DNA of 45,351 nucleotides, taken from NCBI GenBank assembly GCA_027487685.1, contig JAIYDC010000072.1, forward strand, positions 1-45,351, given 5' to 3'. The notes under the pieces are model-generated. The model was not told the origin of the DNA, did no database searches, and was given only the letters and a program-made list of their open reading frames with translations. This stretch comes from Pseudomonadota bacterium. Its GTDB lineage: Bacteria > Bdellovibrionota > Bacteriovoracia > Bacteriovoracales > Bacteriovoracaceae. The position numbers and the translations under genes were made by a program. Of the stretch, positions 1 through 45,351 are shown piece by piece; position 1 is the first letter of the stretch; every line of letters begins with the position of its first letter.

Positions 1-47
1 AACTTACTCGCCGTGATAGCTCTGCGAATGGAATTATACTGGAGACG

Positions 48-215
48 TTACCCAATTACCTGGAAGAGTGCTTTGCCAGGGCCAGAAACCGAATTTACAC
101 ATAAATTTTGACAGCACCCTCTAGTACCTTTCGAATCGTATTTAACATTCCATCTTATTCCAGCAAAAGCATTTGAAGTTAAAATAATTAGTAGCATTAA
201 TAAAAGTATTTTCAT
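48..215 (-). CDS. small secreted Cys-containing protein (55 aa)
   Basis: A 55-codon frame starts with ATG at 215-213 behind a strong Shine-Dalgarno sequence (AAAGGAGG, six bases upstream) and ends at the TAA at 50-48. Residues 1-18 form a clear signal peptide (Lys-2, a run of Leu/Ile, then NAFA before Gly-19). The mature part is about 37 residues with three cysteines (CCQNLC). It uses AT-rich codons, unlike its neighbours to the right. I do not recognise a family. The RBS and signal peptide are direct evidence of a gene; export to the periplasm or medium is inferred. Confidence 0.6.
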   Translation of the reverse strand: MKILLLMLLIILTSNAFAGIRWNVKYDSKGTRGCCQNLCVNSVSGPGKALFQVIG

Positions 216-315
216 AAATCCTCCTTTAGATTTAGTTGATCATACAGAAACTTTTTTTGATGGATTATTTTTTGTAATTTATTCAACCCGTGTATGAGTG
301 CTAGGCGACTTGAAG

Positions 316-364
316 GTAACTGCTCAGGAAAGTGTTGTTGTACAACACTTTCCTGAGCAGTTAC
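316..364. repeat. perfect 23-bp inverted repeat, 3-nt loop
   Basis: Bases 316-338 are exactly the reverse complement of bases 342-364, leaving a 3-nt centre (TGT). It lies between two divergent genes (starts at 215 minus and 469 plus) and at the edge of an AT-rich stretch. There is no T-run on either side, so a simple rho-independent terminator is unlikely. It could be an operator, a processed RNA hairpin or a mobile-element remnant. Confidence 0.85.
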
Positions 365-468
365 GCGGCTTCCGTCAAATCCTTTGACACCCCTGAATTG
401 GATACAACAGTCCCTCCGCGACGGAGAACTCCCTCTATAATGGAGCGAATTACCTCGTGAGGACTCAT

Positions 469-1872
469 ATGAAATCATCGCCCCTCTTTTTCCTCGGCCT
501 GATCGCCCTCGCCCAGAGCTGTGGCGGCTCTGGCGGCCCGAGCAAGGTCAACCGGGACATCGTCTTAGGCGCCTTCTACGACACGGCCTCCAGCGGCACC
601 TTTGACCCGCAGCTCGTCCGAAACCTCCCTCAGGAAGTCGACCTCAGCGCGGACCTCACCCCGGTAAAAGACCAGTCCAACCGCGGCACCTGCACCTTTT
701 TTTCTTCCATCGCCCTCGCGGAGGCAACGATCAAGAAGGATCAAAAGCGCGAGGTAAACCTGTCGGAGGAGTACCTCGTGGCAGTGACAAAAAAAGACGA
801 TGACGAGGACGAGATCGAGTACGAGTTCGAGGACTTAGGATATAGCGAGGGCTCGTTCTCAGACTTTAACATCGACATGCTAATTGAGCGCGGGGCGCTC
901 CTCGAGAGCGACTGGCCCTACCGGCCTTCGTCGTTCGATCGAGGATTCCCCTGTGAAAAATACGCCTCCCGGAAGCTCGAGGCGCCCGGTAGCTGTTTCT
1001 TCGTCCTTCCACCCGAAGCTCACGTCCTGGCCCGGCGTGTCGATGGCAAGAACTTCGAGAAGATTAAGCTCCCATCGAACACGAACGAACTCATCCGCTT
1101 CCTCGCCCTGGAAAGGAGGCCCGTTATCGTGGCTCTTCCGGTAAACCACAACGGCTGGGGAAGAGATGGAGTCATCAGACATGACGAGAACCTACACCGT
1201 CAATGCCTCAACAGACCCGAAGATTGCGGGAGGCACGAGGTCCTCATCTACGGTTATGATCTCTCAAGAAAGGTGTTCTTAATCAAAAACAGCTGGGGAA
1301 AAAGCTGGGGGAAGAACGGCTTCGGCGAGATCGACATCGCCGCCGTCGACAAGTACGCCGACATGGATGAGTTAATTTCCCTCAAATTACGCTCCCCGCT
1401 CCAGATCCCGCAGGATCTCGCCGCACAGGAGGCCTCGGTACAATCTTTCAACGTGAAGGCCCGGGAGACCTCAGACGGTGCCATCGAGGTTGCACTCCAG
1501 GGCCAGGTCCAGAATACACGTTGGCAGGTATTATTTGTTAGCAGCGGCCTCGCCAGGATTACTTCGCCGGAGACGCCTCAGTTGAGCAATACGGAGATGA
1601 TCAAGCTCACGTCAGAGGAAGACCACTTCGGAGACCCCTTCGTACGGGTGAAGCTCTATGAAAACATCGATGGGGTCAAAGACGCGATTTCCTGGAATGG
1701 TCCCGCCGCGACCATCTCAAGTAACCTCGTCAAAACGACCACAGCTCAGGTGGCCCTCTCTTCAGAGCGGAGCATGATAACGATGAGGACAGTGCTCGCC
1801 GTACACACGGACACGGAGCGGTTTAAGTTGTTGAGGCTGGTCTTCCACCCACTCGAGAAGGCGGCACCGTAA
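469..1872 (+). CDS. secreted papain-family (C1) cysteine peptidase, probable lipoprotein
   Basis: This 467-residue protein has a short hydrophobic signal ending in LAQSC, a loose lipobox, so it may be lipid-anchored. A papain-type catalytic set is readable: Q69 in the oxyanion motif DQSNRGTC, nucleophile C75, H256 in HEVLIYGY and N274 in KNSWGKSWG. The last 150 residues or so are an extra beta-rich-looking tail of unknown role. The frame is open from GTG at 457, but GAGGA at 459-463 is correctly spaced for the ATG at 469, which gives a proper signal peptide. A TATAAT at 436-441 may be the -10 box, though no good -35 is visible. The next gene, another secreted peptidase, follows 32 bp downstream and is probably co-transcribed. 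Confidence 0.85.
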   Translation: MKSSPLFFLGLIALAQSCGGSGGPSKVNRDIVLGAFYDTASSGTFDPQLVRNLPQEVDLSADLTPVKDQSNRGTCTFFSSIALAEATIKKDQKREVNLSEEYLVAVTKKDDDEDEIEYEFEDLGYSEGSFSDFNIDMLIERGALLESDWPYRPSSFDRGFPCEKYASRKLEAPGSCFFVLPPEAHVLARRVDGKNFEKIKLPSNTNELIRFLALERRPVIVALPVNHNGWGRDGVIRHDENLHRQCLNRPEDCGRHEVLIYGYDLSRKVFLIKNSWGKSWGKNGFGEIDIAAVDKYADMDELISLKLRSPLQIPQDLAAQEASVQSFNVKARETSDGAIEVALQGQVQNTRWQVLFVSSGLARITSPETPQLSNTEMIKLTSEEDHFGDPFVRVKLYENIDGVKDAISWNGPAATISSNLVKTTTAQVALSSERSMITMRTVLAVHTDTERFKLLRLVFHPLEKAAP

Positions 1873-1904
1873 ACGGGGCACAGTCTAAGAGAATAGGAAC
1901 TGAA

Positions 1905-3119
1905 ATGAATAGCTCCCCGGCCCTAGTCCTTATATTCGCAAGCCTCCTCCCCCTGACGGTCTCTGCAGTGACTTGCCAGGAAAAACACTTGGAACTACGA
2001 GCGGTGGGTTCCGTTTGTGCAGATTGGGCGGCCAACCGGAATGTTGTCCTTACTACTTATGAAGATGGCTCGAAACTTTACAATCCTGCAATCCTCAATC
2101 AAGTCAAAGAATCTGTCGCCACAACCGAGACTCCGGACAGAGCACTCCTTACCTCATTCAGAGGTTTCGTGGATGAGATCAAGTCACGAATGATTGACCA
2201 AATTCGAACTCAATCGTCTCCCGAAAATATGAACGGACATCAACTTTTTCTCCTCCATCGCTTGAACACTCTTAACATTAAGATTGAACATATTGCCTGC
2301 GATTATCCGTTCAATGCTAGTTACCAAGCGGCCCCTCACACCCTAATAATTTGCCCCTTCGTTACCCGTCTGCCCAAAGAGGCAGCACTCGGTCTGATCG
2401 CCCATGAGCTAGGCCACATGGCCGATCCCTGTAACTATATTGATGTGTATTCGTTCTCAGACAAGATCAAGTCACAGGCGGAGAATCGAACGGCTCAGAA
2501 GCGCCTCATCACAAAAGAAATTCAGAATTGCCTCACGGACGTGCCGGCAGATCAGGTTCGCGAGCTTTCCATCTGGGCAACCGGCAACACTCGATTGGCC
2601 GCTCAGGCCTTTACCGTTTTTGCTTCAGATCATACCTCACGGAGAATACTTACTGAAAGGCTGGTCACTTGCGGGGTCGCGAAAGCGCCCGTCATTCTTG
2701 CCCCAAAAAAATACGAAGGATCGCCTTATCTTTCGATGATCAGTTGTGTCTCCGAAAAGTACCCACTACCGGGAACTCCAACTCCTGTTACAGGTTCTTC
2801 CGACATCGGGAGTTCAGCAGTAGTGTGTGATTCTCTGACCCCACAAGTGAAGGAGACTGTTGCTGATTACATTGGATCTTCTCTGACGGCGTTTGCTCTT
2901 AACAAAGGTCTCGCATCTGGATCAAGCCGTGGGGACCTGGTCGGATATTTTTTCAATTCCGTTCATTGCGATGAAAAGGACAGAGAAAATTCTGGCTATG
3001 CCCAGAGTTCGATTCGCATGAACATCTTCCTTCAGCCGGGCAAAACTCGTGCGGCTGTTGGTTGTACGGGAGAAGTTGCGAAAGAATGCACGATCCCGGC
3101 GGCGCTTCTAGGAGAATAA
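1905..3119 (+). CDS. secreted putative zinc metallopeptidase with HELGH motif
   Basis: The protein has 404 residues and a signal peptide (residues 1-20, cleavage near VSA). Residues 163-171 read GLIAHELGH, the HExxH zinc-binding motif, with His-167 and His-171 as ligands and Glu-168 as general base by analogy with zincins. The third ligand is not obvious, so the family is not assigned. Several cysteines suggest disulfides after export. The gene follows the C1 peptidase with a 32-bp gap and probably shares its transcript. An inverted repeat overlapping the stop codon may end the operon. Protease activity is inferred from one motif only. Confidence 0.65.
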   Translation: MNSSPALVLIFASLLPLTVSAVTCQEKHLELRAVGSVCADWAANRNVVLTTYEDGSKLYNPAILNQVKESVATTETPDRALLTSFRGFVDEIKSRMIDQIRTQSSPENMNGHQLFLLHRLNTLNIKIEHIACDYPFNASYQAAPHTLIICPFVTRLPKEAALGLIAHELGHMADPCNYIDVYSFSDKIKSQAENRTAQKRLITKEIQNCLTDVPADQVRELSIWATGNTRLAAQAFTVFASDHTSRRILTERLVTCGVAKAPVILAPKKYEGSPYLSMISCVSEKYPLPGTPTPVTGSSDIGSSAVVCDSLTPQVKETVADYIGSSLTAFALNKGLASGSSRGDLVGYFFNSVHCDEKDRENSGYAQSSIRMNIFLQPGKTRAAVGCTGEVAKECTIPAALLGE

Positions 3120-3134
3120 TCCCTGAAGCGCTTT
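3102..3134 (+). terminator. probable terminator after the peptidase pair
   Basis: GCGCTTC (3102-3108) pairs with GAAGCGC (3125-3131) across a 16-nt loop that contains the stop codon at 3117-3119. The 3' side continues with TTT. The stem is short and the U-tract minimal. Confidence 0.4.
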
Positions 3135-3424
3135 ACTCGAGTTTCGAGCGTTGTTGCCTATTACTCTCCGACATGGAATTACCACATTACCCGACCCAAA
3201 CTGCCCTCTTTTGATGGTGTTGAATTACAGAATAAGTTAACAATTAAAGCTTTTTAACCGATCGTGAATCGACGGGAACCATGCCATTGGCTTCGTTCTC
3301 GGATGAGTTGGCGAATCTGTTCCTTTGAAGTTTCATATCCGAAACATGAAGACCTTCTCCTCAACACCAATCTACAGGGTCAGTTTGGGTTCATTTTTCT
3401 TCTTAAACCTCCGATAAAAACACA
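3135..3424. other. intergenic region without recognised gene
   Basis: I see no open frame with a ribosome site here. A short CTCGA/TCGAG inverted repeat lies near 3137-3149. The last 60 bases are T-rich and should contain the promoter of the nucleotidase gene, but no convincing -35/-10 pair could be picked. Confidence 0.4.
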
Positions 3425-4978
3425 ATGATACGGGCCATGACTCTGATAGTACTTCTGTTCTTTTCCATCACCGCGCTGGCCCAGCGCCTCATCATTCTTC
3501 ATACCAACGATCATCACGGCCATTTCATGCCGGACCGAAACGGTAACCATGGCCTTGCCGCTCAAGCGACCCTAGTCCGTCAGATTCGCGAGGAGGCCCG
3601 TGCAACAGGTGCCCAGGTTCTTGTTCTTTCTGGCGGTGACATCAATACTGGTGCACCGGAGTCGAACATGGCGCGCGCGCGTCCAGACATTGAGGCCATG
3701 AATCGCATCGGTTACGACGCCATGGTGGTTGGAAACCACGAATTCGACTTCCCCCCCGAGGTTCTTAGAGAGCAGCAGCGCCTCGCAAAATTTCCATTCC
3801 TTGGGGCCAACGTCCAACGCGCAGATGGGAGCGCGGCCTTCACCCCTCACATCACTCGAGAGATCGCGGGTAAGCGTGTGGCCATCGTCGGTTTCACAAC
3901 GACAGAGACGCCGCACAAGTCTTCACCTGCATACCGCGAAGGTCTTACGTGGGTGGAACCAGACCGAAACCTAGTCCGCAAGCTTCGCCGTAACCACGAT
4001 ATGGTTATAGGTCTCTCGCATCTTGGGTATTATCAGAATGAGGCCCCAAATCTCCGGCACATCGGGGACGAGGGACTTGCAAGGAGAATTCCGGAGCTTG
4101 ACCTCATCGTAGGTGCTCACACCCACTCAGAGCTGCGCGAACCGGTTCGAATCGGTGAAACGGCGATTGTCCAGGCCCGTGCCGAAGGACATTTTGTAGG
4201 ACGGGTGGACGTCGACCTTAGCGGCTCCAGGCCCGTGATAAAGAATTATCAGCTGCTCCCTGTCCGAAACCTTCCCCAAGACCCAGAGATTCGTCAAATT
4301 ACGGAGACCTATTTAGCACAGTCAGAGGAACAGCTAAGGCGACGAGTGGGGACGATCCAAGGAGAGTTTCCAGGAGGAAGAACTCTTGGCGCCACGGATG
4401 CTCCCCTTGGAAATCTGGTCGCTGAGGCAACTCGTTTGGCAGCAAACGCTGACATTTCCATCAGCACCGCTCGAGGACTCCGCGCGGGCCTGCCCACGGG
4501 AGAGGTGACTTACCGGGACGTCCTAAGCGTTTCCCCTTTTGGCAATACCATCACGCAGGCGGACCTAAATGGACAGGATCTTTGGCGGATGGTTGAACTC
4601 ATAAAGAAGAACTACCTTACGAATCCAAATGATAACATGTTCTTTTCCCGAGGCATCGAGATCGAATTCGAGAATAACCGGATAAAGGCCATTCGGCTAA
4701 ACGGTGTTGAAGTCCCGAACGCTCCCACGGGGCGCTACCGGGTTGCTACTAGAGACTACCTACCTGATGTGGTTTCTGACTTTGCATTCATCCGAAATAA
4801 CCCGACCTACACTTATACGGGGATCACCGAAGTAGAGGCCATCGAGGGCTATTTCCGAAGGCACCCGGTCGTACGGGCGGATCAAATGCGGCACGGAAAT
4901 TTCAGGACCACAGGAACAAGCCCCTGCACCTCTGCGCTACAGCAGCTCCTCCTATCGGTTCAGGCACCGAATCGTTAG
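3425..4978 (+). CDS. secreted 5'-nucleotidase / UshA-type metallophosphoesterase
   Basis: The 517-residue protein has a signal peptide ending at ALAQ and the two-domain layout of UshA-like enzymes. The N-terminal calcineurin-like phosphoesterase part (about residues 20-240) shows the metal-site motifs HTNDHHGH, SGGD, VGNHEFD, a His in GLSHLG and GAHTHSE. The C-terminal 5'-nucleotidase domain (about 300-490) contains PLGNLVAEA and a VSPFGN stretch. Such enzymes hydrolyse extracellular nucleotides or UDP-sugars in the periplasm; the substrate here cannot be told. The RBS is weak, and a second ATG four codons on is possible. In a predator this would suit nucleotide scavenging, which is inference. 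Confidence 0.88.
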   Translation: MIRAMTLIVLLFFSITALAQRLIILHTNDHHGHFMPDRNGNHGLAAQATLVRQIREEARATGAQVLVLSGGDINTGAPESNMARARPDIEAMNRIGYDAMVVGNHEFDFPPEVLREQQRLAKFPFLGANVQRADGSAAFTPHITREIAGKRVAIVGFTTTETPHKSSPAYREGLTWVEPDRNLVRKLRRNHDMVIGLSHLGYYQNEAPNLRHIGDEGLARRIPELDLIVGAHTHSELREPVRIGETAIVQARAEGHFVGRVDVDLSGSRPVIKNYQLLPVRNLPQDPEIRQITETYLAQSEEQLRRRVGTIQGEFPGGRTLGATDAPLGNLVAEATRLAANADISISTARGLRAGLPTGEVTYRDVLSVSPFGNTITQADLNGQDLWRMVELIKKNYLTNPNDNMFFSRGIEIEFENNRIKAIRLNGVEVPNAPTGRYRVATRDYLPDVVSDFAFIRNNPTYTYTGITEVEAIEGYFRRHPVVRADQMRHGNFRTTGTSPCTSALQQLLLSVQAPNR

Positions 4979-5400
4979 GGGGAAGACTAAAACTACCAAG
5001 AAAAACCAAGTACGTTGGGCCACTACTCCCGAGTAAAGTCCTCCGTCTCGCGGTGGCGGATGAAAGTTGGTCGGATTCACCGGTGTAATTGTACCGGCCA
5101 AAAGTTAATCCAACTCCTGGCCACTTATAAATCTCTTGTGAAACTGATAGCATCGCAAGACTTTGATTAACGGCACGTACCACATTTAAACTTCTCCTCA
5201 TTCCCACGAAGGTCACATCTTGTTGAAATTTGATCTGTTGTAGAGAAAAGAATAAACGAGTCCTCCTGTTGCTCTCCAAGAAATCACTATTCGGATGAAA
5301 TCAATTCCTCCCCCGTAACTAACGGATGTGGTAATCTAACGACAAGCTTCTCAGAGATAAAATAATTTGAACTCGCTAACTGCGAATAGCTGGAGGATCA
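4979..5400. other. long intergenic region, no gene supported
   Basis: Open frames here, including a 125-codon one on the minus strand (4902-5279) running into the nucleotidase 3' end, lack an RBS and a plausible protein. The region holds a small CCGGT/ACCGG inverted repeat near 5079-5098. AT-rich sequence before 5400 probably includes the promoter of the next gene. I see no tRNA or other structured RNA. Confidence 0.4.
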
Positions 5401-5643
5401 ATGAAAGTATTATTTTTCGCGCTCACTATTTTTTCTTTATCGAGCTTTGCCCAGACCCCGGACAAGATCGAGGACAGAAGGGACCGCAGAGAGGATAGAA
5501 GGGATGCTCGTGAGGATGTGAGAGATGGCAAATCTAACAATGGCCGACGTGATAGAATGGAAGATCGCAGAGACCGTCGAGAGGACCGAAGAGATAGCCG
5601 GGAAGATCGAAGAGAAAATCGCCGAGAAAGACGCCGCAAATAG
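5401..5643 (+). CDS. small secreted protein made of Arg/Asp/Glu repeats
   Basis: This 80-residue protein has a strong RBS (CTGGAGGA, 5 bases before the ATG) and a signal peptide ending SSFAQ at residue 18. Almost the whole mature chain is R, D and E. A 16-residue block, EDRRDRREDRRD followed by A/S and RED, occurs at residues 24-39 and again at 54-69, a 30-residue (90-bp) periodicity. It may form a single charged helix or be disordered. Its purine-rich repeat keeps several other frames open, and those are shadows. Function is unknown. A role in binding polyanions or surface charge would be guesswork. Confidence 0.75.
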   Translation: MKVLFFALTIFSLSSFAQTPDKIEDRRDRREDRRDAREDVRDGKSNNGRRDRMEDRRDRREDRRDSREDRRENRRERRRK

Positions 5644-5696
5644 GCCCATCGCCGCTCTTGAGCTGGTTCTCTGGCCAATAAAAGAGTCTTCTTATG

Positions 5697-5720
5697 GTAG
5701 GGGAGGGAGACCTCCCCTAC
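5697..5720. terminator. 10-bp hairpin with GAGA loop between convergent genes
   Basis: GTAGGGGAGG (5697-5706) pairs perfectly with CCTCCCCTAC (5711-5720) across the tetraloop GAGA. It lies between the plus gene ending at 5643 and the minus gene ending at 5730, where a shared terminator is expected. Neither side has a good T-run. Confidence 0.45.
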
Positions 5721-5729
5721 TCCACTCAA

Positions 5730-6434
5730 TTAAAATCTCAACGTCACAGTGGTCATCCAAACGTGAGCATTTCGATCTCTCGTTGCTCCGTGAACATAGT
5801 TATTCATGTAACCTGATTCAACCATATGCTGATCATTTTCCCCGAAGAAGTACGCGGGACCGATGAAAGCGCGGTTTTGATCAAACCCCGCTTTAAGGAC
5901 AGGCGCATGACTTTCACGGCTTGGTTTGATTGAATTGGTATTGTAAAAATACTCATCCCAGATCGCTATGGCCCAGGGAGAATCATTGAATTTGTACTGC
6001 GCACGGAACTGATGCCTGACCCGAGTCGATGCCTCATCGTCATGACGGAACATACGCTGTTCAACACGTGTGCGATTGCTCAAGCGCCAATTCCCAAAAT
6101 CATACACGTGTGAAAGCTGCAGGAAGGGACGGTCTTCATGCTGATTTTTAGAGGGAAACTTCGAATCTTGGCGGTCATTCCAAGTCATGAATCCATAGCC
6201 GGCCCAGGCCGTAAGGCCGTGGCCAATGTTGCGGCCAATTGCCCCGCGGTGAAGAGTGACTCCATTGTATTTTGAATAGTCAAAAAAGCGTGGCTGGTAT
6301 TCAGCATACGCGATCCAGTTCTCATCTAGCTTGACGAAAGCGTTAACGTTGATCCACGTTTGTTCATCGGTGTAAGTATGAGCTCCCGCAGAAACTGAAC
6401 TTACCAAGATTGCACAGGCCAGAACCTTTTTCAT
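5730..6434 (-). CDS. DUF2490-like outer-membrane barrel protein
   Basis: The 234-residue protein begins with a signal peptide (MKKVLACAILVSSVSAGA). The rest alternates aromatic and polar residues with repeated W, Y, R and F near strand ends, and it ends VTLRF with a C-terminal Phe, the usual outer-membrane barrel signature. Phrases such as WIAYAEYQPRF and LSNRTRVEQR resemble the DUF2490 family. The frame is open from 6452, but AAGGATCG precedes the ATG at 6434, where the signal peptide begins. Function is unknown; it is probably a pore or structural barrel. Confidence 0.7.
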   Translation of the reverse strand: MKKVLACAILVSSVSAGAHTYTDEQTWINVNAFVKLDENWIAYAEYQPRFFDYSKYNGVTLHRGAIGRNIGHGLTAWAGYGFMTWNDRQDSKFPSKNQHEDRPFLQLSHVYDFGNWRLSNRTRVEQRMFRHDDEASTRVRHQFRAQYKFNDSPWAIAIWDEYFYNTNSIKPSRESHAPVLKAGFDQNRAFIGPAYFFGENDQHMVESGYMNNYVHGATRDRNAHVWMTTVTLRF

Positions 6435-6540
6435 CTTTCGATCCTTTGTCATCCAATTGGACTTAGTTTATCCACTAGAGAGCAGAGATCAACACCAACA
6501 TCATTTATTATTGTTAATGCCATCAGATGAAAAACAAGCG

Positions 6541-7533
6541 TCAGAGGTCGAGACTGAGGGACTGATGAATCTGCCGCCGGCGCTTGTTGTAGGCCTTAGT
6601 CATGGATATATCACTGTGACCTACGAAGTCGGCCACACGCTCAAGAGCATGGCCTTTATCGAGCAGCATACCGATAACAGTAGACCGGGCGGAGTGGATT
6701 GTAATATTGCCACGGACACCGATTTTTTTGGCGTAACGCTTGATAATGTAATTCAAGGTTTTAGGGTCGAGTGCTTTGTTCACATTATTTTTCGTCGCCC
6801 GAAAAATAAAATCTTCAGGTTCCATTCTATGGCCAGCGGCGTGGGCCCAGCGAAGGTAGGCACCAAGAGCATCTTCGGCCTTCGGGTTCAGAGGGGTGGC
6901 CATTTCGCGGGCCCCCTTAGCGAGGTAGCGGATCACAGTAAAGCCGCTGTCTTCGGCAAGGTTCTTGAACCGGAGATTGGATACCTCCCGGTGGCGCATT
7001 CCCGTGGTAAAAAAAAGCATCAAGATGGCGCGATGGAGAAGGCCCGCAGGCCGCGAATCGTCGATGGCCTCCAAGAGACGGACGACTTCCTCGTCTGAGA
7101 GGTCCTGAGTCTTCACCTCTTTAGGGATACTGAAGCGTTTGACTCTCCCAACCGGATTTTTTTCTACAAGCTCCTGATCCATCAGGTAATCATAAAAGGA
7201 CCAGAGTGTGGCCAGGGTGCGGTTCACACTTCTGGGGGCATGATCCGTCCGAAGGAGCTCATCTTTAAAGGCCACCACATGGGCGTGCTCGACCTTAAGT
7301 TCATTCAGCCCCAGGAAGCGCTCCTCAAGGAACCCCAGAAATTTCCTGAGGTCTCGAGTGTAAGCGTCACGGGTATGAACAGAAGAGAAATTATGTATAA
7401 ATCCGAAGTAGATCTTGTTTCTATCAAACGGCGCCGTCCGGGTGAGCTGGAAGTCCGAAAATGAGCTCACGCCACTCAAAACACTACCCCCCGGTTGTCC
7501 TTCCAATCCAGGCAAAATGACAGGATCGCCCAT
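6541..7533 (-). CDS. tyrosine recombinase / integrase
   Basis: The 330-residue frame has an N-terminal SAM-like core-binding domain (about 50-125, HTRDAYTRDLRKFLGFLEE) and a catalytic domain. All active-site residues are readable: R180 (TTGMRHREV), K206 (YLAKGARE), H280 and R283 (HSAR), H306 (VGHSD) and nucleophile Y315 (TKAYNKRR). It should cut and rejoin DNA through a 3'-phosphotyrosine. It starts 58 bp inside the upstream gene, so translation is probably coupled; the exact start is uncertain because residues 1-30 have no homologous look and TTG/GTG codons lie near 7476. No other phage or transposon gene is nearby, so it could be a Xer-like or solitary integrase. Confidence 0.88.
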   Translation of the reverse strand: MGDPVILPGLEGQPGGSVLSGVSSFSDFQLTRTAPFDRNKIYFGFIHNFSSVHTRDAYTRDLRKFLGFLEERFLGLNELKVEHAHVVAFKDELLRTDHAPRSVNRTLATLWSFYDYLMDQELVEKNPVGRVKRFSIPKEVKTQDLSDEEVVRLLEAIDDSRPAGLLHRAILMLFFTTGMRHREVSNLRFKNLAEDSGFTVIRYLAKGAREMATPLNPKAEDALGAYLRWAHAAGHRMEPEDFIFRATKNNVNKALDPKTLNYIIKRYAKKIGVRGNITIHSARSTVIGMLLDKGHALERVADFVGHSDISMTKAYNKRRRQIHQSLSLDL

Positions 7534-8063
7534 TCTTCTCTAGGAAGGAGCTTTTTCAGGGCCTTGGGTGAGTAGTTAAGAATCTTCAAGAGTAAATGGA
7601 CCTGATCCACCGCCTTGCCGATGGCTTCCTTTTCCCGAGCACTGAGGGCAAGTTTCTCCCCTTTTTTGACCCGACCGCCAAAACCAGAGATGACCTCCTG
7701 AGCACTGGCGAGACTCTCCCTCAAAACACGCAACTGACCCACGCTGCGTTTTTCGTGCTCAATGAAGCGCTCAATAATAAAACGAATCTTACGCCCACGG
7801 CCCTGGATCTTCGGATCGCGGACCACCATGCGGTCGAGAAACTCGACGAACTGAGTGGCCAAACAGACGGTCACATTTTTTGCCCGTTTCTCAACCGGTA
7901 CCACCGGTCTTCCAGGCCTTCGCGCTGCTTTTTTACGGACAACTGATTCTCGCGCGCCTGGCGTGGGCGCAACGAGTTCCTCCCCTACTGGGACACTCGC
8001 ATTCTTTTCCTCTCCGCCCGGTCGGGGCCGGAGCAGTCGCTCTAGAACATTTCTGCTACCCAT
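7476..8063 (-). CDS. ribbon-helix-helix-like DNA-binding protein coupled to the recombinase
   Basis: The protein has 195 residues and an RBS CAGGAG four bases before the ATG. Residues 1-60 are basic, proline-rich and probably disordered. Residues 62-104 (KNVTVCLATQFVEFLDRM... then GRGRKIRFIIERFIE) follow the beta-helix-helix pattern of CopG/Arc-type ribbon-helix-helix proteins, where the short beta strand reads DNA. A charged helical tail follows. The gene overlaps the recombinase by 58 bp, so the two are made together. By analogy with accessory proteins of tyrosine recombinases it may organise the recombination site or autoregulate the operon. The RHH assignment is from pattern only. Confidence 0.65.
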   Translation of the reverse strand: MGSRNVLERLLRPRPGGEEKNASVPVGEELVAPTPGARESVVRKKAARRPGRPVVPVEKRAKNVTVCLATQFVEFLDRMVVRDPKIQGRGRKIRFIIERFIEHEKRSVGQLRVLRESLASAQEVISGFGGRVKKGEKLALSAREKEAIGKAVDQVHLLLKILNYSPKALKKLLPREEWAILSFCLDWKDNRGVVF

Positions 8064-8430
8064 GGAACTCCTGTCGGCCTATCAATCATCTCAAGGTCAT
8101 AGCTTAGAGTCGCATACTATTATTCATTCGAAAATCTCAGAAGGGAGGAGTTTTCGAGGCGCCGAGATGTTCTTCCATCATGGCCATCCTGGCCGCCTCT
8201 TGAATTTATGCGCAGTGCGCTCTCGCATAATTCCCCTTATGGGGCACTGAATGCTGCCAATTATACTGATTGAGTTTTATAGGTTAATCTGATCTAGTTT
8301 TAATAGCAGAAATCAGCTCTCTCCTTACTGGACATGAGCAATCAAGAATTCCCTCCCTTGCAAAAGCTACTTAAACTAACCTATTAATTGGTGTGGAAGA
8401 AAATCGCCGTTTTAAGGAAATGAAACGGTT
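8064..8430. other. intergenic region upstream of the RHH-recombinase operon
   Basis: No supported gene. The region should hold the promoter of the RHH-recombinase operon. It contains an inverted pair TTATGCG (8206-8212) and CGCATAA (8224-8230) separated by 11 bp, a GGCC-rich stretch near 8180-8195, and GAAACG/CGTTTC (8422-8440) running into the 3' end of the PilZ gene. Confidence 0.4.
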
Positions 8431-9813
8431 CTAACGTTTCTTGAAGTTGATCTTGGTCTTTTCTAGGGCGTCCATGATCTTAGTGAAATGCCCACCGATG
8501 TAGATCTTGCGGCAACGTTTATGCCAAGCGGCCATATCCCATTTCGTATTCGTCATCACCTCATCGGTGAGGTCGTGAGCAACAATAAAAAGCGCGGCCA
8601 GTGGGGGGATTTTTGAAAAAGACTTCCGATAAATACCATCACCGCTAGGAAGTTCCTTTTGCAGGAATAACATCTGGGCCACGTCCGGCGGGGCCGCCGG
8701 ATCCTGATTGGCCAGGGCCGCGGCAGCTTCTGGAGAAGAAAGAAACGCCACCCGCTCGTCCGCAGACAGCTGATCCTTGATCTGCTCAAATTCTTTCATG
8801 TTCTTAATCCGAATAAGTCGTGGGAACTGAAATAAGGGGGCATCATGAAGATAAGAAGCATAGACGAACTTTTCCATGCTGGCGTCAGAAACCCAGTTCA
8901 TCGACCGGGCCATGAAAGTGCACACCAGAGAAAGAACATTAATGTGTTCCAAAATATACTCATCTTCGCCGCGGATCACATCGAGTTCTCGCAGATACTT
9001 AGCTAGCGCAGGTCTTTGCTTCATTTTCATCATGGTGGATCTGACTTGCCCCTGGAGCTCGCGGTGAAACTCCGGTGAAAGGAGCTCCATTTCTAACAAC
9101 TCCTGTGACGGGGCCCGCTGGGGCTCATCACCAATTTTCCCGATGAGTGCTTCCGGAATCAGGGAGAACATCTTGACTCCCACGCCATATCCAAAACTTT
9201 TCAGGTCGTGGGTCTGAAGCCGCCGGGACCAGACCACCTTTCCCAGAATCGGTATCTGAAGGTCGCTCGTTTCAATTCCAACCAGTTCAAGAAATTGTTC
9301 GGTACGGAAAAGGTGCATATTGCTCTCAGAAACGTACAGGCCAAGACCCTTTTGAGAGACGTCTTTAAGTATTACCTTGAGCGTTGAGAGCTGACTCTCC
9401 TTCACCCCAGCGATGCTTGGTCGGATAAACGCTGACTTTTCACCCGGAGCAAATTCTAACCTCAGGCTCTCGCGAAATTCGCGTATGTGCATTTCCGTCG
9501 GCACATCGATTGAAAGGACATTTTTTTTGGCCTGGAGGATACGGCCTTTAAAAACAGATTCCCGGAAAGGGAGCTTAATATAAGCAAAAGCCTCATTGTC
9601 AACTTCATGTCCTTCGGAGAGATAGCAAATCTTGATTTTCTTCCGAGCATCATCGAGTTCAAAACTCTCGATCTTGAAAATCGTCCGATGGTTACTGAAC
9701 GACTGCCACATGAAAGTGTCACCCCGCGCATGGCCCTTGACTAATATTTCGAAAATCTCGCGAGGCGATGTCGTAATTTTATAGGAGTCGAGAATAAGCT
9801 TAAGATTATCCAT
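8431..9813 (-). CDS. PilZ-domain protein fused to a degenerate HD-GYP-like domain
   Basis: The 460-residue protein has an N-terminal region, then a PilZ-like domain (about 105-225) with an arginine-rich start (R111, R114, R118) and D151-V-S-Q-K-G-L-G, matching the RxxxR and D/NxSxxG c-di-GMP-binding signatures. Residues 285-450 align by eye with the HD-GYP protein at 16418-17140: H290 with H75, the segment W-x-S-D, and HD at 323-324. The HHE motif is replaced by QKE and GYP by GIY (393-395), so phosphodiesterase activity is doubtful. It probably senses c-di-GMP without hydrolysing it. A TATAAT-like box and GAGAAG SD lie just upstream of the ATG. Confidence 0.65.
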   Translation of the reverse strand: MDNLKLILDSYKITTSPREIFEILVKGHARGDTFMWQSFSNHRTIFKIESFELDDARKKIKICYLSEGHEVDNEAFAYIKLPFRESVFKGRILQAKKNVLSIDVPTEMHIREFRESLRLEFAPGEKSAFIRPSIAGVKESQLSTLKVILKDVSQKGLGLYVSESNMHLFRTEQFLELVGIETSDLQIPILGKVVWSRRLQTHDLKSFGYGVGVKMFSLIPEALIGKIGDEPQRAPSQELLEMELLSPEFHRELQGQVRSTMMKMKQRPALAKYLRELDVIRGEDEYILEHINVLSLVCTFMARSMNWVSDASMEKFVYASYLHDAPLFQFPRLIRIKNMKEFEQIKDQLSADERVAFLSSPEAAAALANQDPAAPPDVAQMLFLQKELPSGDGIYRKSFSKIPPLAALFIVAHDLTDEVMTNTKWDMAAWHKRCRKIYIGGHFTKIMDALEKTKINFKKR

Positions 9814-9849
9814 ACTCTTCTCATTATAAGAGAAGTCTTAGGATTGGTT

Positions 9850-9880
9850 TCTAAAGAAAAGAGAGAAATTCATTTCTCTC
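9850..9880 (-). terminator. rho-independent terminator of asd
   Basis: GAGAGAAAT (9861-9869) pairs with ATTTCTCTC (9872-9880). Read on the minus strand the stem is followed by TTTTCTTTAG. It lies 43 bp beyond the asd stop codon. Confidence 0.6.
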
Positions 9881-9922
9881 ATTTCAAGCAACTATCCCTG
9901 TCAAGTTTTTTGTACCAGGAGA

Positions 9923-11020
9923 CTAAGAAAGGACCTGGAGGAGGACACAGCGTAGCGGTTCGGCCGCCCCCCAAAGGAGCTGATCCCCAAGTGTGAAGGC
10001 ATTGAAGTAGGTATCTCCGAGAGTCATCGGGCGCAAACGTCCGATAGGCACAGAAAGCTTCCCTGAAACGGCCCCTGGCGTTAGCTCCTTCAGTGTTTCA
10101 GCTTTGTTATTGGCAACGAGCTTCACCCAAGGGTTAGCGTTGGCCACAATCTCTTCGACTGTTGAAAGATGCGCTGATTTCTTAAGCTTAATTGTGAGAC
10201 CCTGGGAGTGGCACCGGAGGGCCCCTACTCGAACGCAGGTGCCGTCGATCGGTATGATGCTTTTTGTCTGGAGGATTTTATTCGCCTCGACCTGCGCCTT
10301 CCACTCTTCTTTAGATTGGCCTGACGGCATCTCTGAGTCGATCCACGGCAGAACATTAAGTGCCAGCGGGTGGCCAAAGTTCGCCTTTGGAAACTCCGAA
10401 CTGCTCATAAGAGTGGTCATTTTCTTTTCAAGTTCGAGCGCTGATGCAGCGGGGTGTGCTGCGAAGGTGGTTCCCACGGACTTCATCTGGTCGAGGAGCT
10501 CGATCATATTCTTCGCTCCAGCGCCTGAAGCGGCCTGGTAGGTCATGGAAGAGACCCATTCCACCAGATTTTCCTTAAAGAGGCCGTGGAGGGCAATCAA
10601 AAGCAGAGAAACCGTGCAGTTTCCTCCGACAAAATTTCTCACCCCTCTGGCCATGGAGTCCTGGATGAAGGTGCGGTTCACTGGATCGAGGACAATCACG
10701 CTATCGTCTTTCATCCTAAGGGTTGAAGCAGCGTCGATCCAGACCCCCGTCCATCCCTGGCCTCTGAGCTGCGGAAAGATCTCACTGGTGTAATCTCCAC
10801 CCTGGCAAGAAACGAGAATGTCCATTTTGGAGAGTTCCTTAAGATCCATCGCAGGGAGTAGTTTATCGAACGCGTTTTTCACCTTAGGTGCGGGTTCACC
10901 CGACTGAGACGTCGTGAAAAAAAACGATTCCATTTGCCCAAAGTCATTTTCTTCGGTCATTCGTTCCATCAGCACGGAACCTACCATCCCGCGCCAGCCA
11001 ATAAATCCTACTCTTTTCAT
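9923..11020 (-). CDS. asd: aspartate-semialdehyde dehydrogenase
   Basis: This 365-residue enzyme reduces aspartyl-4-phosphate to aspartate-4-semialdehyde with NADPH, the step shared by lysine/DAP, threonine and methionine synthesis. The NADP-binding loop GWRGMVGS is at residues 8-15. The catalytic Cys135 sits in GGNCTVS, the same residue number as in E. coli Asd, and the proton-relay His271 in GALRCHSQ. Length and motifs fit the proteobacterial form. It is transcribed away from the lysC operon, which supplies its substrate. GGAGAG precedes the ATG. No riboswitch is visible on its own leader, so it may not share lysine control. Confidence 0.95.
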   Translation of the reverse strand: MKRVGFIGWRGMVGSVLMERMTEENDFGQMESFFFTTSQSGEPAPKVKNAFDKLLPAMDLKELSKMDILVSCQGGDYTSEIFPQLRGQGWTGVWIDAASTLRMKDDSVIVLDPVNRTFIQDSMARGVRNFVGGNCTVSLLLIALHGLFKENLVEWVSSMTYQAASGAGAKNMIELLDQMKSVGTTFAAHPAASALELEKKMTTLMSSSEFPKANFGHPLALNVLPWIDSEMPSGQSKEEWKAQVEANKILQTKSIIPIDGTCVRVGALRCHSQGLTIKLKKSAHLSTVEEIVANANPWVKLVANNKAETLKELTPGAVSGKLSVPIGRLRPMTLGDTYFNAFTLGDQLLWGAAEPLRCVLLQVLS

Positions 11021-11093
11021 ACCGCGCTCTCTCCATCTGTTCTTGTTATCCGTCGCGCATCAAGGTTAGCTTGAAAAATTTTTAAAAGTAAAC

Positions 11094-11122
11094 TTGGAAT
11101 TTTAGTTTTAATTGACTAAGAT
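11094..11122 (+). promoter_or_regulatory. promoter of the lysine riboswitch / lysC operon
   Basis: A -35 box TTGGAA (11094-11099) and a -10 box TAAGAT (11117-11122) are separated by exactly 17 bp. They place the transcription start near 11129, directly before the riboswitch aptamer. Confidence 0.6.
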
Positions 11123-11128
11123 CTTTCC

Positions 11129-11285
11129 GTTGCCTAGAGAGGCGCGACCTTTAAGTCGGATGTTGGAAGGGACTAAGAACCGTTAGACCAATATCTCAGG
11201 GAAAGATCGCCGAAGTGGACCCACTGAGCTTAGACTGTGGACCATTGGTTGTTGGGGCTTAATCCCCAAGACTGTCACCGAAAAA
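11129..11285 (+). promoter_or_regulatory. lysine riboswitch (L-box) upstream of lysC
   Basis: The conserved landmarks of the lysine aptamer occur in order: AGAGGCGC at 11138-11145, GGAAGGG at 11165-11171, GCCGAAG at 11209-11215, a TTGGGG/CCCCAA hairpin at 11252-11269 and CTGTCACC at 11272-11279. P1 seems imperfect (about 11124-11132 with 11276-11284). The element lies between a good promoter and lysC, the first enzyme of the pathway, as expected for lysine feedback. Downstream, 11295-11347 can form a long hairpin without a U-tract, so control of translation rather than termination is possible. Confidence 0.85.
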
Positions 11286-11399
11286 TACTCGGTGGGGTGC
11301 TTTAGGTAGGTCAAAGATTATACACCTTTACCTATCTTCTATCACCCTCCCACAGACCGTACTATAAACCGTTTACTCTTCTTTCCTGAGGTGGATCAG

Positions 11400-12752
11400 A
11401 TGACTCGTTCTTTAATCGTTTCTAAGTTCGGCGGAACCTCCATGGGCAATTTCCTATCAATGGAACGAAGTGCCAGGATCAGCATAGAGAGAGGAGCAAC
11501 AGTCGTTGTTGTTTCGGCAACTTCGGGAACCACAGACCGGCTTATTGAGATTGCCAAATCTGCCTCTTTAGGAAAACTTGAAGACTGCGAGAAGCTAGTT
11601 TTCGGCATCAAAGAGCGCCACCTTGGAATACTCGTAGAAACCGGAAACAATCCTCAGACCCAGACGCAACTCGAAAGTTACTTCACCGAGCTTGAGCTTC
11701 TGGTCCAGAACCTGGCCATTTTAAAAGAGCTCACTCCCCGGGCCCATGACCACATCCTCTCTTTGGGAGAACGGATGTCATCCCTCATCTTCCGTGACGT
11801 CATGGCGGCCCTTCTTCCCGCTAGGAGAGTCACCCTCCTTGACGCGCGTACAATTATCAAGACTGACTCAAACTTCGGCAAAGCGACTCCCCAGCTCGAG
11901 GTCATCGAAAAAGCGGCCCGAGACCTTATGGACCTTTCCGGAGAAACGGTCTACATCACTCAGGGCTTCATTGGCTCTGACCTCCAGGGAAATACCACTA
12001 TTCTGGGCCGTGGTGGCTCCGACTACTCGGCGGCGCTCTTCGCGGAAGCGATTTCTGCTATCGTCCTCGAAATCTGGACAGATGTCGCCGGTGTTGCAAC
12101 GACTGACCCGCGACTGGTAAAAGAGGCACGGATTATCCCGGAACTCACCTATTCCGAAGCGGCTGAGATGGCCCAGTACGGGGCCAAGATCCTGCACCCT
12201 GCGACGATTGCTCCAGCAGTCCGTAAGAACATTCCGGTTTTTGTTGGCTCAAGCTTTGAGAAAGATCTTCCAGGAACCTGGATCCGCACGTCCGTCGAGC
12301 ACCGGCCTTCGGTTCGGGCGATCACTAAGCGCAGTGCCCAAGCGCTGGTGACCATCACCACACCCTCCATGTACAATGCTTATGGCTTCATGGGAGAGCT
12401 CTTCGACGTTTTCGGACGACACCGCGTCTCGGTTGACTGTGTGACGACCTCTGAGATCTCGGTCGCCGTCACTGTCGACAACGCGACTCTGGAAAATGAA
12501 CGATTTATCCGCGACCTGGAGAAAGTTGGAAATATCCATATTGAGGCAGGCTACGCTCTGGTCTCACTCATCGGCAACGAGCTTACTCGGAAGTCGGCCC
12601 TCGCCAAGGCCATCTTCACCACCATCGACGATGTGAATGTCCGTATGATGAGCCTCGGGGCATCGAGCTACAACTTTAATTTCCTCGTGAAAGAAGAAGA
12701 TTCAAGCCCCGTCATCCAGAAGCTCCACCGGGCCCTCATAGAGACTCTATGA
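11400..12752 (+). CDS. lysC: aspartokinase, lysine-pathway type
   Basis: This 450-residue kinase phosphorylates aspartate, the committed step. KFGGTS is at residues 9-14, an ILGRGGSDYSAA motif lies near 203-214, and two ACT regulatory domains fill the last 150 residues (segments ALVTITTPS and SLIGNE). Length and layout match monofunctional LysC, so lysine inhibition is likely but not provable here. The frame is open from a GTG at 11391, but GAGGTGG at 11388-11394 is the ribosome site, which makes the ATG at 11400 the start. The stop codon overlaps the dapB start (ATGA). Confidence 0.95.
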   Translation: MTRSLIVSKFGGTSMGNFLSMERSARISIERGATVVVVSATSGTTDRLIEIAKSASLGKLEDCEKLVFGIKERHLGILVETGNNPQTQTQLESYFTELELLVQNLAILKELTPRAHDHILSLGERMSSLIFRDVMAALLPARRVTLLDARTIIKTDSNFGKATPQLEVIEKAARDLMDLSGETVYITQGFIGSDLQGNTTILGRGGSDYSAALFAEAISAIVLEIWTDVAGVATTDPRLVKEARIIPELTYSEAAEMAQYGAKILHPATIAPAVRKNIPVFVGSSFEKDLPGTWIRTSVEHRPSVRAITKRSAQALVTITTPSMYNAYGFMGELFDVFGRHRVSVDCVTTSEISVAVTVDNATLENERFIRDLEKVGNIHIEAGYALVSLIGNELTRKSALAKAIFTTIDDVNVRMMSLGASSYNFNFLVKEEDSSPVIQKLHRALIETL

Positions 12753-13411
12753 AGATCGCACTTCTAGGCAAGGGCAAGACTGGCTCAAAGGTTTTAGAGG
12801 TCGCTGGTGACGTTACGGTCTTTGATTCCACCCACAGACCGACGGCTGAAGGGCTTAGGGCCTGTGACGTTGTGATTTCATTTCTTCCTGGGGAGGCCTT
12901 CCGAGAACTCATCCCGATGCTCCTCGAGTCGTCCCGACCGGTAGTAAGCGGTTCAACTGGCTTTAGCTGGCCGGTAAATTTCGATCAAACACTTCGGGAG
13001 AAAAAACTCGCCTGGATTTTTGCCACGAACTTTTCTCTCGGAGTGGTCGTTTTAAAGCAGCTGATCGAAAAGCTCCACCAGGTCGAGCACCTGTTCACAG
13101 AGAAGAAACTATCGATCCATGAGGTTCACCACACCAAGAAGCTCGACGCGCCCTCTGGCACGGCGCTATCGATGAAGGAATGGCTCGGTTCACCCTGCGA
13201 GATAACTTCGGCCCGCACCGGAGACGTCGTAGGTCTTCACACCCTTACCCTCGAAACCCCAGGCGAGATTCTGCGCCTCGAGCACGATGCAAAAGACCGT
13301 CGTCTGTTCGCTGAAGGGGCCGTTTGGGCCGCGAACTTTCTCTTCCAACACCAACTAACGCCGGGACTTCACGCCTTTCAAAAAGTCGTCGAACGTCACC
13401 TGGCCATTTAA
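12749..13411 (+). CDS. dapB: 4-hydroxy-tetrahydrodipicolinate reductase (short form)
   Basis: The protein has 220 residues against about 270 for the E. coli enzyme; the short form is complete, not truncated. It has an N-terminal nucleotide-binding loop GKGKTG (7-12), the GSTG segment (68-71) and the signature EVHHTKKLDAPSGTA (125-139), with catalytic His127 and Lys131. It reduces hydroxy-tetrahydrodipicolinate to tetrahydrodipicolinate. The start overlaps the lysC stop by 4 bp, so translation is coupled. Unusually for this pathway it precedes dapA. Confidence 0.93.
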   Translation: MKIALLGKGKTGSKVLEVAGDVTVFDSTHRPTAEGLRACDVVISFLPGEAFRELIPMLLESSRPVVSGSTGFSWPVNFDQTLREKKLAWIFATNFSLGVVVLKQLIEKLHQVEHLFTEKKLSIHEVHHTKKLDAPSGTALSMKEWLGSPCEITSARTGDVVGLHTLTLETPGEILRLEHDAKDRRLFAEGAVWAANFLFQHQLTPGLHAFQKVVERHLAI

Positions 13412-13421
13412 GGAGATCAAC

Positions 13422-14303
13422 ATGAATATTTCAAGTTTTGCCCTCTGGACGGCCGTCGTCACGCCGTTTCTCGAGAGTGGCGTCGTCGACTTCGAATCTC
13501 TCACACGGCTCGTCCGCCAACAAGACGAGGCCCGTAACGGTCTCCTGATCCTGGGCTCAACTGCTGAGGCCCTGAACCTTAACGTTGAGACCCGTAAAGC
13601 GATCATCGAGCACGTCGTAAAGCTTAATCCTAAGTCACCGATTATGGTCGGTGTTGGAGGGAATCTTCTTGAAGAGCAGAAGGAATGGATCAGCTACCTC
13701 GGCGAGCTCCCAGTTCACGCCTACCTTCTCGTGACCCCCCACTACGCTAAGCCAGGCGCCCGGGGTCAGTTCGATTGGTTCAAGGCCCTGATGGACCACT
13801 CCACCCGTCCCTGCATGCTCTACAACGTTCCAGGCCGTACCGGTGTGGCCATGTCAGTCGATGCGGTCACTAGGCTCAATGGCCACCGGAACTTCTGGGC
13901 AATCAAGGAGGCCTCGGGATCGGTGGAAAAGTTTAAGGAGTACCTCCAGGCGGCCGGTGGCAAGGCCGTCTACTGTGGAGACGATGCTCTCATGCCAGAC
14001 TTCGCTAACGCTGGCTCTTGCGGGCTTGTATCCGTAGCCGCTAATGCCTGGCCTAAAGAGACTCACCTTTATGTCGAACAGTGCCTGAGTAAGACCTTTG
14101 ACGCTAAAGAGCTCTGGACCACGGCCTCAAACTCGCTGTTCGTTTGTTCGAATCCAGTTCCGGTCAAACGCCTTCTTTTTGAGCGGGGAGTGATCCGATC
14201 GGCAAAGATGGCACCACCCCTCTCTCACGAGGATATGACCTCAGCTGAACCCGTTTTAAAGGCCCACGACGCCGTTACCGCTTGGTACAAGAAGGTGATG
14301 TAA
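13422..14303 (+). CDS. dapA: 4-hydroxy-tetrahydrodipicolinate synthase
   Basis: This 293-residue TIM-barrel lyase condenses pyruvate with aspartate semialdehyde. The Schiff-base Lys162 sits in AIKEASG, Tyr134 in YNVPGRTG, and Tyr108 in the HYAKPG loop. The usual GTTGE motif reads GSTAE (45-49), a conservative Thr-to-Ser and Gly-to-Ala change next to the active site. AGGAG precedes the ATG. The TAA stop shares its last A with the start codon of dapD. Confidence 0.93.
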   Translation: MNISSFALWTAVVTPFLESGVVDFESLTRLVRQQDEARNGLLILGSTAEALNLNVETRKAIIEHVVKLNPKSPIMVGVGGNLLEEQKEWISYLGELPVHAYLLVTPHYAKPGARGQFDWFKALMDHSTRPCMLYNVPGRTGVAMSVDAVTRLNGHRNFWAIKEASGSVEKFKEYLQAAGGKAVYCGDDALMPDFANAGSCGLVSVAANAWPKETHLYVEQCLSKTFDAKELWTTASNSLFVCSNPVPVKRLLFERGVIRSAKMAPPLSHEDMTSAEPVLKAHDAVTAWYKKVM

Positions 14304-15046
14304 TGAACTGGCAAGAAACGTTAGACCTCTTAGAAAAGGGCCAAGTCCGCTCGGCCATGAAAATCGACGGTCAGTGGGTTGCTAACCGTGAAGTCAAAGA
14401 GGCCATTCTGGCCGCTTTCAGGGCGGGGGAGCTCGCACAATTCCCAAATGGATTTGTCGATAAACACAATCTTCCTCCCCGAGAATTCCGACCGGAAGAA
14501 AAAATCCGCATGGTCCCCGGTGGCTCAAGTGTCAGACGCGGGGCCTTTGTCGCCTCGGGTGTTATCATCATGCCGCCGGCCTACATCAATGTTGGCGCCT
14601 ACGTGGACTCTGGAACGATGGTTGACTCCCATGCACTAGTCGGCTCTTGTGCTCAGATCGGAAAGAACGTTCATCTCTCAGCAGGTGTTCAGATCGGTGG
14701 GGTGTTGGAACCGGTGGGCCAGACTCCCGTCGTGATTGAGGATAACGCTTTCATCGGAGCCGGTGCGGTGATTGTCGAGGGCGTTCAGGTCTCTGAGGGG
14801 GCCGTCATCGCACCCGGAACAATTCTTTCTCGCGGCGTTCCGGTCTACGACTGCGTAAATGAGCGGGTTCTAGAGGCCGGCGAGGCCATTCCGCCCTATG
14901 CAGTCGTTGTCACTGGCTCTAGACCTGCCTCCGCCAATCTTACTTGGGCAAACAAGCTAGGGCTGCAACTTCGATGCGCATTGATTATTAAATACAAGGA
15001 CGCAAAAACCTCTGCGGCCCTCGAACTCGAATCGCTTCTGCGTTAG
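14303..15046 (+). CDS. dapD: tetrahydrodipicolinate N-succinyltransferase
   Basis: The protein has 247 residues: an N-terminal helical domain (1-75), then a left-handed beta-helix of hexapeptide repeats (about 80-200) including VRRGAFVASG, GAYVDSG and GAGAVIVEG, then a C-terminal cap. The string VDSHALVGSCAQIG is typical of DapD rather than the acetylating DapH, so the succinylase branch is used and dapC, dapE and dapF must lie elsewhere. The frame is open from 14282 inside dapA, but AAGG near 14292 and the fit to family length support the ATG at 14303, which overlaps the dapA stop by one base. Confidence 0.93.
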   Translation: MNWQETLDLLEKGQVRSAMKIDGQWVANREVKEAILAAFRAGELAQFPNGFVDKHNLPPREFRPEEKIRMVPGGSSVRRGAFVASGVIIMPPAYINVGAYVDSGTMVDSHALVGSCAQIGKNVHLSAGVQIGGVLEPVGQTPVVIEDNAFIGAGAVIVEGVQVSEGAVIAPGTILSRGVPVYDCVNERVLEAGEAIPPYAVVVTGSRPASANLTWANKLGLQLRCALIIKYKDAKTSAALELESLLR

Positions 15047-15056
15047 GAAAAAGCAT

Positions 15057-16250
15057 ATGCCTCAGACAGATCACATCAAGGAAGTGATAAACCGGTATCA
15101 ATCGTCGTTTTATTTCTACGATCTGGATCTGTTCGAGGCCCATCTTCAAGCTATCAGGAGCATTCTCCATCCTGACATCAAGGTGTGGTACGCGACTAAG
15201 GCCAACCCGATGTCGGAAATTCTTCGGATCCTCCGGAAGAATGGTTTCGGCGCAGACGTCGCGAGCATGGGTGAACTCCAGCAGGCCCGGGCCGCAGGCT
15301 TCGCAGAGAACGACCTGATCGCCACGGGCCCGGCGAAGTCCAAGAATTATCTCGCAGGTCTCATGCGGGCCGAGGTTCAAGCAATCGTTATCGAAAGCCT
15401 CAATCAATTGCGTGACCTGAATGAAGTCTGTGCCAAACTCGGCCGACGCCAAGATGTTTTACTGCGCGTGCAGCTGGAGTGGGATGACCAACTTAAAAGT
15501 GTACTAGGGGGATCAGCTATTACTCCTTTCGGACTTGGTGTGGAAGACTGGGTCGGCGTCGATCTCTCCCAATTCAAACATGTCAGCGTCCAGGGCCTTC
15601 ACTGCTTCCAGTGGGGTAACATCCTGGACCTGGGCCAACTCGAAAGGCTTTGGTCTTCGACCATCATCACTTGCAAAGACCTTTCACGGTCCATGGGCTT
15701 TGAGCTTCGCATCCTGGACCTCGGCGGTGGTCTTGGCATTTCCTATACAGATGAGCGCGAAATCAACTTCGAGGACGTCCACGCGGTCCTACTCGAGCTA
15801 AAAGAACGCTACGAGCTCTCCACCATCTGGCTTGAACTGGGACGCTTCTCCATCGCCAAATTTGGCTCGTACTTTACTAGGATTGTTGATGTCAAAACGG
15901 TCCGCGGAAAGAACCTCATCGTCACTGAGGGCGGCATCAATCACCTTGCCCGCCCGGCACTCGTGGGCGAAGCCTTCCCCTGCCATGCCTTCCTTAATCA
16001 GGATCAGGATACAAAGTCTTACACCGTACACGGTCCGCTATGCACGGCCCTTGATACTCTCGGTGACTTCATCCTTCCGGCCACACTCAGGCCTGGTGAC
16101 TGGCTTGAGTTCAAACGCGCTGGAGCCTATGGATTTACTGAGTCCATGCCTTATTTCCTGTGCCATGGACTAGCAGGTGAAGCGCTGGTTTACCGTGGAG
16201 AACTTTTGATTCCGCGCCCTCCTAAGACTAACCTAGAGTGGATGGTGTAG
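15057..16250 (+). CDS. lysA: diaminopimelate decarboxylase
   Basis: This 397-residue fold-III PLP enzyme makes lysine from meso-DAP. Lys48 in YATKANP binds PLP, GGGLGISY forms the phosphate loop, and Cys329 in HGPLCTALD comes from the C-terminal domain that completes the partner subunit's active site. Related decarboxylases (carboxynorspermidine, ornithine/arginine) share this fold, but position as the last gene of a lysine operon makes LysA most likely. It starts 10 bp after dapD behind AGGAAA. Confidence 0.9.
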   Translation: MPQTDHIKEVINRYQSSFYFYDLDLFEAHLQAIRSILHPDIKVWYATKANPMSEILRILRKNGFGADVASMGELQQARAAGFAENDLIATGPAKSKNYLAGLMRAEVQAIVIESLNQLRDLNEVCAKLGRRQDVLLRVQLEWDDQLKSVLGGSAITPFGLGVEDWVGVDLSQFKHVSVQGLHCFQWGNILDLGQLERLWSSTIITCKDLSRSMGFELRILDLGGGLGISYTDEREINFEDVHAVLLELKERYELSTIWLELGRFSIAKFGSYFTRIVDVKTVRGKNLIVTEGGINHLARPALVGEAFPCHAFLNQDQDTKSYTVHGPLCTALDTLGDFILPATLRPGDWLEFKRAGAYGFTESMPYFLCHGLAGEALVYRGELLIPRPPKTNLEWMV

Positions 16251-16417
16251 ATGGACACGGGATTACATTATCCTAAAACTGTAACGAAATATACGAACCA
16301 TAAGAGATGGACTGATGCTATAAATACAACTGAGAAAATTGCTTCTCCCCTTGCGTTCATTCAAATTTTGGGAAAACTACTCGTAATGATTTTTTCTCTA
16401 AGAAGAGAAGGGGAGCA

Positions 16418-17140
16418 ATGAAAGTTATCCAGTACAGCGAAGAGGTCTGTCGTGAGCGACTAGAGCTCCTGCGTGTTGAGGCCCTGAAGACCCTGGGCAC
16501 CATCTATGAGGCAGGACTTGATCACGCTTCTGCCGGCAAGATCATAACCCTTGCCACCAGCATCTCTGACCTCGTTGGAGAACGTGATTTTCCCACTGCT
16601 ATCCGTGAATTCCGCGAGTATGCTCCCTTTCCCCTCACCCACCCGTTTATGGTCGCCTTTCTGGGACTCATGATCTGCAAAAAACTCGATTGGAATTCCG
16701 ATCGAACACTCCTCGCAGTTGGCGTGGGAGGGCTGCTTCACGATGTGGGCATGACCAAGCTCCCAGAGCACGTGAAAGCGACGCATCCCAATGACCTTTC
16801 TCCCGAAGACCTGGTCCAGTACCATAAGCACTGTGAGCACGGTATGAACATTGTCGCCGCCATTCCCATCATTCCGGTAGCGGTTCAGCAGATTCTCTAT
16901 CAGCACCACGAAAACTCAGGGAAGGGATTTCCCCAGGGCCTGACCAACGTGAAGGTTTATCCTCTTGCAAAAGTCGTGTGCCTCAGCGACCGTTTCGCCC
17001 GCTTCCTGATTTTAAACGAGCTCGGGCCAATCGAGGGGCTGAAGAAATTTGTCGCTGTAAAAGAGGAACTGCAACTCCATGACCCGGAGATCGTTCGGGC
17101 GTTTATAAAAAGTTTTATTAAAGACGAGAAGACGAGGTAG
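16418..17140 (+). CDS. HD-GYP-type phosphodiesterase
   Basis: The 240-residue protein has a single HD-GYP-like domain: H75, HD at 108-109 (GLLHDVGM), H138 and H141 (KHCEHG), HHE at 163-165, and G170-F-P in place of GYP, followed by D191. All metal ligands appear present, so c-di-GMP (or related) hydrolysis is plausible. The N-terminal 60 residues are helical without a receiver. AGGGGAGC gives a strong RBS. A receiver gene follows 4 bp downstream, so the two may form a split two-component phosphodiesterase. It aligns by eye with the C-terminal half of the PilZ protein at 8431-9813. Confidence 0.8.
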   Translation: MKVIQYSEEVCRERLELLRVEALKTLGTIYEAGLDHASAGKIITLATSISDLVGERDFPTAIREFREYAPFPLTHPFMVAFLGLMICKKLDWNSDRTLLAVGVGGLLHDVGMTKLPEHVKATHPNDLSPEDLVQYHKHCEHGMNIVAAIPIIPVAVQQILYQHHENSGKGFPQGLTNVKVYPLAKVVCLSDRFARFLILNELGPIEGLKKFVAVKEELQLHDPEIVRAFIKSFIKDEKTR

Positions 17141-17144
17141 GCCT

Positions 17145-17588
17145 GTGACAACAAAAATTCAAACACTCCTGATCGTTGACGACGAACCTGATCTACTCGA
17201 GGGACTCAAAATTATCTTCTCAAGAGTTGTAACGACCGTCTATACCGCTGAAAATGGTCTGGAGGGACTCGCGGCCATAAAGGCCCACCCTAACATCAGT
17301 TGCATCATCTCTGACATCAAGATGCCTAAGCTCGACGGCGTAGGAATGATCCGAGAAATCCACAACAAAAACCTCAACATCCCCGTCATCTTCTACACCG
17401 GACACGGTAATGAGGACCTCATGCGGGAGGTCGCGAAGTACGGGGCCTACGACTTCGTTGATAAACCAGATCTACGTGGATTACAAGAAGCAGTCCGGAG
17501 CTGCCTCGACGCAATAGGGAAAGAAAAAGTTGAAGAGGGAGATGAAGAGCTCTCTCAAATGCTGGATAAGCTTAAAGACATCGAATAA
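17145..17588 (+). CDS. stand-alone response regulator receiver
   Basis: This 147-residue protein is a CheY-like receiver with acidic pair D12/D13, phospho-acceptor D57 in ISDIKMP, T85 and K107. A short acidic tail follows with no output domain. It starts with GTG behind GAGGT, 4 bp after the HD-GYP gene, and is surely co-transcribed. It probably relays a histidine-kinase signal to the adjacent HD-GYP protein; that partnership is inferred from gene order only. Confidence 0.88.
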   Translation: MTTKIQTLLIVDDEPDLLEGLKIIFSRVVTTVYTAENGLEGLAAIKAHPNISCIISDIKMPKLDGVGMIREIHNKNLNIPVIFYTGHGNEDLMREVAKYGAYDFVDKPDLRGLQEAVRSCLDAIGKEKVEEGDEELSQMLDKLKDIE

Positions 17589-17593
17589 AAAAA

Positions 17594-17617
17594 GGGGCCC
17601 TCCTGCAAAAGGGCCCC
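17594..17617. terminator. GC-rich hairpin terminator after the receiver gene
   Basis: GGGGCCC (17594-17600) pairs with GGGCCCC (17611-17617). It starts 5 bp after the receiver stop. The A-run before it (17587-17593) would be a T-run for minus-strand transcripts, so it may work in both directions. Confidence 0.65.
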
Positions 17618-17748
17618 GTTAGGCTTTAGTTAAGGTCAGAAATCCCTCTCTGATCTTTAATCGTCCTTGATTCTTAAATGTCGCTTAATAAAATGGTAGT
17701 GGTCCGAGAGTCAGGCGGGAATTAATCTTTTCTAACATTAGCTATCTT

Positions 17749-17797
17749 AAAAACGAAGATCGCCCGTTTCCCTGCCTTTCGGACAGAAAAACGGGCG
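17749..17797 (-). terminator. terminator of the trypsin gene
   Basis: CGCCCGTTT (17761-17769) pairs with AAACGGGCG (17789-17797). Read on the minus strand the stem is followed by ATCTTCGTTTTTAAG. It begins 18 bp after the protease stop codon. Confidence 0.6.
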
Positions 17798-17814
17798 GTT
17801 GAAAGAAATGAAGC

Positions 17815-18594
17815 TTACTTAAGTCCTGCTGTTTCCCGGATCCAATTGAAACCAGAAGAGACTTTGGCGTAGATGCCGTACTTGTTTGCGCGAGCACACC
17901 CCTCACCCCAGCTGACGACACCGACCTGGACCGGATCATTCTGCTGATCAAACACGACAAGTGGGCCACCGCTGTCACCCTGGCAAGAATCTTTACCACC
18001 ACCAGCGTATCCGGCAGCGATCATCGTGTTATCGATGGTTCCGTTGTAGGCACCAGGACGGTTGGCCTCTTCGTTTGAAACGAGTGGGACCGTCACTTTG
18101 TTAAGATCACCCTTTGAGTTGTACTGACGCTCGCCGATGTCACCAAAGCCATACACAGTTGAATCCATACCTGGGGCTTGGTGGCCATCAGTATCAAACT
18201 CAGCTGTTGCAAGCTTGACCGCCCGGATTGTACCCGATGTTAGGTCAAGCTTTTCAGCGAGCTCAACCAGAGCAAAGTCATTGGCCATGGTCGCACGGTT
18301 GTATTGCGGGTGCTTGATCACTCGTGCAACGCGAACTTTGATCCCGGCGTCTTTGAGATTCAGGATCCCGGCCGTCACTTCATTAAAGTAACCGGCACAG
18401 TGAGCAGCAGTAAGCACCCATTTCTCGGAAATGATGCTGCCGCCGCATGAGCCTTGCAGGCTTACCATGTAAGGAGCGTCGTCGAGACTAATAACTCGTT
18501 CACCGCCAACGATCTTTTCCCCGGCGAGGGCGAGGGATGGAAGGGACATGAGGGATGAGAGAACAAACGAACGAACGATTGATTTGGTTTTCAT
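17815..18594 (-). CDS. secreted trypsin-like serine protease (S1A)
   Basis: The 259-residue protein has a signal peptide (1-24, ALA) and almost no propeptide before the activation site IVGG (28-31). The catalytic triad is H65 (TAAHC), D106 (NDFAL) and S208 (GDSGGP). D202, six residues before the serine, predicts cleavage after Lys or Arg. Cysteines at 50, 66, 204 and 233 are placed for the classic disulfides. In a predatory bacterium this would digest prey protein; that role is inferred. The gene is monocistronic between two terminators. Confidence 0.93.
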   Translation of the reverse strand: MKTKSIVRSFVLSSLMSLPSLALAGEKIVGGERVISLDDAPYMVSLQGSCGGSIISEKWVLTAAHCAGYFNEVTAGILNLKDAGIKVRVARVIKHPQYNRATMANDFALVELAEKLDLTSGTIRAVKLATAEFDTDGHQAPGMDSTVYGFGDIGERQYNSKGDLNKVTVPLVSNEEANRPGAYNGTIDNTMIAAGYAGGGKDSCQGDSGGPLVVFDQQNDPVQVGVVSWGEGCARANKYGIYAKVSSGFNWIRETAGLK

Positions 18595-18715
18595 AGGACT
18601 CTTTATGAAAAGGTTAATCTTACGTTAAATTATCGCGGCCGAAGTTTATGACGCGTGAGAGCTAGGAAAAAAAAACAAGGGGCTTGAAAAAAAACTGCTC
18701 TTCACTTATGCGAAT

Positions 18716-18741
18716 AAAAAAAGCCCCGTCAAAAACGGGGC
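18716..18741 (-). terminator. rho-independent terminator of the hpf-fadD operon
   Basis: GCCCCGT (18723-18729) pairs with ACGGGGC (18735-18741) across a CAAAA loop. The minus-strand continuation is a run of seven T (18722-18716). It lies 27 bp after the fadD stop. Confidence 0.85.
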
Positions 18742-18768
18742 CTAGTCAGGAAGTCAATTCTTGAACCC

Positions 18769-20451
18769 CTAAGCCTTGGTCTGGGCCAGAGTTTCAGAGC
18801 GCAGATCCTTTCGGAGGATCTTCCCGACATTCGACTTCGGAAGCTCCTTTCTAAACTCAACCGACCTAGGAACCTTATAAGAGGTGAGGTTCTCCCGGCA
18901 GAACTTCAAAAGCTCGTCGCCAGTTAGTGACTCATCCTTCTTGACCACAAAGACCTTGACCGCTTCCCCAGATTTCTCGTCTGGTACACCGATGGCCGCG
19001 CACTCAAGGACCTTCGGGTGCTGGGCGATGACGTCTTCAAGCTCGTTAGGGTAAACGTTAAAGCCAGAGACCAGGATCATATCCTTTTTCCGGTCGACAA
19101 TTTTAACAAACCCCTGCTCAGTCATAAATCCGAGATCACCCGTTTTGAAGAACCCATCCGGGGTCATGACCTTGGCCGTCTCATCGGAACGGTTGTAATA
19201 GCCGCCCATGACTTGAGGCCCGCGGATGCAGATTTCCCCGATCTCCCCAAGAGGAACGGTCTTGTTGCTATCATCTTTGATCTCCACTTCGGTGGAGGAG
19301 ATCGGTAAACCGATGTAGCCGTTGTATTCCTTGAGTGTCATAGGATTAATGCAAGCAGCGGGCGAAGTTTCTGTGAGACCATAGGCCTCAATCAGCGGAG
19401 CGCGAGTCACTTGCTTCCATCGGTCTGCCACGACTTTCTGAACTGCCATCCCACCACCCAAAGCGAGCTTTAAGGTCGAAAAGTCGAGCTTCCGGAACTC
19501 GTCGTTATTTAAGAGGCCGTTATAAAGTGTGTTCACCCCAGTGAAAGCAGTAAAGCGCCACTTCTTTAGCTCCTTCACAAAACCTGGGATATCTCGTGGG
19601 TTCGTGATGAGTACATTGAGTGCTCCAATCGAGCTAAAGACGAAGCAGTTCGCCGTGAGAGAGAAGATATGATAAAGCGGCAGTGGTGTAATAATGATCT
19701 CCTGACTCTCCGTGATCAAGTCCTTGATCCACGCTCGGGCCTGGAGCATATTCGCGACGATATTCCGGTGAGTAAGGATGGCCCCCTTGGCGACGCCGGT
19801 GGTGCCGCCAGTGTACTGCAAGAAGGCAATGTCACTGCCTTTCATCTCAGGTCGCTTGAAGGCGTTGGGGTCTGCGGCCGAGACACAGGCCTTGAAGTCC
19901 AATGTCCCAGGTAGCGAGAAAGGAGGAACCATCTTCTTAACGTTTTTTATCACGAAATTGACGATGTAGTTCTTCGGAAACTTCAAGAAGTCACCGATCT
20001 GAGTGACGAAGACGTGCTTAACCGGCGTGTGAGGAAGAATTTTCTCGAGGACATGAGCGGAATTGGCGAAGATCACGATGGCCTTGACGTCAGCATCCTT
20101 GAGCTGGTGCTCCAGTTCCCGTGCTGTGTAAAGCGGGTTCACATTGACGGCGATCATCCCGGCGCGAAGGGCTCCGAAGAGAGCCACCGGGTATTGAAGT
20201 ATGTTTGGCATCATGAGTGCTACACGGTCGCCCTTCTGAAGCTTCAAATCATTCTGAAGGTAGCTTGCAAACCGACGCGAAAGCTCTTCGATTTCAGCGT
20301 AAGACAAGGTCGTCCCCAGATTGTGAAAGGCCGGGTTGGAGGCGTATTTCTTAAAGCCGATCTCCAGCATGTCGTTAATGGAGGAATACTCCTCAGGGTT
20401 AATCTCGTGGGGGACTCCTGGGTCGTAGGCCTTGTGCCAGATCTTTGTCAT
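18769..20451 (-). CDS. fadD: long-chain fatty acid--CoA ligase
   Basis: This 560-residue member of the AMP-binding family activates fatty acids to acyl-CoA through an acyl-adenylate. The P-loop reads YTGGTTGVAKGA, with EAYGLTETSP in the middle, FFKTGDLG and the hinge DRKKDMILVSGFN near the C-terminal subdomain, and the terminal lysine in NVGKILRKDL. Length matches E. coli FadD. GGAGAAACG precedes the ATG. It lies 13 bp after hpf and probably shares its transcript. No other beta-oxidation gene is in view. Confidence 0.92.
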   Translation of the reverse strand: MTKIWHKAYDPGVPHEINPEEYSSINDMLEIGFKKYASNPAFHNLGTTLSYAEIEELSRRFASYLQNDLKLQKGDRVALMMPNILQYPVALFGALRAGMIAVNVNPLYTARELEHQLKDADVKAIVIFANSAHVLEKILPHTPVKHVFVTQIGDFLKFPKNYIVNFVIKNVKKMVPPFSLPGTLDFKACVSAADPNAFKRPEMKGSDIAFLQYTGGTTGVAKGAILTHRNIVANMLQARAWIKDLITESQEIIITPLPLYHIFSLTANCFVFSSIGALNVLITNPRDIPGFVKELKKWRFTAFTGVNTLYNGLLNNDEFRKLDFSTLKLALGGGMAVQKVVADRWKQVTRAPLIEAYGLTETSPAACINPMTLKEYNGYIGLPISSTEVEIKDDSNKTVPLGEIGEICIRGPQVMGGYYNRSDETAKVMTPDGFFKTGDLGFMTEQGFVKIVDRKKDMILVSGFNVYPNELEDVIAQHPKVLECAAIGVPDEKSGEAVKVFVVKKDESLTGDELLKFCRENLTSYKVPRSVEFRKELPKSNVGKILRKDLRSETLAQTKA

Positions 20452-20464
20452 TCGTTTCTCCGGG

Positions 20465-20725
20465 CTATTGCATTTGGTTTTGGATTTTCTGGATTATCAG
20501 GTCAAAGGTCTTGTAGAGGTCGTCGGCATGGGCCTTGGCAAAGAACCTATCGTGCCCGGAGTTAACGGAGACTTCCGAGCATTGAAGGGCCCCGTCCATC
20601 CAGCAAGTCCAGTGGACATTCGTCGTTGTCCCGAACCACTTCTCAAACTTTTCAGACTTCTCGCGGATCATCTGATCAAGTGCAGGGGTATGATCCATGT
20701 GACGGAAAGTGATGTTGACGTTCAT
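20465..20725 (-). CDS. hpf: ribosome hibernation factor, short HPF/RaiA family
   Basis: The 86-residue protein contains only the N-terminal HPF/RaiA fold: a first strand MNVNITFRHMD, a helix with KSEKFEKWF, and a last helix with DDLYKTFDLIIQKIQNQ. Family members bind the 30S decoding site and silence ribosomes in stationary phase. The length corresponds to the short form, which would need a separate dimerisation partner to make 100S particles. The frame is open from a GTG at 20731, but AAAGGAG sits 5 bases before the ATG at 20725. A TATAAT lies about 25 bp upstream of the RBS. Confidence 0.8.
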   Translation of the reverse strand: MNVNITFRHMDHTPALDQMIREKSEKFEKWFGTTTNVHWTCWMDGALQCSEVSVNSGHDRFFAKAHADDLYKTFDLIIQKIQNQMQ

Positions 20726-20819
20726 AGACACTCCTTTGTTTACTATTCTTATTATAAGAGCTTAGTACGAATGACCCGGAGTGACAGAAGGACGTAAATT
20801 CAAAAATTAAATATTGAAA

Positions 20820-20847
20820 AGAAGACCGTTTTGATCCGCCTAAAACG
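20820..20847 (-). terminator. possible terminator of the methyltransferase gene
   Basis: CGTTTT (20827-20832) pairs with AAAACG (20842-20847). It lies 4 bp beyond the stop codon and is followed on the minus strand by GTCTTCTTTTC. The stem is weak. Confidence 0.35.
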
Positions 20848-20850
20848 ATC

Positions 20851-21585
20851 CTAGCGGTTCTTGACCACGAGACGGACAGCGGCCGGAAGAATCTCCGTCG
20901 GCAAATCCAGGAAGCTTCGGTGAGGAACAAAACCCAGCTGACCATAATAGTAAAAGTAGACGATGTTAAAGCCTGAGCTATTGAGTTCCTCCTCGAGTGC
21001 CAGTGAATCGAGGATCCGCCGAACCGGCGTCCAGGAACCAAGGAGCTGCCAGAGAACAGAGCGTTGGTCGAGCATAAAGCCGTCAGGGATAGACAGACTC
21101 TTCCGATGGACCATACTCTCGGCGACAAAAATCCCTGAAGCTGTCAGGTGGTCACTGATGAGCCGATAGTAGCTTGCCCGATCTGGGTCTTCCGTGAGGC
21201 AGTGAAGGAGGTGAGAATCAATGATGATTTCAAAGCGGTGGGGAAGAGTAAGATCGGGATGAACCACATCCCCTTCCACGGTCTCAACCTCCAGGCCCTC
21301 TGAAGCGTAAACCTCACTCGCCTGTGCGAGGGCCGTAGGAGAAAAATCCACCAGCGTTACGCGGGCACCGAGCCGGGCCAAGAGCAGACCAACCCCACCC
21401 CGTCCCGCGCCGGTCTCGAGGACGCGGAGACCCTTCCAATCGACATCAGGGAGGAATCGCTCCTTACTCTCAATAGCAAAGTTATAGAGACCCTTCGCAC
21501 CGGCCGTTGCTTCCCGAAGAAGGTCAGCCGCTCCGCGGTTCTGCTCCCTGCGATAGGACTCTTCGTAATACTCCTGCAAACTCAT
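20851..21585 (-). CDS. class I SAM-dependent methyltransferase
   Basis: This protein of about 244 residues has motif I LETGAGRGGVG, an acidic residue in VTLVDFSP at the end of strand 2, and a GDVVHPD segment, the usual SAM-binding Rossmann order. The substrate is unknown. The frame stays open to an ATG at 21609 that overlaps the ATG of the divergent hydrolase. I prefer the ATG at 21585 because the upstream stretch looks like a promoter for the other gene; neither start has a visible SD sequence. Confidence 0.75.
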   Translation of the reverse strand: MSLQEYYEESYRREQNRGAADLLREATAGAKGLYNFAIESKERFLPDVDWKGLRVLETGAGRGGVGLLLARLGARVTLVDFSPTALAQASEVYASEGLEVETVEGDVVHPDLTLPHRFEIIIDSHLLHCLTEDPDRASYYRLISDHLTASGIFVAESMVHRKSLSIPDGFMLDQRSVLWQLLGSWTPVRRILDSLALEEELNSSGFNIVYFYYYGQLGFVPHRSFLDLPTEILPAAVRLVVKNR

Positions 21586-21607
21586 AAAAAAAGTGTAAGA
21601 TGCTTCC

Positions 21608-22354
21608 ATGGCAAAGGAAACGCATTTTTACCTCGTGCGCGGACTCATCCGCGAAAAAGGTCATTGGGGACCCTTCATCCAGCAACTCCAGGAGACCTAC
21701 CCAGGGGCCAGGATTTCAGCGATAGACCTCCCCGGTGCCGGGGAATATTATCTGGGCCGCTCTCCCCTAAGCATTGGCGCCATGGTCGATGACATGCGGC
21801 GGGATTTTCTTCGATGCTCGACTCCCGGAGAGCACTCCCACCTCATGGCCATCTCACTGGGCGGTATGATCGCTGTCGAATGGCTCCGCCGGTACCCGGG
21901 GGACTTTCACACTGTCACCCTCATCAACACAAGCTTTGGAGGCGTTTCGCCATTTTTTCATCGCCTAAGACCACAGGCCTTCTTGTTTCTACTCAAGGTG
22001 CCATTCCTCAAAGGTCGAAAAAAAGAAGCCAGGATCCTCCAGTTGGTCTCAAACCATCCCGATGTCTTCGAGGAAACTCTCGACCAATGGGAAGTCATTC
22101 AGCGCGAGCGACCAGTGAGTCTAAGCAATACCCTACGGCAACTTTTCGCTGCTGCTAAGTTTAGGATCGGAACCTTCCTCCCCTCCATACCGGTCACTCT
22201 CCTTTCGGCCACCAAGGACCGGATGGTCAGCGTTGACTGCTCACGGGCCATCGCTCGGCGCTGGAAGCTGCCACTGCGTGAGCATCCCACGGGTGGGCAT
22301 GACCTGACGGTGGATGCTCCCAAGTGGGTGGCAGAAAATATGGGACTCCCCTAG
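21608..22354 (+). CDS. alpha/beta-hydrolase
   Basis: The 248-residue protein is a typical alpha/beta hydrolase without a signal peptide: a first strand HFYLVRGL, nucleophile elbow AISLGGM, catalytic Asp in SATKDRMVSV and His in TGGHDLTVD near the C terminus. The natural substrate (ester, thioester or other) cannot be told. There is no SD sequence. A TAAGAT box at 21596-21601 with a weak CTGCAA at 21574-21579 would start RNA almost at the ATG, so it may be leaderless. Its stop overlaps the stop of the convergent gene (CTAG). Confidence 0.82.
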   Translation: MAKETHFYLVRGLIREKGHWGPFIQQLQETYPGARISAIDLPGAGEYYLGRSPLSIGAMVDDMRRDFLRCSTPGEHSHLMAISLGGMIAVEWLRRYPGDFHTVTLINTSFGGVSPFFHRLRPQAFLFLLKVPFLKGRKKEARILQLVSNHPDVFEETLDQWEVIQRERPVSLSNTLRQLFAAAKFRIGTFLPSIPVTLLSATKDRMVSVDCSRAIARRWKLPLREHPTGGHDLTVDAPKWVAENMGLP

Positions 22355-25308
22355 CGCTGTGTTCGAAGCTCAGACTCCAGCGCTTGCCGAGTATGAACCC
22401 GTCTAACCGGTGCCTGGCCGCGACCGGCCGGATCGAGTCTGCTGTAGACCAGCCGATTATCCCGCCGCTCAACCTTAACTTCAAACGGTGGATTGGTTCC
22501 ATTCCTAAGTAAGATAACCACTTCACCTTCCTGGGCCAAGCGGTCCAACTGCTCCCGGGGAATGCTGCGCTCAAGCTGCCCAAGGCTCAGGCCCTGAGGA
22601 TTGGTCTGGAGCATACGGTACTGCTCATCGGTCACAGGAACTGAAATGGCATTCGCAGTTCCCTGGCCCGACGCTGCTGGAGCAGCTTCAATCGTGATTG
22701 TTCCATCGGTGTTGCGACGAAGGTTCACGAGCTTCGCTGTTTCTCGTGCTATGGAATCAACGGAGCTGTCATCGGAGGCCCGCGGGTCGCGGCGACTGAC
22801 AGTCGCCCTGACTGCCCCTTGTGACACCTGAGGATCGCGCAAGTTTGCTAGCGCTCGGCCCCCGCCGTTTTCCGATAAGGCCGCCTGTTCACCATTCACG
22901 CTGTCACTCGCTTGAGCAGGACGGCGATTGATACCCTCAGAAACCGCTGCCACTGCCGACTCTTGAGAGGGGGCAGCGTTCCGGCGACGATTAGCAATTG
23001 CCTCATTTAAAAGTCGCGTCTGGTCCCGAGTCAGCTGCTGCTGCTGGGTCAAAAGAGTTTGCAAAGAAGAGATCTCACTGCGCATCTGCGCCTCGCGGGC
23101 AGCGACCTGGGGATCCGAGCTATTAGGGTTCGATTGGCGGAAATCATCATAATCGCGCTGCATATCCTGGAGAAGGTCACGCCGTCCCTCAGTTGACATG
23201 TTTTCGATGAGGCCTGGGTCATTTCTATGGCCTGAGGTCTGAGGTGTTGATAGACCCGTTGGCACCGCCGCCGTAAAATTTCCAGCGAGAGAACCGGATC
23301 CATCAAGCTGACCGCCGCCAGCAACAGTCGTCGGAAGTTGGGACGGATCTGCGCCACTTCCGGTTGAAGGTGGAGTGAAATTTTCTTTCATACCCCCACC
23401 GGCCGCAACAAAACCTTCTGGCTTCGGAGCAAGGCCACCGTTTTGAAGCCCGTCCGAGATATTAGTCCATTGCTTTTCAGTCAGACCATAGGCACCTTCA
23501 GTACGATCTCGCTCACCTAACGTAGCTACTTTTCGCGCCCTCAACAAGGTGCCACGCCCGTCGGTCTGGCCAGATGAATCGTTAAACGCCTGAACCACTT
23601 CGCTCGGTAAAGTCGTGGGCGACGGTCGCGCCACTTCGGTATATTCATCGAGATAACGCTTACGTAAGGCCCCAAGTGCTTCGACCGACCCAGGCTGGCA
23701 ATCCTTGGAACTCGCGTTCCGAGCGCAATAGTCCCGGCGGAAATCAAAGAAAGTCATCGGACCACTGTTACTACCTCCAGACCTGCGGTTTCTTGGAGTA
23801 TTGCAAATCTCATCGTTGAAGCGCTGGAGGTCAGAATTCCTGCGGATGTCGAGGTTGAAGAGATTGACCTCATCAGTCTCAATGTCATCTAAAAGCTCAG
23901 GGTCTTCCGTCCCTGATGCACGGATCCGAGGCATCTCACGATCAAGGTATTGGCAATAGGTACTAAAAGTCTCTACGCAAGAAACGATGTCACGGTTGAC
24001 GGTACCGCAGGATTCAGGTGATCGCAGTCCGCTTGACTGCGCCATGAAACGTGCGAGAACACCTTGGTAAGAGTCAGATGTTCGATGAATTTCAGTACTC
24101 CTGCGAGTTCTTAAGGCCTCAGTTTGTTCGAAGAAGTTCTTGTCCTTCTCAACTTTCACCACCATAAGCGCGTCTCGGTTATCAGCGAAGAAGCTCCGTA
24201 GCCCATCTTGAAAGCGCTTCGCACGGCCAGACTGCAGATTACGCGTCATGCAGGCCTGGTCACCGGGCGAACAGCCTCTTCTTCCCGTAGAAGAACGGAG
24301 AGTCTCAAAAAGTCGCGATTTAAATTGATTGAGTTTTTCGGTATCGTTAAACATCGCCCGGATCTCGCGCTGCTGTTCGGGGGCGATCCCAGAGAGCATC
24401 CCATCAAGGTTGGCCGGTGTCGCTGCCATGACATGTCTCACCAGCGGGTTTCGGTTCAAAAACCGAATCTTGGCCTTAATCGCAATGAATCTCTCGCGCT
24501 GGCCGGGCGCAGTGCCGTCTTGAATGATCTGATTGTAGGTGTCCATGAGCTTGCGGTAGTCCCAGTTATCTGGCTCAAAATTGCCTCGTGAGAGTTCAGC
24601 GTAAACAGGCTGAGAGGGGAGCTGCTGAAAGGCAATATAGTCAGACCCCATGACACATTGATAAGGCTGAGGCGCGGGGTCGGTTGGGACTTCCATCGAG
24701 GGAATAGCGCTCTGCAGGCTTGCCTGAACCGAGGCCCTATCGCCCTCTCGGTCACGACGGTCGTCGGTTAATCCAAGGGCCCTAGGAATAGTATTACGAA
24801 CCGCTTCTTCCGCCCTCGCAAAAAGTCCCTGCATAGCACGGTTGGGCTCATAACTCGATTGGGATAGGAACCGAGTCATGTTCTGGGTAGGGTCGACGAT
24901 CCCGGACTGGAATAAAAGCGTGCGCTGGTTGGCCTCGATTCGAAGACGAGCATTTTGTGTCTGTCGAGCGAAATTATCACGGACAAGATCCTGATCCCCT
25001 GAAGCGGATGGTGGCCTGGAGCTCATGACCCCACGGACCATCTCCGGCATATCGTTCCGGAGGCAACTGCAGATCTGAAGGTCCCGTTCAAAACGCGGCA
25101 TCTGAGAACCAGAACGTTGCGCCGGTATGGGATTGCGATCAAAGCAGCTCATGATGTTGGTGTGCTGGGCCAGCGAGGCACGAACATCCGGGGGGAAGCA
25201 GTCTTCAGGCACCACCGCTAGATTCGGTTGAACCGCCTGGGCCCGATCTACGTTGCCGGAGATCACCAGAAGCATAAATAAGAGAGCTCTCACGGTCATA
25301 GTTTTCAC
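22351..25308 (-). CDS. large secreted protein of unknown function (985 aa)
   Basis: I do not recognise this protein. It has a signal peptide (1-26, ending RAQA) and no other membrane segment. The first 560 residues or so are cysteine-containing (for example ICSCLRN, GCSPGDQAC, SCGTVNRDIVSCVETFSTYC) and mostly helical in look. Residues about 620-700 are Gly/Ser/Pro-rich linkers. Residues about 715-790 form a likely coiled coil rich in Q and L. The last 120 residues look like a small alpha/beta domain (TDGTITIEAAPA, EGEVVILLRNG, FEVKVERRDN). It is a single long gene, probably periplasmic, with no visible partner. Confidence 0.8.
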   Translation of the reverse strand: MKTMTVRALLFMLLVISGNVDRAQAVQPNLAVVPEDCFPPDVRASLAQHTNIMSCFDRNPIPAQRSGSQMPRFERDLQICSCLRNDMPEMVRGVMSSRPPSASGDQDLVRDNFARQTQNARLRIEANQRTLLFQSGIVDPTQNMTRFLSQSSYEPNRAMQGLFARAEEAVRNTIPRALGLTDDRRDREGDRASVQASLQSAIPSMEVPTDPAPQPYQCVMGSDYIAFQQLPSQPVYAELSRGNFEPDNWDYRKLMDTYNQIIQDGTAPGQRERFIAIKAKIRFLNRNPLVRHVMAATPANLDGMLSGIAPEQQREIRAMFNDTEKLNQFKSRLFETLRSSTGRRGCSPGDQACMTRNLQSGRAKRFQDGLRSFFADNRDALMVVKVEKDKNFFEQTEALRTRRSTEIHRTSDSYQGVLARFMAQSSGLRSPESCGTVNRDIVSCVETFSTYCQYLDREMPRIRASGTEDPELLDDIETDEVNLFNLDIRRNSDLQRFNDEICNTPRNRRSGGSNSGPMTFFDFRRDYCARNASSKDCQPGSVEALGALRKRYLDEYTEVARPSPTTLPSEVVQAFNDSSGQTDGRGTLLRARKVATLGERDRTEGAYGLTEKQWTNISDGLQNGGLAPKPEGFVAAGGGMKENFTPPSTGSGADPSQLPTTVAGGGQLDGSGSLAGNFTAAVPTGLSTPQTSGHRNDPGLIENMSTEGRRDLLQDMQRDYDDFRQSNPNSSDPQVAAREAQMRSEISSLQTLLTQQQQLTRDQTRLLNEAIANRRRNAAPSQESAVAAVSEGINRRPAQASDSVNGEQAALSENGGGRALANLRDPQVSQGAVRATVSRRDPRASDDSSVDSIARETAKLVNLRRNTDGTITIEAAPAASGQGTANAISVPVTDEQYRMLQTNPQGLSLGQLERSIPREQLDRLAQEGEVVILLRNGTNPPFEVKVERRDNRLVYSRLDPAGRGQAPVRRVHTRQALESELRTQR

Positions 25309-25471
25309 CTGTCTTCCCGCATTCTTTTCGTCAGCTTCTAAGGAATCCTTAGCTATTGTACGAGAAAGTCGTAGGTTCCCTTGATACGAACGGGATTACG
25401 GAGAATTAGGCGGTCAACAACAGCCAAGCTTTAGTGGCAAAGACTTGAGCAAAAGGGTAAGGTTCGTTTCC

Positions 25472-26221
25472 ATGAAGTTCAACCGCATCCCCCCCAAGCA
25501 CTACCCCATCGAAACCAGCGACGGTAGCATGACTCTTTTCTCCGAAGCCTTCCAGGAGGCCTGTCACTCCTCCAATGGGGCCCGGGCCGAGACCCTCCAT
25601 CACTACATTGAAGGCTGCCGCGTGGTTGAGCGCTCTGAACTTTATTCCCCCTTCGAGGTGCTCGAGGTTGGTTTGGGTCTTGGCACAGGCCTGCTCACAA
25701 CCCTCGAGATGTTTCCGCCACTCCAACACCTGCGCTACTTATCTCTGGAGCTCGACCGAGACCTCATGAATTGGTTTCAAGAGGAGCATCAGGAACTGGG
25801 TCTTAGCTGGGACGGCGATGTTCTTCAGGGCCATTGCGGGAACGCTCAAATCGCTATCCTCTGTGGCGACGCCCGTAGTACTCTTCCCACCTACCTCCAA
25901 ACCATTCCCTACTCTTTCCATGCCATCTATCAGGACGCCTTCTCCCCTCGTCGTAACCCATCTCTCTGGACCGTCGAATGGTTTCGACTTCTGCGAGAGG
26001 CCTCCCACCCGTCGGTGATCCTCTCCACCTACTCTGCCAGCACCTCCGTTCGGAAAGGCCTTGAGGCCGCCGGTTGGGGAGTTCTGAAAGGTGGCCCCTT
26101 CGGCGACAAGCGCGCCAGCACGCGAGCGGTGCTGGACCGACCGACAGATCCAGAGATCCAACTCCAGCTCCAGCGTGCACCAGTTTCACCACGCTTTGAC
26201 TTGCAGCTTGATGCACCCTGA
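25472..26221 (+). CDS. MnmC/MnmD-like tRNA (5-methylaminomethyl-2-thiouridine) methyltransferase
   Basis: The 249-residue protein resembles the N-terminal methyltransferase half of MnmC (DUF752). It has the SAM motif LEVGLGLGTGL, a GDAR acidic turn and the family signature DAFSPRRNPSLW followed by a W-x-x-x-W/F stretch. MnmC1 makes mnm5s2U in the tRNA wobble position. The oxidase half is absent, as in stand-alone MnmD. The frame is open from a TTG at 25445, but the ATG at 25472, preceded by AAGG, gives the normal family N terminus. Confidence 0.8.
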   Translation: MKFNRIPPKHYPIETSDGSMTLFSEAFQEACHSSNGARAETLHHYIEGCRVVERSELYSPFEVLEVGLGLGTGLLTTLEMFPPLQHLRYLSLELDRDLMNWFQEEHQELGLSWDGDVLQGHCGNAQIAILCGDARSTLPTYLQTIPYSFHAIYQDAFSPRRNPSLWTVEWFRLLREASHPSVILSTYSASTSVRKGLEAAGWGVLKGGPFGDKRASTRAVLDRPTDPEIQLQLQRAPVSPRFDLQLDAP

Positions 26222-26235
26222 TTCACAATACACTC

Positions 26236-27180
26236 ATGAGGAACATCACCACTCTCCTTCCCATCACCTACCCCGTCATTCAGGCCGGGATGGTTTGGGT
26301 CTCCGGGGCCAAACTGGCCGCAGCTTCGGCCGAGGCCGGGATCCTGGGCGTCATCGGCGCAGGGTCCATGAAACCCGAATTGCTCGAGCACCACATCCGT
26401 AAGGCCCATTCTCTCACGGCCCACCCTGAGCGGCTGGCGGTGAATGTTCCCCTCCTCTATGAGCGCCCCCGAGAGCAGCTCGAAATCTCCCTGGCACTGG
26501 GGATCAGAGTTTTCATTACCTCGGCCGGTTCACCTAAAACTTATACCCCTTGGCTCAAAGAGCAAGGGGCCACCGTGATCCACGTTGTCTCAACTCCTGA
26601 GTTCGCTCAAAAAAGCGAAGCCGCTGGATGTGACGCCGTGGTGGCCGAAGGTTTCGAAGCCGGGGGCCATAATGGTCGAGAAGAGATCACGACTCTTGCT
26701 CTAGTCCCGCAAGTGGTGGACGCTGTGAAGATTCCAGTCATCGCTGCCGGAGGCATTGCCGACGGGCGGGGGATCGCAGCGGTCATGTGCCTTGGGGCAC
26801 AAGGGGCACAACTAGGGACCCGCTTTGTGGCGACCTTGGAATCCAGTGCCCACGGAAATTTTAAGACCGCGGTACTTTCCGCCGGGCCCGGGAGCACCAT
26901 GCTCTCCCTCAAAAAACATGTGCCCGTCCGACTCTTGAAAAATAAGTTCTACGAAGAAGTTAGGGCCCTAGAAGAGCGAGGAGCAAATCGCGATGAGCTC
27001 GAGGCACTCCTTGGCCATGGCCGTGCACGGCGGGGCATGCTCGAAGGCGAACTTGATGAAGGCGAGCTTGAAATCGGTCAGGTCGCGGCCCTGGTACGGG
27101 ATCTTCCCTCTGTGCGGGAGCTGGTTGAACGCCTGGTGATGGAGCAACGTCAATCACTCCCGGCCGGATATTTCTTCTAA
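26236..27180 (+). CDS. FMN-dependent nitronate monooxygenase / FabK-like enoyl-ACP reductase
   Basis: This 314-residue TIM-barrel flavoprotein has the opening PVIQAGMVWVSG, a GAGSM turn, AEGFEAGGHNG and the FMN phosphate site IPVIAAGGIADGRG followed by LGTRF. Nitronate monooxygenases and the enoyl-ACP reductase FabK share all of these, and the length suits both. FabK would put it in fatty acid synthesis, but no other fab genes are present. It lies 14 bp after the MnmD-like gene and may be co-transcribed. Confidence 0.8.
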   Translation: MRNITTLLPITYPVIQAGMVWVSGAKLAAASAEAGILGVIGAGSMKPELLEHHIRKAHSLTAHPERLAVNVPLLYERPREQLEISLALGIRVFITSAGSPKTYTPWLKEQGATVIHVVSTPEFAQKSEAAGCDAVVAEGFEAGGHNGREEITTLALVPQVVDAVKIPVIAAGGIADGRGIAAVMCLGAQGAQLGTRFVATLESSAHGNFKTAVLSAGPGSTMLSLKKHVPVRLLKNKFYEEVRALEERGANRDELEALLGHGRARRGMLEGELDEGELEIGQVAALVRDLPSVRELVERLVMEQRQSLPAGYFF

Positions 27181-27195
27181 CCCCAAAAAGAAACC

Positions 27196-27221
27196 AAAAA
27201 AAGGGCGCTCTGGGCGCCCTT
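27196..27221. terminator. terminator between convergent flavoprotein and htpX genes
   Basis: AAGGGCGC (27201-27208) pairs with GCGCCCTT (27214-27221) across TCTGG. On the minus strand the stem is followed by seven T, which suits htpX. For plus-strand transcripts it may act as a weaker stop. Confidence 0.75.
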
Positions 27222-27226
27222 CGCAA

Positions 27227-28117
27227 TTAGTAAGCTCTCTCTAAGGCGGCGATCCGGTCTTCGAGATTTGGATGGGTCGAGAGGAAGTTCATGAGTCCTT
27301 TTTTAGAGGAGATCTTGAGTGTCTTCACAGCATCCTGGCTGTCATCAACGAAATCGATTTTCTGTTGCAGGCGCTTGAGGGCCGCGATCATCTTATGTTT
27401 ACCGGCGTACTGAGCTCCGCCTTTATCGGCACGAAATTCACGAACCCGGGAGAAGTAGGCGACAACAAACATCCCGAGGAAAGAGAACATAATCTCAAAC
27501 ACCATCACCGAAAGATGATAGGCCCAGCCACTGCTTGCCGGTCGGTCGTCATCCCGGTCACCGGCGAGGAAGTTCTGGAGAGCGAAGGCCGCGATCCGAG
27601 CGAAAAACATCACGAAAGCATTCACAACACCCTGGACGAGGGCCATGGTCACCATATCGCCGTTAGCGACGTGGGCAACCTCGTGAGCGAGAACACCCTC
27701 GACTTCATCCGAGTTCATCTGTTGAAGTAGACCAGTGGAGACAGCGACAAGAGCGTTGTTTTTAGAGCGCCCGGTGGCGAAAGCGTTCACTTCAGGAGAG
27801 TGGTAGATCCCAACCTCGGGCATCTTCGAGATCCCCGCTTGGCGGGCCATGGTGTGCACTTTCCGCACAAGGTCCCCGTATTGACCGCGGTCGTCGACGA
27901 TCTCGACACCCATCATTTTCTTGGCCATGAACTTGGAAAGAAGCAAAGAGATTCCCGAGCCAACGAAGCCCCAAACAAGACAGAAAACCATGAGCGCGCT
28001 GTAGTTAATACCAGACGCTGTGAGGTAGTTTCCTACTCCAAGGACACCGAGGATGAGGGAAACGGAAACCATCACGAGGATGTTTGTCAGAACGAATAAA
28101 AAAATACGCTTAAACAT
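27227..28117 (-). CDS. htpX: membrane zinc protease HtpX
   Basis: This 296-residue M48 peptidase has two N-terminal membrane helices (about 5-28 and 38-60), the zinc site HEVAH at 145-149, two more hydrophobic stretches (about 160-225) and the downstream acidic motif REFRAD that supplies the third ligand. HtpX degrades misfolded inner-membrane proteins. GGAGAAC precedes the ATG. The upstream 290 bp, shared with the divergent gene at 28408, show no clear heat-shock promoter. Confidence 0.93.
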   Translation of the reverse strand: MFKRIFLFVLTNILVMVSVSLILGVLGVGNYLTASGINYSALMVFCLVWGFVGSGISLLLSKFMAKKMMGVEIVDDRGQYGDLVRKVHTMARQAGISKMPEVGIYHSPEVNAFATGRSKNNALVAVSTGLLQQMNSDEVEGVLAHEVAHVANGDMVTMALVQGVVNAFVMFFARIAAFALQNFLAGDRDDDRPASSGWAYHLSVMVFEIMFSFLGMFVVAYFSRVREFRADKGGAQYAGKHKMIAALKRLQQKIDFVDDSQDAVKTLKISSKKGLMNFLSTHPNLEDRIAALERAY

Positions 28118-28407
28118 ATGTTCTCCGGTTATGTAGCAATCCTTATGCGTAACTAAAAGATAATACTTAATTCAAGCACGTCAAGGGTGGAGAGTCGAGG
28201 GAGTTAGAAAAAACCTACTTCTCGATAGACTATTCTAGAAGGTATAGGGAAAACCAACATGACCGATCGCTTAAGTCAATGCGATAAAAATACACTAAGA
28301 GCGTGAAGAATTTACCGTGGCCATGGTTCGATTTCTAAGAGCGACTTGCCGATGCGATCCATGGCCTGTTACGCTTTGAGTCTCGACTCTAGGACAAAAG
28401 GATCAGC

Positions 28408-29637
28408 ATGTTTCGCAAACTCTCCCTCATTCTTGCCGCCGCTGCCTCAACATTTGTGAGTGCACAGACCGCACCCGTTATCGAAGAGAAGATCTATCTT
28501 GAGTTCCAGTCCCAGGCGCTTGATAGTCCCTTGCTGCGGCCCGGAGTGTTTACACCTTTTGAACAAAAGCTTCAGGTGGATGCGATCTGGGATCTTGCCC
28601 ATGAGGGCCACGTTGAAGCTCTCGACGCTCTAGAAGATAATAGAACCTCACACTACACACTGCCAGAGCGGCTACGAATAGGACTCCTTCGGCTGCGTCT
28701 GCGCGTTGCCAGGACTCTCAACGATCAGTTGGTTCAAGACCTGAGCGCTCACCTCCTCTCTCCACAAGCTGACCGGCGGATCATTTATCTCATTGCTGCT
28801 GATGCGAAACTGCTCCGGAGAGCAGGTCACGATGAACTCGTAGAACAGGCCAGGGCACACAGCGAAGATTTTAGGGTGATAACCGACGAACCTGTGGTGC
28901 CGTCCACTCAAGCGGCCGGTATCGCCTCTTCACTTTTCTCTTATACACCAGACCTTAGAAACTGGCGTGAAGGAAGCTACACTCGCGCCGTCCACATGTA
29001 TATGTTCTGTCGGGAAGACCGCCGCTATCCGTGCCTACTTGCCATGCGCACACCTCGAGGAGTGCCAGTTAGGAATCGCGACGGCTCCCTCTGGACTCAA
29101 CCCTCACTTGGGTCCTCGAAGCACGGGTTCCCGAGTCACCAGCGGAACGGGAACACTCCAGAGGGAATTCTAACCATGGACTCAGTCATGCCCTCGGCCG
29201 ACCAAACACAGACATTTGGAAGGTTCCGTCGGGTCATCTTAAATTTTATCCCGAGGTCCCCTGAAGAACAGGTCTTAAAGGAACTCCTTCCCCCCTCAAT
29301 ACGCCGAGATGTGTGGTGGAGACCTTCAGTCATTGCTCGTGACATCGGCCGAAATTTTCTGCGAATTCATGGTACGGGGAAAATTAATCCTGACCCTTTA
29401 ACGCCCTTCTTCCCGTTCCTGCAGACACTCGGCTGTATCGCTCAGAGAGAGAATACCTACGCTGGCCGAACCTACCGGGATCAGCGCCAGCTTCTCGATA
29501 CGATTATGGGGGCCCTTGAACTCGCTCCGACTTTTCAAAATGAGCCCCAGGTCAAAGGCATTCTTTACTTGATTAACATCGATTCTAAAAACGAAGCTGT
29601 CACTGCTGCTGATCTTGCAGCAATTGGTATTCGATGA
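28408..29637 (+). CDS. secreted protein with L,D-transpeptidase (YkuD)-like motifs
   Basis: The 409-residue protein has a signal peptide (1-19) and a helical N-terminal region up to about 180. The C-terminal half carries a pattern like the L,D-transpeptidase core: NTPEG at 249-253, a GRFRRVILNF strand, then H321-G-T-G and, 22 residues on, L-G-C343-I, corresponding to the His and nucleophilic Cys of YkuD domains. If so it would cross-link or edit peptidoglycan. The spacing and the missing SHG before the Cys make the match imperfect. Its stop overlaps the next gene by 4 bp. Confidence 0.55.
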   Translation: MFRKLSLILAAAASTFVSAQTAPVIEEKIYLEFQSQALDSPLLRPGVFTPFEQKLQVDAIWDLAHEGHVEALDALEDNRTSHYTLPERLRIGLLRLRLRVARTLNDQLVQDLSAHLLSPQADRRIIYLIAADAKLLRRAGHDELVEQARAHSEDFRVITDEPVVPSTQAAGIASSLFSYTPDLRNWREGSYTRAVHMYMFCREDRRYPCLLAMRTPRGVPVRNRDGSLWTQPSLGSSKHGFPSHQRNGNTPEGILTMDSVMPSADQTQTFGRFRRVILNFIPRSPEEQVLKELLPPSIRRDVWWRPSVIARDIGRNFLRIHGTGKINPDPLTPFFPFLQTLGCIAQRENTYAGRTYRDQRQLLDTIMGALELAPTFQNEPQVKGILYLINIDSKNEAVTAADLAAIGIR

Positions 29638-30335
29638 AATTCTTTTTACTCCTGGTCGTACTCACCTCTCAAGTTTCGCTAGCTAACGCTGGACCTCATG
29701 TTCCACAGATCACAGTTCAGGGGAACTGCGATCTTCAGGTGACTCCGGATCGCGGCCGCATTTCTATTTCTGCTGAGAACCAATCGAAGGATCAGAAGGA
29801 GGCGGTGGCGCGTACTAATAAGGAGATTAATCAGCTTCGTGAAGAAATCAAGTCGCTAAAACTCGAGCATCTAGAACTCAAAAGTACTGCCTATGCAGTC
29901 CAACCGATCCGCGAATGGGAAAAAGAAAAGCTCGTCGACAAAGGATTCCAAGCAACGCTGACCCTCGAAATTACCACCAGTGAAATCTCTCGCCTCGGCG
30001 AAGTGATGCAAAAGGCCAGTCTTATTGGTATCCGTAAGGTCGGGGAGCTCCAGACCTATCTTTCTCTTGAGCGCTCGAGGGAGGAATACCTCAGGTGCCT
30101 TGACGTCGCGGCGGAAGACGCCAGAGGTAAGGCCAATCAGCTGGCAAAGAAGCTAGGCTTTAAAATCGGCGACGTGATCCTCTTAAACGAAGTTCCTAAC
30201 GTGACACGACCAGTGTACGAGACCATGATGCCTAAGTCTGCCGTGGCCGACTCCAGGGCCGCCCCACCAGCGCAGATTGATCCCGGCAGTCAGCAGTTCT
30301 CGACAAACCTTCAGGTCACCTTCAATATCAAATGA
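29634..30335 (+). CDS. secreted SIMPL-domain (DUF541) protein
   Basis: The 233-residue protein has a signal peptide (1-19) and the SIMPL layout: ITVQGNCDLQVTPDRGRISISAE at the start, a paired helix DQKEAVARTNKEINQL, a central strand block with LKSTAYAVQP, and a second helix AAEDARGKANQLAKKLGFKIGDV. Family members are periplasmic or outer-membrane-associated and their activity is poorly known. It overlaps the upstream and downstream genes by ATGA and so is translated with them. Confidence 0.8.
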   Translation: MKFFLLLVVLTSQVSLANAGPHVPQITVQGNCDLQVTPDRGRISISAENQSKDQKEAVARTNKEINQLREEIKSLKLEHLELKSTAYAVQPIREWEKEKLVDKGFQATLTLEITTSEISRLGEVMQKASLIGIRKVGELQTYLSLERSREEYLRCLDVAAEDARGKANQLAKKLGFKIGDVILLNEVPNVTRPVYETMMPKSAVADSRAAPPAQIDPGSQQFSTNLQVTFNIK

Positions 30336-31219
30336 TGATGACTAAAGGACTGCCTCATTACCAGCTCCTCGACTCCGGCTTGGGCCGAAAGCTCGAAGTC
30401 ATATCCGGCATTCGTGTCAACCGGGCATCTCCTCAAGCGATCTGGAGGCCCTCCCTAAAGGAAGCCGAGTGGAACCTCGCTACCTCCAATGTCATTCGTA
30501 CCAAAGACGGCGGAGGGAAATGGGAACATAAGAAAGACCCCTCGCCGGCATTAGCATTTCCCTTCGAAGTCGACAGCAGGGCATTCAGTTTCCGCCTAAA
30601 ATTCACCTCCTTCGGTCACTGCGGTGTCTTCTTCGAACAAATACCTGTTTGGGAATGGCTATTTAGGGAAGTGACCTTGTTAAAGGAAAAACTGGGGCGG
30701 GCACCAAAGATTGTGAACCTGTTCGGCTACACCGGATGCGCTTCCATTGTTATGGCCGCAGCGGGTGCAGAGGTGTATCACGTCGATAGCTCCAAGGGTG
30801 TCCTCGATTGGGGAAAGGAATCTCAGGCCCTCTCTAAGGTCCCTGATGCGAGCATCCGTTGGGTCCAAGGTGACGCTCAGGAATTTATCCGTCACAGTTT
30901 TAAGAAGACCTTTGTTTACGACGGAATTCTCGCTGATCCTCCGAGCTGGGGTCACGGAGTCAAAAAGGAAGTCTGGGATTTTGAAAAGCACATCCACCTT
31001 CTCATCGAGGGTCTCTTGAGTGTGCTTCACCGGGACAATAGTTTCTTATTCTTGACCAGTCATACCCACGGAGTTCAGGCAGAGGCCCTACGGAACCTAA
31101 TTTCCGATAAGCGCTGGAGATCCATTGAGTCCGGTGAACTAGGAGTCAAGCACCACCATGATGAACGTGTTCTGCCGGCCGGAATCTACGCTGCCGCCAA
31201 AAGCTACCGGAACACCTAA
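30332..31219 (+). CDS. RlmI/RlmK-like RNA cytosine methyltransferase without PUA domain
   Basis: This 295-residue class I methyltransferase has NLFGYTGCASIVMAAAGA as motif I, HVDSSKGVLDWGKE as motif II and ADPPSWG as the catalytic DPP motif, the pattern of the RlmI/RlmK (COG1092) group. It lacks the N-terminal PUA domain present in the paralogue at 34570. The start has three ATG codons in a row, the first overlapping the SIMPL stop. The likely substrate is rRNA, but it is not proven. Confidence 0.78.
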   Translation: MMMTKGLPHYQLLDSGLGRKLEVISGIRVNRASPQAIWRPSLKEAEWNLATSNVIRTKDGGGKWEHKKDPSPALAFPFEVDSRAFSFRLKFTSFGHCGVFFEQIPVWEWLFREVTLLKEKLGRAPKIVNLFGYTGCASIVMAAAGAEVYHVDSSKGVLDWGKESQALSKVPDASIRWVQGDAQEFIRHSFKKTFVYDGILADPPSWGHGVKKEVWDFEKHIHLLIEGLLSVLHRDNSFLFLTSHTHGVQAEALRNLISDKRWRSIESGELGVKHHHDERVLPAGIYAAAKSYRNT

Positions 31220-31252
31220 TGGGCCACCCTGGAATTAGCGCCTGAAACGAAG

Positions 31253-32104
31253 CTAAGGGGTTACCTCAAACTCTACAAGGATCGGTCGGTGGTCGGAGCC
31301 AATGGACGCGCCATCCACAGTGGCGGAGCTTACTGAGAGTGCTCTCGTAAAGACATGATCCAAGGGCCAGCCGTTGAACGTCATGCGATCCTCCCCGTTG
31401 GTATAAGTCGCCTCAATGAGTCCTAAGCGACGAGCAACGAAAAAAAGATGAGCAGTCCGGGATTCATTCCAGGTATTGAAATCCCCGGCCAGAAAAACAG
31501 GTCCCCGATGGCTCAGTATTTCTGACTCAATCTGCTTTATTTGTCGGCGAAAAGCTCCGGTGGACTCGAAGTTAATACCGTGGACTGAAATGACCAGAAG
31601 ATCGGCTTCATGGTCTTCGACATCGTATTTGGCAAAGGTTGTGGCCTTCGGGGTTAGGGTCAGAGGCTCGCGATCCGGTGAATGCCTGACATAGGCGTGG
31701 AGCGGAATGGCCTCACCGCCAATCATCGAGCCCGTGGCGGCATTCGCATACTGCCGGTACAGAAAGCTGATTCCCATTTCCCACTGATGTTGCCCCAAAG
31801 CGGTGAGTGTATCGAGGAAGATTGGCCGCTCGTAGACCTCTTGCATAAGGAAGAGGTTCCTGTCCTGGGCGTAACGATCAAACTCTTGTTTCCAGGCAAA
31901 CCGTTCGGCTTTTTTAATATTCCAAACCAGGGCCTTGATTGTCTTCGGAAGTGCTCGATCTGCAGCTGACCCAACAGTCTGGAGCGAATGGGACTCAGGG
32001 AGTACTCTAAAGAGCCGCGAGATAAACTCTTCGTTCCCCAAAATTTCAGCAAATGAATTCAAGGAAATACAAGTCAGGGCGAGGGCCAATAGCGGGTGTT
32101 TCAT
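31253..32104 (-). CDS. secreted endonuclease/exonuclease/phosphatase-family hydrolase
   Basis: The 283-residue protein has a signal peptide (1-18, NSFA) and the full EEP motif set: ALVWNIKK, the metal-binding Glu in LMQEV, HGINF, GDFNTW, LDHVF and the final SDHRP. Such enzymes cleave phosphodiesters in DNA, RNA, phospholipids or inositides. Secretion suggests an extracellular or periplasmic substrate, such as prey or environmental nucleic acid. Which one cannot be decided from sequence. Confidence 0.88.
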   Translation of the reverse strand: MKHPLLALALTCISLNSFAEILGNEEFISRLFRVLPESHSLQTVGSAADRALPKTIKALVWNIKKAERFAWKQEFDRYAQDRNLFLMQEVYERPIFLDTLTALGQHQWEMGISFLYRQYANAATGSMIGGEAIPLHAYVRHSPDREPLTLTPKATTFAKYDVEDHEADLLVISVHGINFESTGAFRRQIKQIESEILSHRGPVFLAGDFNTWNESRTAHLFFVARRLGLIEATYTNGEDRMTFNGWPLDHVFTRALSVSSATVDGASIGSDHRPILVEFEVTP

Positions 32105-32371
32105 GAGTGTCAGTTCCTCTTATCTCAATATTCGGCGCAGAACGAAGAAGACTCTTAAAACAAGAACCCACTTATACTGGTATCCGGAAAGGCTTTAACT
32201 TACAAAAAAAGTCACTCTTTTGCGACTAATTTAGGCCCACCTGTCTGGATTCCTTACACTTGCAAGCTCTAAATATCTGATGTCCCAAGAGAACCGTTAC
32301 ATTTTTTATGGCACAGCGCTTGCTCCTTAATTCTAACAATAAGAGACAGGAATTCACTTTAAGGAGAATCC

Positions 32372-32812
32372 ATGAAAATGATGACGCTTTTTATTATTTT
32401 CTGTTTATCTACAACGGCCCTCGCTCAGCGACGTTTCGAGCATCAATCCACCTTGGATGAAATCGCCCAAGACATCGATCAAGCAGAGAGGAAACTCGGT
32501 GAGGCGAAAAGAAAACTTTTAAATCTAAGAAATACGCTCGGTCGACGGAGCGATCCGATTATCGCAATATCAAAGGCCAAGCCTGTCCTCACCAATATGC
32601 ACTGTTCTGACTTAAGAGGTGACCCGACACGCCATGGCCCTGTCGCTATTCAAAAGCAATCGATTCAACAGGCCATTAATAATGTCCTCGCCGCATGTCG
32701 AACATCCGGTAGACCGACCGGAGATTGTGACGAAAGAAATATTATGCTTGAGTTCAATCCGGATCCTCAAGATGCTCAGCTAACTTGCATTACTACAGCA
32801 AGATTAAACTAA
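32372..32812 (+). CDS. small secreted protein of unknown function
   Basis: The 146-residue protein has a strong RBS (AAGGAGA) and a signal peptide (1-18, TTALA). Residues 27-55 form a charged helix of coiled-coil type (LDEIAQDIDQAERKL). The C-terminal 80 residues hold four cysteines (in MHCSD, AACRT, GDCDE and LTCIT) that could form two disulfides. I do not recognise a family. A terminator follows directly. Confidence 0.7.
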   Translation: MKMMTLFIIFCLSTTALAQRRFEHQSTLDEIAQDIDQAERKLGEAKRKLLNLRNTLGRRSDPIIAISKAKPVLTNMHCSDLRGDPTRHGPVAIQKQSIQQAINNVLAACRTSGRPTGDCDERNIMLEFNPDPQDAQLTCITTARLN

Positions 32813-32827
32813 ATACCTAGAAGCTCA

Positions 32828-32860
32828 TAGCGCCCTGGCATGCCTAGGGCGCTATTTATT
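32828..32860 (+). terminator. terminator after the small secreted protein
   Basis: TAGCGCCCT (32828-32836) pairs with AGGGCGCTA (32846-32854), and TTTATT follows. The stop codon of the convergent methyltransferase is at 32856-32858. Confidence 0.65.
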
Positions 32861-33605
32861 GTATCTCAAGGCCTTGACGGTACCATTCCGAAAGAACGGC
32901 ACTCGTAGCAGCAGAGACATTCAAACTCTCCACCTCGCCAGTTCCAGGAATAGAAACAAGCTGATTCATTTTCTTCACCAGTTTCTCTGAGAGACCCTCG
33001 CGCTCGGCACCAAGGAAAAGAAGGACTTTCTCTGGAAACCCTACCTGGTACAGGGGAACACCTGTGTGGCTGGAGGTCGCAAAAGTCACAAAGCCATTCC
33101 GGGCCCCTTGATCGAGGACAAAACTCCAATCGTTGAGGTGAACGGCAGGCACGGTCTCGGCCCCTCCCTCGGCGGTGCGAATCGCAGCGGCCGAGTTCGC
33201 CACCGGCACCTTGGCCTGATAGAGAATGGCGGTCACACCGAAGTGAGCAGCGGATCGCATGATGGCACCCAGGTTATGGGGGTTCTCAACCTCTTCCAGG
33301 CATAAAATCAGGGCGCGCCCTGGGGCCTCGAGGAGTTCCTTGGCCTCGGGAAGCTTTTTTGACTTCACAATCAGGCTGATGTTCTCGTGGTGAGTTGCTT
33401 TTGTAATGGTATCGATCTCTTCTTTCTCCACTACGTGGTAAGCGAGCTGATGATCGGCCAGGTACTTCATCAGTGCTTTGAACTCAAACAGACCCTCACG
33501 GGTCACGTAGGCACGGACAATATCCTGGGGGCGCTTTTCAAAAATTTTAAGGCAAGCGTGGCGCCCGTAGACCCGGGCTTCCTGGTTTTTTTTAGTCTTC
33601 TGCAT
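32856..33605 (-). CDS. TrmH/SpoU-family RNA 2'-O-ribose methyltransferase
   Basis: This protein of about 249 residues has an N-terminal substrate-binding domain opening VYGRHACLKIF, as in RlmB-type enzymes, and a C-terminal knotted SPOUT domain with the three motifs LEEVENPHNLGAIMRSA, LFLGAEREGLS and SIPGTGEVESLNVSAA. RlmB methylates G2251 of 23S rRNA, but related enzymes act on tRNA, so the target is open. The frame runs to 33656; I choose the ATG at 33605 because family members begin shortly before GRHA. Confidence 0.87.
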   Translation of the reverse strand: MQKTKKNQEARVYGRHACLKIFEKRPQDIVRAYVTREGLFEFKALMKYLADHQLAYHVVEKEEIDTITKATHHENISLIVKSKKLPEAKELLEAPGRALILCLEEVENPHNLGAIMRSAAHFGVTAILYQAKVPVANSAAAIRTAEGGAETVPAVHLNDWSFVLDQGARNGFVTFATSSHTGVPLYQVGFPEKVLLFLGAEREGLSEKLVKKMNQLVSIPGTGEVESLNVSAATSAVLSEWYRQGLEIQ

Positions 33606-33631
33606 GGGGAGGCTATTAACACAGAGGGTAG

Positions 33632-34573
33632 ATGGTGTATAGAGTTCCCATGACAATCTACACGGGATACCTCGCGATTCATAAGTTTGAAGCAGAGCTT
33701 GAGCGGGAGTTCGAGGTCCGAGGCCTTACCGTCGCTCACAAGCGAGACCGCCTTTACCTCGTCGAAGGGACCGCACCCGCTCTCATCTGGGCCCAGGTCA
33801 CGGCCTTTAACCTTGAAACAATCAAAATCACCTCCATCAATGACGGCGCTAAAAAGCTTAAGGACCGAGGCCGCAACTGGGGCCTTTATACGGTTACAAA
33901 TCACCGTCGCGCTGAGCTCATTCAGGAGATCCTGCCAAAAATTCGGCCCCGGCCCCTTCCCTTTCGGCACCCGCTCCCATCAGCTCCGATGGGTTTTTGG
34001 ACCCTGTGGCAAGAGGATGAGCTCCTAGCGACTCAGGAAACCTCCTCTCCTTTTGCACTCGGGGCGATGGAGTTTATGGAAGATAAGGTTATGCCACCCT
34101 CCCGCGCCTACCTGAAACTCTGGGAGTTCTTTACGGTGTATGCACCCGAGGCCATCACCGGAGGAACCGCCATCGATGTGGGTTCTTGTCCAGGTGGTTG
34201 GACCTGGGTCCTTCGCATGCTCGACTTCGAACGGGTGTACTCCGTAGACAAGGCCCCTATCGAGAAGCGGATCATGGACCTGGGAAAGATTGAGTTCCGG
34301 CAAGAAAGTGCGTTTGGCCTGGATCCCGCCACCTTGGGGCCCATCGACTGGTTCTGCTCTGACATCATCTGTTACCCGGAGCGCCTTTTGAATCTTGTAA
34401 ACCGATTCCGCGCGGCCGGCACGGTAAAAAACTTTGTCTGCACCATCAAGTACCAGGCCGAAACGGATTGGGAGCAAACGTTGAAATTTCTCGAGATCCC
34501 AGGGTCGCGCATCGTGCACCTCCACCACAATAAGCACGAAGTAACCTGGTTCCTCAAAGGGGCGAACTCATGA
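33632..34573 (+). CDS. RlmM-like rRNA 2'-O-methyltransferase (FtsJ fold)
   Basis: The 313-residue protein follows the RlmM layout: an N-terminal THUMP-like region with GYLAIHKFEAELEREF, then an FtsJ-type domain with IDVGSCPGGWTWVL as the SAM loop. A K-D-K-E tetrad is suggested by KLWEF, CSDIIC, TIKYQ and KHEVTW. RlmM methylates C2498 of 23S rRNA. GAGGG lies just before the ATG at 33632, though an ATG at 33650 would give the more usual N terminus. Its stop overlaps the next methyltransferase gene by 4 bp. Confidence 0.82.
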   Translation: MVYRVPMTIYTGYLAIHKFEAELEREFEVRGLTVAHKRDRLYLVEGTAPALIWAQVTAFNLETIKITSINDGAKKLKDRGRNWGLYTVTNHRRAELIQEILPKIRPRPLPFRHPLPSAPMGFWTLWQEDELLATQETSSPFALGAMEFMEDKVMPPSRAYLKLWEFFTVYAPEAITGGTAIDVGSCPGGWTWVLRMLDFERVYSVDKAPIEKRIMDLGKIEFRQESAFGLDPATLGPIDWFCSDIICYPERLLNLVNRFRAAGTVKNFVCTIKYQAETDWEQTLKFLEIPGSRIVHLHHNKHEVTWFLKGANS

Positions 34574-35772
34574 AGTATTTTTCCTCGGAGCGTCCGCTGC
34601 GGCCCCGTCTGACCCGTGATATCACCAAGCACCTCAAACGGGGAAACCCTTGGGTCTTTGCCGACGCCATGGAAAAAATCAAGGCCCCTGAGGGCCAGTA
34701 TGGAATTCTCTTGGGGCCCAGAAGTGATGTTGTGGCCCACGGCTTCACCTCTTCCTCCGTCAACCTCGCCTTCCGGGTTCTTACTGTTGGCGATCGTCGC
34801 TTCACGGACGGTGAGGTCGAGCGCCGAATACTGCGTGCAGCTCGCAACAAGCGTCACCTCCTGACGATCGATAATAAGTGCTTCCGCCTACTCAATGGTG
34901 AGGGTGATGAACTTCCTGGAGTCGTTGCGGACTACTATGACGGAGTCGTGGTGCTCAAACTCGACGGAGCAGCTTCCGAGGCCTTCTGGAACAAGGAGGC
35001 ACTGGCGCAATTTATTATGGAGGAACTGAATCTCCCTATTCGCTGCATGTATTTTAAAAGGAAAAACAGCGAAGAGGAGAAAGGGTTAATCCTCTGCGGC
35101 GAGTGCGAGAATCTGACAGATCTTGAGTTCCTCGAGCATGGAGTCAAGTTTCGGACCAATATCATCGACGCTGCCAAGACCGGTTTTTTCCTGGACCAGC
35201 GAGAGAACCGAAACTTTATCCGCTCTGTGGCCAAGGACAAAACCCTTCTGAACCTCTTTGGTTACACGGGTGGATTTTCGGTGTACGCGGGGCTAGGAGG
35301 CGCCCTCATGGTGACCACCGTCGACATCGCACCCAACGCCATCAAGGGAGCGACTAGGAACTGGCAAATCAATCACCTGGCCCCTGAGCTTCACGACGCC
35401 ATTTGCGAAGATGCTTTCGAGTTCGTGGCCCAGGCGCAGAAAGAAAAGCGCCTCTGGGATATTGTGATCACCGACCCACCAAGCTTCGCGCCGAACCAAA
35501 AAGCGGTGGCAGCGGCACGGGAGGCCTACATCAAAGTCTTTACTGACTCACTCCGTTTGGTGAAAGACGAGGGCTTCTTCGCAGCATCCAGCTGCTCAGG
35601 CCATATCGGCTTCGAAGAGTTCCTGGAGGTCGTGCAGGAGGCGCTCTCAAAAGCTAGACGCCGTGGAAAAGTCCTTTTAGTGAAGGGCCAGCCGGAAGAT
35701 CACTCCTATCCCCTGGCACTCCCGGAGATGAGGTACCTGAAGTTTGTCTATCTGCAGGTCTTCAATGATTAG
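34570..35772 (+). CDS. RlmI-like 23S rRNA m5C methyltransferase with PUA domain
   Basis: This 400-residue protein has a PUA domain (about 1-75, KHLKRGNPWVFADAMEKI), an EEHD-like middle region and the methyltransferase core. KTGFFLDQRENR (about 203-214) is the RlmI group signature, NLFGYTGGFSVYA is motif I, TVDIAPNAI is motif II and ITDPPSFA is the catalytic motif, followed by ASSCSGHI with the catalytic Cys. RlmI makes m5C1962 in E. coli 23S rRNA. It is coupled to the RlmM-like gene by ATGA, and its stop overlaps the convergent gene's stop. Confidence 0.88.
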   Translation: MKYFSSERPLRPRLTRDITKHLKRGNPWVFADAMEKIKAPEGQYGILLGPRSDVVAHGFTSSSVNLAFRVLTVGDRRFTDGEVERRILRAARNKRHLLTIDNKCFRLLNGEGDELPGVVADYYDGVVVLKLDGAASEAFWNKEALAQFIMEELNLPIRCMYFKRKNSEEEKGLILCGECENLTDLEFLEHGVKFRTNIIDAAKTGFFLDQRENRNFIRSVAKDKTLLNLFGYTGGFSVYAGLGGALMVTTVDIAPNAIKGATRNWQINHLAPELHDAICEDAFEFVAQAQKEKRLWDIVITDPPSFAPNQKAVAAAREAYIKVFTDSLRLVKDEGFFAASSCSGHIGFEEFLEVVQEALSKARRRGKVLLVKGQPEDHSYPLALPEMRYLKFVYLQVFND

Positions 35773-36305
35773 CCGCCTGATGTCCGTGCCATCAGCTCTT
35801 TGACAAAGGTCTTGCTCCGAAGCTCAAGCCAGAGAACCTGCATCATCACTCCAGCACAGATCCAGACCAAACTGTAGCTCAGGGTCTCCCGCGGCAGGCC
35901 CGCGGCCAAGTTGGTCAGCATGAGTCCACCCCACAGGAGAGCTGGCATGAAGATCAAAGAATACTTAAAGCGCCGCCAGATCCACCACAGCTCTTCTCCT
36001 TTCATGCCGATGAAGGCCACGACGAGACCACTCGAAAGAAACAGCGAAGCACAGAATGCCGCACAGGCCACTTCTCCGAGAGCACGGAAGATGTGGGCGA
36101 TACCATGACCCTCCAGGAGTCCCAGTCCAAACTGCGGGCAAAACCCAAGCGAGAAGAGGGCCCCAAGAAGTTCGAAGACGATAAACTTAGCGACGATCCC
36201 CCGGGCCCGAAAAGAGAGAAGGATGTCGGCCTTCGTCTGCGCTTTTAGGAATGCGGGTGGTGCTTCTTGACCAACTAAAAACTCTAAGATTTCTTTATTC
36301 TTCAT
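35769..36305 (-). CDS. membrane protein, probable anti-sigma factor
   Basis: The 178-residue protein has a short cytoplasmic N terminus (about 1-35) and four hydrophobic spans (about 38-58, 76-98, 113-133 and 140-160). Its start overlaps the ECF sigma gene by 11 bp, the standard sigma/anti-sigma arrangement. The N-terminal part is too short for a zinc anti-sigma domain and has no HxxxCxxC. The role is inferred from gene order alone; it could be an unrelated membrane protein co-expressed with the sigma factor. Confidence 0.6.
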   Translation of the reverse strand: MKNKEILEFLVGQEAPPAFLKAQTKADILLSFRARGIVAKFIVFELLGALFSLGFCPQFGLGLLEGHGIAHIFRALGEVACAAFCASLFLSSGLVVAFIGMKGEELWWIWRRFKYSLIFMPALLWGGLMLTNLAAGLPRETLSYSLVWICAGVMMQVLWLELRSKTFVKELMARTSGG

Positions 36306-36804
36306 GGTGACCTCTTAGACTTCGAACGGCCCTTGATAAACGCTGGCGAAGGTTCGTTTGTGACAGACCCGTTTGGGCCTCCAATTCCGCATACCCGACG
36401 CCTTCCAGAAAGTAGTGCCGCACCAGTGCCTGGGTCTCCGGGGGAAGCTTCGCCAGGAGGGCCTCCGTCGCCTCAGGTGCAAGATCGGGTGGGTTAGTGT
36501 AAAACTCTGTGATAATCTCCGTCTGGTAATGGGACACGTCCCGACGGGCCATGGCACGGTACTCATCAATCAAAAGGTTCTTCATAAGTACGAAGAACCA
36601 CGGAGCGAAGGGTCGGTCTTTGTAGAGACCCCGTTTCTCATGCAACTGGCGCCAGACCTTTTGGAACTGATCATCTACGTCGCTCGCGCGGATGCGCCGG
36701 CGCAGGAAGGCGTAAACCATGGGAGCGTATTTTTCATACAGCACACCAAAGGCGTCTTCGCTTCCTTGAGCATACTCCCGCATCCACTCTTCATCGCTTT
36801 TCAT
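36295..36804 (-). CDS. ECF RNA polymerase sigma factor
   Basis: This 169-residue protein has region 2 (about 15-85, DAFGVLYEKYAPMVYAF then DVDDQFQKVWRQL, with WFFVLMKNLLIDEYR) and region 4 (about 115-165, LPPETQALVRHYFLEG then the helix-turn-helix YAELEAQTGLSQTNLRQRLSRA). Length and layout are those of an ECF sigma factor. It lies 12 bp downstream of the MerT-like gene and overlaps a membrane protein that is probably its regulator. It may drive this same metal-related operon. Confidence 0.9.
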   Translation of the reverse strand: MKSDEEWMREYAQGSEDAFGVLYEKYAPMVYAFLRRRIRASDVDDQFQKVWRQLHEKRGLYKDRPFAPWFFVLMKNLLIDEYRAMARRDVSHYQTEIITEFYTNPPDLAPEATEALLAKLPPETQALVRHYFLEGVGYAELEAQTGLSQTNLRQRLSRAVRSLRGHHEE

Positions 36805-36816
36805 CTCTGGATCATC

Positions 36817-37191
36817 TCACAGGAGTTCGGGAAGGATAAAGGCATAAAATGCGCCCACCAAGTTGATCAAAAAAGTCACTATCAGGATGGGCGTGGCCCA
36901 TGAACGCGCGGACTCGCAAGCGTCTTTCTTATCCATAGGGCAAGTTTTGGAATCAGAGAAGCGCTGGCCCGCGAATGCCAATGCCAGCATAAAAAACGAA
37001 ACTCCGAAAACGATCCCCTTATGCTCTGAAGGCCAGATCAGCTGAGGAAAATAACCTAAAAATCCAGCGAGTCCTGCGCCGAATCCCAGCAGCACCAGGG
37101 TCGAGGGGATAGCGCAACAGAGGAGTGTGCCGAAGGAGGTGAAAAGAGATGCGTAAGCGATCGCCCTACTTTCTTTCAATGCTTGCCACAT
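36817..37191 (-). CDS. MerT-like metal transport membrane protein
   Basis: The 124-residue protein has three membrane helices (about 14-45, 58-76 and 100-120). A vicinal C25-C26 pair sits in the first helix, and C84 and C92 in the loop before the last, the same arrangement as in the mercuric transporter MerT. The frame is open from 37365, but AGGAT precedes the ATG at 37191 and gives the MerT-like length. It overlaps the upstream HMA-protein gene by 26 bp. The metal and direction of transport are unknown; no mercuric reductase gene is near. Confidence 0.7.
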   Translation of the reverse strand: MWQALKESRAIAYASLFTSFGTLLCCAIPSTLVLLGFGAGLAGFLGYFPQLIWPSEHKGIVFGVSFFMLALAFAGQRFSDSKTCPMDKKDACESARSWATPILIVTFLINLVGAFYAFILPELL

Positions 37192-37441
37192 TATATCCTG
37201 CCTCTTGTATGAGTTTCTTAATCGTCTCGTCAGAGAGGTCCTTCCCTTCATGGGTTTGAATGGTGACAACCTTCTCGTCCATGTTGACCCGAAGTTCCCG
37301 GATGCTGGTCTCGGGAGCAAACTTTTTCTTGATCCCTTGAGCGCACATGGAGCAGACCATGCCACTGACCTTCACCGAAATATCGGCGGCAAGAGCATTC
37401 AAAGAGAAACCTAAAAGGATCAAAGATAACATTTTCTTCAT
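37166..37441 (-). CDS. periplasmic heavy-metal-associated (MerP-like) protein
   Basis: This 91-residue protein has a signal peptide (1-19, ALAA) and one HMA domain with SGMVCSMCAQGIKK, metal ligands C30 and C33. This is the MerP layout: a periplasmic carrier that hands a soft metal ion (Hg, Cu or similar) to the partner transporter. It overlaps the MerT-like gene, which supports a transport pair. The N-terminal extension and motif match is strong; the metal is inferred only broadly. Confidence 0.85.
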   Translation of the reverse strand: MKKMLSLILLGFSLNALAADISVKVSGMVCSMCAQGIKKKFAPETSIRELRVNMDEKVVTIQTHEGKDLSDETIKKLIQEAGYNVASIERK

Positions 37442-37455
37442 AAACTGTCCTCCGA

Positions 37456-38091
37456 CTAGTAGTGAACCATCAGGTTAAGCATCCACTCTCCGCGGGTGCT
37501 TGAGCCCAGTTCCCATAAGACGTTGTGATAAAAAAATCGAACCAGGGGTGTAAGAGTGACCCTGTCTTGGACATCGCCAATCACCATTCCTTGGAGCATG
37601 AACCAAGTCTGAAGCTCCTCGAAGGGGGCCTTCCTGGGAGAAAAACCTATGCGCCCCTGAGCAATGTAGGAGTTTTGAAACTGGTAATACTTGGCAGCGG
37701 TATAGAGGGAGCGGGTTTCCCAATCCACGTCGGCCCCCACAAGACCGGATGCGCGGGTGCGCTTGTCTCCACCAAATTCCCGGTCCTCGACTCCAAGACC
37801 GCCGTGAAGATACAAATTCGCCTGAGAGTCAGTGCCGTTGCGCCGCCAAAGGAGCTGATTGAGTTTCACTAGACCCAACTCGTTATTGGCACCATCCCGG
37901 GAGAAGCGCCAATGATCCACGCCGAGTGCTAACCGCTGGGTAAAGGAGTACATGACATAATTATTTGAGTACTCCGGCATATTGGAAGAGTTCAGCGCCC
38001 AGCCACCCTGGTAAATCACGGGATGGGCCCAGGTGAGAGCGCTGTTAAAGATCACAAAAAACAACAGTAAAGATCGTTTCATATCCATCAT
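37456..38091 (-). CDS. outer-membrane barrel protein of the metal cluster
   Basis: The 211-residue protein has a signal peptide (about 1-22, TWAHP). The mature chain is rich in alternating aromatic residues (YVMYSFTQRLALGVDHWRF, WMLNLMVHY) and ends in Tyr, as outer-membrane barrels do. No family is recognised. It is the first gene of a five-gene minus-strand run, 14 bp before the MerP-like gene, so a role in metal passage across the outer membrane is plausible but unproven. Confidence 0.65.
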   Translation of the reverse strand: MMDMKRSLLLFFVIFNSALTWAHPVIYQGGWALNSSNMPEYSNNYVMYSFTQRLALGVDHWRFSRDGANNELGLVKLNQLLWRRNGTDSQANLYLHGGLGVEDREFGGDKRTRASGLVGADVDWETRSLYTAAKYYQFQNSYIAQGRIGFSPRKAPFEELQTWFMLQGMVIGDVQDRVTLTPLVRFFYHNVLWELGSSTRGEWMLNLMVHY

Positions 38092-38120
38092 AACGATGGC
38101 CGAGGGCCGGCCGTGACAAG

Positions 38121-38810
38121 CTAATGAAGATTTTTGGTAATCTTTCGGAAGTTCGCCCAGATCTGGGATTTTAAAAGATCCACGTCCATGTCGAGGTGAT
38201 GGGCCGCACGCAGGTAGATGTCATGGATATCGAGGTGCTTTTGTTCATCCGTCTCAAGGAAGAGGTTTGAGAGCGGCACCAGGGGAAGAAGTTCCCGGAT
38301 CTGAGGCGAATTGTCGATCGAGAGACCAAACGAAAAATAGGTCTCGGGATGAAGCCGCAAGAGGTCCCGCATAAGCGCTTCGTTGCCGCGGAAGTCGTGG
38401 AAGATCCAAGGAGACTTAGGTTTTTTCTCTTTTAGAATCTGAAGGAAATCAGATCCCGCACGCACACTGTGAATGACCAGTGGTAAGGCATAGCGCTCTG
38501 AAAGATCGAGGTGCCAATGGAACAAACTTAACTGCATATCGAGGAATTCAGGGTAGGCACGGTCGATACCTGTCTCTCCAATCCCCCATAGCCTCTGCTC
38601 ATGTGTGAGATTTTCGATGTGGCGTTTAAACGCATCAATTTCGTCCGTCGTATAATCCTCAACCCACCAGGGGTGAATGCCGGCGGAGGTATAGGTCTTT
38701 GGTGTCCCTTCTACCAAGAGCTCGTCAGTGGAAAGGCAGGCAACACTGACCGACTCTGGGTGCGTGTCACGCCTGTGGGTATGAATATCCAGGTAGTTTA
38801 AAGGGTCCAC
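38121..38810 (-). CDS. TatD-family metal-dependent hydrolase
   Basis: The 229-residue protein has the amidohydrolase TIM-barrel motifs of TatD: DIHTHR near the start, GETGID, LVIHSVRA, IFHDFRG and ETDEQK. TatD enzymes are Mg-dependent 3'-5' nucleases. At 229 residues it is shorter than E. coli TatD (260), like the small TatD group. It lies 4 bp after the preceding small secreted-protein gene and 29 bp before the metal-cluster outer-membrane gene. Confidence 0.85.
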   Translation of the reverse strand: MDPLNYLDIHTHRRDTHPESVSVACLSTDELLVEGTPKTYTSAGIHPWWVEDYTTDEIDAFKRHIENLTHEQRLWGIGETGIDRAYPEFLDMQLSLFHWHLDLSERYALPLVIHSVRAGSDFLQILKEKKPKSPWIFHDFRGNEALMRDLLRLHPETYFSFGLSIDNSPQIRELLPLVPLSNLFLETDEQKHLDIHDIYLRAAHHLDMDVDLLKSQIWANFRKITKNLH

Positions 38811-38814
38811 TGAT

Positions 38815-39114
38815 TTACCGGCAGAAGATGGTGTGGTCGACCATCATGATTCTCTCGCCAATCTGCTGCCCATAAATCGTTCGATAGGAGGTGATTCGCG
38901 ACGGAATATACTCAAACACGTTCTCGGAGTGCCGCTGACCATTGGCGTAGGTGAGGTTTACAAACCCAGAGCAGGTGACGTTTCTGTCTGTATGGTTCCA
39001 GATCGTGACTTGCACACTCGTGCCATAATTTGTGACCTGAGGGAAGATAGCACTTGAACGACCGGCATGGGCCAGAGTGCAAATCAAAATGGACACAAAA
39101 AGACATGTTTTCAT
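38815..39114 (-). CDS. small secreted protein of unknown function
   Basis: The 99-residue protein has a signal peptide (1-17, AHAG). The mature part is beta-rich, with phrases such as VTNYGTSVQVTIWNHTDRNVTCSGFVNLTY that suggest a small immunoglobulin-like or beta-sandwich fold. It has two cysteines (C48 and C98), possibly a disulfide. No family is recognised. Its stop lies 4 bp before the TatD start, so they probably share a transcript. Confidence 0.65.
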   Translation of the reverse strand: MKTCLFVSILICTLAHAGRSSAIFPQVTNYGTSVQVTIWNHTDRNVTCSGFVNLTYANGQRHSENVFEYIPSRITSYRTIYGQQIGERIMMVDHTIFCR

Positions 39115-39192
39115 TGAGTAACTCCTGATATCTTGATTAAACCAATCGACGACCTAACCGTCTAGTTTTAAGGCACAGATCAGGAGTCAAAA

Positions 39193-39822
39193 ATGATTTC
39201 ACCAGATATTTTAGCTTATTGCATTAGCCATTCTACCTCGCCTAGTGAACTGGTCAAAGAACTCGGGGACTACACGGTAAAAAATATATCCGGTAGCAAT
39301 ATGTTGATCGGAGAGATGGAAGCCGCTGTGCTGGGCTTTTTGATCAAACTTGGGGGCGTCAAACGAGTCCTCGAATTAGGAACATTTACAGGCTATTCCG
39401 CTCTCGCCATGGCGGAGCAGCTGCCGGCAGACGGAACGGTGACCACAGTAGATATTAATCCCCACACAACTAAAGTCGCCAGGGAGTATTGGGACCGCTC
39501 ACCCCACGGACAAAAGATCAGCCAGATCCTAAAACCCGGCAGAGACGCCCTGGCCGGGCTCACGGGAACATTTGACCTTGTGTTTATCGACGCCGATAAA
39601 AACGGCTACCCCTTCTATCTTGAATGGGCCCTGGCCCATCTCTCACCGCGGGGTCTTATCGTGACTGATAATACACTCTGGAGCGGAAAGGTCCTGACTC
39701 CGGCCCAGGATAATCAGACCGAATCCATCATCAGTCACAACTCCCAGGCACGTGAGCTCCTCGGATATACCAAGGTCCTTCTTCCCGTGCGAGATGGGAT
39801 GTACCTTATCACGAAGAGCTAA
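39193..39822 (+). CDS. SAM-dependent O-methyltransferase (catechol/caffeoyl-CoA type)
   Basis: This 209-residue protein matches the class I O-methyltransferase family (Methyltransf_3): NISGSNMLIGEMEA at the substrate side, VLELGTFTGYSALAMAE as motif I, TTVDINP as motif II, LVFIDADKNGYPFYLEWAL with the metal-binding Asp, and IVTDNTLWSGKV. Members methylate catechol-like or small-molecule hydroxyls with a divalent cation. The substrate is unknown. AGGAG precedes the ATG. Confidence 0.88.
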   Translation: MISPDILAYCISHSTSPSELVKELGDYTVKNISGSNMLIGEMEAAVLGFLIKLGGVKRVLELGTFTGYSALAMAEQLPADGTVTTVDINPHTTKVAREYWDRSPHGQKISQILKPGRDALAGLTGTFDLVFIDADKNGYPFYLEWALAHLSPRGLIVTDNTLWSGKVLTPAQDNQTESIISHNSQARELLGYTKVLLPVRDGMYLITKS

Positions 39823-39874
39823 ACCGCCCGGTTGCGATCAGTTCCCGGGCCTTAGTTTCTTAAACGCTGATGCA

Positions 39875-39909
39875 GTTCCACAGGAGTCCAGAAAGCACCC
39901 CTGTGGAAC
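39875..39909. terminator. 10-bp hairpin between convergent genes
   Basis: GTTCCACAGG (39875-39884) pairs with CCTGTGGAAC (39900-39909). It sits between the plus-strand methyltransferase (ends 39822) and the minus-strand lipoprotein (ends 39916). There is no strong T-run on either side. Confidence 0.45.
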
Positions 39910-39915
39910 AGATTA

Positions 39916-40353
39916 TTAAAGAACGATCAGAACTTCATTCGTGTCGCCCGACTTTGTGAATTCGAAATCGACGTTGTCGTCAGAGAAGAAGGTCGATTCT
40001 TGAGCACAGTCATCACCCATGTCAATGACATCGATGGCAAGTTCTCCGCGCTTGGGCATGGTGAAGTCAGGTAACACCAATGACTCAGGGGCCGTGCTGC
40101 GGTCGATGAGATACTTCTGCTTGGAAACACACTCATTCAGGATCGTTGTACCGTTAATGTCAATCCGCGACTTCGACGGGAAGCTGCGACCCTCGAGAAG
40201 AAGCTTCCAACTGATTGAGGAAAGGCAACCGACTCCGGAGCAGACCGGGTTAACTGTTTTGCGAGACTTTGACTCCGGGCGATTGCCGCAGCTGATGGCC
40301 CCGAAAAGGAGACTGCCCATCACGACGAGATACAATGTTTTACTCATGTCCAT
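39916..40353 (-). CDS. putative lipoprotein
   Basis: The 145-residue protein has a lipoprotein signal (FGAISC, Cys at residue 22) followed by NRPESKS. The mature part holds further cysteines and ends in a short beta-like sequence. No family is recognised. AAGGATC lies 5-7 bases before the ATG at 40353, which decides that start over an ATG two codons on. It is probably anchored to the outer or inner membrane. Confidence 0.65.
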   Translation of the reverse strand: MDMSKTLYLVVMGSLLFGAISCGNRPESKSRKTVNPVCSGVGCLSSISWKLLLEGRSFPSKSRIDINGTTILNECVSKQKYLIDRSTAPESLVLPDFTMPKRGELAIDVIDMGDDCAQESTFFSDDNVDFEFTKSGDTNEVLIVL

Positions 40354-40553
40354 AGCTTGATCCTTGGTTTGGAGGGTGAATACCCGACCGAGCTTATGGG
40401 AAGAGTTAACGAATTGAAAAGTTGTTGATCGGGCGAAGCTCCTGCTAACGAGGCGAGACGGCGCGCTTCATTAGTACAAAGGAATCGAAGGCTTCACTCA
40501 CTGCTCCTGTAGAGTGAGCAAAGTGAATCTAAATTTTTTCTTCAGGCAGGAGA

Positions 40554-40817
40554 CTAGAAGCGGAAGATGCCTCGAGAATCACGAAGCTTCTCCCGAAGAC
40601 CGTCCTGATATGACCTGGTCGGAAACTTCGTCTCAAAGCGACCAGCAATCATGCGCTCCACTCTTCTAGAGGGTGAACGGAAAAGTTCAATCAAATTGGC
40701 CGGAACAACATTCTCAGACGACACCTTTTGGACCCGGACCAAGTCCCGGTAGGAAAACTCCATGGCAAAGCAATCAGAGAAGAAAAGAGTCAGGATGAGG
40801 GCGGTGATGACTTTCAT
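40554..40817 (-). CDS. small secreted protein
   Basis: The 87-residue protein has a signal peptide (1-19, SDCFA) and a basic mature region (FRSPSRRVERMIAGRFETKF). The frame is open to 40853, but GGAGG lies 6 bases before the ATG at 40817, where the signal peptide starts. No family is recognised. Confidence 0.6.
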   Translation of the reverse strand: MKVITALILTLFFSDCFAMEFSYRDLVRVQKVSSENVVPANLIELFRSPSRRVERMIAGRFETKFPTRSYQDGLREKLRDSRGIFRF

Positions 40818-40926
40818 TTCGAACCTCCTGTTCGTTACGTGTCCAGCGCCCATTTGCGAGTTTCATGCCGGCCCTAATGGCCTGTAAATCTGAATCATGG
40901 GGCCAAAGAGAACCCAGCCATTGGTG

Positions 40927-41832
40927 TCACAGTCCACGGCGCTGGAGTTCTTCCGCCGCGGCGGGAAAGTCGAAGGATAGGGTTTCCTGGAAGGTGAAGG
41001 GGATGAGGATATCGGCATCTTGCTCAAGCACAACATTTGGGTGACTTCGGCGCCTGGGTGCCGGTGGAAAAAGAAGTGACTTGGACCGAAGGTCGTTGTT
41101 ATCACACAGAAGATTCCCTTGGATGATATTGCCACTCATCGCCGCCTTGATCCGGACAGTGAGGGTAGGGCCCGTCACCACGAATGACTTCTGATCACCA
41201 GCAAGTTTCGTCAATACTTCTAAACCAATGCCCGCAAGCTCTCCCTGGATAGTCCCTCGTGAGCCGGTTAAAGAGAGCTTTCCCCCTTCCTTGATCTTAG
41301 TCGTCATTTTAAAAGCCTGGTCTTGATCGAAGGACAACCGAACATCCGAAAGCGAGAGAAGAGTTCGTACAATATTCTGATCAACTTCCTTCAGCATCAC
41401 ATTTGTAAGCCGCACATCGAGGGTCTTGAAGTGCTCGAGGATTTCATCTCTCACCTGAGCGATATCGCCCCCGGATAGAATCATGCTCACATCCCAGGCC
41501 TTGATTTTCACAGAGCGCTTGGCCTCCCAAAAAAATCCTGGTCGCAGTGACAGCTCAATGCGGCCCGCTTCCAGGATTGACGATGGGCCTTCAGGACTCA
41601 CCACATCCAAGTCACGCAAGATAAGAAGACCTTGAAGAAGCTGCAGATCAACATGACTAACCTTAATCACACGGCCATTTTCGTCGGGAGGAAGACCGTT
41701 GATCCATGCCTCGATCGCGAAAGGTGCCAAGACCCGGGCACTAAGACCTACCACAAAAAGAATCAAGGCCAGCGCCAAAATCCAGATTCGATTCGGCTTA
41801 GGCCTTTCTGTTCGAATGTAGATTGGCTTCAT
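40927..41832 (-). CDS. AsmA-like membrane-anchored protein
   Basis: The 301-residue protein has a short basic N terminus, one membrane helix (about 18-37) and a long periplasmic beta-rich part. Phrases such as VIKVSHVDLQLLQGLLILRDLDV and ILEAGRIELSLRPGFFWEA are typical of AsmA/DUF748-like beta-groove proteins thought to bridge the envelope in lipid transport. It is shorter than full AsmA proteins, so it is a small member or a look-alike. No partner gene is adjacent. Confidence 0.6.
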   Translation of the reverse strand: MKPIYIRTERPKPNRIWILALALILFVVGLSARVLAPFAIEAWINGLPPDENGRVIKVSHVDLQLLQGLLILRDLDVVSPEGPSSILEAGRIELSLRPGFFWEAKRSVKIKAWDVSMILSGGDIAQVRDEILEHFKTLDVRLTNVMLKEVDQNIVRTLLSLSDVRLSFDQDQAFKMTTKIKEGGKLSLTGSRGTIQGELAGIGLEVLTKLAGDQKSFVVTGPTLTVRIKAAMSGNIIQGNLLCDNNDLRSKSLLFPPAPRRRSHPNVVLEQDADILIPFTFQETLSFDFPAAAEELQRRGL

Positions 41833-41984
41833 GATATCAGTGTACGTGGCCTATCGGTGGTCGCACAAGACGCGAGGAGATGGCGCGCTATTCAATAGAA
41901 AAAATTACGTTTAATTTAAAATTCGTGTCACTCGCTCGCTTGATACCATCCCTCCAACGTTAAACCTTACCACGGAGGATTTGT

Positions 41985-42338
41985 ATGGCCAAACGAGTAG
42001 CTCAAGGAAACCAGGGGCAGAAGAAAACCAGGCGTGCACTAGAGATGGCACCGAACGATGCTGGCATTCAGAGTAATCCTCTGAATTCTAAGCTCGCAGG
42101 TCTCGCGGGTCTCGGAAGTTTCGTCCAAGGAGCAGGTTATAAGAAGATTGCCCGGGCAGTTTCGAGCAACCCCTGGGCCCTCTCTCTGGCCGGAGGCATC
42201 GGCGCCTACTTCATCGGACGTTTTTTGTACCGCTACTACGAGAATCATCCTGAAATCTCGGATTTTATCCAGGAAAACTTTGAGACAGTCGAGTCAAAAC
42301 TGCGTGAGATCCGGGGTACCGACTCGGTCGCACACTAA
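41985..42338 (+). CDS. tandem paralogue 1: small single-span membrane protein
   Basis: The 117-residue protein has a basic, probably disordered N terminus, one membrane helix (about 62-81) and a C-terminal amphipathic tail. The tail contains PEISDF (89-94) and ENFETVESKLREIR. The protein encoded next (42363-42683) has the same order of parts with PEISDFLRENMDNLEAKL, so they are tandem duplicates. RBS GGAGG precedes the ATG. I do not recognise the family. Confidence 0.7.
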   Translation: MAKRVAQGNQGQKKTRRALEMAPNDAGIQSNPLNSKLAGLAGLGSFVQGAGYKKIARAVSSNPWALSLAGGIGAYFIGRFLYRYYENHPEISDFIQENFETVESKLREIRGTDSVAH

Positions 42339-42362
42339 CATGATGAAAATGGAGAAACAAAA

Positions 42363-42683
42363 ATGGTAAAAAAAACACTTCCGAAAAAAGACGGTCGCCG
42401 TATAAGGACCAATCGTACCCGTGGAAGCGCTCAGTCCATGGATGCCAGGAATGACAGCTTTCAGGAGGATCGGGATTATAAAGAAATCCTGAAAGACTTC
42501 ATCTCGCGCCCGGCGGTGAAATACGTGGCCGGCGGAGTCGCTGCGGCGATACTTGCGAGGCTTGCCAACAATATGGCAGGAAAATATCCTGAGATCTCGG
42601 ATTTCCTCCGGGAGAATATGGACAACCTTGAGGCCAAGTTAGGAGAGTTTCGAGACACTCTTCAAAACACCGCACAGCACTAG
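42363..42683 (+). CDS. tandem paralogue 2: small single-span membrane protein
   Basis: This 106-residue paralogue of the preceding gene has a basic N terminus, an Ala/Gly-rich membrane helix (about 51-68, AGGVAAAILARL) and the shared tail PEISDF (76-81) with ENMDNLEAKLGEFRDT. The two genes are 24 bp apart and surely co-transcribed. A terminator follows. Function is unknown; the short tail helix could mediate dimerisation or contact another envelope protein. Confidence 0.7.
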   Translation: MVKKTLPKKDGRRIRTNRTRGSAQSMDARNDSFQEDRDYKEILKDFISRPAVKYVAGGVAAAILARLANNMAGKYPEISDFLRENMDNLEAKLGEFRDTLQNTAQH

Positions 42684-42706
42684 TCTTTAACATGGTATTC
42701 ATCAAT

Positions 42707-42745
42707 GAAGGGGCCGCATTGTCGGTCCCTTCTCTTTCTTATTCC
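42707..42745 (+). terminator. rho-independent terminator after the tandem paralogues
   Basis: GAAGGGGCCG (42707-42716) pairs with CGGTCCCTTC (42723-42732), with one G-T pair, and is followed by TCTTTCTTATT. It separates the paralogue pair from the copA promoter. Confidence 0.75.
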
Positions 42746-42769
42746 TCATTGACCTTACCCAAATAAACT

Positions 42770-42800
42770 TTGACCTTCCCTAAAGGGAAGGGTTTATTAT
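42770..42800 (+). promoter_or_regulatory. CueR/MerR-type promoter-operator of copA
   Basis: A -35 box TTGACC (42770-42775) and a -10 box TATTAT (42795-42800) are 19 bp apart, the overlong spacer that MerR-family activators untwist. Centred in it is the inverted repeat CCTTCCC-TAAA-GGGAAGG (42774-42791), close to the CueR operators of E. coli copA. Copper-induced activation of copA is therefore expected. No cueR gene is in the window. Confidence 0.85.
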
Positions 42801-42823
42801 CTTGAAGACTATAAGGAAGAGCG

Positions 42824-44989
42824 ATGAAAAAAGAGATCATGCTGAACATCAAGGGGATGACATGTGCCTCTTGCGTCGGTCGGGTGGAACGGGTGCTCAA
42901 AAAAGACCCGGGAGTTCTTTCCGCAGCAGTAAAGCTGGCCACCGAGAAGGCATCGATAATTTTTGAAGACACGAAGACCGACCCATCAAAACTTATCGAC
43001 GACGTCCGACGGGCAGGCTACGAGGCAAGTTCACTCCCAACCACTGAGGAAGATCGGTTAACTGAACTCAAACATGAGGGACGATCCGTTATCGTCGCGG
43101 CAACACTGTCGCTTCCCTTAGTCCTACCGATGCTCTTTGAACCCTTCGGCGTTCATCTGATGCTTCCTCCAATTCTCCAACTGGCCCTGGCGACACCAGT
43201 TCAGCTCCTCATAGGTGCAAGATTCTACACCTCAGCCTGGAGTGCGCTCAAGGCCCGCTCTGGGAACATGGAACTATTGGTGGCAATCGGCACCAGCGCC
43301 GCCTATGGTCTCTCCCTCTACCATCTCCTTGCAAAGTCCAACCTACACCTCTACTTCGAGAGTTCGGCCGTTATCATAACCCTTGTTCTGCTAGGAAAAT
43401 ATCTTGAGAAGAAGGCCAAGGCCCAGACCACTTCGGCGATCAGGGCCCTTCAAGATCTAAGACCTGAAACCGCCAGAGTCTTGCGGGAGGGACAGGAAGT
43501 AGAACTGCCACTAGCAGCGGTCGTGGCCGGAGACCTGGTCATCATCCGCCCCGGCGAACGTCTGCCCGTGGACGGAATCATCATGGAAGGGTCAACACAG
43601 GTTGATGAGGCCCTCATGACCGGAGAAAATCTTCCGATCTTCAAAAAAGTCGGCGACACTGTCGTCGGCGGTTCCATCAACGGAGATGGTGCCGTCACTC
43701 TCCGTGTAACGGCCATCGGCAATGAAACCGTGTTGGCGCGGATCATCCGCTTGGTGGAAGACGCTCAGGCCAAGAAGCCACCCATCCAAAGGCTGGTCGA
43801 TAAAGTGGCTTCTTGGTTCGTTCCTGTTGTTGTCGGAATATCCGCAGCAACTGTATTGGGAGTAGGCCTCGTAACGGGTGATTGGGAAGCGGGGGTCTTA
43901 AACGCCGTGAGTGTCCTAGTCATCGCTTGCCCCTGCGCCCTGGGGCTAGCAACCCCCACATCCATCATGGTGGGAACGGGAATGGCAGCCAAGGCGGGAA
44001 TCTTGATCAAAGACGCAGAAGCGCTCGAAATCGCCCACGGCCTCACCGTCGTGGCCTTCGATAAAACCGGTACCCTCACTCTCGGTAGACCCACCGTCAC
44101 GACTCTGAGTTCACTGTCCTCATCAAGCGAGGAAGACATCCTAAGCCTCGCCGCGGGCGTGCAACAGGGTTCAGAACATCCCCTTGCCCACGCTATCCTG
44201 CGAGCAGCGAAAGAGAGGAAGCTACCCATACCCTTGGTTAGCGCTAACCGCGCGATCCCTGGAAAAGGAATGGAAGGAGAGATTCTGGGAAGGAAATACT
44301 TCTTGGGATCTCTTGATGCCATCGAGGAGCTAGGTCTTCTGACACAGAAGATTCGAGAGCGGGTTGAAGAACTTGCGGGTAACGAAGAAACCGTTTCCTG
44401 TCTCGCCGACCGTTCGGAAGCGATAGTCCTAGGTATAGTCGCCTTCAGGGATATGGTTAGACCTGAAGCGAAGCGCACTATCAATGAGCTTCATGCCCTC
44501 GGAATAAAGACCGTCATGATCAGCGGGGATAACTTAGGCAGCGCTCAAAAAGTCGCTCATGAACTGGGAATCGGTGAAGTCCGGGCCCAGGTTCTTCCCG
44601 AACAGAAGGCGCTATTCGTGAGTGAGCTTCGCACTCGTGGCGAAGTGGTGGCAATGGTGGGTGACGGTGTTAACGATGCGCCGGCATTGGCCGCAGCGGA
44701 TGTGGGAATTGCTATGAGCACGGGAACGGACGTCGCCATGCACACCGCAGGGATCACCCTTATGCGGGGGAATCCGCTCCTCATCTCGGACGCCATCGAC
44801 ATCTCCCGTCGGACCTACGCCAAGATCCGTCAGAACCTTTTCTGGGCCTTTTTTTACAACATCATCGGAATTCCGCTGGCAGCGCTTGGATACCTAAGCC
44901 CGGTTATCGCCGGAGGAGCGATGGCCTTAAGCTCCGTTAGCGTCGTCACTAACGCTCTTCTCTTAAAGCGCTGGAAGCGTCAGAGCTAG
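42824..44989 (+). CDS. copA: copper-exporting P1B-type ATPase
   Basis: The 721-residue pump has one N-terminal HMA domain (GMTCASC, C14 and C17), membrane helices from about 90 on, the transport-site motif C369-P-C371 in helix 6, the phosphorylation motif DKTGTLT with D413, and the hinge GDGVNDAPALAAADVG. Length and the CPC motif indicate Cu(I) export. The single HMA domain and CueR-type promoter agree. AAGGAAGAG precedes the ATG. Confidence 0.93.
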   Translation: MKKEIMLNIKGMTCASCVGRVERVLKKDPGVLSAAVKLATEKASIIFEDTKTDPSKLIDDVRRAGYEASSLPTTEEDRLTELKHEGRSVIVAATLSLPLVLPMLFEPFGVHLMLPPILQLALATPVQLLIGARFYTSAWSALKARSGNMELLVAIGTSAAYGLSLYHLLAKSNLHLYFESSAVIITLVLLGKYLEKKAKAQTTSAIRALQDLRPETARVLREGQEVELPLAAVVAGDLVIIRPGERLPVDGIIMEGSTQVDEALMTGENLPIFKKVGDTVVGGSINGDGAVTLRVTAIGNETVLARIIRLVEDAQAKKPPIQRLVDKVASWFVPVVVGISAATVLGVGLVTGDWEAGVLNAVSVLVIACPCALGLATPTSIMVGTGMAAKAGILIKDAEALEIAHGLTVVAFDKTGTLTLGRPTVTTLSSLSSSSEEDILSLAAGVQQGSEHPLAHAILRAAKERKLPIPLVSANRAIPGKGMEGEILGRKYFLGSLDAIEELGLLTQKIRERVEELAGNEETVSCLADRSEAIVLGIVAFRDMVRPEAKRTINELHALGIKTVMISGDNLGSAQKVAHELGIGEVRAQVLPEQKALFVSELRTRGEVVAMVGDGVNDAPALAAADVGIAMSTGTDVAMHTAGITLMRGNPLLISDAIDISRRTYAKIRQNLFWAFFYNIIGIPLAALGYLSPVIAGGAMALSSVSVVTNALLLKRWKRQS

Positions 44990-45032
44990 CGTGCTAGCCT
45001 AAGGCAAATCCCCCTTATCTAGAAGGTGACTC

Positions 45033-45351
45033 ATGCTTTTCTCCCCCAACGTTATTGCTGCCCGTAAAGCTCGTGTGGCCGCTGCCCTGGCCCCGCTCTT
45101 AAAAGACTCCGACGTGGTCATCGTCCACGCTGGTTCACCGGTCCAAAAACCCGGCGGTCTGGATCAAGTCTACCCCTTTCTCCCTCACCCCAATTACTTT
45201 TGGCTCACTGGCTTCAGACGTCCTGCTGGAATTTCAGTATTCTCCAAACACGACGGTTGGATTGATTTTGTCCAACCGGTCACCCGTGAGGAAAAAGTCT
45301 GGGAAGGTGGCGGGGTTTCTTATCCAGGAAAAGACCTCAAAGATTTTGATG
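45033..45351 (+). CDS. aminopeptidase P family protein, N-terminal part (cut by window end)
   Basis: The first 106 codons begin with an ATG behind AAGGTGA. The start MLFSPNVIAARKARVAAAL and the segment NYFWLTGFRRPAGISVF are typical of the N-terminal domain (AMP_N) of aminopeptidase P (PepP), which removes N-terminal residues before proline. The catalytic pita-bread domain lies beyond the window, so the identification is provisional. It starts 43 bp after copA and may be separately transcribed. Confidence 0.75.
   Translation, partial: MLFSPNVIAARKARVAAALAPLLKDSDVVIVHAGSPVQKPGGLDQVYPFLPHPNYFWLTGFRRPAGISVFSKHDGWIDFVQPVTREEKVWEGGGVSYPGKDLKDFD

Follow-up and report, generated by a model that had tools for sequence, protein, structure and literature searches.

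A candidate copper-handling operon with a MerT-like transporter and its own ECF sigma factor in Bacteriovoracaceae

The window analyzed here, a 45,351-nucleotide stretch of a Bacteriovoracaceae genome (contig JAIYDC010000072.1), carries five minus-strand genes encoding an outer-membrane protein (OMP), an HMA protein, a MerT-like transporter, an ECF sigma factor, and a four-helix membrane protein (Table 1). An earlier note on this DNA had described the five as joined by overlaps or short gaps, which our gene calls confirm: the MerT-like gene, for which the ATG at 37191 was chosen because the listed frame up to 37365 is over-extended, overlaps the end of the HMA gene by 26 nt, and the gene of the four-helix protein overlaps the ECF gene by 11 nt. 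Since the first ATG of the OMP gene overlaps the promoter -10, its true start is likely the downstream one at 38082. The tatD gene (38121-38810) runs in the same direction 29 bp upstream of the OMP gene, and the OMP promoter sits inside this gap. Many relatives keep the gene order at 73-88% protein identity in the nearest and mostly 40-65% in the others, and at such identities the five-gene arrangement represents more than chance.

Table 1 Genes and promoter-like sites of the operon (window positions).
Feature	Position	Strand	Remarks
Outer-membrane protein (OMP) gene	37456-38091	-	likely true start 38082
HMA protein gene	37166-37441	-	PF00403, 8.1e-9; CSMC motif, signal peptide-like N-terminus
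MerT-like transporter gene	36817-37191	-	three hydrophobic segments; profile-profile to MerT prob 96.6
ECF sigma gene	36295-36804	-	PF04542/PF08281 (Sigma70_r2, r4_2), TIGR02937, above cut-off
Four-helix membrane protein gene	35769-36305	-	four hydrophobic segments; found beside ECF genes
ECF-type promoter TGTCACG-N16-CGTTA	38091-38118	-	upstream of OMP gene; -10 overlaps first ATG
Intragenic promoter-like site TGTCACA-N16-CGTTT	36338-36365	-	within sigma region 4.2 coding sequence

The HMA protein is predicted to be a periplasmic metal carrier of the MerP/CopZ kind, with a CSMC motif. Its neighbor is, by profile-profile comparison, a remote MerT homologue (hhalign; 18% identity over 113 columns), and in the hhalign alignment it displays three helices, a CC pair in helix 1 (C25C26), and a further pair of cysteines (C84/C92) in the loop that follows helix 2. 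All four MerT cysteines are therefore kept, and the three-helix protein with CC and C...C signatures that the earlier note had recognized is real. The Pfam MerT model (PF02411) gave no hit to the window transporter at E 0.1 and matched 5 of 21 relatives weakly (best 0.0018), and viral contigs held no relatives of the transporter. The common plan with the MerT/MerP mercury uptake pair (PF02411, TIGR02052) comprises a periplasmic HMA carrier and a three-helix inner-membrane protein with these cysteines, but the operon differs in having a dedicated outer-membrane barrel, a copper neighborhood, and an ECF-type promoter in place of mer-type control. MerA and MerR control are missing here, as had been supposed from the sequence: no MerA scored above cut-off in the window's genome, none adjoins the operon, and no MerR gene is adjacent at the locus. 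CueR-like MerR genes are present at other loci with the module.

The OMP is predicted to form a closed 12-stranded beta-barrel (pLDDT 89.5), and its mature N-terminus is probably HPVIY. No Pfam or NCBIfam family matches it, and a search of solved structures by sequence gave no credible match for the OMP, the MerT-like transporter, or the four-helix protein. In fold comparison the OMP aligned to PcoB (7pge) with Z 11.9 and rmsd 4.2 over 160 residues, autotransporter and KdgM barrels scoring higher. It may resemble the PcoB/CopB copper barrel (7pge, PF05275) in size and fold, and it shares the copper setting, but the CopB profile hit none of the proteins in the OMP alignment, and both barrels are present together at some loci (L089, L095).

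The ECF sigma factor consists of regions 2 and 4 only (169 aa), with no cysteine and no C-terminal extension. The earlier note had called for a search for its target promoter, and a likely target emerged: TGTCACA-N16-CGTTA immediately precedes the OMP gene at 14 of the 15 ECF-linked loci, compared with 0.36% of shuffled regions, and is probably read by the operon's own sigma. In relatives the same promoter precedes genes for multicopper oxidase, DUF411, OEP (outer-membrane efflux), Haem_bd, and Cys-rich proteins, a target set that is, by gene content, a copper-type regulon, and in genomes across the phylum the pair of sigma and membrane partner reappears next to CusCBA-like, CsoR/CopA-like, and Cys-rich genes. 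An exact scan of the window's own genome clearly placed two sites, the one at the OMP gene and the intragenic one, with few other matches, near the control count; therefore the regulon may be just this operon. The intragenic site lies 32 nt before the ATG of the partner gene. Across 15 sigma genes with 35 conserved columns of 4- or 6-fold codons, only the two codons writing its -35 and -10 are invariant. The promoter-like sequence is kept by this codon-level conservation, and the site points at the partner gene.

Two known ECF types come close to this sigma. ECF41 factors recognize a nearly identical promoter (TGTCACA-N16-CGTC, against TGTCACA-N16-CGTT/C here) but bear a fused C-terminal regulatory domain (PMC3426412), whereas the window sigma ends after region 4, has a membrane partner instead, and is associated with metal genes as targets. 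CorE of Myxococcus is also copper-linked and controls multicopper oxidase genes, but it senses copper with its own C-terminal Cys-rich domain and has no linked anti-sigma (PMC3107203), unlike the cysteine-free protein here.

Position, topology, and cysteines suggest that the four-helix membrane protein is probably an anti-sigma factor. It carries invariant C56 (CPQF/YG), C81, and C85, which by topology lie on the periplasmic side. No curated family names it, and a fold search returned only helical-bundle matches (best Z 6.1) that are not informative. Membership in NrsF (PF06532) was rejected on profiles, with no hit and an hhalign prob of 0.4 against two NrsF sequences. Caulobacter SigF-NrsF and the gig system RpoQ-RsqA of C. 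metallidurans (PMC10304878) likewise combine an ECF factor with a polytopic membrane protein and lie next to genes for metals or genes induced by copper, but the partner here is a four-helix protein in which no homology to NrsF could be detected.

Conservation of the five-gene order, which the earlier note had proposed to check, proved partial. Among 55 named loci, defined as those recovered with the OMP profile, the OMP-HMA-TM order is kept in 54, from Bacteriovoracaceae to Hyphomonadaceae, but the sigma and partner are linked to the module in only 14 and accompany it only in some Bdellovibrionota. Loci without the linked pair have CueR, CsoR, or a CutF-like leader gene in its place. The unit is consequently three genes (OMP, HMA, and MerT-like) rather than five. 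The earlier note had regarded unlinked sigma and metal genes in homologues as speaking against a joint system; such loci exist, but four of the unlinked ones in Bdellovibrionota retain the sigma-type promoter, including those of the genomes G004 and G009, whose sigma pair lies elsewhere. The tight linkage in Bacteriovoracaceae could also be explained if the three proteins were mainly a sensor that informs the sigma pair of the copper status instead of a transport route, a reading to which we give very little credence, as many genomes have the sigma pair without the module and Alphaproteobacteria have the module without a linked pair.

The metal is very probably copper and not mercury, because several unrelated copper-type regulators and the gene neighbors agree on it. 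Module neighbors include CopA ATPases, CueR- and CsoR-type regulators, multicopper oxidases, CopB, CusF, and CutF-like leader genes; identities were checked by Pfam for CueR-type MerR, CopB, cupredoxin/CusF, Haem_bd, and the CsoR-type repressor. Copper genes or copper-type regulators lie within 4 kb in 31/55 loci (40/55 counting ECF linkage), and 15/55 show neither a copper marker nor ECF linkage in that range, to which contig ends contribute. No multicopper oxidase was detected in the window's own genome. The MerT/MerP-like parts would also suit a system that takes up mercury or soft metals in general (Hg, Ag, Au) and has lost MerA, but this is improbable: no MerA exceeds its cut-off in 16 of 17 module-holding genomes, the exception (G029) carrying its MerA apart from the module, on another contig and close to a true MerT, and the nearby regulators are of the CueR, CsoR, and CutF types. 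Of the earlier note's reading, the two-membrane MerP/MerT-like route that lacks MerA and is linked to an ECF pair is supported, and a likely target promoter of the sigma can be added; the five-gene unit gives way to three genes, and the metal is very probably copper.

On balance, we consider it likely that the operon serves copper handling and is controlled by the ECF sigma factor that it encodes, and we propose for it a working model with an inward relay. The four-helix protein would sense periplasmic copper, or copper-caused thiol stress, via its invariant cysteines and release the sigma, which would start transcription at TGTCACA-N16-CGTTA so that all five genes are transcribed together, while the second site in the sigma gene would boost the partner and damp the response. 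The OMP barrel would admit copper to the periplasm for binding by the HMA protein as Cu(I); the MerT-like protein would then hand it inward along its cysteine pairs, after which CopA ATPases and chaperones may re-export it or load cuproenzymes with it. Copper import to the cytosol during copper stress looks costly.

The opposite direction, in which the HMA protein receives copper from the MerT-like protein or from the periplasm and passes it to the OMP for exit, as in a small cousin of CusFCBA, would agree with co-regulation and proximity to the detoxification genes CopA, multicopper oxidase, and OEP, and a closed 12-strand barrel could be a channel. We regard such efflux as unlikely. MerT proteins are generally taken to import cations and have no energy source themselves, passive export would run against the membrane potential, and the module comes without an RND pump or other energizer. 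PcoB (7pge), whose fold may be similar to that of the OMP, is titled a copper transporter and is reported to aid copper entry. We therefore favor the putative inward relay from OMP through HMA to the MerT-like protein.

Taken further, and more tentatively, the three genes may constitute a route, not described so far, that acquires or relays copper across both membranes, present in at least two phyla and placed interchangeably under four unrelated copper-type sensors (the ECF/four-helix pair, CueR, CsoR, and the CutF-like leader); in Bdellovibrionota it might be among the targets of an ECF regulon that responds to copper and in which a promoter inside the DNA-binding codons of the sigma drives the anti-sigma gene. 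A literature search for a MerT-like copper system found nothing, the checked 'MerT' matches near copper being author names, nor was any paper on this system found in the literature searched. To our knowledge, copper entry into the bacterial cytosol is poorly understood, and metal control is little described in this phylum, which includes bacterial predators. The module, compact and portable and equipped with an outer-membrane barrel, offers a concrete candidate for such entry, and with the sigma/partner pair comes a candidate promoter, defined in sequence, for responses of the copper type in the phylum. For the onward use of copper, R. capsulatus CutO provides an analogue that would link it to cuproenzyme loading through CopA (PMC8456105).

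The five minus-strand genes with overlaps or short gaps described in the earlier note are all present at 35769-38091, encoding an outer-membrane barrel protein (OMP), a periplasmic metal carrier (HMA), a MerT-like three-helix inner-membrane transporter, an ECF sigma factor and a four-helix membrane protein, probably the anti-sigma (the partner). OMP and HMA stand 14 nt apart, HMA and transporter overlap by 26 nt, transporter and sigma are separated by 12 nt, and sigma and partner overlap by 11 nt; the transporter ORF as listed (to 37365) is over-long, and the ATG at 37191 agrees with relatives. The assembly comprises 3.8 Mb, and its closest named relatives are Bacteriovoracaceae-type MAGs.

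Features of the five-gene set and its surroundings in the window
Feature	Position	Strand	Remark
rRNA-methyltransferase-like gene	34570-35772	+	convergent, flanks partner side
Four-helix protein (partner)	35769-36305	-	fifth of five genes
ECF sigma	36295-36804	-	fourth of five genes
Intragenic site TGTCACA-N16-CGTYT	36365-36338	-	in region 4.2 coding sequence
Three-helix transporter	36817-37191	-	third of five genes
HMA	37166-37441	-	second of five genes
OMP	37456-38091	-	first of five genes
OMP promoter, window copy	38118-38091	-
tatD	38121-38810		flanks the set on OMP side

The earlier note had read this as one ECF-run metal operon; the ECF-run route held, and the unit proved to be a module of three genes: OMP, HMA and transporter. 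We found 21 transporter loci in 17 of the 58 related genomes searched, the window's own included. Setting the window's locus aside, 19 of 20 have all three genes together, and the last, on a short contig, has HMA and transporter only. An OMP profile search yielded 55 named loci, 54 of which carry the three genes in order on the same strand (the exception, L085, has OMP alone). These loci belong to Bacteriovoracaceae and further Bdellovibrionales, to one Bradymonadales MAG and, among Alphaproteobacteria, to Hyphomonadaceae (Henriciella, Hyphomonas), Rhodospirillales, Caulobacterales and others. Several same-genus genomes without the module have the sigma-partner pair at the corresponding position on the chromosome, next to the rRNA methyltransferase gene and usually adjoining tatD; this looks like loss or gain of the module alongside a stable sigma-partner pair. 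In one relative (L164:5680-6499), tatD and the sigma gene are separated by an HMA gene alone, probably a relic of the complete module that relatives have there.

The system is a new variant, built of parts of known kinds and one unclassified barrel. The OMP, which has no match in Pfam or NCBIfam, has a predicted structure of 12 strands forming a barrel (pLDDT 89.5); its nearest solved structures are autotransporter barrels and KdgM-type porins, and PcoB, a copper barrel, ranks below them (Z 11.9). Its mature N-terminus probably begins with HPVIY and contains the almost invariant H23, which could bind metal. The HMA protein carries a CSMC motif. The transporter, whose C25, C26, C84 and C92 are kept in 21/21 aligned sequences, does not match the Pfam MerT model; it aligns full-length with true MerT sequences from the same phylum with cysteines in register (probability 96.6, 18% identity, E 5e-10 for that single comparison). 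In the partner, C56, C81 and C85 are invariant in 15 sequences and, by the positive-inside rule, would lie at the periplasmic face.

The two-membrane, ECF-run metal route of the earlier note stands, and a mercury reading of it does not: MerA was absent at cut-off from 16 of the 17 module-bearing genomes, and in the remaining one it lies near a true MerT, on a contig other than its modules'. By guilt by association, we take the module's metal to be copper, the main argument being its occurrence under four kinds of copper-type control. Neighbours in relatives include CueR-type MerR proteins, CsoR-type repressors (PF02583), multicopper oxidases, CopB, a cupredoxin-CusF fusion, Haem_bd genes, and heavy-metal P-type ATPases, DUF305-like and DUF3347-like genes, these last three among the names assigned from clustering or by eye, with no curated score. 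At least one copper-type marker lies within 4 kb of the module in 31/55 loci. The window itself encodes a copper-type P-type ATPase (42824-44989, plus strand; TIGR01511 above cut-off) 4.7 kb away. Two small related genes of no known function precede this ATPase (41985-44989 with the ATPase included, plus strand), and one relative (L023) has a related small gene on the matching side of its own locus. Two multicopper oxidases elsewhere (L028:12564-14912 and L031:10285-12459) have MDHSKM repeats and a C-terminus that by eye looks like a CopB-type outer-membrane barrel.

Most likely, judging direction from sequence alone, copper would enter through the barrel, be held by HMA and be carried inward by the MerT-like protein, running with the membrane potential. 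The main rival is efflux of copper; an inward feed under stress is less odd than it seems, because CutO, a multicopper oxidase of Rhodobacter capsulatus, depends for its full activity on the cytosolic route through CopZ and CopA (PMC8456105).

Upstream of OMP, the pattern TGTCACA-N16-CGTTA is present in 14/15 loci with a linked ECF sigma versus 4/41 others, all four in Bdellovibrionota, and in 0.36% of shuffled upstream regions. In the sole linked locus without it (L061), both boxes are kept and the spacer is shorter. Two divergent loci (L041, L062) have a further site in the opposite orientation, directed at the sigma gene. Since the window promoter's -10 overlaps the first OMP ATG, the probable translation start is 38082, which leaves the message with almost no leader; the 8-nt distance is identical in L024, L026 and L063. 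ECF41 sigma factors have a closely similar promoter, TGTCACA-N16-CGTC (PMC3426412), although the sigma here lacks the ECF41 extension.

Scanning the exact pattern in 12 relatives, with the reversed pattern as control, revealed 13 sites versus 1 in genome G029. Among the genes directly downstream of sites are those of the module, four multicopper oxidases, outer-membrane efflux proteins, DUF411 proteins, a Haem_bd protein and small Cys-rich proteins that resemble bufferins by eye. The partner occurs in 34/58 genomes, usually adjoining a sigma gene, and often close to CusC/B/A-like genes, a CsoR-like gene with a metal ATPase, or Cys-rich proteins. The regulon looks reduced in the genome to which the window belongs, where we found no multicopper oxidase and no further clearly placed site. 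Small exported Cys-rich proteins, bufferin-like by eye, adjoin the sigma-partner pair at L172:6438-6665 (no Pfam match) and L180:4334-4594. G029 (L168, G029:C24; L032, G029:C30) has six partner genes, of which most stand with a sigma gene and one seems to lack it, which suggests a duplicated copper-type sigma network.

The promoter-like site inside the sigma gene lies 32 nt upstream of the partner ATG. Among 35 conserved residues with 4- or 6-fold codons in 15 sigma genes of the clade, S148 (TCA) and R155 (CGT) alone are codon-invariant, and their codons spell the -35 and -10; such codons differ at 69% on average between pairs of these related, not independent, genes. Because only the codons writing these boxes never change, selection on the DNA is suggested; extra partner transcription from this site could then brake the response.

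Eleven of the Hyphomonadaceae loci have a short ORF 37-67 nt ahead of OMP whose product is exported, Cys/His-rich and terminates in PPPPR; its one Pfam match, DUF2946, is weak and below cut-off (E 0.024). Such CutF-like leaders occur just upstream of OMP in the range L071-L083. They share a signal sequence, Cys motif and proline-rich end with Rhodobacter CutF, which controls the next gene via a stem-loop over that gene's ribosome site (PMC9973294); the related leader CruR responds to copper (PMC9426467). Folding of seven intergenic regions gave a hairpin starting at the leader's own UGA stop codon, ahead of the OMP ribosome site, with modest single-sequence z-scores (-2.6 to +0.4); in L081 the stem sequence is altered and the pairing kept.
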